Below are positions 1 through 42,057 of a DNA stretch of 42,057 nucleotides, in pieces (the stretch's first letter is position 1; every line of letters starts with the position of its first letter). The notes below the pieces were generated by a model. That model did not search any database. It saw nothing but the letters and a program-made list of their open reading frames with translations, and was not told the DNA's origin. Made by a program: the position numbers and the translations under genes. Origin of the DNA: Pseudomonadota bacterium. Lineage in GTDB: Bacteria > Pseudomonadota > Gammaproteobacteria > Xanthomonadales > Rhodanobacteraceae. Location of the stretch: positions 1 to 42,057 of the forward strand of contig JAKAWV010000025.1 in NCBI GenBank assembly GCA_021827205.1, given 5' to 3'.

Positions 1-1
1 C

Positions 2-73
2 GCCTGCGTGAGCACCAACGCCGCACGACCCGATTTCCTCGCCATGATCGCCTCCATCAAAAGGGACGAATGA
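2..73 (+). CDS. C-terminal tail of an unknown gene (partial)
   Basis: An open frame enters from the left edge and ends at TGA 71-73, giving 23 residues that finish in ASIKRDE. The other two plus frames give either a stop within a few codons or an unlikely run of basic residues, so this frame is the best candidate. It stops 1 nt before the end of the convergent minus-strand gene, which is a normal tail-to-tail arrangement. Nothing can be said about function from so short a tail. Confidence 0.4.
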   Translation, partial: ACVSTNAARPDFLAMIASIKRDE

Positions 74-74
74 A

Positions 75-539
75 TCATGACAGGTTTTCGTCTATTACGT
101 AACTGTATTGTTGGAACGAACTACTAGCACCGGGCGCACACGGATCCAGCAACGGATCATCCGAATCCCATGGCCAGGGCACATCCAGGCTAAAAAAGAC
201 GCCCATGCTCACGGCGGCGCCGACCACAAAACTTGCCCATGGGATCCCGATGGGACACGCAAGGAGGTCCACGGTCAACGCATGCGGATCCAGTCCATGC
301 ATGAGATTGCCGGCCAGCAGAACCGCCATCACGCCCAGCACGACAATCAGGTGCGGCAACGCCCAGCGCCAGGGCGACTCGGCGCGCTGGACCGGCAGTA
401 ACGCCATGACCCGCGCCGTGAAGCCGTCGTCATGGATCGGCTTCTCGCGTTGAGCATCGGCACGCAGCAGGGCTTCGATGGCTTCGAGCCCGCGCATGGA
501 CTTCGCGTCAGGCGCGGACGTGTTGTTCGGCAGGTTCAT
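75..539 (-). CDS. small membrane protein, possible anti-sigma partner
   Basis: A protein of 154 residues if started at ATG 539; a GTG three codons upstream (548) is also possible. ATG is preferred because GAGAG lies 8 nt upstream. The N-terminal 60 residues are soluble and contain the phrase HDDGFTARVMALLP, which I associate from memory with small proteins encoded beside ECF sigma factors in Xanthomonadales. Two hydrophobic helices follow (about residues 65-85 and 103-123) and the C-terminus is acidic. Its start overlaps the end of the sigma factor gene, so the two are probably translationally coupled. That position, together with a cytoplasmic N-terminus and membrane anchor, fits an anti-sigma role, but no zinc-binding anti-sigma motif is visible. 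The role is inference. Confidence 0.6.
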   Translation of the reverse strand: MNLPNNTSAPDAKSMRGLEAIEALLRADAQREKPIHDDGFTARVMALLPVQRAESPWRWALPHLIVVLGVMAVLLAGNLMHGLDPHALTVDLLACPIGIPWASFVVGAAVSMGVFFSLDVPWPWDSDDPLLDPCAPGASSSFQQYSYVIDENLS

Positions 540-1095
540 CGGATTCACTCTCGTTCACGGGCTCGCTCAGGTGATCGCGCAGCTTGGCCAAGGCCCGGCG
601 GAGATGCGATTTCACCGTGCCCAGCGGGCAATTGAGGACGGTAGCCGCTTCCTCGTGATTCAGTCCAAGGTAGTAACATTGGATGATCGCGGCACGCTCC
701 GGCGGGCTCAACCGCATCAGCATCCGCTGCACTTCGCCCTGTGCGACCAGATCCGTACCGGTTGAAGCGATGCTTTCATCGCCTGCGTCACCCGTATCCA
801 CCCCGCCGGCCGGGACGGTGCTCTTGGCGCTGCGCACATGCATCAGATAGGTGTTGTAGGCGATGCGGTACACCCAGGTGCCAAAGCGGGCTTCACTGCG
901 GAACCGTGGCAGACTCTGCCAGGCGCGCAGGAAGGTCTCCTGCGCCAGGTCATCGGTCAGTGCCCATTGGCCGCCGGTCAGACGACGCAGAAGCGCGCGC
1001 ACTGCGCCTTGGTGTGCATGCACCAATTTGGCAAATGCCTGCCGATCGCCTTGGCGCGCCCGATCCATCCAGCGCACCTCGTCCGCAGCGGCCAT
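508..1095 (-). CDS. ECF-type RNA polymerase sigma factor
   Basis: A 195-residue sigma-70 family factor of the extracytoplasmic-function type, which directs RNA polymerase to a small set of promoters. The sigma-2 region is seen in DDLAQETFLRAW followed by FGTWVYRIAYN. The sigma-4 helix-turn-helix is seen near the C-terminus (LSPPERAAI, then LNHEEAATVLNCPLGTVKSH). The frame is open further upstream, but ATG 1095 is chosen because GGGGAG lies 8 nt before it and family similarity starts immediately after. It lies downstream of the DUF6249-like gene and overlaps the small membrane protein gene, suggesting a three-gene minus-strand operon. Its targets cannot be read from the sequence. Confidence 0.93.
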   Translation of the reverse strand: MAAADEVRWMDRARQGDRQAFAKLVHAHQGAVRALLRRLTGGQWALTDDLAQETFLRAWQSLPRFRSEARFGTWVYRIAYNTYLMHVRSAKSTVPAGGVDTGDAGDESIASTGTDLVAQGEVQRMLMRLSPPERAAIIQCYYLGLNHEEAATVLNCPLGTVKSHLRRALAKLRDHLSEPVNESESDEPAEQHVRA

Positions 1096-1118
1096 GGACA
1101 CTCCCCGGTTCGTTTCCC

Positions 1119-1550
1119 TCAGGATGGATTGCCTGTCGTATCCGACGCGGCCGGAGCTTGTGGCTGGCGGCCCTCGATCACGGCCGCGAGCAGCAGCGCC
1201 AGACCGACCATCAGCGGAATCAGGCCCGCGGCCAGAACAGACGTTTCGCCGATGATCCATCCAAAGAGCATCAGACCGATACCGACCGCGGTGACGACGA
1301 GGCCACCCCGCAGCGGGGATCGGCCGGAACGGCGTCCGCCGCGGTGACCGCGGAACAGCGTGGAATTGAGGATCTCCGGCGGGATCGGCTGTCCGGTCTC
1401 GGCCAGCTTTATCAGCAACTCCTGTTGCAGACGCGCACGCCGGCTGGCGTACATCAGGCCGCCAATGATGGCGACGATCGGGATGCCCAGCGAAAAGATG
1501 GTTCCGAGGATCGGGATCAACAAGGCCTCGGCAGCGGCGCTGGTGAACAT
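1119..1550 (-). CDS. DUF6249-like membrane protein
   Basis: A 143-residue inner-membrane protein. An N-terminal hydrophobic helix (about residues 8-34, ending GGLMYASRRAR) is followed by a juxtamembrane helix and the phrase KLAETGQPIPPEIL. Two further hydrophobic helices lie at about 84-104 and 107-125. The order helix, RRxRxQQEL, G-x-P-I-PPEIL matches the DUF6249 family as I remember it; function is unknown for that family. ATG 1550 has GGAG about 8 nt upstream on the minus strand. It lies 23 bp upstream of the sigma factor start, so the two are probably co-transcribed, and members of this family often sit beside ECF sigma genes. Confidence 0.8.
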   Translation of the reverse strand: MFTSAAAEALLIPILGTIFSLGIPIVAIIGGLMYASRRARLQQELLIKLAETGQPIPPEILNSTLFRGHRGGRRSGRSPLRGGLVVTAVGIGLMLFGWIIGETSVLAAGLIPLMVGLALLLAAVIEGRQPQAPAASDTTGNPS

Positions 1551-1577
1551 GACAAGTCTCCATGTGAGCGGTACTGC

Positions 1578-1796
1578 TTAGATGCCATTCTGGGCATTCT
1601 GGATGCAGGCAACGTCCACGGCATGCCCAGGCGTCTGCCTCGGCCCGGTGCGGTCCAGCATCCTCCTCCGCAGGTTCTGTCGTTGGGCGCCGCCCATGCG
1701 CTTGGTGCACTCAGCGGCAGAGGCCGTGCACGGCGTCGCGCCAGCCGGGAATGGTTGCGGCATAAACGGTCTCCATCCGTAGCCGGGATCCTCCAT
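1578..1796 (-). CDS. possible small protein upstream of the sigma operon
   Basis: A 72-codon frame beginning MEDPGYGWRPF and ending in TAA 28 bp before the DUF6249-like start. GAGGA lies 4-5 nt before the ATG on the minus strand. The product is rich in Arg, Cys and Pro with no membrane helix, and I do not recognise it. A second minus-strand frame opens at about 1776 and reads METVYAATIPGW before stopping, so a frameshift or a non-coding leader is equally possible. The remaining stretch up to 2067 shows no convincing gene and may hold the promoter of the minus-strand operon. Confidence 0.3.
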   Translation of the reverse strand: MEDPGYGWRPFMPQPFPAGATPCTASAAECTKRMGGAQRQNLRRRMLDRTGPRQTPGHAVDVACIQNAQNGI

Positions 1797-2067
1797 TGAT
1801 TCCTCGCCGCGTCGTCGCTGCGCAACGTCCCGACCGCGCCCTGTGCTGCGCGCGGGCGCTCTGGCACGCCGCCCTGCAGGGCGCCGTTCTTCCGCCGCTG
1901 GCCTGCCGGCCCGCGCACACCGCGCCTCGATGCGAGTCGGCGCTACACCGCCCGGTAGACCCCAACACGTGAAGGACGCGACCATGTGCGATCAGCACAG
2001 CGATCCGAGCAACAGCAGCCGCCTGGGCACTTCGAGGCGTTTCCCCTCGACCCCCGAGGCTCACCAC

Positions 2068-2585
2068 ATGGCAGGAGAGGGGAAGGATGGCTGGGTCGTC
2101 TTTCGACGCAAACCCGGAAGCACCGAGAATCGCGATCGTCAGTCACTGAGAGTGATCGTAATCAGCAACGCTATGGCGTTTTGTCGGCAATTTTCGCTTT
2201 CACGCCTTACGGGGCCATGCGCGCCGACACACTGCTGCAAGTGGCAAGGCTCGTTCTGAAACCGGGCATTGCGCTGCGCGCCACCACCATCGCCCAACTG
2301 GGACGGTTCCGCACGCCCAACGTGGCCGTCCTCGCGGATCATCGGATCGTGGAGCGCGGGCTGTATCGTATCCGTCACCCATCCTATCCGGGCGCGCCGC
2401 TTGCATTCCTTGGCTTCAGCCTTGCGCTCGCCAATTGGCTCAGCCTCGTCGTGATCATGGGGATCTTGCTGCCGATCTATCTCAATCGCATCCACGAGGA
2501 GGAAGCTGCGCTTGCGGCGGCATTCGGTGCAGACTGCCGAGCGTATTGTCAGCATACGAAGCATCTGCTCTCGGGTGTCTGCTGA
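2068..2585 (+). pseudogene. isoprenylcysteine methyltransferase-like protein, frameshifted
   Basis: Two plus frames together make one recognisable membrane methyltransferase of the ICMT/PEMT-like family. The first starts at ATG 2068 (MAGEGKDGWVVFRRKPGS) and runs to about 2180. The second continues AIFAFTPYGAM, then LGRFRTPNVAV, the hallmark RIRHPSYPGA, a hydrophobic segment and EEEAAL. The join needs one extra T in the four-T run at 2179-2182, so a single-base deletion or a sequencing error there would explain the break. If translation restarts, ATG 2217 would give a truncated product lacking the first membrane helix. The family methylates carboxyl or related groups using S-adenosylmethionine; the substrate here is unknown. 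The gene stands alone between two unrelated operons. Confidence 0.7.
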
Positions 2586-2827
2586 GCGGGATCAGCGCGG
2601 TGAACCATCCGGCAGCACGGACGGAAAACATCCGAGTGGCCTGGCGCGATGCTTTGGTCGGCAGTGCCTTTGCCGTCATCATGCAGGTGATCGGCGATGT
2701 CGATATACCGTGCGGCATGGCTGACCTGACCAGGGCGCTGAAGGGTGCCAGCCTTCGGCATGCGCTTCGCTGAATTGGCGAGGTGATGTCTCGGACAACC
2801 TCACGAATACGGCGGGAGGAATGATTG

Positions 2828-3775
2828 ATGCGAGCATGGATACGATGGATGTTGCTGGGCAATGAAGGACTGCGCACGGGCTGGCGGGTTCTGATCTTTC
2901 TGATCTTGGTCAACGTGCTGTTCGTGGGCCTGCGCTTACTCTTGAACCATGCGCTGATGGCGCTGGCGCCAGGTTTTTTCGCATCCCTGAAGTCGGGCGG
3001 AAAGGCGCTGCTGACGCCAGCATTCGCGATGTTGAACGATGGTTTCCTGTTGCTGGTGTACCTGCTGGTTCTTGCCGGCATGGCGCGGCTCGAACGACGG
3101 CGCTTCACGAGCTTTGGCTTGAATGGATCACGCGCTTGGCGGCACGGCTTGTCTGGGCTGTTCTGGGGCTTCGTGATGCTCAGCGCGTTGATCGGCCTGC
3201 TTTATGTGAGCGGGCATCTGGTTTTCGGACGCATGCCACCCCTTTCGCTGGCCTTGCTCGGCTCCGGCGTCCTGTGGGCGATCGCGAGTTTGCTGATCGC
3301 GTTCACCGAGGAAAATCTGTTTCGCGGCTACTTGCTGTTCACGCTTGAGCGTGGCATCGGATTCTGGCCGGCTGCGCTGCTGCTCGCCGCCTTGTTCGGG
3401 ATGGCACATGGCACCAATGCGGGCGAGACGCCCATCGGACTGTTCTCGGTGGGTTTCTATGCACTGGTGATTGCGTTGAGCATTGCCTACACGCGATCGC
3501 TCTGGTGGGCGATTGGCTTTCACGCCGCGTGGGACTGGGCGGAGTCCTATTTCTACGGTACTGCCGATAGCGGGTTCGCCTCGCGCGGCCGGCTGTTCAT
3601 CGCACTGCCCAAAGGCAACGTGTATCTGAGCGGCGGGCGCACCGGACCGGAAGGCAGCGTGTTGGTGTTTGTGGTACTGGCGGCAACGGCGGCGGTGATT
3701 GCATGGACACTGCGGTGTGATCGCCGCGCGGGTCCGGATCTTGCTGCCGCCGCACAAGGTTCGCCAATGCATTGA
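2828..3775 (+). CDS. CPBP-family intramembrane metalloprotease
   Basis: A 315-residue polytopic membrane protein of the CPBP (Abi/CAAX protease-like) family, related to the enzymes that trim prenylated proteins and to bacteriocin self-immunity proteins. The motifs are visible: EENLFR at residues 161-166 (the EExxxR motif), FGMAHG with His at 194, and HAAWDW with His 232 and Asp 236. About seven hydrophobic helices are seen. ATG 2828 is chosen over the TTG just upstream because GGAGGA (2815-2820) sits 7 nt before it. It follows the broken ICMT-like gene by about 240 bp of unassigned sequence; CAAX protease-like and ICMT-like neighbours recall the eukaryotic pair, but that link is inference. 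Confidence 0.88.
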   Translation: MRAWIRWMLLGNEGLRTGWRVLIFLILVNVLFVGLRLLLNHALMALAPGFFASLKSGGKALLTPAFAMLNDGFLLLVYLLVLAGMARLERRRFTSFGLNGSRAWRHGLSGLFWGFVMLSALIGLLYVSGHLVFGRMPPLSLALLGSGVLWAIASLLIAFTEENLFRGYLLFTLERGIGFWPAALLLAALFGMAHGTNAGETPIGLFSVGFYALVIALSIAYTRSLWWAIGFHAAWDWAESYFYGTADSGFASRGRLFIALPKGNVYLSGGRTGPEGSVLVFVVLAATAAVIAWTLRCDRRAGPDLAAAAQGSPMH

Positions 3776-3825
3776 AACCAGGTGGTTTGCCAGATGCACA
3801 CATCGGCTTCCGCGCGCGGTGCGGA

Positions 3826-4104
3826 CTACCTTTGCGGATCCGCTGGGCGCTTCATGGCCCGCCGCGGGCTATGCTCGGAGGCCGCAATGACCTGGCGCAG
3901 ATATTCGATGCCTTCCTCGGGCGGGAAGAATGCGATGACATCGGCCACGGACAGGTGGTAGCGCTCGCGCAGCGCCAGAAACTCCGACTTGGCGCGTGTC
4001 ATCTCGTTTTCCTGGGTGCTCGTCCCAGCGCGCTGCCGGGCGGCGCGATCCAGCGCCGCGAGTTCCTCCTGGAAGCGGCGGAAGGCATCGGGTTGGACGG
4101 GCAT
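3826..4104 (-). CDS. small helical protein of unknown function
   Basis: A 92-residue, charged, mainly helical protein (RRFQEELAALDRAA, then a second helix MTRAKSEFLALRERYHLSVADVIAFFPPEEGIEYLRQ). The pattern of a helix followed by a short 'L-S-V-A-D-V-I' element recalls H-NS-type nucleoid proteins, but the DNA-binding hook of that family is absent, so I do not assign it. ATG 4104 is preferred; a TTG five codons upstream also opens the frame. It converges on the CPBP gene and its promoter must lie in the large gap before tssB. Confidence 0.55.
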   Translation of the reverse strand: MPVQPDAFRRFQEELAALDRAARQRAGTSTQENEMTRAKSEFLALRERYHLSVADVIAFFPPEEGIEYLRQVIAASEHSPRRAMKRPADPQR

Positions 4105-4879
4105 GACTTTCGATGTCAATCAAAACAGTGCGCCATTTTGGCACAGGATTTTCGCCCGCTCACCTCGGTGGGATTGCTGCCCTTGATGGAGTGCTACCCC
4201 GAATCGGGTAGCGACAGGTTTTATCGTCCCAGGCATGCCGGACCCATTTCCACCCACAAACATCCCCATGCACGCCGACGATTCCTCACGCCAGATCCAA
4301 CTGCGACAATATGCTCCACCTCGGTAGTATTTCGAGCTACACTCAAAGACCGGGACGGAGGCTGATGTGAATCGAGATGCCATCGATTTTGCAGTCTTTC
4401 GGCCGGAAGCTTGGGCACCCGCTTGCGGGTGCTGCACATCAGATGATTGCCGTTTCCGTTGGTGGTCGATCGTGTCGCGGCAATTGCCCAAGCGCCCGGG
4501 CGGCGACGGAACTGCATCGTGCGATCACAGTCAATGTGCTGACATGCTGGAGTTGTCCAATGACGCCTCAAGCGCCTGGAAGAGATCGGTCAGACAGCCG
4601 AACCCCGAGGGTGCCGCGTGTCCCGCAAGTCCTGCGGGTACGGGAGTCTGTCGTCATGCGCGCATCCAGCCAGGCGGTAGTGCAGTCCGCACGGCGCGAT
4701 CACTGCAGGACATTTCATCTCGAGAACGAATCGCCAAGAGGATTCAAACGTCTGGGGCTGCCTGGTGTTCCGGGAACGAGCGCTGACAAGCAGACCAGCA
4801 TAACTGACGAGTGCAGCCGCCCGACCACTTGCCGGACGGCATCCTTCAAACCGGTAGCCCCTTTTCGAGGAGACAGCGC
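4105..4879. promoter_or_regulatory. 775-bp gap upstream of the T6SS genes
   Basis: This divergent gap should hold the promoter of the small minus-strand gene and the promoter of the tssB operon. One plus frame at 4367-4786 opens with GTG behind a GGAGG sequence, but its composition becomes poor in the second half and it is rivalled by an overlapping frame, so I do not call it a gene. The gap contains a perfect palindrome at 4415-4432 and a shorter inverted repeat at 4622-4638 (CCCGCA/TGCGGG). The palindrome also contains TGG and TTGC spaced as in a sigma-54 -24/-12 element (4412-4426), but the rest of that consensus does not match, so I give it little weight. Confidence 0.4.
4415..4432. repeat. 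perfect 18-nt palindrome upstream of tssB
   Basis: GCACCCGC, then TT, then GCGGGTGC: two exact 8-nt arms with a 2-nt centre. No T-run follows on either strand, so it is a poor terminator. An operator for a dimeric regulator of the T6SS operon is one possibility. Confidence 0.5.
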
Positions 4880-5398
4880 ATGGCCAAGCAAAGCAGTCAG
4901 AAATTCATTGCGCGCAATCGCGCGCCGCGGGTGCAGATCGAATACGACGTCGAGGTCTACGGCGCGCAGAAGAAGGTACAGGTGCCATTCGTGATGGGCG
5001 TGATGTCCGACCTGTCCGGCGCCAACAATGCCGAGCTGCCAGGAATCGAGGAGCGCAAGGCGATGGAGATCGACGTCGACAACTTCGACAGCCGTCTGCA
5101 GTCGATGAAGCCACGCGTATCCTTCGCCGTACCCAACACGCTCACCGGCGAGGGCAACCTCAGCGTCGATATCACCTTCGAGAGCATGGACGACTTTTCG
5201 CCGGCCGCGGTGGCGCGCAAGGTCGGCGCAGTGGCCAAGTTGCTGGAAGCACGCACCCAACTCGCCAACCTCAGCACTTATATGGATGGCAAGGCCGGCG
5301 CCGAGAAGCTGATCGCCCAGGCGATCAACGACCCTGCGCTGCTGCAATCACTGGTGTCGGCGCCCAAGCCGGGCGATACCGGCAAGGACGGGGAGTAA
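4880..5398 (+). CDS. tssB: T6SS contractile sheath small subunit TssB (VipA/ImpB)
   Basis: A 172-residue sheath subunit that pairs with TssC to build the cytoplasmic contractile sheath around the Hcp tube. Family signatures are visible: the basic N-terminus leading to RVQIEYDVE, VPFVMGVMSDLSG, the phrase AMEIDVDNFDSRLQSMKPR and FESMDDFSPAAVARKV. The length is normal. The open frame continues 23 codons upstream, but ATG 4880 has GAGGAG at 4867-4872 and is where family similarity starts. It is the first T6SS gene and is followed by tssC after 6 bp. Confidence 0.97.
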   Translation: MAKQSSQKFIARNRAPRVQIEYDVEVYGAQKKVQVPFVMGVMSDLSGANNAELPGIEERKAMEIDVDNFDSRLQSMKPRVSFAVPNTLTGEGNLSVDITFESMDDFSPAAVARKVGAVAKLLEARTQLANLSTYMDGKAGAEKLIAQAINDPALLQSLVSAPKPGDTGKDGE

Positions 5399-5404
5399 GC
5401 AACC

Positions 5405-6898
5405 ATGGCAACCGAGAAACTGGCCGAGAAAGGCGCCGCCACCGAAACCCGCGAGTCGGGCGATTTCGCCGCCTTGTTGAGCAAGGAGTTCAAACCCAAG
5501 AGCGAGCGTGCCAAGGAAGAAGTGGAATCCGCTGTACGCACGCTGGCGGAACAGGTGCTGAGCAAGTCGGACATCGTGTCCGAAGATGTCACCCAGACCA
5601 TCAACGCCTACATCGCGGAGCTGGATCGAAAGATCAGCGAGCAGCTCAACTTGGTCATGCATCACGCCGACTTTCAGAAGCTTGAAAGCGCTTGGCGCGG
5701 TCTGCACTACCTGGTCAACAATACCGAGACGGATCAGCAACTGAAGATTCGCGTGATGAACGTCTCCAAGAAAGAGCTGGCCAAAACCTTGAAGCGCTAC
5801 AAGGGCACCGCGTGGGACCAGAGCCCGATCTTCAAGAAGATGTACGAAGAAGAATACGGCCAGTTGGGTGGCGAGCCATACGGTTGCTTGGTCGGCGATT
5901 ACTATTTCGACCACAGCCCGCCCGATGTCGAGCTGCTGGCCGGGATCGCGCAGGTGGCCGCTGCTGCGCACGCGCCGTTTCTTGCGGCGGCCAACTCCAC
6001 GCTGATGGGCATGGATAGCTGGAACGAACTGTCCAATCCACGCGATCTGGCCAAGGTTTTCTCGACCCCGGACTACGCCGCGTGGCGCTCGCTGCGCGAA
6101 TCGGAAGACGCCCGCTATATAGGCTTGGCCATGCCGCGCACACTGTCGCGCCTGCCTTACGGGGCGGCCACCAACCCGGTGGAAGAGTTCGATTTCGAGG
6201 AAGACACCGCGGGCGCCAATTCTGCCAAGTACACATGGCAGAACGCCGCCTATGCGATGGCGGTCAATATCAACCGCTCCTTCAAGGCCTATGGCTGGTG
6301 CTCGCGGATTCGCGGTATCGAGTCTGGCGGTGCGGTTGAAGGCTTGCCGGTGCACAGCTTCCCCACCGATGACGGTGGCGTCGACATGAAGTGCCCCACC
6401 GAAATCGCCATCACCGATCGGCGCTCGGCCGAGCTGGACAAGATGGGCCTGATGCCGCTGGTGCATCGCAAGAACTCGGACATGGCCGCGTTCATCAGTG
6501 CGCAATCGCTGGCCAAGCCCGAGGAGTACGACGATCCCGATGCCACCGCCAATGCCGCGCTCAGCGCGCGCCTGCCCTATCTGTTTGCAGCGAGCCGCTT
6601 CGCGCATTACCTGAAATGCATCGTGCGCGACAAGATCGGTTCGTTCAGCTCGCGTGATCAGATGCAGAGCTGGCTGACCAACTGGATCATGCAATACGTG
6701 GACGGCGATCCGGACAATTCAGGCGAGGAGACCAAGGCGCGCAAGCCACTGTCGGCCGCCGAAGTGGTGGTCGAGGAAGTGGAAGGCGCACCCGGCTACT
6801 ACACCTCGAAGTTCTACCTCAAGCCGCATTACCAGCTTGAGGGTCTGACCGTGTCGTTGCGTCTGGTTTCGCGCCTGCCGTCGGCGGCGAAGGCCTGA
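5405..6898 (+). CDS. tssC: T6SS contractile sheath large subunit TssC (VipB/ImpC)
   Basis: A 497-residue sheath subunit, normal length for the family. Recognisable stretches include ESAWRGLHYLV, YDQSP-like WDQSPIFKKMYEEEYG, GEPYGCLVGDYYFDHSP, LPYGAATNPVEEFDFEE and the C-terminal GYYTSKFYLKPHYQLEGL. ClpV normally recognises an N-terminal helix of this protein after contraction. ATG 5405 lies 6 bp after tssB, with GGGGAG overlapping the tssB end as ribosome binding site. A 171-bp gap separates it from hcp. Confidence 0.98.
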   Translation: MATEKLAEKGAATETRESGDFAALLSKEFKPKSERAKEEVESAVRTLAEQVLSKSDIVSEDVTQTINAYIAELDRKISEQLNLVMHHADFQKLESAWRGLHYLVNNTETDQQLKIRVMNVSKKELAKTLKRYKGTAWDQSPIFKKMYEEEYGQLGGEPYGCLVGDYYFDHSPPDVELLAGIAQVAAAAHAPFLAAANSTLMGMDSWNELSNPRDLAKVFSTPDYAAWRSLRESEDARYIGLAMPRTLSRLPYGAATNPVEEFDFEEDTAGANSAKYTWQNAAYAMAVNINRSFKAYGWCSRIRGIESGGAVEGLPVHSFPTDDGGVDMKCPTEIAITDRRSAELDKMGLMPLVHRKNSDMAAFISAQSLAKPEEYDDPDATANAALSARLPYLFAASRFAHYLKCIVRDKIGSFSSRDQMQSWLTNWIMQYVDGDPDNSGEETKARKPLSAAEVVVEEVEGAPGYYTSKFYLKPHYQLEGLTVSLRLVSRLPSAAKA

Positions 6899-6924
6899 CG
6901 ACCGGCACTGTTGTGATCGCGTCG

Positions 6925-6975
6925 CCGGGACATGCAGCGTTCCCGGTGACTGCTATCCAAGCTGCACCCGTGCAG
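6925..6975 (+). promoter_or_regulatory. two inverted repeats in the tssC-hcp gap
   Basis: CCGGGA (6925-6930) pairs with TCCCGG (6941-6946) across a 10-nt loop, and CTGCAC (6962-6967) pairs with GTGCAG (6970-6975) across 2 nt. Neither is followed by a T-run. Because hcp is made in far larger amounts than sheath genes in most systems, the gap may carry an hcp promoter, a processing site or a weak attenuator; this is inference. Confidence 0.35.
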
Positions 6976-7069
6976 TTGTGGCGCAAGTGCAAGAGGCAAG
7001 TCTGGGCCGGGACGATGTGCTGCCCCGTGCCAATTCAATCATCCATCGCATAACCGAGGAGAATCGTTG

Positions 7070-7570
7070 ATGTCATTCGACATGCATATCAAGTTTGGAG
7101 CCGGCAAGCTCAAAATCGAGGGTTCATCCGCCCATTCCAAGCACAAGGGTGAAATTCCGATCCTGGCGTGGTCGTGGGGCGCCAGCAATAGCGGCAACCT
7201 GCATGGCGGCGCCGGTGCCAGCGGCGGCAAGGCCAACGTGCAGGACATATCAATCACCAAGTATATGGACGGCTGTTCCAATGCGCTGCTCAATGCCGTT
7301 TGTACCGGCGCGCGTATTGATACCGCCTGGCTGTATGTGACCAATGCCACCGGTGTGCAGACCGATTTCCTTACCCTCGAGTTGAGCGAAGGCATTTTGC
7401 TGACATCGTGGTCTACCGGTGGCAGCGGTGGCGAGGATCGCCTTACTGAGAACATCACGCTGCACTTCGGCAAGTTCAAGTTCTCGTTCCAGCCACAGGA
7501 CGACAAGGGCGCCGCAGATGGCGGCAAGAAGGAATTCACCTACGACATGCAGAAAGTCGAATCGACCTGA
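7070..7570 (+). CDS. hcp: T6SS tube protein Hcp (TssD)
   Basis: A 166-residue Hcp protein whose hexameric rings stack into the secreted inner tube and chaperone small effectors. It shows the usual MSFDMHIKF start, IPILAWSWG, the ISITKYMDGCSNALL stretch that matches the classic 'tKxxDxaSp' position, and C-terminal KEFTYDMQKV. ATG 7070 has GAGGAG at 7056-7061, 8 nt away; an in-frame TTG just before it is ignored. The glycine-rich loop around residues 42-54 (GNLHGGAGASGG) is a normal variable feature. It is flanked by gaps of 171 and 82 bp, so it may be transcribed on its own. Confidence 0.97.
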   Translation: MSFDMHIKFGAGKLKIEGSSAHSKHKGEIPILAWSWGASNSGNLHGGAGASGGKANVQDISITKYMDGCSNALLNAVCTGARIDTAWLYVTNATGVQTDFLTLELSEGILLTSWSTGGSGGEDRLTENITLHFGKFKFSFQPQDDKGAADGGKKEFTYDMQKVEST

Positions 7571-7652
7571 CGGGTCAGCGTTGGCTCGATCAGGATTGGC
7601 TTGGCGTTGTGCAGCGACCTTGTTCCACCACCGCGAATACCCGAGTGTGGCC

Positions 7653-8444
7653 ATGAGCCCGGAAAACATGCTGAAGGAAGGCCTGTTGGGCGAGGCGCTG
7701 CAGGGGTTGACCGCGCAGGTGCGCGGCAACCCGGCCGATGCCAAGGCTCGCGTGTTTCTGTTTCAACTGCTGGCCTTGCTGGGGCAGTGGCAGCGCGCGC
7801 AAAACCAGTTGCAGGTCAGTGGCGAACTGGATGGCATCAACGCGCTGATGGTTGGCGCCTACTCGCGTGCCTTGCACGGTGAAGTTGAGCGCAGCGATGT
7901 GCTCGCCGGCCGGCGTTCGCCGCTGATCATCGGCGAGCCGGCGCAATGGCTGGCGCTGTTGTTGCAGGCGTTGAAGCTGGTGGCTGAAGGCCGCTGCGCG
8001 CAGGCCTTGCCGCTGCGCGCGCAGGCCTTCGAGGAGGCCGAGGCCATTGGCGGCAGCATCGATGGCACGCCATTCGAATGGATCGCCGATGCCGATCCGC
8101 GCTTCGGCCCCTGTCTGGAGATCACTCTCAACGGTGGCTATGGCTGGGTACCTTTCTCGCGCATACGCGAGATCAAGTTCGAGGCGCCCACGGATCTGCG
8201 CGACAAGGTATGGGCGGCCGTGCAGGTGACATGGAGCAATGGCGGACAGGCGGTCGGGTTTGTTCCCTGTCGCTACCCCGGCTCCGAGACCTCCGCCGAC
8301 AGCGAGATCGTGCTGGCGCGCAAGACCGACTGGCTGGACCTCGGCAACGAGTGCTTCGTGGGCTCCGGTCAGCGCATGCTGACCACGGATGCCGGCGATT
8401 ACCCGCTGCTGGATATCCGCACCATCACCTTCAATCAGGCCTGA
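7653..8444 (+). CDS. tagJ: T6SS accessory protein TagJ (ImpE family)
   Basis: A 263-residue ImpE-family protein. In Pseudomonas aeruginosa, TagJ binds the sheath protein TssB and is thought to modulate ClpV recycling. The N-terminal third is TPR-like (LKEGLLGEALQGLTAQVRGNPADAKARVFLFQLLALLG), followed by the family phrases RFGPCLEITLNGGYGWVPFSRIREI and DLRDKVWAAVQVTWSNG. The frame is open upstream through the hcp end, but family similarity starts near ATG 7653; no strong ribosome binding site is visible, only a GAG about 10 nt before. It sits 18 bp before tssE, the usual position. Confidence 0.93.
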   Translation: MSPENMLKEGLLGEALQGLTAQVRGNPADAKARVFLFQLLALLGQWQRAQNQLQVSGELDGINALMVGAYSRALHGEVERSDVLAGRRSPLIIGEPAQWLALLLQALKLVAEGRCAQALPLRAQAFEEAEAIGGSIDGTPFEWIADADPRFGPCLEITLNGGYGWVPFSRIREIKFEAPTDLRDKVWAAVQVTWSNGGQAVGFVPCRYPGSETSADSEIVLARKTDWLDLGNECFVGSGQRMLTTDAGDYPLLDIRTITFNQA

Positions 8445-8462
8445 GCGGGAACGGCGCGCATC

Positions 8463-8966
8463 ATGGCGGAATTGACTACCCAGGAACGACTGCAGCCCTC
8501 GCTACTGGATCGCCTGACCGACGACGAGCCCGGCAAGTCCGACGAGAGCCGCGAGCGGCGCGTGATTTCTGCCACGCGTTTGCGCGATTGCGTCACTCGC
8601 GACATTTCATGGCTGTTGAACTGCGTCAACATGGATATCGACGGGGAGTTGGCCGATTACCCGGAAGTGCGGCGTTCGGTGCTCAATTTCGGTATCCCGG
8701 ATCTTACCGGCATGGCCATGTCGGGCGTCGATGCCGGCATGCTGGAGCGCCAGATCAGGGAGGCGATCCTCGCTTTCGAGCCGCGCCTCACCGCGAACAC
8801 CCTCAGGGTGTTGGTCAATATCGACAGCAAGCGCATGGACCGCCAAGGCCTGATCTTCAATATCGACTCCGAGATGTGGGCGCAACCGATTCCGCTCAAT
8901 CTGTATCTCAAGACCGAGGTGGATTTGGAGACGGGTCGCTTCAACGTGTCGGAGGGCTTCGGCTGA
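8463..8966 (+). CDS. tssE: T6SS baseplate protein TssE (gp25-like)
   Basis: A 167-residue baseplate wedge protein of the gp25 family that starts sheath polymerisation. Visible family features are LQPSLLDRLTDDEP near the start, LRDCVTRDISWLLNC, YPEVRRSVLNFGIPDLTG and the C-terminal EMWAQPIPLNLYLKTEVDLETG. The Glu-Pro-Arg phrase (AFEPRL) of the gp25 core is present. The gene begins 18 bp after tagJ and ends 5 bp before tssF. Confidence 0.96.
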   Translation: MAELTTQERLQPSLLDRLTDDEPGKSDESRERRVISATRLRDCVTRDISWLLNCVNMDIDGELADYPEVRRSVLNFGIPDLTGMAMSGVDAGMLERQIREAILAFEPRLTANTLRVLVNIDSKRMDRQGLIFNIDSEMWAQPIPLNLYLKTEVDLETGRFNVSEGFG

Positions 8967-8971
8967 GCACC

Positions 8972-10855
8972 ATGGACCCGCGTCTGCTGCGTTACTACAA
9001 CCGCGAGTTGCAGCACGTCCGCGAGATGGGCGCCGAGTTCGCGCGCGAATACCCCAAGATCGCAGGGCGTCTGGGCATGGAAGGCTTCGAGTGCGCCGAT
9101 CCGTATGTGGAGCGGTTGCTCGAAGGTTTTTCCTTTCTTGCCGCGCGCGTGCAATTGAAGCTCGATGCGCAATACCCGGTGTTCACCCAGCACCTGCTGG
9201 AGATGATCTACCCGCATTATCTCGCACCGGTGCCGTCGATGGCCGTGGTGCAATTGCAACCTGACCCCAAGGAAAGCGCGTTGGCGACCGGCTACACGGT
9301 GGCGCGCAATACCGCGTTGCGCAGCCTGATCGCGCAGGACGATCGCACCGCGTGCGAATACCGCACCGCGCACGATGTCGTGCTGTGGCCGCTGGAACTG
9401 AGCGAGGCCAAGTACTTCGAGACGCCTGCCGCGCTGGCCGCAGCGGGGATCACGATTCCCGCTGGCCAGTTTGTGCGCGCCGGCTTGCGGCTCAAGTTCA
9501 CAGTGACCGGCGGGGTGCAAGCCAACATGCTGGCGCTGGATCGACTCCCGGTATTCATCGCCGGTGCGGATGAATTGCCCAAGCGTTTGTACGAGCAACT
9601 GCTGGGCAATGCCGTGGGTTACTCCTTGCGCGTGAGCGATGGCAGCGGCAGCAACAGTGTCTGGTATGACGCCAGTCAGATCCACAGCCGCGGCTTTGAT
9701 GACAGCGAAGCCTTGCTGCCTTACACCGAACGCTCGTTCAGCGGTTACCGCCTGCTGCAGGAGTATTTCGCTTGCCCCGAGCGTTTTCTGTTCGCCGAGT
9801 TCACCGGTTTGCGTGTGCCACTGGCGCGCGCGAAGGGCAATGCGTTCGAGATCACCGTACTGTTTGATCGCAGCGTGTCGCGCCTGCACAACGCCGTGGA
9901 TGCGAGCAACTTCAGACTGTTCTGCACGCCGGCAATCAACCTGTTCCCGCGCCGTGCGGACCGTATCCATCTGCAGCAGGGCAAGACCGAATATCACATT
10001 CTTGCCGATCGCACGCGGCCGATGGATTTCGAGATCCACAGCGTCAGCGCCGTGGAAGGTTTCGGCGATCGTCAGGAGCCCGAACAGCGCTTCCAGCCGT
10101 TCTACGGCTGCGATGAGCGCACCTGGCATAGCGGCCAGTCCGCCTATTACACGATACGTCGTGAGCCGCGCCTGCTGTCGGCGCGGCAGAAGCAGCGCGG
10201 CGCGCGTTCCAGTTATGTCGGCAACGAAGTATTCATCGCCCTGGTGGACAGCAAGGAGGCGCCGTACTCCACGCAACTGCGCCAGATCGGCATGCAGTTG
10301 TTGTGCACCAACCGTGACCTGCCGTTGCAGATGCCGGTCGGCAAGTCAAAGACTGATTTCGAAATCGACACAGGCGCACCCGTACGGTCGATCCGCTGTG
10401 TCGCCGGCCCTACCAAGCCGCGCGCGCCGGTGGCGACCGGCGAGACCGCGTGGCGGCTGATCAGCCACCTGCAACTGAATTACGCGTCACTGCTCAGCGA
10501 AGGCAATGATGGCGGAGCCGCAGCACTGCGCGAAATGCTGACGCTGTATTGCGACGAGTTCGATGCCGGCACGCGGCGCCAGATCGAAGGGGTGAAAGCC
10601 GTCAGTTCGCAACCGGTGGTGCGGCGTGTACCTGCATCGGGTCCGATCACTTACGGCCGTGGCCTGGAGATCACGCTGACTTGCGATGACGGTGCTTTCG
10701 AGGGCACCGGAGCCTTTCTGCTGGGCTCGGTCATGCAGCATTTTTTCGCGCGTTATGTCTCGATCAATTCATTCACCGAGACGGTATTGCGCACCCTGGA
10801 ACGCAACGAGGTGGCTCGATGGCCAGCCCAGCTCGGCAAGCGCCAGACCCTGTAG
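8972..10855 (+). CDS. tssF: T6SS baseplate protein TssF (ImpG/VasA)
   Basis: A 627-residue baseplate protein, typical length, that forms the wedge with TssG and TssE and contacts TssK. The start MDPRLLRYYNRELQHVREMGAEFA and the following YPKIAGRLGMEGFECADPYVERLLEGFSFLAAR are diagnostic. The C-terminus carries GRGLEITLTCDDGAFEGTGAFLLGSVMQHFFARYVSINSF. The frame is open far upstream, but ATG 8972, 5 bp after tssE, is where similarity begins. Its end overlaps tssG by 37 nt, so translation of the two is coupled. Confidence 0.97.
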   Translation: MDPRLLRYYNRELQHVREMGAEFAREYPKIAGRLGMEGFECADPYVERLLEGFSFLAARVQLKLDAQYPVFTQHLLEMIYPHYLAPVPSMAVVQLQPDPKESALATGYTVARNTALRSLIAQDDRTACEYRTAHDVVLWPLELSEAKYFETPAALAAAGITIPAGQFVRAGLRLKFTVTGGVQANMLALDRLPVFIAGADELPKRLYEQLLGNAVGYSLRVSDGSGSNSVWYDASQIHSRGFDDSEALLPYTERSFSGYRLLQEYFACPERFLFAEFTGLRVPLARAKGNAFEITVLFDRSVSRLHNAVDASNFRLFCTPAINLFPRRADRIHLQQGKTEYHILADRTRPMDFEIHSVSAVEGFGDRQEPEQRFQPFYGCDERTWHSGQSAYYTIRREPRLLSARQKQRGARSSYVGNEVFIALVDSKEAPYSTQLRQIGMQLLCTNRDLPLQMPVGKSKTDFEIDTGAPVRSIRCVAGPTKPRAPVATGETAWRLISHLQLNYASLLSEGNDGGAAALREMLTLYCDEFDAGTRRQIEGVKAVSSQPVVRRVPASGPITYGRGLEITLTCDDGAFEGTGAFLLGSVMQHFFARYVSINSFTETVLRTLERNEVARWPAQLGKRQTL

Positions 10856-11841
10856 CGCTGCAGGCCGCGCTGCGGGATCACCCGCAAAGCTTCGAGTTTT
10901 TCGAGGCCCTGCGACGACTTGAGTGCGCGTTTCCAGAACGCCCGCGACTGGGCCGATCCACCAAGCCGACCGAGGACGCGGTGCGCTTGTGCCAGACGCC
11001 GTCACTGGCGTTCGCACCGCGCTCGATCGATGCTTTCGAACCCGCCAGCGCGGGCGCGCCGGCGCGATTGCGTGGCTTGTTCTTCGGCCTGTTCGGACCG
11101 AATGCGCCGTTGCCGCTGCACCTGACCGAGTACGTGCTCGATCGTCAGCGCAACGCCAAGGACTCGACCTTCATCGCCTTTGCCGACATCTTTCATCACC
11201 GCATGTTGAGCCTGTTTTACCGCGCATGGGCCGATGCGCAACCCACGGTGCAACTGGATCGTCCGGCCGAGGATCGCTTTCGCTTGTACATGGGCGCCTT
11301 GGTGGGCTTGTCTACCCCGGGCTTGGGTGATCGCGATGCCTTGCCGGATCAATACAAACAATTTTTCGCGGGGCGCTTGTTAGCGCAGGCGCGCAATGCG
11401 GATGGTCTGCGCAACATGGTCGAACACTTTTTCGGAATCCCCGTGCGCATCGTCGAATTCGTCACCGAGTGGATGCGCCTGCCGGCCAGCGCCCATCTGC
11501 GTCTGGGGGGGTCAGGTGAGGTCGCCAGCATGGGGCGCACCGCGGTGATGGGCAGTTATGTATGGGGCGCGCAGCAACGCTTTCGCCTCAGGCTGGGGCC
11601 ACTGTCACGCGAGCAGTTCAACAATTTCCTGCCGGGTGGCGAGGCGCTGCGGCAATTGCTGGCGACGGTCAAGACCTATGTGGGCGAAGAAAAAGCCTGG
11701 GATGTGCAGCTGGTCTTGAACAAGGCCGAGGTGCCGGCCACGCGGCTGGGGCAGACGGGACGCATGGGCTTGTCCACCTGGATGGGTCGCCTGCAGCAGG
11801 CCGCGGATGCGGATCACGTCGTATTGAAACCGGTGGGATGA
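10819..11841 (+). CDS. tssG: T6SS baseplate protein TssG (ImpH/VasB)
   Basis: A 340-residue baseplate protein, normal length. Diagnostic stretches are FEFFEALRRLECAFPERPRLG, the FFGLFGPNAPLPLHLTEYV phrase, FADIFHHRMLSLFYRAWAD, and LGDRDALPDQYKQFFAG. The start ATG 10819 lies inside the end of tssF. A run of seven G (11505-11511) lies in the coding sequence without breaking the frame. The 105-bp gap before clpV is short and shows no gene. Confidence 0.96.
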   Translation: MASPARQAPDPVALQAALRDHPQSFEFFEALRRLECAFPERPRLGRSTKPTEDAVRLCQTPSLAFAPRSIDAFEPASAGAPARLRGLFFGLFGPNAPLPLHLTEYVLDRQRNAKDSTFIAFADIFHHRMLSLFYRAWADAQPTVQLDRPAEDRFRLYMGALVGLSTPGLGDRDALPDQYKQFFAGRLLAQARNADGLRNMVEHFFGIPVRIVEFVTEWMRLPASAHLRLGGSGEVASMGRTAVMGSYVWGAQQRFRLRLGPLSREQFNNFLPGGEALRQLLATVKTYVGEEKAWDVQLVLNKAEVPATRLGQTGRMGLSTWMGRLQQAADADHVVLKPVG

Positions 11842-11946
11842 CGCATGTCAGTGCATCCACCATGGATCGATCACCACCACTTCATGCCGCCTGCCAAGGC
11901 GCGCGCGTAGTCTGATGGGCCACGCGGCCCGCGAGGATAGATGCAT

Positions 11947-14676
11947 ATGGCAGAGATCAGTCGCAGCGCCTTGTTCGGCAAGCTCAACAAGCTGGCCTAT
12001 CGAGGTATCGAAAGCGCCACCGTGTTCTGCAAGCTGCGGGGCAATCCTTACGTCGAGCTGGTGCACTGGATCCATCAGATCCTGCAATTGCAGGACTCGG
12101 ATCTGCACCGCATCGTCAAGCAGTTCAACCTCAATCCATCCAATCTCGCGCGCGATGTCACCGACGCACTGGATCGCCTGCCGCGCGGCTCGACGTCCAT
12201 CTCCGATCTGTCCAGCAATGTCGAGGAAGCGGTCGAGCGTGGCTGGGTGTTCGCCACGCTGATGTTTGGCGAGGCGCAGGTGCGCACCGGGTATCTGATC
12301 ATCGGCGTGCTGCGCACGCGCCACCTGCGCAACGCACTGGTCGGCATCTCGGCGGAATTCGACAAGATCAAACCCGAGGCACTGAGCGAGAAGTTCCGCG
12401 AGGTGGTTGAAGGTTCGCCGGAAGACAAGCAAAGTGCCTCCGATGGTTTCCATATGGGCGGCGCAACGCCCGGTGAGGCCAGCGGCGCCATGGGTCCGGC
12501 GCAGATGGGCAAGCAGGAGGCGCTGCGGCAATTCACCGTTGACCTCACCGAGCAGGCACGCAGCGGCAGGCTCGACCCCATCGTCGGGCGTGACGAGGAA
12601 ATCCGCCAAGTGGTGGACATCCTCATGCGCCGCCGCCAGAACAACCCGATGCTGGTCGGCGAGGCGGGGGTGGGCAAGACCGCCGTGGTCGAGGGTTTCG
12701 CCCTGCGCATCGTCGCGGGTGACGTGCCGCCCTCATTGAAGGACGTCGAGCTGCGCACGCTCGATGTTGGCCTGCTGCAAGCCGGCGCCAGCATGAAGGG
12801 TGAATTCGAAAACCGCCTGCGTCAGGTGATCGAGGAAGTGCAGTCCTCGCCCAAGCCCATCATCCTGTTCATCGATGAGGCGCACACCTTGGTCGGTGCC
12901 GGTGGCGCGGCCGGCACCGGCGATGCGGCCAACCTGCTCAAGCCCGCACTGGCACGCGGCAACCTGCGCACGGTCGGCGCCACCACCTGGGCCGAATACA
13001 AGAAGCACATTGAAAAAGACCCGGCGCTGACGCGCCGCTTCCAGACCGTGCAAGTAGACGAGCCCAGCGAGGAAAAGGGCATCCTGATGATGCGCGGCGT
13101 TGCCAGCGTGATGGAAAAACACCATCGCGTGCAGATTCTGGATGAGGCGTTGGAAGCCGCAGTCAAGCTCTCGCATCGCTACATTCCGGCGCGGCAGTTG
13201 CCGGACAAGGCGGTGAGCCTGCTCGACACGGCCTGCGCGCGCGTGGCCATCAGCCAGCATGCGGTGCCCGCGGAGGTGGATGACACGCGCAAACGCATTC
13301 AGGCGCTGGAAACGGAATTGGCGATCATCGGCCGTGAAAAAGTCGTGGGAGTTGACGTGGCCGAGCGTGAGGCCGCAGCCGGCGAAAAACTGGCTGTGCA
13401 AAAAGTGCGACTGGAAAAGCTTGAAATCGACTGGCAGGCCGAGAAGGCACTGGTCGAAAAAATCCTCGATTTGCGCGCGCATTTGCGTGGCGATGTGGCG
13501 ACAGTGGAGGGCACTGGCAGCAAGCTGGAGCAGACCGTCAAGGCCGAGGCTGAAGCGGTGGCGCCGCCGGCGCTCGACGAGGCCGAGCGTGCCACGGCGC
13601 TGACGGAATTGCAGGGTCTGCAAGCGCAACTGACCGAGTTGCAAGGCGAGACTCCGCTGATTCTGCCAACCGTGGATTACGTGGCGGTGGGTTCCGTGGT
13701 ATCCGACTGGACCGGCATTCCGGTCGGGCGCATGGTCAAGAGCGAGATCGAGACGGTGATGAACCTGGCCAGCCTGATGGGCGCGCGCGTCATCGGTCAG
13801 GACCATGCCATGGAGATGATCGCGCGGCGCATCCAGACCTCGCGTGCCGGGCTGGATAATCCCAGCAAACCCATTGGCGTGTTCATGCTGGCCGGTACCT
13901 CGGGCGTGGGCAAGACCGAGACCGCGCTGGCCCTGGCCGAAGCGTTGTACGGCGGCGAGCAGAATCTGATCACCATCAACATGAGCGAATTTCAGGAGGC
14001 GCACACCGTTTCCACGCTGAAGGGCGCGCCCCCAGGCTATGTCGGTTACGGCGAGGGCGGTGTACTCACCGAGGCGGTGCGTCGCAAGCCGTATTCGGTG
14101 GTGCTGCTGGACGAGGTAGAAAAAGCCCACCCCGATGTGCATGAAATTTTTTTCCAGGTATTCGACAAAGGCGTGATGGAAGATGGCGAGGGCCGCTCCA
14201 TCGATTTCAAGAACACACTGATCCTGCTCACCACCAACGCCGGTACCGAGCTGATCGCCGGCCTGTGCAAGGATCCGGATCTGATGCCCGATCCCGAAGG
14301 CATGGCCAAGGCCCTGCGCGAGCCGTTGCTGAAGATTTTTCCGCCAGCCCTGCTGGGACGTCTGGTGGCGATTCCGTACTACCCGCTCAGTCCCGAGATG
14401 CTGGGCAAGATCGTCAAGCTGCAGCTCAACCGCATCAAGAAGCGCATCGAAGGCCGCTACAAGATCCCGTTCGACTGCGGCGACGACGTGGTGAAGCTTG
14501 TGGTCGAGCGCTGCACCGAGAGCGAATCGGGTGGTCGCATGATCGACGCGATCCTGACCAACACCATGCTGCCAGACATCTCGCGCGAATTCCTCAACCG
14601 GATGATCGAGGGCAGGTCGATATCGGGCGTCAAGGTAAGCGTGCAGGACGGCGAGTTCGCCTACGCATTTGCCTGA
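11947..14676 (+). CDS. clpV: T6SS sheath-recycling AAA+ ATPase ClpV (TssH)
   Basis: A 909-residue Clp/Hsp100 ATPase that disassembles contracted sheath. An N-terminal Clp-N domain (about 1-160) is followed by AAA-1 with Walker A GEAGVGKT at 238-245 and Walker B ILFIDEAH near 306-313. A coiled-coil middle region follows (about 400-560). AAA-2 has Walker A GTSGVGKT at 650-657 and Walker [13 protein letters not shown]. The C-terminal D2-small domain ends near [10 protein letters not shown]. The frame starts at ATG 11941, but ATG 11947 ([14 protein letters not shown]) is preferred because GAGGA at 11933-11937 is 9 nt from it and only 3 nt from the first ATG. It closes the structural block before the unknown island. 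Confidence 0.97.
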
Positions 14677-14725
14677 GGCCGTCCCGCGGACCAAGGTTTG
14701 ACTTCAGCACAAAGGGAGAAAGCGG

Positions 14726-14937
14726 ATGAACGGACATAGCAGCTGTTATCTGGTGATCAATGCCGTGCAACCACCTACTACCGCTACATCAAGAAATACT
14801 CCGACGCCCAGGAAAAGGCTTTCATTGTGGATGCCAAGCTGGCCGAGGTCGCTGGAAACGCCAACTTGGCCAATACGGTCCGGGTGGGGGCCATCCAGCG
14901 CAAGCAGGCGCAGCCTTCCAATGGCACGGAGATTTGA
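14726..14937 (+). pseudogene. small unknown gene, apparently frameshifted
   Basis: ATG 14726 has GGGAG about 9 nt upstream and reads MNGHSSCYLVINA before drifting into a Pro/Thr/Arg-rich, unlikely sequence. In the neighbouring frame, from about 14766, the DNA reads ATTYYRYIKKYSDAQEKAF and continues IVDAKLAEVAGNANLANTVR to a TGA at 14935-14937; this second part looks like real protein and has no start of its own (a TAG lies upstream in frame). One missing base near 14763-14770 would join them into about 69 residues. It follows clpV by 49 bp. I do not recognise the family; a small partner of the following genes is possible. Confidence 0.45.
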
Positions 14938-15055
14938 GGTCGATCCGGTCGGCGCGGGAGGGGCGGGTCGTTACCCTGCCTGCGCTTCCTGCCGGGCAGC
15001 GGATCGAGGGTGTGGTCAGGTACTGGGGCAGGAGGAGCAAGTCGCATGGGCCTGA
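14921..15055 (+). other. ambiguous coding remnant before the caspase-fold-like gene
   Basis: ATG 14921 overlaps the stop of the preceding small gene and reads MARRFEVDPVGAGGAG, and this frame's TGA (15053-15055) overlaps the next gene's start by 10 nt, a gene-like arrangement. The middle of the frame is unlikely, whereas another frame reads VVTLPALPAGQRIEGVVRYW between about 14968 and 15027. Indels in the G-runs near 14958-14966 and 15024-15027 would reconcile them. This may be a small damaged gene or leader sequence. Confidence 0.25.
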
Positions 15056-15759
15056 TCGTTCTCTGGGCGGAAGCCGATCACAAGAACCGCGCCGAACTGT
15101 TGGCCAAGACCTACGGCACCACGGCATACAACATCACTGACACCGAGCCGGTGAGCGTGCCCAACATGGACACGCTGACCTTCTGGGGACATGGCGATGC
15201 CTACAAGTTCTGCTCCATGGACGAGGACGAGTTCCTCGCCATGGTGCTGGCCTGGAAAAAGGCGAACAAGCAGATCTCCACGGTGGAGATGATCTCCTGC
15301 AATTTGCGCCACCGGATGGGCAACCAGCGCGAATCGTTCACGGCGAAAGTGATTGCGAAGATCAAGCGAAAGCACGCGGACATCCGGTTCAAGGCGTTGC
15401 CGGTTGCCAGGAGCGGGATGGGCGTGACCTGCGAGAACTCGATCCTCAAGTGGCAGCCATCGAGCCAGACATGGGCCTATTGCGCCACGCCTGGCAAGGA
15501 AGACCGCTACATGTGGGCGGTCTGCAAGATGCTGGAGGACCGCATGCCGCCGCGCGGTGACCGTGATGGTTATGTGCGCGCCTACAACCAGTTGCTCGGA
15601 GAGCAGTTCACGCTCAAGCACAAGTTCGGCAAGGACAAGCTCGGATCGATCGTGATGGAACCGTGTTCGCTGAGCAACATGCTGTGCGTGGCCAACAATG
15701 CCCATGTGTCGACGGGCACCATCGGCACGCTGCGTTGGTCCCTGGTGGACATCAAGTAG
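15046..15759 (+). CDS. unknown protein with clan-CD (caspase-fold) cysteine peptidase signature
   Basis: A 237-residue soluble protein without signal peptide or membrane helix. I do not recognise a named family. Two hydrophobic strands each end in a candidate catalytic residue: MDTLTFWGHG places His 49-Gly 50, and STVEMISCN places Cys 85. A strand followed by His-Gly, then 30-40 residues later a strand followed by (Ala/Ser)-Cys, is the signature of clan CD peptidases (caspases, gingipains, RTX self-cleavage domains). Between them lies an acidic helix (MDEDEFLAMVLAWKK). The C-terminal half has many Cys (129, 146, 160, 207, 214). ATG 15046 has GGAGGAG at 15031-15036 region and is preferred to an upstream in-frame GTG. 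Position between clpV and PAAR/vgrG suggests a secreted effector or its processing partner. The fold is inference; a non-enzymatic role is possible. Confidence 0.7.
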   Translation: MGLIVLWAEADHKNRAELLAKTYGTTAYNITDTEPVSVPNMDTLTFWGHGDAYKFCSMDEDEFLAMVLAWKKANKQISTVEMISCNLRHRMGNQRESFTAKVIAKIKRKHADIRFKALPVARSGMGVTCENSILKWQPSSQTWAYCATPGKEDRYMWAVCKMLEDRMPPRGDRDGYVRAYNQLLGEQFTLKHKFGKDKLGSIVMEPCSLSNMLCVANNAHVSTGTIGTLRWSLVDIK

Positions 15760-15789
15760 AGCTGGCCGAGGTCAAGGAGGTGGCAGTCG

Positions 15790-15885
15790 ATGTTGCAAGC
15801 GAGTCCGGAAGCCGTGTGCCGGCCGCTGTTGTCTTCCGTGGCCCGGATTGTTCGGTCGGGTGACCGTCTTGCCGATGAATCTTGA
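15790..15885 (+). CDS. possible 31-residue peptide with strong ribosome binding site
   Basis: ATG 15790 is preceded by a full AAGGAGG (15774-15780) at 9 nt, the strongest type of site in the island. The frame reads MLQASPEAVCRPLLSS and ends at TGA 15883-15885, 24 bp before the next gene. An overlapping frame (LAEVKEVAVDVASESG) also looks protein-like, so the stretch may instead be a remnant. It could act as a leader peptide that couples translation of the downstream kinase-fold-like gene. Confidence 0.3.
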   Translation: MLQASPEAVCRPLLSSVARIVRSGDRLADES

Positions 15886-15909
15886 ACTGATATTTGACAG
15901 GTGACCGCT

Positions 15910-16959
15910 ATGCCTCTAGCAATAGACAAGCCACTACTCGCCTCGGACATCATGGAGGCCCGCGAATTGAAGGATGGAAAGATATTCCTGCTGAAAGGCA
16001 GGGATGGAAGCAGCCTCGTATTGAAGGCTGAGCCCAAGGTCACAGGCGACAAGATCAAGGCGACGGCGCCCGTGCTCAAGGCCATCGATGCCAGCGTGAA
16101 GATGAAGCCGCTCACGCAGTCGGAAGTCCTGCAACTCAAACAGTTCCTGCGGTCGTGGAGGATGTACGTCGAGTTCGTCAAGGCCGTCTGTCGCAGAGAT
16201 ACCAATCTGCCCATCTCGGAGGATGAGAAGAAGAGCATGGATGCACTGGAGGCCTGCATTAATAAGTACGGCCCCGTAAGTGCAAGTGGTCGATCAGACA
16301 TTGCCAAGATGAGTTACACGCAAATGTCCACGTTGAGCGTGGCCCTGAAGGTGGAGAACAAGCCATCCAATGACGCCTCATGGGACGAAGCACGTTCCAT
16401 CTTCGGCCAGTTCGTCAAGACGCTCAACAAGTCAGGGGGGCTGGAGAAGCTGGGCCAGATTGCCGCCGGAGATTTCTTCATCGGCAACCAGGATCGTTTC
16501 GTGACCGGGGGCGAAGCCGCGAAGATCAGGCTCCATGGTGAAAGGCACACACTCAAGGTCATCATCAATCTGGGCAACGTGATCATCGTCCAGGATGCCA
16601 AGGGCAAGTCGCGCCCCTCGATGCTCGACTACATGGATCCAAACACCGAATTCCTGGATTTGAAGCAGACACTGTCCACGATGGAGCGGTCGCAGGAATG
16701 GCCCATGCGGGTGCTGCTGGACAGGACAACCCGGCATGCATTTGCTGAAAATCTTGTCGATGATCTTGAGTACATCCTCCAACCCGAAAAAAGCCTGTTC
16801 GGCTTCAACAAGCTGGGTGGATCCCGCGCGTCAAATCGCGTCAACGATGGCATCAAGGCGGGCATCAAGGCCATGATCAAAAGTCTTGGCGCGCGTCAAG
16901 CCAAACTTTCGCCATTGATCCAGTCGTACTACGCCGAGCTGGCCAAGGCGAAGGTGTGA
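15910..16959 (+). CDS. unknown protein with kinase-fold (HipA/PI4K-like) signature
   Basis: A 349-residue soluble protein, not matched to a named family. The pattern of an atypical kinase is visible: a strand pair KIFLLKGRDGSSLVLKAE with candidate ATP-binding Lys 39; the phrase GDFFIGNQDRF (187-197), which resembles the catalytic loop D-x-x-x-G-N-x-D-R of HipA, PI3/4-kinase-like and FAM20-like kinases; and after a beta stretch, INLGNVIIVQD (219-229) where a metal-binding Asp/Asn would be expected. A basic helical C-terminus (NRVNDGIKAGIKAMIKS) follows. ATG 15910 is preferred to GTG 15901 because ACAGG lies about 8 nt upstream. Counted lines are 50-55 % GC against 63 % in tssM, suggesting separate acquisition. 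A translocated effector is one reading; toxin regulation is another. Confidence 0.65.
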   Translation: MPLAIDKPLLASDIMEARELKDGKIFLLKGRDGSSLVLKAEPKVTGDKIKATAPVLKAIDASVKMKPLTQSEVLQLKQFLRSWRMYVEFVKAVCRRDTNLPISEDEKKSMDALEACINKYGPVSASGRSDIAKMSYTQMSTLSVALKVENKPSNDASWDEARSIFGQFVKTLNKSGGLEKLGQIAAGDFFIGNQDRFVTGGEAAKIRLHGERHTLKVIINLGNVIIVQDAKGKSRPSMLDYMDPNTEFLDLKQTLSTMERSQEWPMRVLLDRTTRHAFAENLVDDLEYILQPEKSLFGFNKLGGSRASNRVNDGIKAGIKAMIKSLGARQAKLSPLIQSYYAELAKAKV

Positions 16960-16998
16960 GGAGGCGGAATTGAGAGTAGTCAATCGAGGCCTGACCCC

Positions 16999-17238
16999 AT
17001 GAATACATCCTGGACGCAGCCGGAAGTGATTGTCGAGAGGTGCGCCAAACCGCCGAAGATCGCTTGCCTGCATCATTGGGCTGCGTATGTGATTTACAAG
17101 GGCTCGCCTATCGGGCTGGCAAAGAACATCAGCGACAGCATCAAGGTGGGCAGGTGGAAGCACAGTGACCTGAAGCAACAGCAGCGCGATGTCGATACCT
17201 TATCTGGCCAATGCCGGAATGTCCGCGCAAGGAGCTGA
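16999..17238 (+). CDS. small unknown protein
   Basis: A 79-residue frame beginning MNTSWTQPEVIVERC with a plausible soluble core (HHWAAYVIYKGSPIGLAKNIS, then KVGRWKHSDL). The last 25 residues look less protein-like and overlap the next small frame by 50 nt, so the two could be halves of one gene broken by an indel near 17180. The ribosome binding site is weak. Follows the kinase-fold-like gene by 39 bp; an immunity protein or chaperone for it is possible but not shown. Confidence 0.45.
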   Translation: MNTSWTQPEVIVERCAKPPKIACLHHWAAYVIYKGSPIGLAKNISDSIKVGRWKHSDLKQQQRDVDTLSGQCRNVRARS

Positions 17239-17413
17239 AGCTGTTGCGCGGCTCATTCGCAACGGGGCTTTCGATGGCGAGATGTACACCCAATTGTCGC
17301 CACAGGACGCCGCCATCCTCGACGGGCTCGAAAACGATCTGCATATCGAAGCCGGACATTGCATCAATTTTTTGAGGAGTGTCAGTCATGCAACCCGCCG
17401 CTCGCCTCACTGA
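17189..17413 (+). CDS. small unknown protein overlapping the PAAR gene
   Basis: A 74-residue frame, bounded upstream by an in-frame TGA, reading MSIPYLANAGMSAQGAEAVA, then FDGEMYTQLSPQDAAILDGL and a C-terminal HCINFLRSVS. It looks like a small helical protein. It ends 26 nt inside the PAAR gene, whose ribosome binding site lies within it, so translation may be coupled. No strong start signal is seen for ATG 17189, leaving open that it is the C-terminal half of the preceding frame. Confidence 0.45.
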   Translation: MSIPYLANAGMSAQGAEAVARLIRNGAFDGEMYTQLSPQDAAILDGLENDLHIEAGHCINFLRSVSHATRRSPH

Positions 17414-17675
17414 TCTGCATGTCTGTCCGATGGTCACCGTGCTGGTGCCGCACGTTGGCGGCCCCATTTCTGCGCCCGGTGCACCGACGGTGTTGATCGG
17501 TGGTCTGCCGGCAGCGCGCATCGGCGACATGGCGGTTTGCGTGGGGCCACCAGACAGCATCGTGATGGGCTCGCCTACCGTGCTGATCGGCGGCTTGCCG
17601 GCGGCGCGGATGGGCGACAGTACCGCACACGGCGGAACAATCGTGCTCGGTTGCTTCACCGTGATGATCGGCTGA
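17388..17675 (+). CDS. PAAR-domain T6SS spike-tip protein
   Basis: A 95-residue stand-alone PAAR protein. PAAR proteins sharpen the VgrG spike and attach effectors to it. The family pattern is clear: PAARLTDLHVCP at the start, GGPISAPGAPTVLIGGLPAARIGD, a second SPTVLIGGLPAARMGD and the C-terminal AHGGTIVLGCFTVMIG. Metal-binding His/Cys positions (HVCP, the Cys of MAVCVGP, THGG-like AHGG, GC) are present. ATG 17388 has GAGGAG at 17374-17379. There is no extension, so any effector must be a separate protein. It follows the unknown island and precedes the TPR-methyltransferase gene by 16 bp. Confidence 0.95.
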   Translation: MQPAARLTDLHVCPMVTVLVPHVGGPISAPGAPTVLIGGLPAARIGDMAVCVGPPDSIVMGSPTVLIGGLPAARMGDSTAHGGTIVLGCFTVMIG

Positions 17676-17691
17676 GCGGGACGCGCGGCGC

Positions 17692-19062
17692 ATGCCTCGA
17701 TCACTGACCACCACGCACCCGCGCAAACAGCCGGCACGCCAGCCGCAAGCGGCGTTCGCGACGCTGTTGCAAGAAGCCATCGCCAGCCATCAAGCGGGTG
17801 ATCTTGATGGCGCCGAGCGGCTGTATGGCGAGGTGCTGCAATTGCAGGTGGCACAGCCGGACGCCCTGCATTTTCTCGGCGTGCTGCATCATCAGCGCGG
17901 GCGCAGCGAGGCGGGCGTCGAGCTGATTCGCAGCGCAATCAAGATCACTCCGCGCCATCCGGATGCGCACAACAACCTCGGCAACATCCACAAGGAATGC
18001 GGGCGTTTGCGCGAAGCCGAGGCTTGTTATCGGCGTGCGCTCGAATGTGGCCCGACGCACCACAATGCCCTGAGCAATCTTGCGGTGGTGCTGGAGGCGC
18101 AGGAGCGGCCCGAGGAGGCGTTCCAGGCCTACACCCGACTGCTGCGGCAGGCGCCGCAGTTCGCGCATGGGCATTACCTGCTGGGTCGTTTCCTGCGGCA
18201 GTTCGCGCAGAACGTCGGGCATATCGAGCAATCTGCGGAACACTTTCGCAAGGCTTGCCAACTGGATGGCAGTAATGTGCGCGCGCTGCAGGCGCTGGGT
18301 GAGTCGCTGTACCTGCTCGGGCGGCAGGACGAGGCGGTCGCGGTGTATCGGGACTGGCTGGCGCGCGAGCCGGACAATCCGGTACCGCGTCACATGCTGG
18401 CGGCGTGCGGTGGGTCGGCGGTTCCTGCGCGCGCCGACGACGACTACGTACGCGATGTGTTCGATGCATTCGCGGACAGTTTCGACGAGCAGTTGCTGAG
18501 GAATCTCGATTACCGCGCGCCACAGGTGCTCACCGAGGCTTTGAGCAGGTGCTTAGGCGCGCCGGCGGCGGCGCTGAATATACTTGATGCAGGTTGCGGG
18601 ACCGGCTTGTGCGCGCCGTTGATCCGCGCGCATGCACGGAGGCTGGTGGGCGTGGATCTTTCGGGCGGCATGGTGGAGAAGGCGCGCGCCCGTGGCGGTT
18701 ACGACGAACTGGTCGTCGCGGAACTCACTGCGTACCTGTGCGCGCAGCCAGCCACCTATGACGTGATTGTCTCTGCCGACACCCTGGTTTATTTTGGCGA
18801 GTTGCGGCCGGTGCTGTCGGCCGCGCATGCGGCGTTGCGGCCCGGTGGCCGAGTGGGTTTCACGCTGGAGGCGCTGGAAGGCGATGCGGAGTGCAGCGAG
18901 TTGTCGGCCAGCGGCCGCTATCGCCATACACGGGCCTGCGTACAGCGGGTGCTGGACGTGGCAGGCTTTCGCGAGGTGAATATCAGCGCCGACACGCTGC
19001 GCCGCGAGGCGGGCAGGATGGTGGCGGGTTGGGTTGTCGTGGCGTGCCGCGGAGTAATCTAG
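17692..19062 (+). CDS. TPR-repeat methyltransferase fusion
   Basis: A 456-residue protein with about five or six tetratricopeptide repeats in residues 22-235 (for example DLDGAERLYGEVLQLQ, HPDAHNNLGNIHKECGRLREAE), followed by a class I S-adenosylmethionine-dependent methyltransferase domain. SAM motif I is ILDAGCGTG at 297-305; the acidic end of strand 2 is seen in LVGVDLSGGMVEKA, and the post-motif is YDVIVSADTLVYFGEL. The substrate is unknown. It lies between the PAAR and vgrG genes and is probably co-transcribed with PAAR. TPR proteins can act as adaptors and methyltransferases can be modifiers or toxins, so either an effector-loading or effector role is possible. The 240 bp after it hold no gene that I can support. 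Confidence 0.88.
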   Translation: MPRSLTTTHPRKQPARQPQAAFATLLQEAIASHQAGDLDGAERLYGEVLQLQVAQPDALHFLGVLHHQRGRSEAGVELIRSAIKITPRHPDAHNNLGNIHKECGRLREAEACYRRALECGPTHHNALSNLAVVLEAQERPEEAFQAYTRLLRQAPQFAHGHYLLGRFLRQFAQNVGHIEQSAEHFRKACQLDGSNVRALQALGESLYLLGRQDEAVAVYRDWLAREPDNPVPRHMLAACGGSAVPARADDDYVRDVFDAFADSFDEQLLRNLDYRAPQVLTEALSRCLGAPAAALNILDAGCGTGLCAPLIRAHARRLVGVDLSGGMVEKARARGGYDELVVAELTAYLCAQPATYDVIVSADTLVYFGELRPVLSAAHAALRPGGRVGFTLEALEGDAECSELSASGRYRHTRACVQRVLDVAGFREVNISADTLRREAGRMVAGWVVVACRGVI

Positions 19063-19302
19063 ATCATGGTCGGACGCTTGCACGCCGGGATCGAATCCTG
19101 CGATTGCGCAGCCGGGGGGCGTGTTCTGCCGGAGCTGGATGTGCAACAGTCAACGCGAGTGGCGCGCGCTGTCGGGTGGCCGCGCACGTGGGTTGCGCGC
19201 GCGCATGAACCCTCCCGATCAGGCCCGGGTCGTGGCGGGTTGCCGATCAAGCATGCCTGGTGCCGGCTGGCACAGCGCAGCACCTTTGCGGAGATTTGAC
19301 CG

Positions 19303-21327
19303 ATGGCCTATGCGATCACCCTGACGACCGATCTTGGCGGCGACACGTTGCTGTTCCGACGCATGCACGCCCGCGAGCATCTGGGGCAGCTATTTTCCTA
19401 TCGCGTGGAGATGCTGAGCACGGACCAGGCAGTGGATCTGCGCAAGCTGCTAGGCACGCCGATGACGGTCAACCTGAAGCCCCCCGGGGGGGGAGAGCGC
19501 TACTTCAACGGCATTGTCGGTGCCGCCGAGCAGACCGGGTTCGAAACCGTCGGGAAGGTGCGCTATGCGACCTACGCCGTGACCCTGGTCCCCAAGCCCT
19601 GGCTACTGACGCGCAAGGTGGATTGCCGCATTTACACCGCACTGAGCGTGCCCGACATCGTCAAGCAAATCCTGGGTGAGTTCGGCTATGCCGATGTGGA
19701 TGTCAATCTCAGTGGCAACTACGCCGCCCGCGATTACTGCGTGCTGTACCGTGAGAGCTACTTCAACTTCATCAGCCGCTTGATGGAGCAGGAGGGCATT
19801 TACTACTTCTTCACGCATACCGCCGACAAGCACACCATGGTGCTGGCGGACGCCAGCAGTGCCCATGTGGCGGTCGCGCCATTCGCGACGATTCCTTACT
19901 GCCCGCCGACGCAGCGCGGCAGTCGCGAGGCAGCCAGCGTGAGCGCATGGACCACGGCGCGCTCGGTCAATGCGCTCAAGTGCGAGCTGACTGATTTTGA
20001 CCCGATGGCACCCACGGCCGCGCTGCTTGTCACCGCCTCGGTCGATAACGGGGTCGACTATCACAATCTCACCGAATTGACAGTGTTCGACTTCCCCGGC
20101 GACTACACCAGCGCGGAAAAATCCAGTACCGGCCAGCGATACGCGCAAGTGCGGACGCAAGCACTGAACGCGCAGCACCTGACCCATGCCGGCAGCACCG
20201 ATGCCTGGGGCTTGGCTACCGGCAACCTGTTCACCCTCAAGGATTTCCCGCTCCAGGAATTGAACCAGGAATATCTGGTGCTCGGCACACAGATCGATTT
20301 GGAGGGTGTCGAATATGCCTCCGGTGATGATGAGAAGACGCCGTTCGCCTGCACCTTCGAAGCGATCGCCAGCCAACAGCCCTACCGCAGCCTGCCGCTG
20401 GCGACAAAACCGATCATCGCGGGCCTGCAGACTGCCGTCGTCACTGGCAGCGACACCGACGAGGACATCGTGGTCGACAAGTACGGCCGCGTGCAGGTCA
20501 CGTTCCACTGGAACAAGCCGGACAAGCCGAACGCGCAGAGTTCGTGTCCGGTACGCGTGGCCTCATCGTGGGCGGGCAAAGCCTGGGGCGCGATCAACAT
20601 TCCGCGTGTCGGACAAGAGGTCGTGGTGAGCTTCCTGGAGGGTGATCCTGACCAGCCGTTGATCATCGGCAGTGTTTACAATGCCAACCACATGCCGCCG
20701 TACACGCTGCCGGATAACAAGACCCAGAGCGGTATCGTGAGTTGCAGCAATCCGAATGGCAACGCCAGCACATTCAACGCAATCCGCTTCGAGGACAAGA
20801 AAGGCAGCGAGGATCTCTACCTGCACGCGCAGAAAGACATGCACGAGGATGTAGTGAACGACCACGTCGTGACCATCGGGAATGACGAAACCAGCAGCAT
20901 CAAGAACGATCAGACCAGCGAGATCAAACACAACCGCAAGCACACCGTGGACAACGATGACACGCTGACCGTAAGCAACAATGGCAGCACGTCGATCGGC
21001 AAGGAGTTCAAGCTTGAGGCTGGCAGTCAGATCGAACTGGTGACCGGCGCATCCAGCATCACCATGAAGAGTTCGGGCGAGATCGAGATCAAGGGTGTCA
21101 ACATCAAGATCACCGGTGACATGTCGGTGAAGATCGATGGTCAGACCGAGGTCGGCATCAAGGCCGGGGCGACCATGGACATCGGTGCAGGCGCCAGCCT
21201 GAAGGCACATTCCGACGCCATGCTGGAGGTGGCCGGCGGCGCGATGACCACGGTCAAGGGGCCGATGCTGACGCTCAAGGGCGATGGCATGGCGCAGTTG
21301 TCCGGCGGCATCATCATGATCGGCTGA
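19303..21327 (+). CDS. vgrG: T6SS spike protein VgrG (TssI)
   Basis: A 674-residue VgrG, the trimeric spike that puncture the target cell and carries PAAR and effectors. The gp27-like N-terminus has FRRMHAREHLGQLFSYRVE and the phrase YRESYFNFISRLMEQEGIYYFF. The gp5-like OB domain shows DKYGRVQVTFHWNK, VASSWAGKAWGAINIPRVGQEV and LEGDPDQPLIIGSVYN. The C-terminal part is a repetitive beta-needle ending LSGGIIMIG, with no extra effector domain. Start ATG 19303 follows GGAG at 19290-19293. A C6/G8 homopolymer (19480-19493) lies in the coding sequence but the frame is intact. It is separated from the gene before by 240 bp, which may hold its own promoter. Confidence 0.97.
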   Translation: MAYAITLTTDLGGDTLLFRRMHAREHLGQLFSYRVEMLSTDQAVDLRKLLGTPMTVNLKPPGGGERYFNGIVGAAEQTGFETVGKVRYATYAVTLVPKPWLLTRKVDCRIYTALSVPDIVKQILGEFGYADVDVNLSGNYAARDYCVLYRESYFNFISRLMEQEGIYYFFTHTADKHTMVLADASSAHVAVAPFATIPYCPPTQRGSREAASVSAWTTARSVNALKCELTDFDPMAPTAALLVTASVDNGVDYHNLTELTVFDFPGDYTSAEKSSTGQRYAQVRTQALNAQHLTHAGSTDAWGLATGNLFTLKDFPLQELNQEYLVLGTQIDLEGVEYASGDDEKTPFACTFEAIASQQPYRSLPLATKPIIAGLQTAVVTGSDTDEDIVVDKYGRVQVTFHWNKPDKPNAQSSCPVRVASSWAGKAWGAINIPRVGQEVVVSFLEGDPDQPLIIGSVYNANHMPPYTLPDNKTQSGIVSCSNPNGNASTFNAIRFEDKKGSEDLYLHAQKDMHEDVVNDHVVTIGNDETSSIKNDQTSEIKHNRKHTVDNDDTLTVSNNGSTSIGKEFKLEAGSQIELVTGASSITMKSSGEIEIKGVNIKITGDMSVKIDGQTEVGIKAGATMDIGAGASLKAHSDAMLEVAGGAMTTVKGPMLTLKGDGMAQLSGGIIMIG

Positions 21328-21339
21328 GGGAGTACGCAG

Positions 21340-21897
21340 ATGTCAGAGATCCTGCAAGCATCCAGCCAGATGGAATTGTCACCACCCGCCAGCGCGCGCT
21401 TACGGGCGAACATGAGCGCGCAAGTCGCGGTACGAACGCTGCTTGACGCCGGCGAAGCGCAGGATGGTCTGAAGCTGCTGGCGCGCTTGTTACCCAAGCG
21501 CTACGCGGTGGCGTGGGTCTGCCAGTGCGCGCGCGATCAGACACTGGGCATCGAGGACAGGGCCGGCGCATCGCTGGCCGAAATCTGGGTGCGTGATCCG
21601 AGCGAGGGCAATCGTCGCGCCGCTCTTGAATTTGCCAATGCCGGCGGTTACAAATCGATCGGTGCGTGGCTGGCGGCAGCAGCGGGGTGGTCGGGTGGCA
21701 GTCTGGCGCCCGCCACCCAGGAAACGCCAGTGCCACCACCCGAGCACCTGACCGCCTGTGCCGCGGTAGCGGCCATCAATTTGATGGCGGCGCTGGTATC
21801 CGAGCAGTTCGCGGCGCGCCGCGAAGCTTTCATTGGGCGCGCGCTGGGTCTGCTGGGGTCCGGCGACTCTGTCGCGCCACGCGGCAAGGAGGCCTGA
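21340..21897 (+). CDS. T6SS-linked protein resembling DUF6931
   Basis: A 185-residue soluble, Ala-rich protein. From memory it resembles the DUF6931 family that accompanies FHA/TssK genes in T6SS clusters; its function is not known. Features: YAVAWVCQCARDQ, a conserved-looking RRAALEFANAGGYKSIGAWLAAAAGWSGGSL, a Pro-rich linker and a helix LTACAAVAAINLMAA. It begins 12 bp after vgrG with GAGGGAG as ribosome binding site and ends 2 bp before the FHA gene start, whose ribosome binding site lies within its last codons. This places it in the regulatory/baseplate half of the cluster. Confidence 0.7.
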   Translation: MSEILQASSQMELSPPASARLRANMSAQVAVRTLLDAGEAQDGLKLLARLLPKRYAVAWVCQCARDQTLGIEDRAGASLAEIWVRDPSEGNRRAALEFANAGGYKSIGAWLAAAAGWSGGSLAPATQETPVPPPEHLTACAAVAAINLMAALVSEQFAARREAFIGRALGLLGSGDSVAPRGKEA

Positions 21898-21899
21898 CA

Positions 21900-23261
21900 G
21901 TGGCGACGGCGCAAACACTGATCATCGCGGTCAAGGGTCACCAGGCCGCGCAATTCGGCAGCCGCAGCCAGAAGGCATTTGCCGGCAAGGGTGGCAGCAT
22001 TGGCCGGTCCGATGATTGCGACTGGGTGCTCAGCGCCGCCGGGGTGTCGCGCGTCCACGCCATGATCCGTTTTCTCAATGGTATCTATTTCATCGAGGAT
22101 CGTAGTACGAACGGCATGTTGCTGAATGGCGTCGCATTGGTCAGGGGCGATCCATCGCCCTTGAAGGATGGCGATTGCCTGCAGATCGACACGTTCGAGA
22201 TGGCCGTGCGCTTGCAGAGCGCGACCGAGGCCGTGGCGCCACCAGCGGCCCCCGCCGCCGCGAGCCCGGCACTGCCGTCGGCAGTGCATGGCGCGGAGGA
22301 CTTCGGGCTGCTTGATCTGCTGCCTCAAAGAGGTGGAACCGAGGCCGGCTTGCTCGGTGACGAGCTGATTCCGGATGCGGGGCATTCGGCGACGGCGAGC
22401 GATCTTGATCCGCTGAGTTTTCTCGACGCTCCGTTTGCATCAGAGCCGCCACTGGCGGACGCGCCTGCCGGGCTGCCTGCGGCAAGCTGGAATCACAGCG
22501 CCGGGATGGAAGATCACTTTCATCCGCCGTCGGCGGCGCCCGCGGCTTCGCCGCAAGCACTGCCGGAGAACTGGGACATGACCATGGGCGATTTCACGCC
22601 CAAGGTCACAGCGCCACAGCCGATTGCGCCGCCACCGGCGCCGACGCAGGTGGCCGCGGCAGCGGCCATGGTCGCGCCGACAACCAGCGCGCCGGTGCAA
22701 CTGTCGGCTGTCACCGCAGGCGCACCGATGTTGCCCGCCGAGCTGGCGCAGATCCTGCACGTTGTTGCCGACGGCGTGATGGATGTCCTGCGCGCGCGCG
22801 CCGAGATCAAGAACAGCTTCCGACTGCCGGTCACGATCATCCAGCGTGCCGAAAACAACCCGTTGAAGTTCGCGGCGACGGCCGAGGAAGCGGTGCAAAA
22901 AATCCTGGCGCCGCCGAACACGACGTTTCTTTCCGGTGCCGTGGCATTCGACGATGCTTTCGACGACATTCGCTGTCACCAGATGGCCATGCTCGCCGGG
23001 GTACGCGCAGGATTCGATGCGCTGCTGGCGCATTTCAACCCCGATCGCTTCGAGCGCGAAGCCGATGGCGGTGCGAAGCGCTCGGCGTTCGCGGGCAAGG
23101 GACGCTACTGGGAAAAATATCGGGAGCATTTCGAAGGGCTGATGAAAGACCCCGACGAATGTTTCCGACGCTTGTTCGGCGACGAGTTCGCACGCGCTTA
23201 CGAGGCGCAATTGTCGCGATTGAAGTCGGCGCGCAAGGCGGAGCAATCCACGCGCCGCTGA
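21900..23261 (+). CDS. tagH: T6SS FHA-domain protein (TagH/Fha)
   Basis: A 453-residue protein with an N-terminal forkhead-associated domain that binds phosphothreonine: GSIGRSDDC (Arg 36), SRVHAM (50-55) and DRSTNGMLLNG (67-77) are the canonical contact motifs. A 200-residue Pro/Ala-rich linker follows, then a C-terminal domain typical of T6SS FHA proteins (LRARAEIKNSFRLPVTII, ENNPLKFAATAEEAV, GKGRYWEKYREHFE). GTG 21900 is the start: AAGGAGG at 21886-21892 is 7 nt before it and similarity starts there. In other T6SSs this protein is recruited when PpkA phosphorylates a partner such as TssL, switching the machine on. Confidence 0.93.
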   Translation: MATAQTLIIAVKGHQAAQFGSRSQKAFAGKGGSIGRSDDCDWVLSAAGVSRVHAMIRFLNGIYFIEDRSTNGMLLNGVALVRGDPSPLKDGDCLQIDTFEMAVRLQSATEAVAPPAAPAAASPALPSAVHGAEDFGLLDLLPQRGGTEAGLLGDELIPDAGHSATASDLDPLSFLDAPFASEPPLADAPAGLPAASWNHSAGMEDHFHPPSAAPAASPQALPENWDMTMGDFTPKVTAPQPIAPPPAPTQVAAAAAMVAPTTSAPVQLSAVTAGAPMLPAELAQILHVVADGVMDVLRARAEIKNSFRLPVTIIQRAENNPLKFAATAEEAVQKILAPPNTTFLSGAVAFDDAFDDIRCHQMAMLAGVRAGFDALLAHFNPDRFEREADGGAKRSAFAGKGRYWEKYREHFEGLMKDPDECFRRLFGDEFARAYEAQLSRLKSARKAEQSTRR

Positions 23262-23383
23262 TGGTCAGACACAGTCGCAATGGGCCGCGGTGGTTCGTTG
23301 GGCATGCCGATGAAGTGCGAGACGAGTGCGGGCCGCGATGCTCGCTGGCGGTAAAATTCAGACACATTGATCAGGCGCGATAC

Positions 23384-24721
23384 ATGACGCAGAACAACAA
23401 GGTGGTGTGGAGCGAGGGCTTGTTCCTGCGGCCACAGCACATGCAGCAACAGGAACGATACCTCGAGCGTTTCGTGGATCTGCGTGCCGCTGCGTTGCGT
23501 CCCTACGGTTGGGGCTTCCACGAGCTGGCGCTGGAAACTGATCTGCTGGCGATCGGCAAATTCGGCATCAAGAGCGCGCGCGGGGTGTTCGCGGACGGCA
23601 CGCCGTTCTCGATGCCGAATGACGATCCACTGCCACCGGCGCTGGACGTGGACGCCAACTGGCGCGACCAAACCGTGTACCTGACCTTGCCGCTGCGCTC
23701 ACCGACCACTCCGGACAGTGGCCGCGGTGGCGCGCCGGCCGAAACCCTGTTCCGCTTCCGGGTGCGTGAAACCGAGGTGCATGATGCCTCGGGCAGCGTC
23801 GAGGGCCTGACTCCGCTGGAGGTCGGCGGCATGAGTTGTCGACTGCTGCCGCAGTCACAGCCGATGGAAGGGCTGACGCAGATACCCGTCGCGCGCATCG
23901 TCGAATGCCGCGCCGACCGGCGGGTCATGCTGGACGATGCATTCATGCCCAGCGGATTGAGTTGCCAGGCGGTGCCGCGCCTGCTGACGTTCCTGACCGA
24001 ACTGCTGGGTCTGTTGCATCAGCGCGGCGAGGCGCTCGCCAGTCGCGTGGCACTGACCGATCGCGGCGGCGCGGCGGAGATCGCCGATTTCCTGCTGCTG
24101 CAAGTGGTCAATCGCTGCCAGCCCTTGATCGCGCATCTGGCCGAGGCGCCGCTGTTGCATCCAGAAGATTTTTATCGCGCCTTGGTGGCGATGGCCGGTG
24201 AACTGGCCACCTTCACCGCGCCTGGCAAGCGTCCAGCCGCGTTTCCGCCCTACCGCCATGAGGCGCTGCGGGAGAGCTTCGAGCCAGTCATCGCCGCATT
24301 GCGCATCAGCCTCAGCGCGGTGATGGAACAGACCGCGATGCCGATCCCGCTGGAGGAGCGCAAGTTTGGCGTGTGGGTGGCAGTGGTGCCCGATCCGACG
24401 CTCTTCGACAGCGCGGCTTTCGTGCTGGCGGCCAAGGCCGACGTCAAATCCGAAGACCTGCGGCGACAACTGCCGGCGCAATCCAAAATCGGTCCGGTGG
24501 AGAAAATCCGTGATCTGGTGAATCTGCAATTGCCGGGCATCTCGGTCACCCCCATGCCGGTCGCGCCGCGCCAGATTCCGTACAACGCCGGTTATCTTTA
24601 TTTCGAGTTTGACAAGCATTCGGCGATGTGGCGCATGCTGAAGACCTCCGGCGGCATCGCGTTCCATTTCGGCAGCGGTTTCGCCGGGTTGGATCTGCAA
24701 CTGTGGGCTATCAGAGGCTGA
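23384..24721 (+). CDS. tssK: T6SS baseplate adaptor TssK (ImpJ)
   Basis: A 445-residue trimeric adaptor that ties the baseplate to the TssL/TssM membrane complex. The start MTQNNKVVWSEGLFLRPQHMQQQERYLE is diagnostic (W-x-E-G-x-F-L-x-PQHFQ type). Other family parts are LPLEVGGMSC-like LTPLEVGGMSCRLL and the C-terminal GYLYFEFDKHSAMWRMLKTSGGIAFHFGS. ATG 23384 is chosen by similarity; no strong ribosome binding site is seen. A 122-bp gap before it contains a TAAAAT-like -10 candidate (23352-23357) without a clear -35. It ends 4 bp before tssL. Confidence 0.96.
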   Translation: MTQNNKVVWSEGLFLRPQHMQQQERYLERFVDLRAAALRPYGWGFHELALETDLLAIGKFGIKSARGVFADGTPFSMPNDDPLPPALDVDANWRDQTVYLTLPLRSPTTPDSGRGGAPAETLFRFRVRETEVHDASGSVEGLTPLEVGGMSCRLLPQSQPMEGLTQIPVARIVECRADRRVMLDDAFMPSGLSCQAVPRLLTFLTELLGLLHQRGEALASRVALTDRGGAAEIADFLLLQVVNRCQPLIAHLAEAPLLHPEDFYRALVAMAGELATFTAPGKRPAAFPPYRHEALRESFEPVIAALRISLSAVMEQTAMPIPLEERKFGVWVAVVPDPTLFDSAAFVLAAKADVKSEDLRRQLPAQSKIGPVEKIRDLVNLQLPGISVTPMPVAPRQIPYNAGYLYFEFDKHSAMWRMLKTSGGIAFHFGSGFAGLDLQLWAIRG

Positions 24722-24725
24722 CTCC

Positions 24726-26072
24726 ATGAGCGGCATCAAAGGTCCGAACGACGTTGATCCAATGAGCGATGCGACGATCGTGCGTCCACGCGGCGTTGTT
24801 CCGGGAAGTGCACCAACTGTGGCCGTGCCCGCAGCTGCATCCGCGTCAGCGCGACCAGTGCCGGCGGCGCCAGCAGCACAGGCACTGCCGGCCGAGATCA
24901 GCTCATTCCTCGGCAGCGGCATGAATCCGCTGGTGCAATTGGCCAGCCCGCTTCTGCTGCTGGCGGTGCAACTGCGCCACAGCGTTGCAGCGCCGGAAGT
25001 CACGCGCCTGCGCGAACAATCGATCGCGCAGGTGCGCAAGTTCGAGCAAGGCGCGCAGGTGGCTGGCATCGCGGTGCAAACCGTTACCGCCGCGCGTTAC
25101 GTGCTGTGCACGATGCTGGACGAAGCGGTCTTGAACGCGCCTTGGGGTGAGCAGAGCGGATGGGCGCAGAAGACACTGCTGGTCACCTTTCACGGTGAGT
25201 CTTACGGCGGCGCCAAATTCTTCCAGATCCTGGAGCGTTTGTGCGCGGATTTTTCGCGCCATATCGACCTGATCGAGATGATGTACATCGGACTTGCGCT
25301 GGGCTTCGGTGGACGCTATGCGGTCGAGCCTGGTGGTCGTGCCAAGTTGTCCGATATCCAGGACGATTTATATCGGCGTATTCGCGCGCAGCGCGCGGCT
25401 CCGGCACAGGAACTGGCGCCGCATTGGCGTGGTATTCAAGATCGGCGCAATCCGCTGATCCGCTATATCCCGCTGTGGGTGATCGGTGCCGCCGCGGCCT
25501 GCGTGCTGCTGATTGCATTTTTGTTTTTCTACACCCGTTTGAACGGTTCCGCTTCACCCGTCAGTGCCCGACTGGCCGGAATCGGTCTGGAGAGTGCTGT
25601 TCCGCCGGACGCCGCCCTTCTCCAACAGGCGCGCCCCAGGGTCGCGCGCAAGACGCTGCAACAATTGCTGGCGCCCGAGATTCATGCAGGGCAACTCGCG
25701 GTGATCGAGAAATCCGCCGGAAAAGAGGTAGTGCGGATTGGAGCGACGGACATGTTCCCCTCCGGGGGCGTCACCATCGGTCCGCAGGAGGTACCCCTGC
25801 TGCAAAAAATCGCGCTTGCGCTCAATCAGCTGCGCGGACGCGTGATCGTGGTTGGTTACACCGACGATGTGCCCATCCATACCTTCCGTTTCAAGGACAA
25901 CTTCGTGTTGTCGGAGGCGCGCGCGCATGCGGTGGTGAAGATTCTCGACAAGTGGATCGACAATCCCGGTCGGCTGGAATACATCGGTGCCGGTGCTTCA
26001 CATCCGATCGCGTTTCCAGCTAGTCGCGCGAGCAATCGGCGCATCGAAGTCACTTATATCCCGGAGGGTTGA
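24726..26072 (+). CDS. tssL: T6SS membrane-complex protein TssL with OmpA-like domain
   Basis: A 448-residue inner-membrane protein. A Pro/Ala-rich N-terminal tail carries SDATIVRPRG (Thr 17). The cytoplasmic DotU/TssL domain follows at about 58-235 (PLVQLASPLLLLAVQLR, RYVLCTMLDEAVLNAPWG, LIEMMYIGLALGFGGRY). One membrane helix lies at about 249-271. The periplasmic C-terminus (about 325-448) is an OmpA-like peptidoglycan-binding domain (GYTDDVPIHTFRFKDNFVLSEARA, NRRIEVTY). Thr phosphorylation of the TssL tail by PpkA, with recruitment of the FHA protein, is established in Agrobacterium; Thr 17 is the candidate here. The stop overlaps the tssM region. Confidence 0.96.
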   Translation: MSGIKGPNDVDPMSDATIVRPRGVVPGSAPTVAVPAAASASARPVPAAPAAQALPAEISSFLGSGMNPLVQLASPLLLLAVQLRHSVAAPEVTRLREQSIAQVRKFEQGAQVAGIAVQTVTAARYVLCTMLDEAVLNAPWGEQSGWAQKTLLVTFHGESYGGAKFFQILERLCADFSRHIDLIEMMYIGLALGFGGRYAVEPGGRAKLSDIQDDLYRRIRAQRAAPAQELAPHWRGIQDRRNPLIRYIPLWVIGAAAACVLLIAFLFFYTRLNGSASPVSARLAGIGLESAVPPDAALLQQARPRVARKTLQQLLAPEIHAGQLAVIEKSAGKEVVRIGATDMFPSGGVTIGPQEVPLLQKIALALNQLRGRVIVVGYTDDVPIHTFRFKDNFVLSEARAHAVVKILDKWIDNPGRLEYIGAGASHPIAFPASRASNRRIEVTYIPEG

Positions 26073-26077
26073 ACGTC

Positions 26078-29000
26078 GTGAAAACGTTCATGGCGCTACT
26101 CAAATCCGGCTGGTTCATCGCCCTCATCGGGGTCATCCTGCTTTCCATTCTGGTGTGGGTGGGTGGTCCTTACCTGGGCATCGGGGACACTCAACCGCTG
26201 GCCGGCGCGGTGACACGTCTGCTGATGATCCTGCTGATCATCGTGGCGTGGGCCGCATGGTTGCAGATCCTGCAGTTGCGCGCCCGTTCCAGGACCAGGC
26301 AGATGTCCGCGGACATCGCCGGGCAGGCGACACAATCGCCGGCTGCCAGTGAGCGTGACGAGCGCGGCAGCGCCGAGCGTGCGCAGTTGCAGGCCCGTTT
26401 TCAGGAGGCCATCGACACGTTGCGCAAGAGCCGCCGCGGTGGTGGCAATCTCTATACGCTGCCCTGGTATGTCGTCATCGGTCCGCCGGGCTCGGGCAAG
26501 AGCACGCTGCTGCAGAACTCGGGCCTGCACTTTCCCTTGTCAGATCGCTTCGGCAAGGAAGCGCTGCGCGGCATTGGTGGCACCCGCAACTGCGACTGGT
26601 GGTTCACCGACGAAGCGGTGTTTCTGGATACCGCCGGACGCTATACCACCCAGGATTCCGACCAGGCGGCCGATGCATCGGCGTGGGTCGAGTTCCTCAA
26701 CTTGCTGCGCCGATACCGCAAGCGGCGTCCGATCAACGGCGTGCTCATCGCGGTCAGCATGTCGGATCTGCTGATGCTGGACGACACCGATCGACACGCG
26801 CACATCCGCGCCATTCGCAAGCGGCTGGACGAACTGAGCGAGCATTTGCGCGTTGGCGTCCCGGCGTATCTGGTGTTCACCAAGTGCGATCTGATCGCGG
26901 GATTCTCGGAGTTCTTCGATGATCTGGGTCCCGAACTGCGCAGCCAGGTCTGGGGGTTCACCTTGCCTCTGGCCAAGACCATCGACGGCAGCGCCGCGAG
27001 GAGCTTCGGCGACGAATTCAACCTGCTGCTGGATCGACTCAACACGCGCATCCTGGATCGTTTGCATGAGGAGCGTGACCGCAATCGGCGTGCCGCGATC
27101 CTGTCCTTTCCGCAGCAGTTGAGCGCGCTTCGCGATGTCGCGAAACAGGTCGCCGAAGGCGTGTTCAGCGCGCATCAGTACGGCGCCACGCCGTTGCTGC
27201 GTGGCGCCTATCTGACTTCCGGCACGCAGGAAGGCACGCCGATCGATCGCATGATGAGCGCGGTCGCGCGCACCTTTGGTGTCGATGCGGCGCAGGTGCA
27301 TGCACCGGGCGCGCAGCGGCGCATATTCTTCGTCGAGCATCTACTGCAAGAGGTTGTATTCGCCGAGTCGGGGTTCGCGGGCACCAACCCTGCGCTGGAG
27401 CGACGCAAGGCGGTGCTGCAGGTCGCATCCTATGCCGGGGTTCTGTTGCTCACCGTGCTGTTGCTGTCGGCTTTCGCGATCAGTTTCGAACGCAATCGCG
27501 GCTATCTGCAAACCGTGAACGCGGCGCTGGGAAATTTTCCGTCCCAGGACGGCATCGGCGGCGCCACGACGCAAAAGGAATATTTTGCGCGCGTGCTGGA
27601 GCGGCTCGACGCCTACTCCGCGGTCCGGGACGCAGCGCAGAAATACCGGGACCATGTTCCCTTGCTGATGCGTTTCGGGCTTTACCAGGGGCACGAGATC
27701 GGGAATCAAGCACAAGCAGCCTACGTGCGGGAACTCAATGGCTTGCTGCTGCCGGGCGTGGCCGCGCAGTTCCGCATGGGGATCACCAAGAACGCGGGTG
27801 ACCCGCAGCGGCTGTATTACTTCCTCAAGGGCTATCTCATGCTGGCCGAGCCCAAGCATGAGAATGCCGACGAACTGATGACTTTGGGCAACATTGAATG
27901 GCAACACCTGTTCCCCGATGAGCCGGTGTTGCAAAAGGCCTTGGCGACGAATTTCAAGGCGTTGGTGGCGGTTCCGGGTGCGCTGCATCCACTGTCCGCT
28001 GATCAAGCCTTGGTGGAGCAGGCGCGCAACACCTTGCGTGCTGCCGACCTGACCACGCTGATCTACGGCAGCATGAAGTTGGCGGCGGAAAGCTCCGGCT
28101 ATGCGCCACTGCAGTTAGACAAGGAGTTGGGCCTGCTTGGCAACGTGTTTCAGCGCAAGGATGGGGCTGCACTGTCTACGCCGATACCGGCGCTGTATAC
28201 GCAACCGGTATTCGAGCACGAGGCCAGCAAGGGCATCGAGGAGGCGGTCAATCAGTTCGTCAAGGACGACTGGGTATTCGGTGCCACCCGGATCAATGCC
28301 GTGCAGAAGGCCGGCTTGGTGCAGCAGGTGTTGAATCTTTATCAGCAGGATTACATCAAGGCCTGGGCCGCACTGCTGGATAATCTGCAACTGCAGCCGG
28401 TCAACAATTTGCAGGATGCCAGTGCGATGGCAGCCAAACTGTCCGGACCCAGTTCGCCGCTGAAGGCCTTGTTGCAGGTGGTGCGGCGCAATACCAGCGA
28501 CATGATGCGCGCGCCGCCATCGGCGGCCAGCGGCAACGCGCTGACGGCAGCGAATAAAGCTGGGCAGGGCGCCACAAAGAGTGCCTTGGCGCTCGCCCTC
28601 GCATCTTCCGCAGGGGGCGCGGCCACGACTGCGGGAAAACCCGGGGCTGCCATCGCTGCCCATTTTCAGACACTCGATGAACTGACCCAGGGCGCGCCAG
28701 GGTCTGAGCCGATCGATCAGGTGCTGAGCGTGCTCAAGCAACTCAGTAACACGCTGCTGACCATGACGGACAGCACTGCGGTACCCACCGGGCAACCAAA
28801 TCCGCAGTTGTTGCTGGCGCAGCAGCAGGTGGCGCAATTGCCGCCGCCAGTGTCCACCTGGATCTCGGCGCTCACCGGCAATACGCAGTCACTGGTCGCG
28901 AGCGGCGCCAAGGGCGCATTGCAGGATCAGTACCAACAGGCGGTGGGCAAGGATTGCGCGGAGTTCATCCATGGCCGTTACCCATTTTCGCCGCAGAGCA

Positions 29001-29602
29001 CCGTGGGTATTCCGGTGCAGAATTTTGCCGAGCTGTTCGGCGATGGCGGTCGTTTTGATTCCTTCTACAAGCAGACGCTGGCGAATCTGGTCAACGCAAG
29101 CGGGCGCACTTGGCGCTGGAAGAGCGGGCCAGGCGCGGTGAGCGGACCGCCCGGATTGCTGCACGAGATGCAAATGGCCGATCAGATCCGCAAGATGTAT
29201 TTCCAGCGTGGCAGCATGCCGGAAGTCGATTTTACCCTGATCAACCCGGTGCTTGGTCCGGGGATCGGCAAGCTGGTCATCGAGATCGATGGTCAGAAGT
29301 TCGACTATGAACCTGGTGGCGCCGCCAGCAGTGGCGCGATGAAATGGCCAGGGCCACAACCCGGGCACGTGTCGATCGCTGCTTACGACAGCAGCGGTAC
29401 GTTGATCAGCCGTTTTGATTACCAGGGCGACTGGGCGTTCTTCAATGCCTTGCAGGCTGCGCATCTGCAGCGCAAGTCGGATCTGCTGTTTCTGGCGCGG
29501 TTCGATTTTGGTGGGCGCGTGGCCATGGTCACGCTACAAGCCAGCAATCTTGTCAATCCGTTCCTCAACACGGTGGTGCAGAACTTCCGGTGCGGGGGAT
29601 AG
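26078..29602 (+). CDS. tssM: T6SS membrane-complex protein TssM (IcmF)
   Basis: An 1174-residue inner-membrane protein that forms the transenvelope channel with TssL. Two membrane helices lie near the N-terminus (FIALIGVILLSILVWVGG; LLMILLIIVAWAAWLQIL). An NTPase-like domain follows with Walker A GPPGSGKST at 135-143, then a third helix (YAGVLLLTVLLLSAFAIS) and a large periplasmic domain with the C-terminal beta-domain typical of IcmF (TLINPVLGPGIGKLVIEIDGQ, WPGPQPGHVSI). GTG 26078 is preferred to the TTG at 26069 that overlaps the tssL stop, because GGAGGG is 10 nt from the GTG and only about 1 nt from the TTG. It normally contacts the lipoprotein TssJ, which is not found here. Confidence 0.96.
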   Translation: MKTFMALLKSGWFIALIGVILLSILVWVGGPYLGIGDTQPLAGAVTRLLMILLIIVAWAAWLQILQLRARSRTRQMSADIAGQATQSPAASERDERGSAERAQLQARFQEAIDTLRKSRRGGGNLYTLPWYVVIGPPGSGKSTLLQNSGLHFPLSDRFGKEALRGIGGTRNCDWWFTDEAVFLDTAGRYTTQDSDQAADASAWVEFLNLLRRYRKRRPINGVLIAVSMSDLLMLDDTDRHAHIRAIRKRLDELSEHLRVGVPAYLVFTKCDLIAGFSEFFDDLGPELRSQVWGFTLPLAKTIDGSAARSFGDEFNLLLDRLNTRILDRLHEERDRNRRAAILSFPQQLSALRDVAKQVAEGVFSAHQYGATPLLRGAYLTSGTQEGTPIDRMMSAVARTFGVDAAQVHAPGAQRRIFFVEHLLQEVVFAESGFAGTNPALERRKAVLQVASYAGVLLLTVLLLSAFAISFERNRGYLQTVNAALGNFPSQDGIGGATTQKEYFARVLERLDAYSAVRDAAQKYRDHVPLLMRFGLYQGHEIGNQAQAAYVRELNGLLLPGVAAQFRMGITKNAGDPQRLYYFLKGYLMLAEPKHENADELMTLGNIEWQHLFPDEPVLQKALATNFKALVAVPGALHPLSADQALVEQARNTLRAADLTTLIYGSMKLAAESSGYAPLQLDKELGLLGNVFQRKDGAALSTPIPALYTQPVFEHEASKGIEEAVNQFVKDDWVFGATRINAVQKAGLVQQVLNLYQQDYIKAWAALLDNLQLQPVNNLQDASAMAAKLSGPSSPLKALLQVVRRNTSDMMRAPPSAASGNALTAANKAGQGATKSALALALASSAGGAATTAGKPGAAIAAHFQTLDELTQGAPGSEPIDQVLSVLKQLSNTLLTMTDSTAVPTGQPNPQLLLAQQQVAQLPPPVSTWISALTGNTQSLVASGAKGALQDQYQQAVGKDCAEFIHGRYPFSPQSTVGIPVQNFAELFGDGGRFDSFYKQTLANLVNASGRTWRWKSGPGAVSGPPGLLHEMQMADQIRKMYFQRGSMPEVDFTLINPVLGPGIGKLVIEIDGQKFDYEPGGAASSGAMKWPGPQPGHVSIAAYDSSGTLISRFDYQGDWAFFNALQAAHLQRKSDLLFLARFDFGGRVAMVTLQASNLVNPFLNTVVQNFRCGG

Positions 29603-29606
29603 ACGG

Positions 29607-31265
29607 ATGCAGGGGGCAGCGTCGGTCGGTTTCTTCGGCAAGTTGCCGTGCGCGGGCGATTTCGTGCAGCGTCGATTGCCGGCTCATTTCGTCGAAACAT
29701 GGGATCGCAGCTTCGAACATGCCGTGGACGCCACGCGCGCGCTGCTCGGTGAGCAGTGGTTGACAGCCTACCGCGGCAGCCCGTTGTGGCGTTTCGTGCT
29801 GGCCCCGGGGGCATGCACAGAGTCAGCCTGGGCTGGCGTGTTCGGTCCATCACTCGATCGCGTCGGGCGTTGCTTTCCGATGGTCATCGCTGCGCCATTG
29901 GGAACGGACGCCGGTGCGATGCTGCAACTGTTGCGCAGTGGCCATGGCTGGTTCGACGCGCTGGAGCAGACTTATATCGCCGGCCAAACGGGCGACCGGG
30001 TTGCCGTGGATGTATTCGACGCGCAGGTGGCTGCGTTGCCGGGACCGCTGGACAGCGCGCCTGCCGGTCCATGGACCGCGCTGCATCGAGTCGACTGGCG
30101 TTTGGCCGAACACTGGCGCCTGCCACTACCTGCGGCATGCGCGGACGGAGCCTGGCTCAGCGACACCTGGTTGCAACTGGCGGACGTACCCGGGCCATGG
30201 TGTCAGTGGTGGACGATGGCCGGCAGTGAGCGCGTTCCGCCCAGCTTGCTGGTGACGCGTGGTTTGCCGCAGTCATCGGTTTACGCCGGCTTTCTCGATG
30301 GGCAGAGCGGACTGGAAGTTTGGCGGGTTCCAGCCGGACTTGCGTTGCCGCAGACGCGTCGTCCAGCGCTGTCGCCCATGGTTGCGGCGACGTCGCCGGG
30401 TAGCGCTGTTGCCGCGTGCAGTTCGATGCGGGATGGCTTTGCGGATTGGTGGCTGTTGCCCGAGGCGGGGTCCGCGGCCGCGTCGCCGCCGTTGCTCGAT
30501 GATTTGTCCGACCTGCTGACTGATGCGGGGGTGGATCTGTCGCGCGCTGCAGACGTGACCATTGCGGGGATCGCATTGGCTACGCATTCCGCCACGGGCA
30601 ATCGCGCTGTCGCGTGCGTGCGCAGGAATGCCAGCGGCCTCACCCTGATCGCCGCGGATGACGGTACGCCCAATGCACAGCGGCAAGCCGCGACCCGCGT
30701 GGCCGGCGTGGCCGAAGCTCTTGCTGTTGATGAACTGCAACCCGGCTTGCATGTGCTGCGCGATCGATTGCTGGCGATGCATCAACAATTGGCGAGCCAG
30801 CGCGATGACCTGATCAATCCGGTCATGGAAGATGCGGCGGTGATTGCCTTGCGCATTGCGCATCGTGTTGCGGAGTTTCTGCGCATTGGTGCTGCGGCAG
30901 CGTGGCAATCGCACCATGGCCGGGTTCGGCCGGTATTTTCCACCGCGCCGATCCCCGCGTCGACGGCGCAGGGAGATCCCACCGGACTCGATGAATTTCT
31001 GGGCATGCACGAAGCGTCGCCCGCGACGGGTCTTGGCGGTGCGACGACGCCCGATTGCGAGGATGCGCGGTGTGAGGTCGCAGTTGGTGATCGTCTCCTG
31101 TTGGTTGCCACGCGCAGCCTGATCGAGCACTTGTCCGTTGCAGTGATTGAACAGGCGCTGGCGTTGCCTACCTGCGACGCAGCATGTGTTCATATTGCGA
31201 GTGCGGTACGGCTTGGCAACGAGTCAGCACAGTGGCCCTTCACCGTGACCGAGGTCGAATCATGA
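29607..31265 (+). CDS. tagF: T6SS regulator TagF with C-terminal pseudo-phosphatase-like region
   Basis: A 552-residue protein, about twice the length of simple TagF. The N-terminal 200 residues are the TagF/ImpM domain (GFFGKLPCAGDFVQRRLP, LAPGACTESAWAGVFGPSLDRVGRCFPMV), which in Pseudomonas and Agrobacterium blocks T6SS assembly post-translationally by binding Fha. From about 318 to 552 the chain can be aligned by eye with the PP2C phosphatase PppA encoded next: GNRAVACVRRNASGLTLIAADD matches the NED...VVADG start, and VGDRLLLVATRSLIEHLS matches the LLCSDG segment. The metal-binding Asp residues are mostly missing, so it should be inactive. TagF-PppA fusions exist in Agrobacterium. The stop overlaps the pppA start (ATGA). 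Confidence 0.92.
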   Translation: MQGAASVGFFGKLPCAGDFVQRRLPAHFVETWDRSFEHAVDATRALLGEQWLTAYRGSPLWRFVLAPGACTESAWAGVFGPSLDRVGRCFPMVIAAPLGTDAGAMLQLLRSGHGWFDALEQTYIAGQTGDRVAVDVFDAQVAALPGPLDSAPAGPWTALHRVDWRLAEHWRLPLPAACADGAWLSDTWLQLADVPGPWCQWWTMAGSERVPPSLLVTRGLPQSSVYAGFLDGQSGLEVWRVPAGLALPQTRRPALSPMVAATSPGSAVAACSSMRDGFADWWLLPEAGSAAASPPLLDDLSDLLTDAGVDLSRAADVTIAGIALATHSATGNRAVACVRRNASGLTLIAADDGTPNAQRQAATRVAGVAEALAVDELQPGLHVLRDRLLAMHQQLASQRDDLINPVMEDAAVIALRIAHRVAEFLRIGAAAAWQSHHGRVRPVFSTAPIPASTAQGDPTGLDEFLGMHEASPATGLGGATTPDCEDARCEVAVGDRLLLVATRSLIEHLSVAVIEQALALPTCDAACVHIASAVRLGNESAQWPFTVTEVES

Positions 31266-31984
31266 AAACCCGCTATCGCTCGGCAGGGCGCACGGTCACC
31301 GGCAAGGTCCGCAAGCACAATGAGGACGCAATCCTGATGCGTGATGACGTCGGATTATGGGTGGTTGCCGACGGCATGGGGGGCCATTCGGCCGGTGATT
31401 ACGCCAGCGGCCTGCTCATCGAGCGTCTTGGCGCCGTGCGCCGCGATGGAGACGTATTCGACTTCATCGAGACGGTCGAGGATGCCGTGGTGCAGGTCAA
31501 CACCGACTTGCTGCGAACGGCGGCGGAACGTGGCGTCGACGTGATCGGCACGACCTTGGTGCTGTTGGTGCACAGTGCTGATTTCATGCTTTGTGGCTGG
31601 GTCGGTGACAGCCGCGGCTATTGCTACGAGGAAGGACGCTTGAGCCAGGTCACCGAAGATCATGTGCATGGCGGCATCAAGAGCGATATCACCCAGTTTG
31701 GAATGCAATCAGCGCAGCCAACGCCGGGTGCTGGCGTGCTGACTCGCGCCATCGGCGCTGAACGTGATTTGTTCATCGATTGGGTGGTTACCGGCAGTCG
31801 CCCGGGCATGCAGTTTTTGCTCTGTTCGGACGGCATCAACAAGGAAATGTCGGATGACGAGATCGATGCCGAGTTCCGCCGCCGGCTGCAACCGCAGGCG
31901 CTCGCTGATGAGCTGATTGATCTCGGTCTGCAGCGCGCAGCGCGCGACAATATTTCCGCCGTCATCGTGCAATTGCAGGATTGA
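31262..31984 (+). CDS. pppA: T6SS PP2C-type protein phosphatase PppA
   Basis: A 240-residue Ser/Thr phosphatase that removes the phosphate placed by PpkA and so switches the T6SS off. PP2C metal-binding motifs are intact: RKHNEDA (residues 18-23), VVADGMGG (34-41), WVGDSRGY, LLCSDGI and RDNISAVIV. No membrane helix is visible, so it acts in the cytoplasm. The start overlaps the tagF stop by the ATGA arrangement, implying coupled translation, and the gene lies 16 bp before ppkA. Confidence 0.96.
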   Translation: MKTRYRSAGRTVTGKVRKHNEDAILMRDDVGLWVVADGMGGHSAGDYASGLLIERLGAVRRDGDVFDFIETVEDAVVQVNTDLLRTAAERGVDVIGTTLVLLVHSADFMLCGWVGDSRGYCYEEGRLSQVTEDHVHGGIKSDITQFGMQSAQPTPGAGVLTRAIGAERDLFIDWVVTGSRPGMQFLLCSDGINKEMSDDEIDAEFRRRLQPQALADELIDLGLQRAARDNISAVIVQLQD

Positions 31985-32000
31985 TCGAGACCGTACCCAG

Positions 32001-35000
32001 ATGAAGTCCATCGTTGAACTGATTGTCGCCCTGCAGCAGGGAACACTGACGCTGTCGGCCGCAGCGGATGCCATCGCTGCGCGTGGCGCGTTGCCCGATG
32101 CTGAGCATCGCGCCGAGCTGACGCTGCTTGAGCAGGCAGGTCAGCAGGGGCAACTCGATGCGCCGACCGTGCGTGAGCTGTTGGCCAGACTCGTGGCTGC
32201 GCAGGTCGCAGCGGCCCCTGACGACAGCTTCGACGATGCCACCGTAGTCAAGCCGGTGATGGACGACGCGACCGTGGTGAAACCCGCGGCGCGGCCGCCG
32301 CCGCAGCCGCCGGTCGAGGCCACCGATGGCACGGTCGTGAAGCCCGTGCCACGGCCGCCACCGCCGGAGCAGGACGAGGTCACTATCGTCAAGCCATCCG
32401 CGGTGCGCGTACCAGATGGTACTGAGCGAACCACCGGGGTGACGGGCACTGCCGGAAAGACGGGCACCGGCACGGGTTCCAGCAGCATGGACATGGCCAG
32501 TTGGCGTCGCATCGCCAGTGCGGAGGGTGGGGAATACGCGACCGTCGGCATGTTGCTCAAGGGTCGCTTCCTGCTTGAGCGCGAAATCGGCCGTGGTGGC
32601 ATGGGCGTGGTGTTCCTGGCACGCGATGAGCGCAAGGTCGAAGCGCGCGATCGTGATCCCTATGTCGCCGTCAAAGTGCTGAACGATGATTTTCGTCGCC
32701 ATCCCGATTCGCTGATCGCGCTGCAACGCGAGGCACGGCGCTCGCAACTGCTGGCACACGACAACATCGTGCGTGTGTTCGATTTCGACAAGGATGGAAC
32801 CATCGTTTTCATGACGATGGAGTACATCGACGGTTCCGATCTGAAGACGCTGATCCGCGAACGCGCCTACAACGGCATGTCGCTGGCCGATGCGCGGCCG
32901 TTGATCGAAGGCATGGCGTGGGCACTCAAGCGCGCGCATGCCACGGGCGTGGTGCATTCTGATTTCAAGCCCGGCAACGTCATGGTCACGCGCGAGGGCG
33001 TGCCCAAGGTTTTCGACTTTGGCATCGCGCGCGCCGCGCAGCATGCGGGTAGCGATTCCGCGGGCGACAAGACTTTGTTCGATGCCGGCACCCTGGGCGC
33101 GCTGACGCCAGCCTACGCCAGCCTGGAGATGATCAAGGGGCAGGAGCCGGCAGCGTCCGACGACATTTACGCGCTGGGCTGCGTCATCTTCGAGCTGTTG
33201 ACCGGCAAACATCCCTTTGACAAGGCCAGTGCCGAGGTCGCCCAGCGCGAAGGGCGGCGACCGCCGGCGGTGCCGGGGCTCACGCGGCGTCAGTACAAGA
33301 CTTTGTGCGACAGCGTTGCCTTCACCCGCGAGCAGCGTTTGAAGAGCGCCGCCGAACTGATCGATGGTTTGCGCGAGGTTACGTGGTGCCAGCGTTATGG
33401 ACGGCCATTTGCCTATGGAGCGGGCGTGGTCGTGTTGCTGGCGTTGGGAGCCTGGGGCTTGAGCCGCTACCTGCACGACCAGCAAGTCGCGCGCGTTGTC
33501 GAGCGCTTCGCGCCAACCAATGCGCAGCACTACGCCAACGTCGGTCAGGCCATGACGGCGTTGAACGGTCTCAATCCACGGGACCGCACGCGCATCGTGC
33601 TCGAAGACGGTGAGATCATTCAGAGCTTTCTGCTCAACCGCATTCGCAGTCACTGGAATCCGTCCAGCGATCACTACGATTTTGCCGGCGCGGAAAGGGT
33701 ATTTCAGGCGCGCGACCAACTTAGGCTTTACTCCCCGGCGCTGGATCGCGAGCATCGCGTCATCGAACAGCAGCGCAACGATCTGCTCAACACCCTTGAT
33801 ACCCAGCTCATGGAGCGCATCAGTGTCGGAGCGATCTTCGCGAGTCAGCCGCACAATGTGATCGCTACCATGGCCAAGATCCGGGCCATGGATCCGACCA
33901 GTGCGCTGCTGAAAAATTCGCAGTTGGAACTCAAATACGATATTGCCATCGGTCAGTCGCTGGGGTCCGGCCAGATCGCGCAGGCGCAGCAGCAACTCAA
34001 GCTGGCGCGCAGCGTGTTTCCCGATTCACGGCGACTCGCGGTACGCGCCCAGCAACTGGCTGCGCTGAGCAGCAGTGAGCAGGTTGTCAGTGTCCCGACC
34101 ACATCGCGGTTCCAGACGGTGACGCAAGCGCAAACCGCTTTGGCGGGGCTGCTGGCCACGCCGGCCACCACGGCGGTTTGGCAGAGTCAGATCGCGGCTG
34201 CCATGGTGTTGTTGCAGAACAACCAGTCGCCCTCGACGCGCCATCTGGTGGATCGGCTCGGCGCCGCAATTGCCACGACCGTGAGCAAGCAGAACAACGC
34301 ATTGCATCTGCCGCAGGACATCGAGCTGATCAATTTCGGCCTGCGCTACGCGCCACATTCCGCGCCATTGTTGGCGCAGCGCGATCGTCTGGCGGCCTTG
34401 CAGCAGCAGCAGCAAACGCGGCTCGATCAGGAGGCGGCGACGGCAGAAATCGCCTCGCGCATCGAGTCCGTGCGCCGCGCGGCTGCGGCCAACGACACCG
34501 CCAAGGCCGAGCAATCACTGGCTCGGATTCGCGCGCTGCAACCGAGCAATCCTTTTCTTGTCACGGAAGGCCCGACGCTCGTCGCTGAGGCCTATATACG
34601 GATCGCGCAAGATGCATTCCGCGCCGGCAAGTATCAAAGCGCCCAACAGACGGTCGCGCAAGGCATTGCCGCGTTGGGGCCACGTTCGGATCTGGCCAAC
34701 GCGCGAGATTTGTATGCGCTGACCGCTGCACTGATCAGCGCGCATGGGCAACCGCTCGCCCCCGCCGATTATCAGCGTTTGAGCGCCCAGCTCGGGCGTA
34801 TCCGCAAGATCGATGCGAACGGGTTGAAGAACCTGGAAAGCGAACTCAAGAGCCGTGGGCAACTCGCGCAGGGCACGCTATCAGCATTGCTCGAATCGTT
34901 GCGGCCGTCGAGTCTGGTCAGTACCGCTGTGCAGCCTGCGACACCGACGCCAAGTCCGATCAGCACGGTCTCGAAGCCGGCTGCTGTCGTACCCCAGATT

Positions 35001-35687
35001 CTTCCCAGCACCTTGCCCCAACCAGTGACATCGGCCGCAGTCGCGTCCAGCCCCGATCCTTGTGCGCAAGCCGGGCTGGCCGGAAGCGGGCACGTGTGCT
35101 TCGATCGCTTGCACGATGGCCAGCGCGGCCCGCTGCTGGTGGTGATTCCTGGGATTGCCGGTGGCAAGCCGTATGCGCTCTCGCGTGCCGAAATCACCGT
35201 CAACGATTTCAATGCGTTCTGCAATGCAACGCACCAGTGCAAGCCAGTTGCGTTGGCTTATTCCTACGCCGGTCAGTTGCCCATCACCGATATCAATGTC
35301 AGCGCCGCCAAGGCCTACGCGCATTGGTTGAGCAGCGAGAGCGGCTATACCTACAGCCTGCCTACCGATGCCGAGTGGTTGCATGCGGCGCGGGCTGGAG
35401 TAGGCTGGAAACAGTCCCCTGACAGCAACTGCCTGCCGCCTTCTTCGGATGGAAACAATGGCGACGGCAGCCCGATCCCGGCGCTGGGTCGTCAGCCGAA
35501 TCCATGGGGTCTGGTGAACATGACCGGCAACGTCTGGGAGTGGGTGTTGCTCCCCAACGGTAAACTCGGGGTACGCGGGGGCAGCTACAACAGCTACTGG
35601 TCCGATTGCACGGTCAACGCCTTCCGCAGCGATTCGGGCGCACCCCAGCATGATGTCGGATTCCGCATTTTCAGGGCACTGAAATGA
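32001..35687 (+). CDS. ppkA: T6SS Ser/Thr kinase PpkA with FGE-like C-terminal domain
   Basis: A 1228-residue membrane kinase. An N-terminal 180-residue tail carries four Thr-Val/Ile-Val-Lys-Pro motifs. The kinase domain (about 188-460) has glycine loop GRGGMGVV (197-204), Lys 225 (VAVKV), catalytic HSD 319-321 and DFG 339-341. A membrane helix lies at 471-489. A long periplasmic helical region with TPR-like and Gln-rich coiled segments follows (about 490-1040). The C-terminal 180 residues are a formylglycine-generating-enzyme/sulfatase-modifying-factor domain (SRAEITVNDFNAFC, LPTDAEWLHAARAG, GNVWEWVL, GVRGGSYNS, VGFRIFRAL). In such fusions the FGE-like domain is thought to sense periplasmic signals. 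Start ATG 32001 lies 16 bp after pppA. The stop overlaps the next gene. Confidence 0.95.
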   Translation: MKSIVELIVALQQGTLTLSAAADAIAARGALPDAEHRAELTLLEQAGQQGQLDAPTVRELLARLVAAQVAAAPDDSFDDATVVKPVMDDATVVKPAARPPPQPPVEATDGTVVKPVPRPPPPEQDEVTIVKPSAVRVPDGTERTTGVTGTAGKTGTGTGSSSMDMASWRRIASAEGGEYATVGMLLKGRFLLEREIGRGGMGVVFLARDERKVEARDRDPYVAVKVLNDDFRRHPDSLIALQREARRSQLLAHDNIVRVFDFDKDGTIVFMTMEYIDGSDLKTLIRERAYNGMSLADARPLIEGMAWALKRAHATGVVHSDFKPGNVMVTREGVPKVFDFGIARAAQHAGSDSAGDKTLFDAGTLGALTPAYASLEMIKGQEPAASDDIYALGCVIFELLTGKHPFDKASAEVAQREGRRPPAVPGLTRRQYKTLCDSVAFTREQRLKSAAELIDGLREVTWCQRYGRPFAYGAGVVVLLALGAWGLSRYLHDQQVARVVERFAPTNAQHYANVGQAMTALNGLNPRDRTRIVLEDGEIIQSFLLNRIRSHWNPSSDHYDFAGAERVFQARDQLRLYSPALDREHRVIEQQRNDLLNTLDTQLMERISVGAIFASQPHNVIATMAKIRAMDPTSALLKNSQLELKYDIAIGQSLGSGQIAQAQQQLKLARSVFPDSRRLAVRAQQLAALSSSEQVVSVPTTSRFQTVTQAQTALAGLLATPATTAVWQSQIAAAMVLLQNNQSPSTRHLVDRLGAAIATTVSKQNNALHLPQDIELINFGLRYAPHSAPLLAQRDRLAALQQQQQTRLDQEAATAEIASRIESVRRAAAANDTAKAEQSLARIRALQPSNPFLVTEGPTLVAEAYIRIAQDAFRAGKYQSAQQTVAQGIAALGPRSDLANARDLYALTAALISAHGQPLAPADYQRLSAQLGRIRKIDANGLKNLESELKSRGQLAQGTLSALLESLRPSSLVSTAVQPATPTPSPISTVSKPAAVVPQILPSTLPQPVTSAAVASSPDPCAQAGLAGSGHVCFDRLHDGQRGPLLVVIPGIAGGKPYALSRAEITVNDFNAFCNATHQCKPVALAYSYAGQLPITDINVSAAKAYAHWLSSESGYTYSLPTDAEWLHAARAGVGWKQSPDSNCLPPSSDGNNGDGSPIPALGRQPNPWGLVNMTGNVWEWVLLPNGKLGVRGGSYNSYWSDCTVNAFRSDSGAPQHDVGFRIFRALK
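32232..32396 (+). repeat. four phosphosite-like repeats in the PpkA tail
   Basis: Four copies of a short motif occur in residues 78-132: DDATVVKP, DDATVVKP, TDGTVVKP and DEVTIVKP, separated by Pro-rich spacers (candidate Thr 81, 91, 111 and 128). The first two are identical in protein but differ in codons (gtagtcaag against gtggtgaaa), so they are not recent duplications. The TssL tail carries the matching DATIVRP. Confidence 0.85.
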
Positions 35688-36031
35688 CTGAATTGGAGCG
35701 ACAGATCAACCATAGCCTGCGCGCCCTCGACCGTGCCCATTTGCTGGGCCGTATCAGCCGCGATGAGTACCGGGCGCGGCGTCGACGCCTGCTGGCATCA
35801 CTGGCCAACGATAGCCATGTGGTGACCGCACGCATTGCCATCAACAAGGCGGGTGCGGCGTCGGCCAAGACCATTCCGATCAGGGCAGCGCCCGCGAGTC
35901 AGGAACAGGATGCGGCACTGTCGAAGATGTTTTCAGCCGATCAACCGGCAGCGCGGAAGTACCTGATCGCATTCGCCATCGGCATCATCGCTTGTGCCGT
36001 GCTGCTGTATTGGTGGTTGCATGCTGGATGA
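35684..36031 (+). CDS. small SHOCT-like tail-anchored membrane protein
   Basis: A 115-residue protein whose start overlaps the ppkA stop (ATGA). Residues 12-40 (ALDRAHLLGRISRDEYRARR) follow the SHOCT pattern, L-x-x-L-x-x-x-G-x-I-(S/T)-x-x-E-(F/Y). A linker and a single C-terminal membrane helix follow (about 92-112, YLIAFAIGIIACAVLLYWWL), so it is probably tail-anchored with its N-terminus in the cytoplasm. I know no T6SS role for it; overlap with ppkA suggests a partner of the kinase. It closes the T6SS cluster. Confidence 0.75.
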   Translation: MTELERQINHSLRALDRAHLLGRISRDEYRARRRRLLASLANDSHVVTARIAINKAGAASAKTIPIRAAPASQEQDAALSKMFSADQPAARKYLIAFAIGIIACAVLLYWWLHAG

Positions 36032-36155
36032 GCCGCGCCCGAAGCCGCTGCCGGCGGTGCGGTCAGGGCGCTGAGGTGAGTGGGTGGACGCAGGCAGTCG
36101 AAAGCCCGGTCCAGCCAATGACATCGGCCAGTTGGACAATTTCAAGGAGTGTGTT

Positions 36156-38168
36156 GTGCGGATTGCCTTGTTATCAGCAGCCTTGGCGCTTGCCTTGTGC
36201 GGCGGTTCCGTGTGGGCGCAGGATGCGGCCGGGATCCCGCTGCAAATACTGGTCAGCGGCGTGTCGCCCGCGCACGGCGTGGCAACCCCAGCATCCCACG
36301 CGACTGTGGAGCGCATCGTGGATACCGAATATCGAGCCGCGCTTGTGGCCGCCGGACATCCGCCCGCGCTGACGCCCGCGCAACTGCAGATCGTTGCAGA
36401 GAATGTCACTCGCGCCCTGCACAAGGCGGGCTTCGCCCATGCGCGGGCCTTTCTGTCGAATCAGATGCTGGCCTTCAATGTCCCCAACAGTGCTGCTGTT
36501 TCTGTCAGCGCCTTGGCGTCAGCGTCGCCGCAGCACGCAGTGACGCCGCCCGCGCCGCTTGCACCCAACGTGGTGCCGCCGATGAGCGTCCGCGACGAGC
36601 GTGTGGCGCGGACCGACCTGATCGCCGTGCGCGGCTTCCATGTCGAGGGCGTTGGCAATCATGCCGATGCGGGCATCACCCCCACCAGCATTCAGACCCT
36701 TGCCGATACCCTGTACACGAAACTTGGCGGTACCGCCGAGCAGCCGGTCAAGCTCAGCTTCCTGCAATTGCAGGGGGTTGCTGATGCGATCACCAATCGT
36801 TACCGCAAGGCCGGCTTCATCGTCGCCACAGCATTTCTGCCGGCGCAAACCTTGGGCAGCAGCAAGATCGTCGATATCAAGGTGCTCGAAGGTCGGATCG
36901 GTCGCGTCATCGTCGAAGGCGCCAAGCGTTACCGTCCTTGGGTCATTGCCGCGCCGGCCGAGCGCTTGAAAGGCCACGCTTTGCGCAAGAGCGATGTCGA
37001 CTCCGCGCTGTTGTATGACCGCGATCTGCCGGGCGTATCGGTGGCGGCGACCTTCGAGCCGGGGGCGCAAGTCGGTCAGACCAACCTGCTACTGATCGCA
37101 CACGAAGCGCCGCATCCGTACACATTCACAGTAGGTGCCGACAACTACGGCACGTCGATCACCGGGCGCTATCGCGCGCTGCTGGGGGCCACATGGAACA
37201 GCCCGCTGGGTATTGGCGACCGTCTGGCGGCGAACATAGATTACGCGCTGGACCCGAGTCAGAACGTATACGGATCATTGCTCTACACGGTGCCTACCGT
37301 GATTGTTCCCGGTCTCAACGGCGTCGTCGGCGCCACGCGCAGTACCTTGCAGATCAATACCGGCCCTTTCTCGGCCCTGCATATCAGTGGCCCGACCTCG
37401 TCGTACTTCGGCGGCGTGAACTGGAAGTTCGTCAATGACGAAGACCTGAAATTGCAGGCTTCGCTGCAACTCATCCATGAGCAGGCCAAGATCAGCAGCC
37501 TCGGCGTGCTTTTGTCCGACGAGCAGTTCAATGTGCTTGATCTCGGCTTTGGCATGAATCAAACCGACCGCCGCTTCCATGGAGTCAATCTGCTGCAGGT
37601 AGACCTGCGTCAGTCGGTCAGCGGGCACTCGCTGCAGCCGGATCTGATCAGTCCGAATCACGCCAACAAGTTCACCATCGGGCGCCTGTCATATACGCGC
37701 TTGCAATTCCTGCCCGATAACCAGCAGCTGTATTTCAAGCTGGTCGGGCAATACACGCATTATGCGCTGCCACCGCTTGAGCAGTTCTCGATCGGCGGCC
37801 CGTACAGCGTTCGCGCCTATCCGATCGCCACGGCGCTGACAGACAGCGGGTTCTATACCTCGCTGGAGTATCACGTGGCCGCGCCCGGTTTCGGCAATCT
37901 CACCTCACCGTTTTATGGCCAGCCGTGGCGATCGCTCCTGGAATTGGAGACCTTTGTCGATTACGCGCGCGGCTATCCGTCGGCGGGTGATCGCCTCGGC
38001 AATCCCGCCGTGGTGACCTACAAGGGCATCGGCGCCGGGGTTGTATTCCGTCTGCCGCGATTCCACGGTCTGGAGTTTCACCTGGATTATTCGGTGCCCG
38101 TGGATGAGCAGAGCGCATCCGGCCTGAACGGCTACCAGATCTATTCCGGTTTGGGCATGAAGTTTTGA
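36156..38168 (+). CDS. two-partner secretion transporter TpsB (ShlB/FhaC/HecB family)
   Basis: A 670-residue outer-membrane transporter of the Omp85/TpsB class that exports the TpsA protein encoded next. GTG 36156 is the start: AAGGAG at 36144-36149 lies 6 nt before it and a clean signal peptide follows (MRIALLSAALALALCGGSVWA). An N-terminal extension (about 25-125) precedes a POTRA domain at about 158-250 (VRGFHVEGVGNH, YRKAGFIVATAFLPAQTL, VLEGRIGRVIVEGAKRY). The beta-barrel fills 280-670 and ends GLGMKF with the C-terminal Phe typical of outer-membrane proteins. The barrel-lumen loop motif reads SVRAY (551-555) rather than VRGY, a variant I recall from other members. The 124 bp before it may carry a separate promoter. 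Confidence 0.93.
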   Translation: MRIALLSAALALALCGGSVWAQDAAGIPLQILVSGVSPAHGVATPASHATVERIVDTEYRAALVAAGHPPALTPAQLQIVAENVTRALHKAGFAHARAFLSNQMLAFNVPNSAAVSVSALASASPQHAVTPPAPLAPNVVPPMSVRDERVARTDLIAVRGFHVEGVGNHADAGITPTSIQTLADTLYTKLGGTAEQPVKLSFLQLQGVADAITNRYRKAGFIVATAFLPAQTLGSSKIVDIKVLEGRIGRVIVEGAKRYRPWVIAAPAERLKGHALRKSDVDSALLYDRDLPGVSVAATFEPGAQVGQTNLLLIAHEAPHPYTFTVGADNYGTSITGRYRALLGATWNSPLGIGDRLAANIDYALDPSQNVYGSLLYTVPTVIVPGLNGVVGATRSTLQINTGPFSALHISGPTSSYFGGVNWKFVNDEDLKLQASLQLIHEQAKISSLGVLLSDEQFNVLDLGFGMNQTDRRFHGVNLLQVDLRQSVSGHSLQPDLISPNHANKFTIGRLSYTRLQFLPDNQQLYFKLVGQYTHYALPPLEQFSIGGPYSVRAYPIATALTDSGFYTSLEYHVAAPGFGNLTSPFYGQPWRSLLELETFVDYARGYPSAGDRLGNPAVVTYKGIGAGVVFRLPRFHGLEFHLDYSVPVDEQSASGLNGYQIYSGLGMKF

Positions 38169-38180
38169 GGGGAAAAGATC

Positions 38181-41100
38181 ATGAGCAAGACCATGGCGAC
38201 AAAAAACTCCGCATCCCGCAAGCCGGCACACTGCACGCAAGCTGCGCGCAATCCGCGCACAACACTCCCGCGGCGCAAGCTGCTGTCGCTCAGCGTGTCT
38301 TTTGCGGCGGTGGTGGCCGGAACGTTCCTGTTTTGTGGCTCGGCCTTGGCCGTGCCGGGGCTGCCGCCCGGGACGACACCGACGGGCGGCGTGATCGTCG
38401 GCGGCAGCGGCTCGATTTCGCAAAGTGGCGATACCACCACCATCAACCAGTCCTCCGGACTACTGGCGATCAACTGGAATACCTTCAATGTCGGTGCCAA
38501 CGCGACCGTGCTGTTCAACCAGCCCTCGGCGGCTGCGATCGCGCTGAACCGCATCCTCGATCAAAACCCGAGTCTGATTTTCGGTCACATCGACTCGAAC
38601 GGCCTTATCTTCCTGATCAACACCCACGGCATCATTTTCGGGCCAACGGCCGAGCTCAATGTCGGCGGCCTGCTGGCCAGCACGCTGGACATGACGCCCA
38701 CCGATTTCATGTCCCGGCGTTTCAATCTGGATGCGCATGGCGCGGTGGCGAGCGTCGTCAACTATGGGCTGATCAACGCCGCCAGCGGCGGCTCGGTCAG
38801 CCTGCTCGGTGGGCAGGTCACCAACAACGGGCTGATCGTCGCCAACTACGGGCATATCAATCTCGATGGCGCCAATCGCGCCGTGCTCGATTTCGGTGAC
38901 AACGGCCTGATCAATATCCAGGTCACCGGCGAGCTGAAGAAGCAACTGGATGCCGAGCAAGCCGCGGTGATCAACAACGGCACCCTGCGCGCCGACAGCG
39001 GCACCGTGATCCTGCAAGCCACCGCGGCGCGCAATCTGTTCACCAACCTGGTCAACAACACCGGAAACATCATCGCGTCCGGCATCAGCAGCAACGGTGG
39101 CGTGGTGCGATTGGTGGCCGCAGGCGGCAATACGCTCGACAGTGGCACCATCGATGCCAGCGGCATGCACGGCGGCACGGTGCAAATCCTGTCCGATCAA
39201 AACGTCGGTGTCACCGGCACCATCAATGCCTCGGGTACGCAAGGTGGCGGCAGCATCCGCGTCGGTGGTGGCTGGCATGGCGGCGAGGGTCTGCCGACCG
39301 CGGCGGTGACCTACGTAGGACCAACCGCTACCCTCGATGCCAATGCCACGCAGTCGGGCAACGGTGGTTCCGTCGTGGTGTGGGGCAACCAGGGCAACAA
39401 CTTCTACGGCACCATCACCGCGGATGGTGGCGCGCAGGGCGGCAATGGCGGTCAGGTTGAAACCTCGGCGCACACCGGGCTCAATGTTCAGGGCAACGTG
39501 GATGCATCGGCGGTCGCGGGACTGGCGGGCACCTGGTTGCTTGATCCTTGGAACGTCACCATTGCGAGCGGCGGAACAGCATTTTCCAATCCTTTCTCAG
39601 CCACGGCCACATCCACCATCGATCCGACTGGCATCGATACCGCGCTGACCGGTGGCACCAGCGTAGTCGTTTTCACCGGCAGCTCGGGGACGACACAGAA
39701 CGGCGACATCGTCGTGAATAGTCCGATCACAGCTTCTGGCGCAGGCTCGCTCTATCTGAAGGCTGCAGGCAGTATTTTTCTCAATGCCAATATCAGCAGT
39801 TCAAACAGCACGACTCCGCTCAACTTGTACCTGTGGGCCAACTATGGCGGCACGACTTCCGGATCAACTTACTCCAGTAACGCGACGTGCACTTCAAGTA
39901 CCGCGTGTGTAGTGGACATTGGCGATACTGGCAATGCCAGCATCACCACCGGCGGTGGCAGCGTGGATGTGGAAACGGGCGGCGGTGGTGCACTGAATAT
40001 CGGTAGTACCGGCATCACAGGCAGCATCAATACGGGTAGCGGCGCGCTGACCGTGAACGCGACCGGGATCGTGCAGTCTGTCTCGGTCGGGAACAGTATT
40101 TTGGCCGGCGCGGCGACGTTCAACGCCGGTGCCGGCGTGCTGACGCTGGGCAACACTGGCAATGACTTCACTGGAGCGGTGAGCCTCAACAACAGCGGCG
40201 CCTATGCCGTCACGCTGAACAACGGCAGCAACGCGCTGACGCTGGGTAGCTCGTCGGTCGGCAGCGGCACGTTGACGGTGAGCGGCACGGGCATCACGCA
40301 GGGGACGGGCGCCAGCATCACGCAGGCGGCCGGCGCCGGCGCGGCGACGTTCAACGCCGGTGCCGGCGTGCTGACGCTGGGCAATGCAGGCAATGACTTC
40401 ACCGGAGCGGTGAGCCTCAACAACAGCGGCGCCTATGCTGTCACACTGAACAACGGCGGCAACGCGCTGACGCTGGGTAGCTCGTCGGTCGGCAGCGGCA
40501 CGTTGACGGTGGGCGGCACGGGCATCACGCAGGGGACGGGCACCAGCATCACGCAGGCGGCCGGCGCCGGCGCGGCGACGTTCAACGCCGGTGCCGGCGC
40601 GCTGACGCTGGGCAACACTGGCAATGATTTCCAGGGTACGGTATCGGCAACCGGCGCTGGCGTGTCGCTGGCCGATGCCAATAATCTGAATGTGCTCGCG
40701 TTGACGGACAACAACAACGGCAACGTAAACCTGACGGCAGGTGGCACGCTGACCTTGCCGGCAAGCGGCATCAATGCCGGTACGGGCAATCTGACGTTAG
40801 CATCCGATGGTGGCGCACTGACATCGTCCGGCACTTTGAGCGGCAGCAATGTATCGCTCAGCGGGAGCACTGGTTTGGTGCTGAACGGCAACGTGAGCGC
40901 CACCGGGACGTTGACACTCACCAGCAACGCGACGATCGATCAGACGGGCGGCATTCTGACGGCCAACACGCTGACGGGCAGCGCGGCGGGGAGCGTGACG
41001 CTCAACGAGGCCAACCTGATCGGCAACCTGGGTTCTTTCACGGCGACCGGATTCAGCCTGACCAACAACCAGGCGCTGGACGTCAGCGGTGCCGTATCGG

Positions 41101-42057
41101 GCGGCACGGGTGCGACCACGATCGACACGGCGGGGGCACTGACGATCGGCGCCAACGTCAGTGGCGGCACGGTCAGTCTCGATGGCAACGGCGGTCTGAC
41201 GCTCAATGCGAATGTCGACAGCGGCACGGGCACGCTGACGCTGGGCTCGGGCGGCGCGATCGATCAGACGGGCGGCATTCTGACGGCCAACACGCTGACG
41301 GGCAGCGCGGCGGGGAGCGTGACGCTCAACGAGGCCAACCTGATCGGCACGCTGGGCAGTTTCAATGCGGCGAACTTCAGCTTGAGCAACGCGCAAGCCT
41401 TGGCGGTCAATGGTCCGTTGACGACGACCGGCAATACCGGGGCGATCAATCTGACCACGACCAGCGGTGCGTTGAGCGTGAACACCGGCCTGACGGGCGG
41501 GGCGATTGGTCTGAGCTCGGCGGGCAATCTGGCGCTGAGTCAGAGCATCAGCGGCAGCACGTTGACGCTGGACTCGGGCGGCGCGATCGATCAGACGGGC
41601 GGCATTCTGACGGCCAACACGCTGACGGGCAGCGCGGCGGGGAGCGTGACGCTCAACGAGGCCAACCTGATCGGCAACCTGGGTTCTTTCACGGCGACCG
41701 GATTCAGCCTGACCAACAATCAGGCGCTGACGGTGGGCAGTGGCGCCACGGTGGATGGTGGCAACAGCATGGCGCTGACGACGACGACGGGCGATCTGAC
41801 CATCAACGGCACTGTCCAGGGTACGACGACCACGCTCAAATCGGCGGGCGCGATCACTGAAGGCACGGGCGGCGTGATCAATGCCGGCACGTTGACCGGC
41901 AGCTCGGCCACGAACACGACGCTGGGTGGTGCCAACCTGATCGGCAATCTGGGTCCTTTCACGGCGACCGGATTCAGCCTGACCAACAATCAGGCGCTGA
42001 CGGTGGGCAGTGGCGCCACGGTGGATGGTGGCAACAGCATGGCGCTGACGACGACGA
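38181..42057 (+). CDS. TpsA exoprotein, filamentous-haemagglutinin-like (runs off window)
   Basis: An open frame of 1292 codons to the window edge, 12 bp after tpsB; GAGGGG is the ribosome binding site. A long basic N-region (33 residues) precedes a hydrophobic core (34-55) ending SALA, an extended signal peptide typical of very large exoproteins. The TPS domain that TpsB recognises spans about 58-310 (LLAINWNTFNVGANATVLFNQP, LIFGHIDSNGLIFLINTHGIIFG, LNVGGLLASTLDM). The phrase AGTWLLDPWNVTI (about 450) is common in this family. From about residue 640 the chain is made of Gly/Thr/Asn-rich repeats that should fold as a beta-helix. Candidate roles are adhesion or contact-dependent competition; the deciding C-terminus lies outside the window. 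Confidence 0.93.
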   Translation, partial: MSKTMATKNSASRKPAHCTQAARNPRTTLPRRKLLSLSVSFAAVVAGTFLFCGSALAVPGLPPGTTPTGGVIVGGSGSISQSGDTTTINQSSGLLAINWNTFNVGANATVLFNQPSAAAIALNRILDQNPSLIFGHIDSNGLIFLINTHGIIFGPTAELNVGGLLASTLDMTPTDFMSRRFNLDAHGAVASVVNYGLINAASGGSVSLLGGQVTNNGLIVANYGHINLDGANRAVLDFGDNGLINIQVTGELKKQLDAEQAAVINNGTLRADSGTVILQATAARNLFTNLVNNTGNIIASGISSNGGVVRLVAAGGNTLDSGTIDASGMHGGTVQILSDQNVGVTGTINASGTQGGGSIRVGGGWHGGEGLPTAAVTYVGPTATLDANATQSGNGGSVVVWGNQGNNFYGTITADGGAQGGNGGQVETSAHTGLNVQGNVDASAVAGLAGTWLLDPWNVTIASGGTAFSNPFSATATSTIDPTGIDTALTGGTSVVVFTGSSGTTQNGDIVVNSPITASGAGSLYLKAAGSIFLNANISSSNSTTPLNLYLWANYGGTTSGSTYSSNATCTSSTACVVDIGDTGNASITTGGGSVDVETGGGGALNIGSTGITGSINTGSGALTVNATGIVQSVSVGNSILAGAATFNAGAGVLTLGNTGNDFTGAVSLNNSGAYAVTLNNGSNALTLGSSSVGSGTLTVSGTGITQGTGASITQAAGAGAATFNAGAGVLTLGNAGNDFTGAVSLNNSGAYAVTLNNGGNALTLGSSSVGSGTLTVGGTGITQGTGTSITQAAGAGAATFNAGAGALTLGNTGNDFQGTVSATGAGVSLADANNLNVLALTDNNNGNVNLTAGGTLTLPASGINAGTGNLTLASDGGALTSSGTLSGSNVSLSGSTGLVLNGNVSATGTLTLTSNATIDQTGGILTANTLTGSAAGSVTLNEANLIGNLGSFTATGFSLTNNQALDVSGAVSGGTGATTIDTAGALTIGANVSGGTVSLDGNGGLTLNANVDSGTGTLTLGSGGAIDQTGGILTANTLTGSAAGSVTLNEANLIGTLGSFNAANFSLSNAQALAVNGPLTTTGNTGAINLTTTSGALSVNTGLTGGAIGLSSAGNLALSQSISGSTLTLDSGGAIDQTGGILTANTLTGSAAGSVTLNEANLIGNLGSFTATGFSLTNNQALTVGSGATVDGGNSMALTTTTGDLTINGTVQGTTTTLKSAGAITEGTGGVINAGTLTGSSATNTTLGGANLIGNLGPFTATGFSLTNNQALTVGSGATVDGGNSMALTTT
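40104..40629 (+). repeat. 231-bp tandem repeat inside tpsA
   Basis: Copies start at 40104, 40335 and 40566 with an exact 231-bp period (77 codons). The first two are full length and nearly identical; the third diverges after about 64 bp. Each unit begins near GCCGGCGCGGCGACG and encodes AGAATFNAGAGVLTLG, then GNDFTGAVSLNNSGAYAVTL. High DNA identity implies recent duplication or gene conversion. Confidence 0.93.
40933..41729 (+). repeat. dispersed repeat family inside tpsA
   Basis: A block beginning CGATCGATCAGACGGG occurs at 40933, 41257 and 41584 (spacing 324 and 327 bp, 108 and 109 codons). It encodes IDQTGGILTANTLTGSAAGS and continues VTLNEANLIG. Copies 1 and 3 stay alike for about 146 bp, through LGSFTATGFSLTNNQAL, whereas copy 2 diverges after about 92 bp. 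Confidence 0.9.
41661..42057 (+). repeat. 270-bp-spaced repeat at the end of the window in tpsA
   Basis: The 127 bp at 41661-41787 recur at 41931-42057 with two visible substitutions (aacct/aatct and gttct/gtcct). The spacing is 270 bp (90 codons). Both encode ANLIGNLG, GFSLTNNQALTVGSGATVDG and GNSMALTTT. The second copy reaches the window edge, so the array probably continues. Confidence 0.9.

What the first reader, a model, noticed from the sequence alone, without database searches (positions are those of the whole stretch)
15046..15759. Candidate caspase-fold (clan CD) cysteine peptidase in a T6SS cluster
The 237-residue product has two hydrophobic strands ending in His 49-Gly 50 (TFWGHG) and Ser 84-Cys 85 (VEMISC), spaced by 36 residues, the dyad layout of clan CD peptidases. 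It has no known name to me, lies between clpV and the PAAR/vgrG genes, and is in a lower-GC island. A T6SS effector with this fold, or a protease that activates a neighbour, would be new to me.
Basis: partly seen in the sequence, partly recalled or inferred. Interest (0 to 1): 0.75.

Follow-up and report, generated by a model that had tools for sequence, protein, structure and literature searches.

The report
T6SS-linked clan CD cysteine protease
A small unannotated protein encoded among the weapons of a bacterial injection machine is predicted to be a protease built like the self-cutting domain of large bacterial toxins, and it probably attacks other cells, perhaps predatory protists.

Summary

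The gene lies in the variable interval of a T6SS cluster where relatives carry M35 peptidase, deaminase or lipase genes; 0 of 22 fetched close-relative clusters has it. The Variovorax copy leaves no room for an immunity gene. Best reading: a T6SS cargo protease, probably anti-eukaryotic. T6SS effectors of this fold are not new (Tce1/Tce2, 2026; MIX-V proteins, 2018). Against canonical InsP6 gating, three positions linked to InsP6 in VPA1380 are Thr, Thr/Val and Glu here. Proteolysis, secretion and target are untested.

The parts
15046..15759 (+). C80-like (clan CD) putative cysteine peptidase gene, 237 aa
15166..15195 (+). residues 41-50: strand plus putative catalytic His49 and Gly50 (His codon 15190-15192)
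   Evidence: His49 invariant in 6 of 6 rows
15280..15300 (+). residues 79-85: strand plus putative catalytic Cys85 (codon 15298-15300)
   Evidence: Cys85 invariant in 6 of 6 rows
15436..15486 (+). residues 131-147: predicted hairpin that could correspond to the C80 beta-flap (S132, I133, L134, T142, W143, Y145 invariant)
   Evidence: correspondence to the flap is inference
11941..14676 (+). clpV/tssH
   Evidence: TIGR03345, 1259 bits
14726..14937 (+). small gene (70 aa in L001) whose reading frame is broken near its start in the window copy
   Evidence: end read
15901..16959 (+). 352-aa kinase-like protein, second cargo-type gene
   Evidence: no usable Pfam or NCBIfam match; kinase reading from recalled motifs
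17388..17675 (+). PAAR protein
   Evidence: PF05488
17692..19062 (+). TPR plus methyltransferase protein between PAAR and vgrG
19303..21327 (+). vgrG/tssI
   Evidence: TIGR03361
7067..7570 (+). hcp, candidate carrier of the cargo (carrier role inferred)
   Evidence: PF05638

Best explanation
The gene encodes a stand-alone C80-like cysteine peptidase: a caspase-type alpha/beta core with a His49/Cys85 dyad at the ends of neighbouring strands. It is a cargo effector of the T6SS in whose variable interval it lies, probably carried by Hcp or VgrG. After injection it would cleave one or more proteins of the recipient, most likely a eukaryotic one such as a predatory protist. Supported by computation: gene, conservation, predicted fold, position, and lack of room for an immunity gene in one lineage. 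Inferred: proteolysis, secretion, kind of target. How it stays off in the producer is unknown; InsP6 gating of the C80 kind is possible, but the tested positions speak against a copy of the known pocket.
Against: No experiment. Mean pLDDT 71.7 and 61.4, weak in much of the C-terminal half; the other four models of each job scored 54.9-58.6. Foldseek alone is weak (best E 1.5e-3 and 1.4e-2, TM by query length 0.39 and 0.35). Both predictions used the same six sequences, two pairs of which are 92-96% identical. Z margins over unrelated folds are small for P0005. No C80 profile matches by sequence. One homologue is outside a T6SS locus. No delivery domain was found in Pfam (MIX was not searched for as such). 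Of the two precedents only Tce2, not Tce1, was toxic in yeast.
Confidence: 0.6

Rival explanations
1. Antibacterial T6SS protease effector, working on bacterial proteins like Cpe1, with an immunity gene not recognised or lying elsewhere.
For: Cysteine-protease T6SS toxins against bacteria exist (Cpe1, papain-like, PMC12136450 passages); other occupants of the interval, such as deaminase and lipase proteins, could be antibacterial. In the window, L001, L003 and L005 a neighbouring gene could in principle be an immunity gene.
Against: No room for an immunity gene in L002; no ORF of 80 aa or more confined to the gaps beside the solo copy. The downstream neighbour is not constant, and 3 of the 4 other P0007 carriers searched lack the protease, so P0007 is no fixed partner.
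Confidence: 0.2
2. Processing protease that cuts a neighbouring cargo effector or T6SS part before or after delivery.
For: C80 domains in large toxins work by autoprocessing (PMC2900308 passages); the gene sits beside cargo genes in the window, L003 and L005.
Against: Adjacent cargo differs between lineages and is absent in Variovorax; one copy stands alone. The 22 fetched clusters lack it, and 20 of them keep the flanking PAAR or TPR-methyltransferase marker.
Confidence: 0.12
3. C80-like fold used without peptidase activity, as adaptor or chaperone for loading cargo.
For: One relative of VPA1380, Ibe, has Asp in place of the His (PMC4123922 passage); rarity and changing neighbours fit an accessory role.
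Against: Both dyad residues invariant in 6 of 6 rows, and the dyad blocks are more conserved than the rest.
Confidence: 0.08

Closest known systems
Tce1 and Tce2 (PA0256, PA2372), H3-T6SS effectors of Pseudomonas aeruginosa (PMC13323088: outline, abstract and passages seen)
   Different: No Tce match in the PDB sequence searches (whether 9qpe was in that copy was not checked). His-Cys spacing 36 here against 54 and 50. Encoded inside the structural cluster; no extra N-terminal domain as in Tce1. Hcp binding unknown.
OspB (Shigella) and VPA1380 (Vibrio parahaemolyticus), stand-alone T3SS effectors (PMC9239218, PMC4123922: passages seen)
   Same: Stand-alone C80-type His-Cys protease effectors of 288 and 295 aa; act in eukaryotic cells.
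   Different: T3SS delivery; InsP6-dependent. VPA1380 K148, Y150 and R191 (His-6, His-4, Cys-4) correspond by offset to T43, T45 (V in one row) and E81 here.
MARTX and large clostridial toxin cysteine protease domains, MEROPS C80 (PMC2900308, PMC11296635: passages seen)
   Same: Best fold matches; dyad order.
   Different: Domain inside a giant toxin that cuts the toxin itself, gated by InsP6; here a free-standing 237-aa protein.
MIX V cluster 55 effectors of Vibrio campbellii (PMC6267618: one passage seen)
   Same: T6SS effectors predicted to carry a RtxA/TcdB-like protease domain.
   Different: They have an N-terminal MIX domain; the protein here begins directly with the core.
Tox-Caspase domain of polymorphic toxins (PMC3482391: passages seen)
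   Same: Clan CD peptidases as toxins or releasing peptidases.
   Different: Internal or C-terminal domains of polymorphic toxins; the text passage names T7SS, PVC, TcdB/TcaC and T2SS for delivery (the table row was seen only in part).

Membership tests
Clan CD / MEROPS C80 peptidase | Caspase-type alpha/beta fold closest to C80 structures | tested here: met
   Predicted only; VIA ranks 1-26 and 1-13 are C80
Clan CD / MEROPS C80 peptidase | Catalytic His then Cys at the ends of adjacent strands | tested here: met
   H49 and C85 follow E41-48 and E79-84, invariant in 6 of 6 rows; adjacency in space not measured
Clan CD / MEROPS C80 peptidase | Sequence recognised by a C80 profile | tested here: not met
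   No peptidase family listed for P0001 and four homologues in Pfam at E up to 1, nor for P0001 in NCBIfam
Clan CD / MEROPS C80 peptidase | InsP6-binding basic pocket | tested here: inconclusive
   Positions equivalent by offset to VPA1380 K148, Y150 and R191 are T43, T45/V and E81; other basic residues (H12, K13, R15, R88, K109, K116, R230) are invariant; pocket not mapped in 3D
Clan CD / MEROPS C80 peptidase | Flap hairpin after the core with a Trp needed for induction | tested here: inconclusive
   Predicted hairpin 131-147 with invariant W143; equivalence not measured
Clan CD / MEROPS C80 peptidase | Proteolysis or autoprocessing, InsP6 dependent | not testable with these tools
   needs protein
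Other clan CD families (C11, C13, C14, C25, C50) | Closer fold match than to C80 | tested here: inconclusive
T6SS effector | Encoded in the cargo region of a T6SS cluster | tested here: met
   one of six members is not
T6SS effector | T6SS-dependent secretion | not testable with these tools
   needs strain work
Tce-type T6SS protease effector | Loading into Hcp | not testable with these tools
   needs pulldown or solved complex
Antibacterial effector-immunity pair | Adjacent cognate immunity gene | tested here: not met
   No room in L002 and none beside the solo copy; in the window, L001, L003 and L005 no neighbour was recognised as one, but none was excluded

The most novel reading that the evidence does not exclude
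A new sequence family of T6SS-injected C80-type proteases that is kept inactive in the producer not by an immunity protein but by need of a recipient factor, and, since the InsP6-linked strand positions are replaced (invariant Glu81 where VPA1380 has Arg), that factor is something other than InsP6. That would be a new activation mode for the TcdB-like protease fold, aimed at protist predators.
Probability: 0.2. Interest if true: 0.75.

Novelty: new member of a known kind. Interest (0 to 1): 0.5.

Why it matters
It adds an unannotated family to the small set of T6SS effectors with the protease fold of the large toxins, in environmental bacteria, and it suggests that this fold is used as a free-standing weapon more widely than Pseudomonas and Vibrio. 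If the lack of an immunity gene reflects activation by a host factor, wild-type and InsP6-deficient yeast would test it at once.

Tried and rejected
No help: Pfam, NCBIfam, PADLOC and PHROGs gave nothing usable; the best chance-level rows were phrog_16955 (E 0.03), Mcl1_mid (0.05) and HlyD_D23 (0.065). PDB sequence searches: P0001 gave Kelch-like protein 17 alone (E 0.84); the profile gave a designed propeller (0.0041), Kelch-like protein 17 (0.0085), BEM3 (0.53) and a nanobody (1.3); the first two touch only residues 116-147, and I rejected them as hairpin matches. No relatives in plasmids or phages; in viral contigs 23 stretches matched a pattern and none encoded a relative (26). The viral structure library gave one match at E below 0.001 (A0A8S5MXG5, E 7.4e-4), not followed. 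Passages of PMC11696984 on InsP6 concern YopJ-like proteins and were not used.

Rows set aside: 29 clpV-downstream loci (L015-L043) were fetched; 0 of 29 gave a match to this gene. 22 of them come from ClpV at least 87% identical; in 2 of these 22 (L034, contig end; L036) no PAAR or TPR marker was found, so 20 of 22 intervals are closed by a marker. The PAAR query was translated one base out of frame, so its hits served only as position markers. Of 111 candidate frames listed (103 from the 22 loci; many are not real genes) I chose 8 for Pfam.

Full report
What was checked. Window 15046-15759 (+) encodes 237 residues with TFWGHG ending at His49-Gly50 and VEMISC at Ser84-Cys85, spaced by 36. The gene lies between clpV (11941-14676, TIGR03345) and PAAR (17388-17675), a TPR-methyltransferase gene and vgrG. 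Its GC is 59.7% against 62.5% for the window, so the low-GC remark is true but mild.

Homologues. The own genome has one copy. A scan of genome contigs gave three loci out of 11 stretches that matched a pattern: L001, Variovorax soli L002 and Frateuria L003, at 96, 62 and 56% identity. Whole-genome searches found it in 3 of 398 genomes of the order (single sequence), 3 of 147 of the family (profile) and 2 of 6 of one genus. In the class sample it was 2 of 369, the second being a weak 45-position match in a 597-aa protein; in the phylum sample 1 of 398, the own genome. Except for the genus sample, these counts include the own genome, and the samples overlap. G762 is probably the same Frateuria genome as L003, since the contig lengths agree; from this I infer that the window's family is Rhodanobacteraceae. 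No relative was found in plasmids, phages or viral contigs. In these samples the family is rare and patchy.

Conservation. The six-row alignment A1 holds the window protein and five homologues; two pairs are 92-96% identical, so it represents four lineages. His49 and Cys85 are invariant together with D42-T43-L44, F46-W47-G48, G50, F55-C56, T79-V80-E81, I83, N86 and R88-H89. The dyad blocks hold 20 identities in 27 positions between P0001 and P0005, against 70 of 202 overall. The weak relative in G437 aligns only over this block (29% identity over 48 columns, hhalign probability 83) and also shows GHG and SCN. Codon changes against L001 are weighted to synonymous sites (dN 0.018, dS 0.126).

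Surroundings. The cluster has tssB, tssC, hcp, a TagJ/ImpE gene, tssF, tssG, clpV, then the interval with this gene, then PAAR, TPR-methyltransferase, vgrG, a DUF6931 gene, FHA, tssK, tssL, tssM, tagF, a PP2C phosphatase and a kinase. This resembles the group 3 Xanthomonadales T6SSs of PMC6653060 (passages and part 1 of section 5 read), with a variable insertion of 2.2-15.6 kb; no TssC tree was made here. The only characterised one, of X. citri, gives resistance to Dictyostelium predation. I compared the interval in 22 clusters of the same family whose ClpV is 87-91% identical (the other three of the 25 such clusters listed hold the gene: the window, G184 and G762). None of the 22 gave a match to the gene (tblastn E up to 1e-4). 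Their contents differ. Of eight occupants that I chose for Pfam, six match: Aspzincin M35 twice, a deaminase family twice, Lipase_3 once, DUF5636 once; two do not. A recurrent 337-346-aa protein, scanned as its L010 copy, has no match either. The downstream genes in L003 and L005 are also Aspzincin M35. So the interval looks like a cargo site and this gene like one of its optional occupants.

Immunity and neighbours. In Variovorax the gene (1199-1942) is wedged between clpV (stop 1176) and the TPR-methyltransferase start at 1948, leaving no room for an immunity gene. The P0005 gene lies alone between a symporter gene and a PPK2-like gene (names from reading the translations), in a genome that has a ClpV over the family cut-off on another contig. 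In the window the next gene encodes P0007, 352 aa, with K42, D191, N196, D198, R199, N223, G225, N226 and D243 invariant in 6 of 6 rows (P0007 and five relatives, down to 22% identity). I read this from memory as a PI3/4-kinase- or HipA-like catalytic set; no library gave a usable match. P0007 relatives occur in 5 of 250 genomes of the order, the own one included; 3 of the other 4 carriers lack the protease.

Mechanism. Most likely the protein is carried by the T6SS and cleaves recipient proteins through the Cys85/His49 dyad. The lack of room for an immunity gene, the group-3-like setting and the Tce2 precedent point to eukaryotic targets. Tce2 impairs yeast growth, a Cys-to-Ser change relieves it, E. 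coli growth is not markedly affected and no obvious immunity gene is near; Tce1 did not affect yeast (PMC13323088 abstract and passages). For known C80 effectors the safety catch is InsP6. In VPA1380 the invariant K148, Y150 and R191 map to InsP6-binding positions (PMC4123922 passages). Counting from the dyad along the same strands, with no gap assumed, the positions here are T43, T45 (V in one row) and E81. This speaks against the same pocket; it is not decisive, since K116, K109, R88 and the N-terminal H12-K13-R15 are invariant and the flap side was not mapped.

Novelty. Eight searches of the paper library brought up Tce1/Tce2 and the MIX V cluster 55 proteins (PMC6267618, one passage) as T6SS effectors of this fold, and no mention of this family was seen; only listings and the passages named were read, so it may be in print elsewhere. 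It is filed as a new member of a known kind: T6SS-linked C80-like protease effectors. It is not filed as a sequence member of a C80 profile family, since that test was not met.

Noticed in passing
window 15901-16959: 352-aa kinase-like protein (K42, D191, N196, D198, R199, N223, G225, N226, D243 invariant in 6 of 6 rows) without a usable Pfam or NCBIfam match; relatives in G035, G122, G132 and G200 lie outside recognisable T6SS genes.
   Followed up: partly
window 14726-14937: Small gene intact in L001 (70 aa), with matches in L018 and L032, has its frame broken near the start in the window copy.
   Followed up: partly
L007:1150-2943 (G437): 597-aa protein with a GHG...SCN block like the dyad blocks of this family; could be a larger clan CD protein.
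   Followed up: partly
L048 and L012 (genome G132): One genome of another family carries distant relatives of both the protease and the kinase-like gene, on separate contigs.
   Followed up: partly
L010:6115-7155 and tblastn matches in L011 and several of L015-L043: Recurrent 337-347-aa protein without a Pfam match in the clpV-PAAR interval.
   Followed up: no
window 17692-19062: A TPR plus SAM-methyltransferase gene, matched downstream of clpV in most of the 22 fetched close relatives and in Variovorax; its T6SS role is unclear to me.
   Followed up: no
window 31917-35687: Ser/Thr kinase gene of the cluster with an FGE-sulfatase-like C-terminal domain.
   Followed up: no
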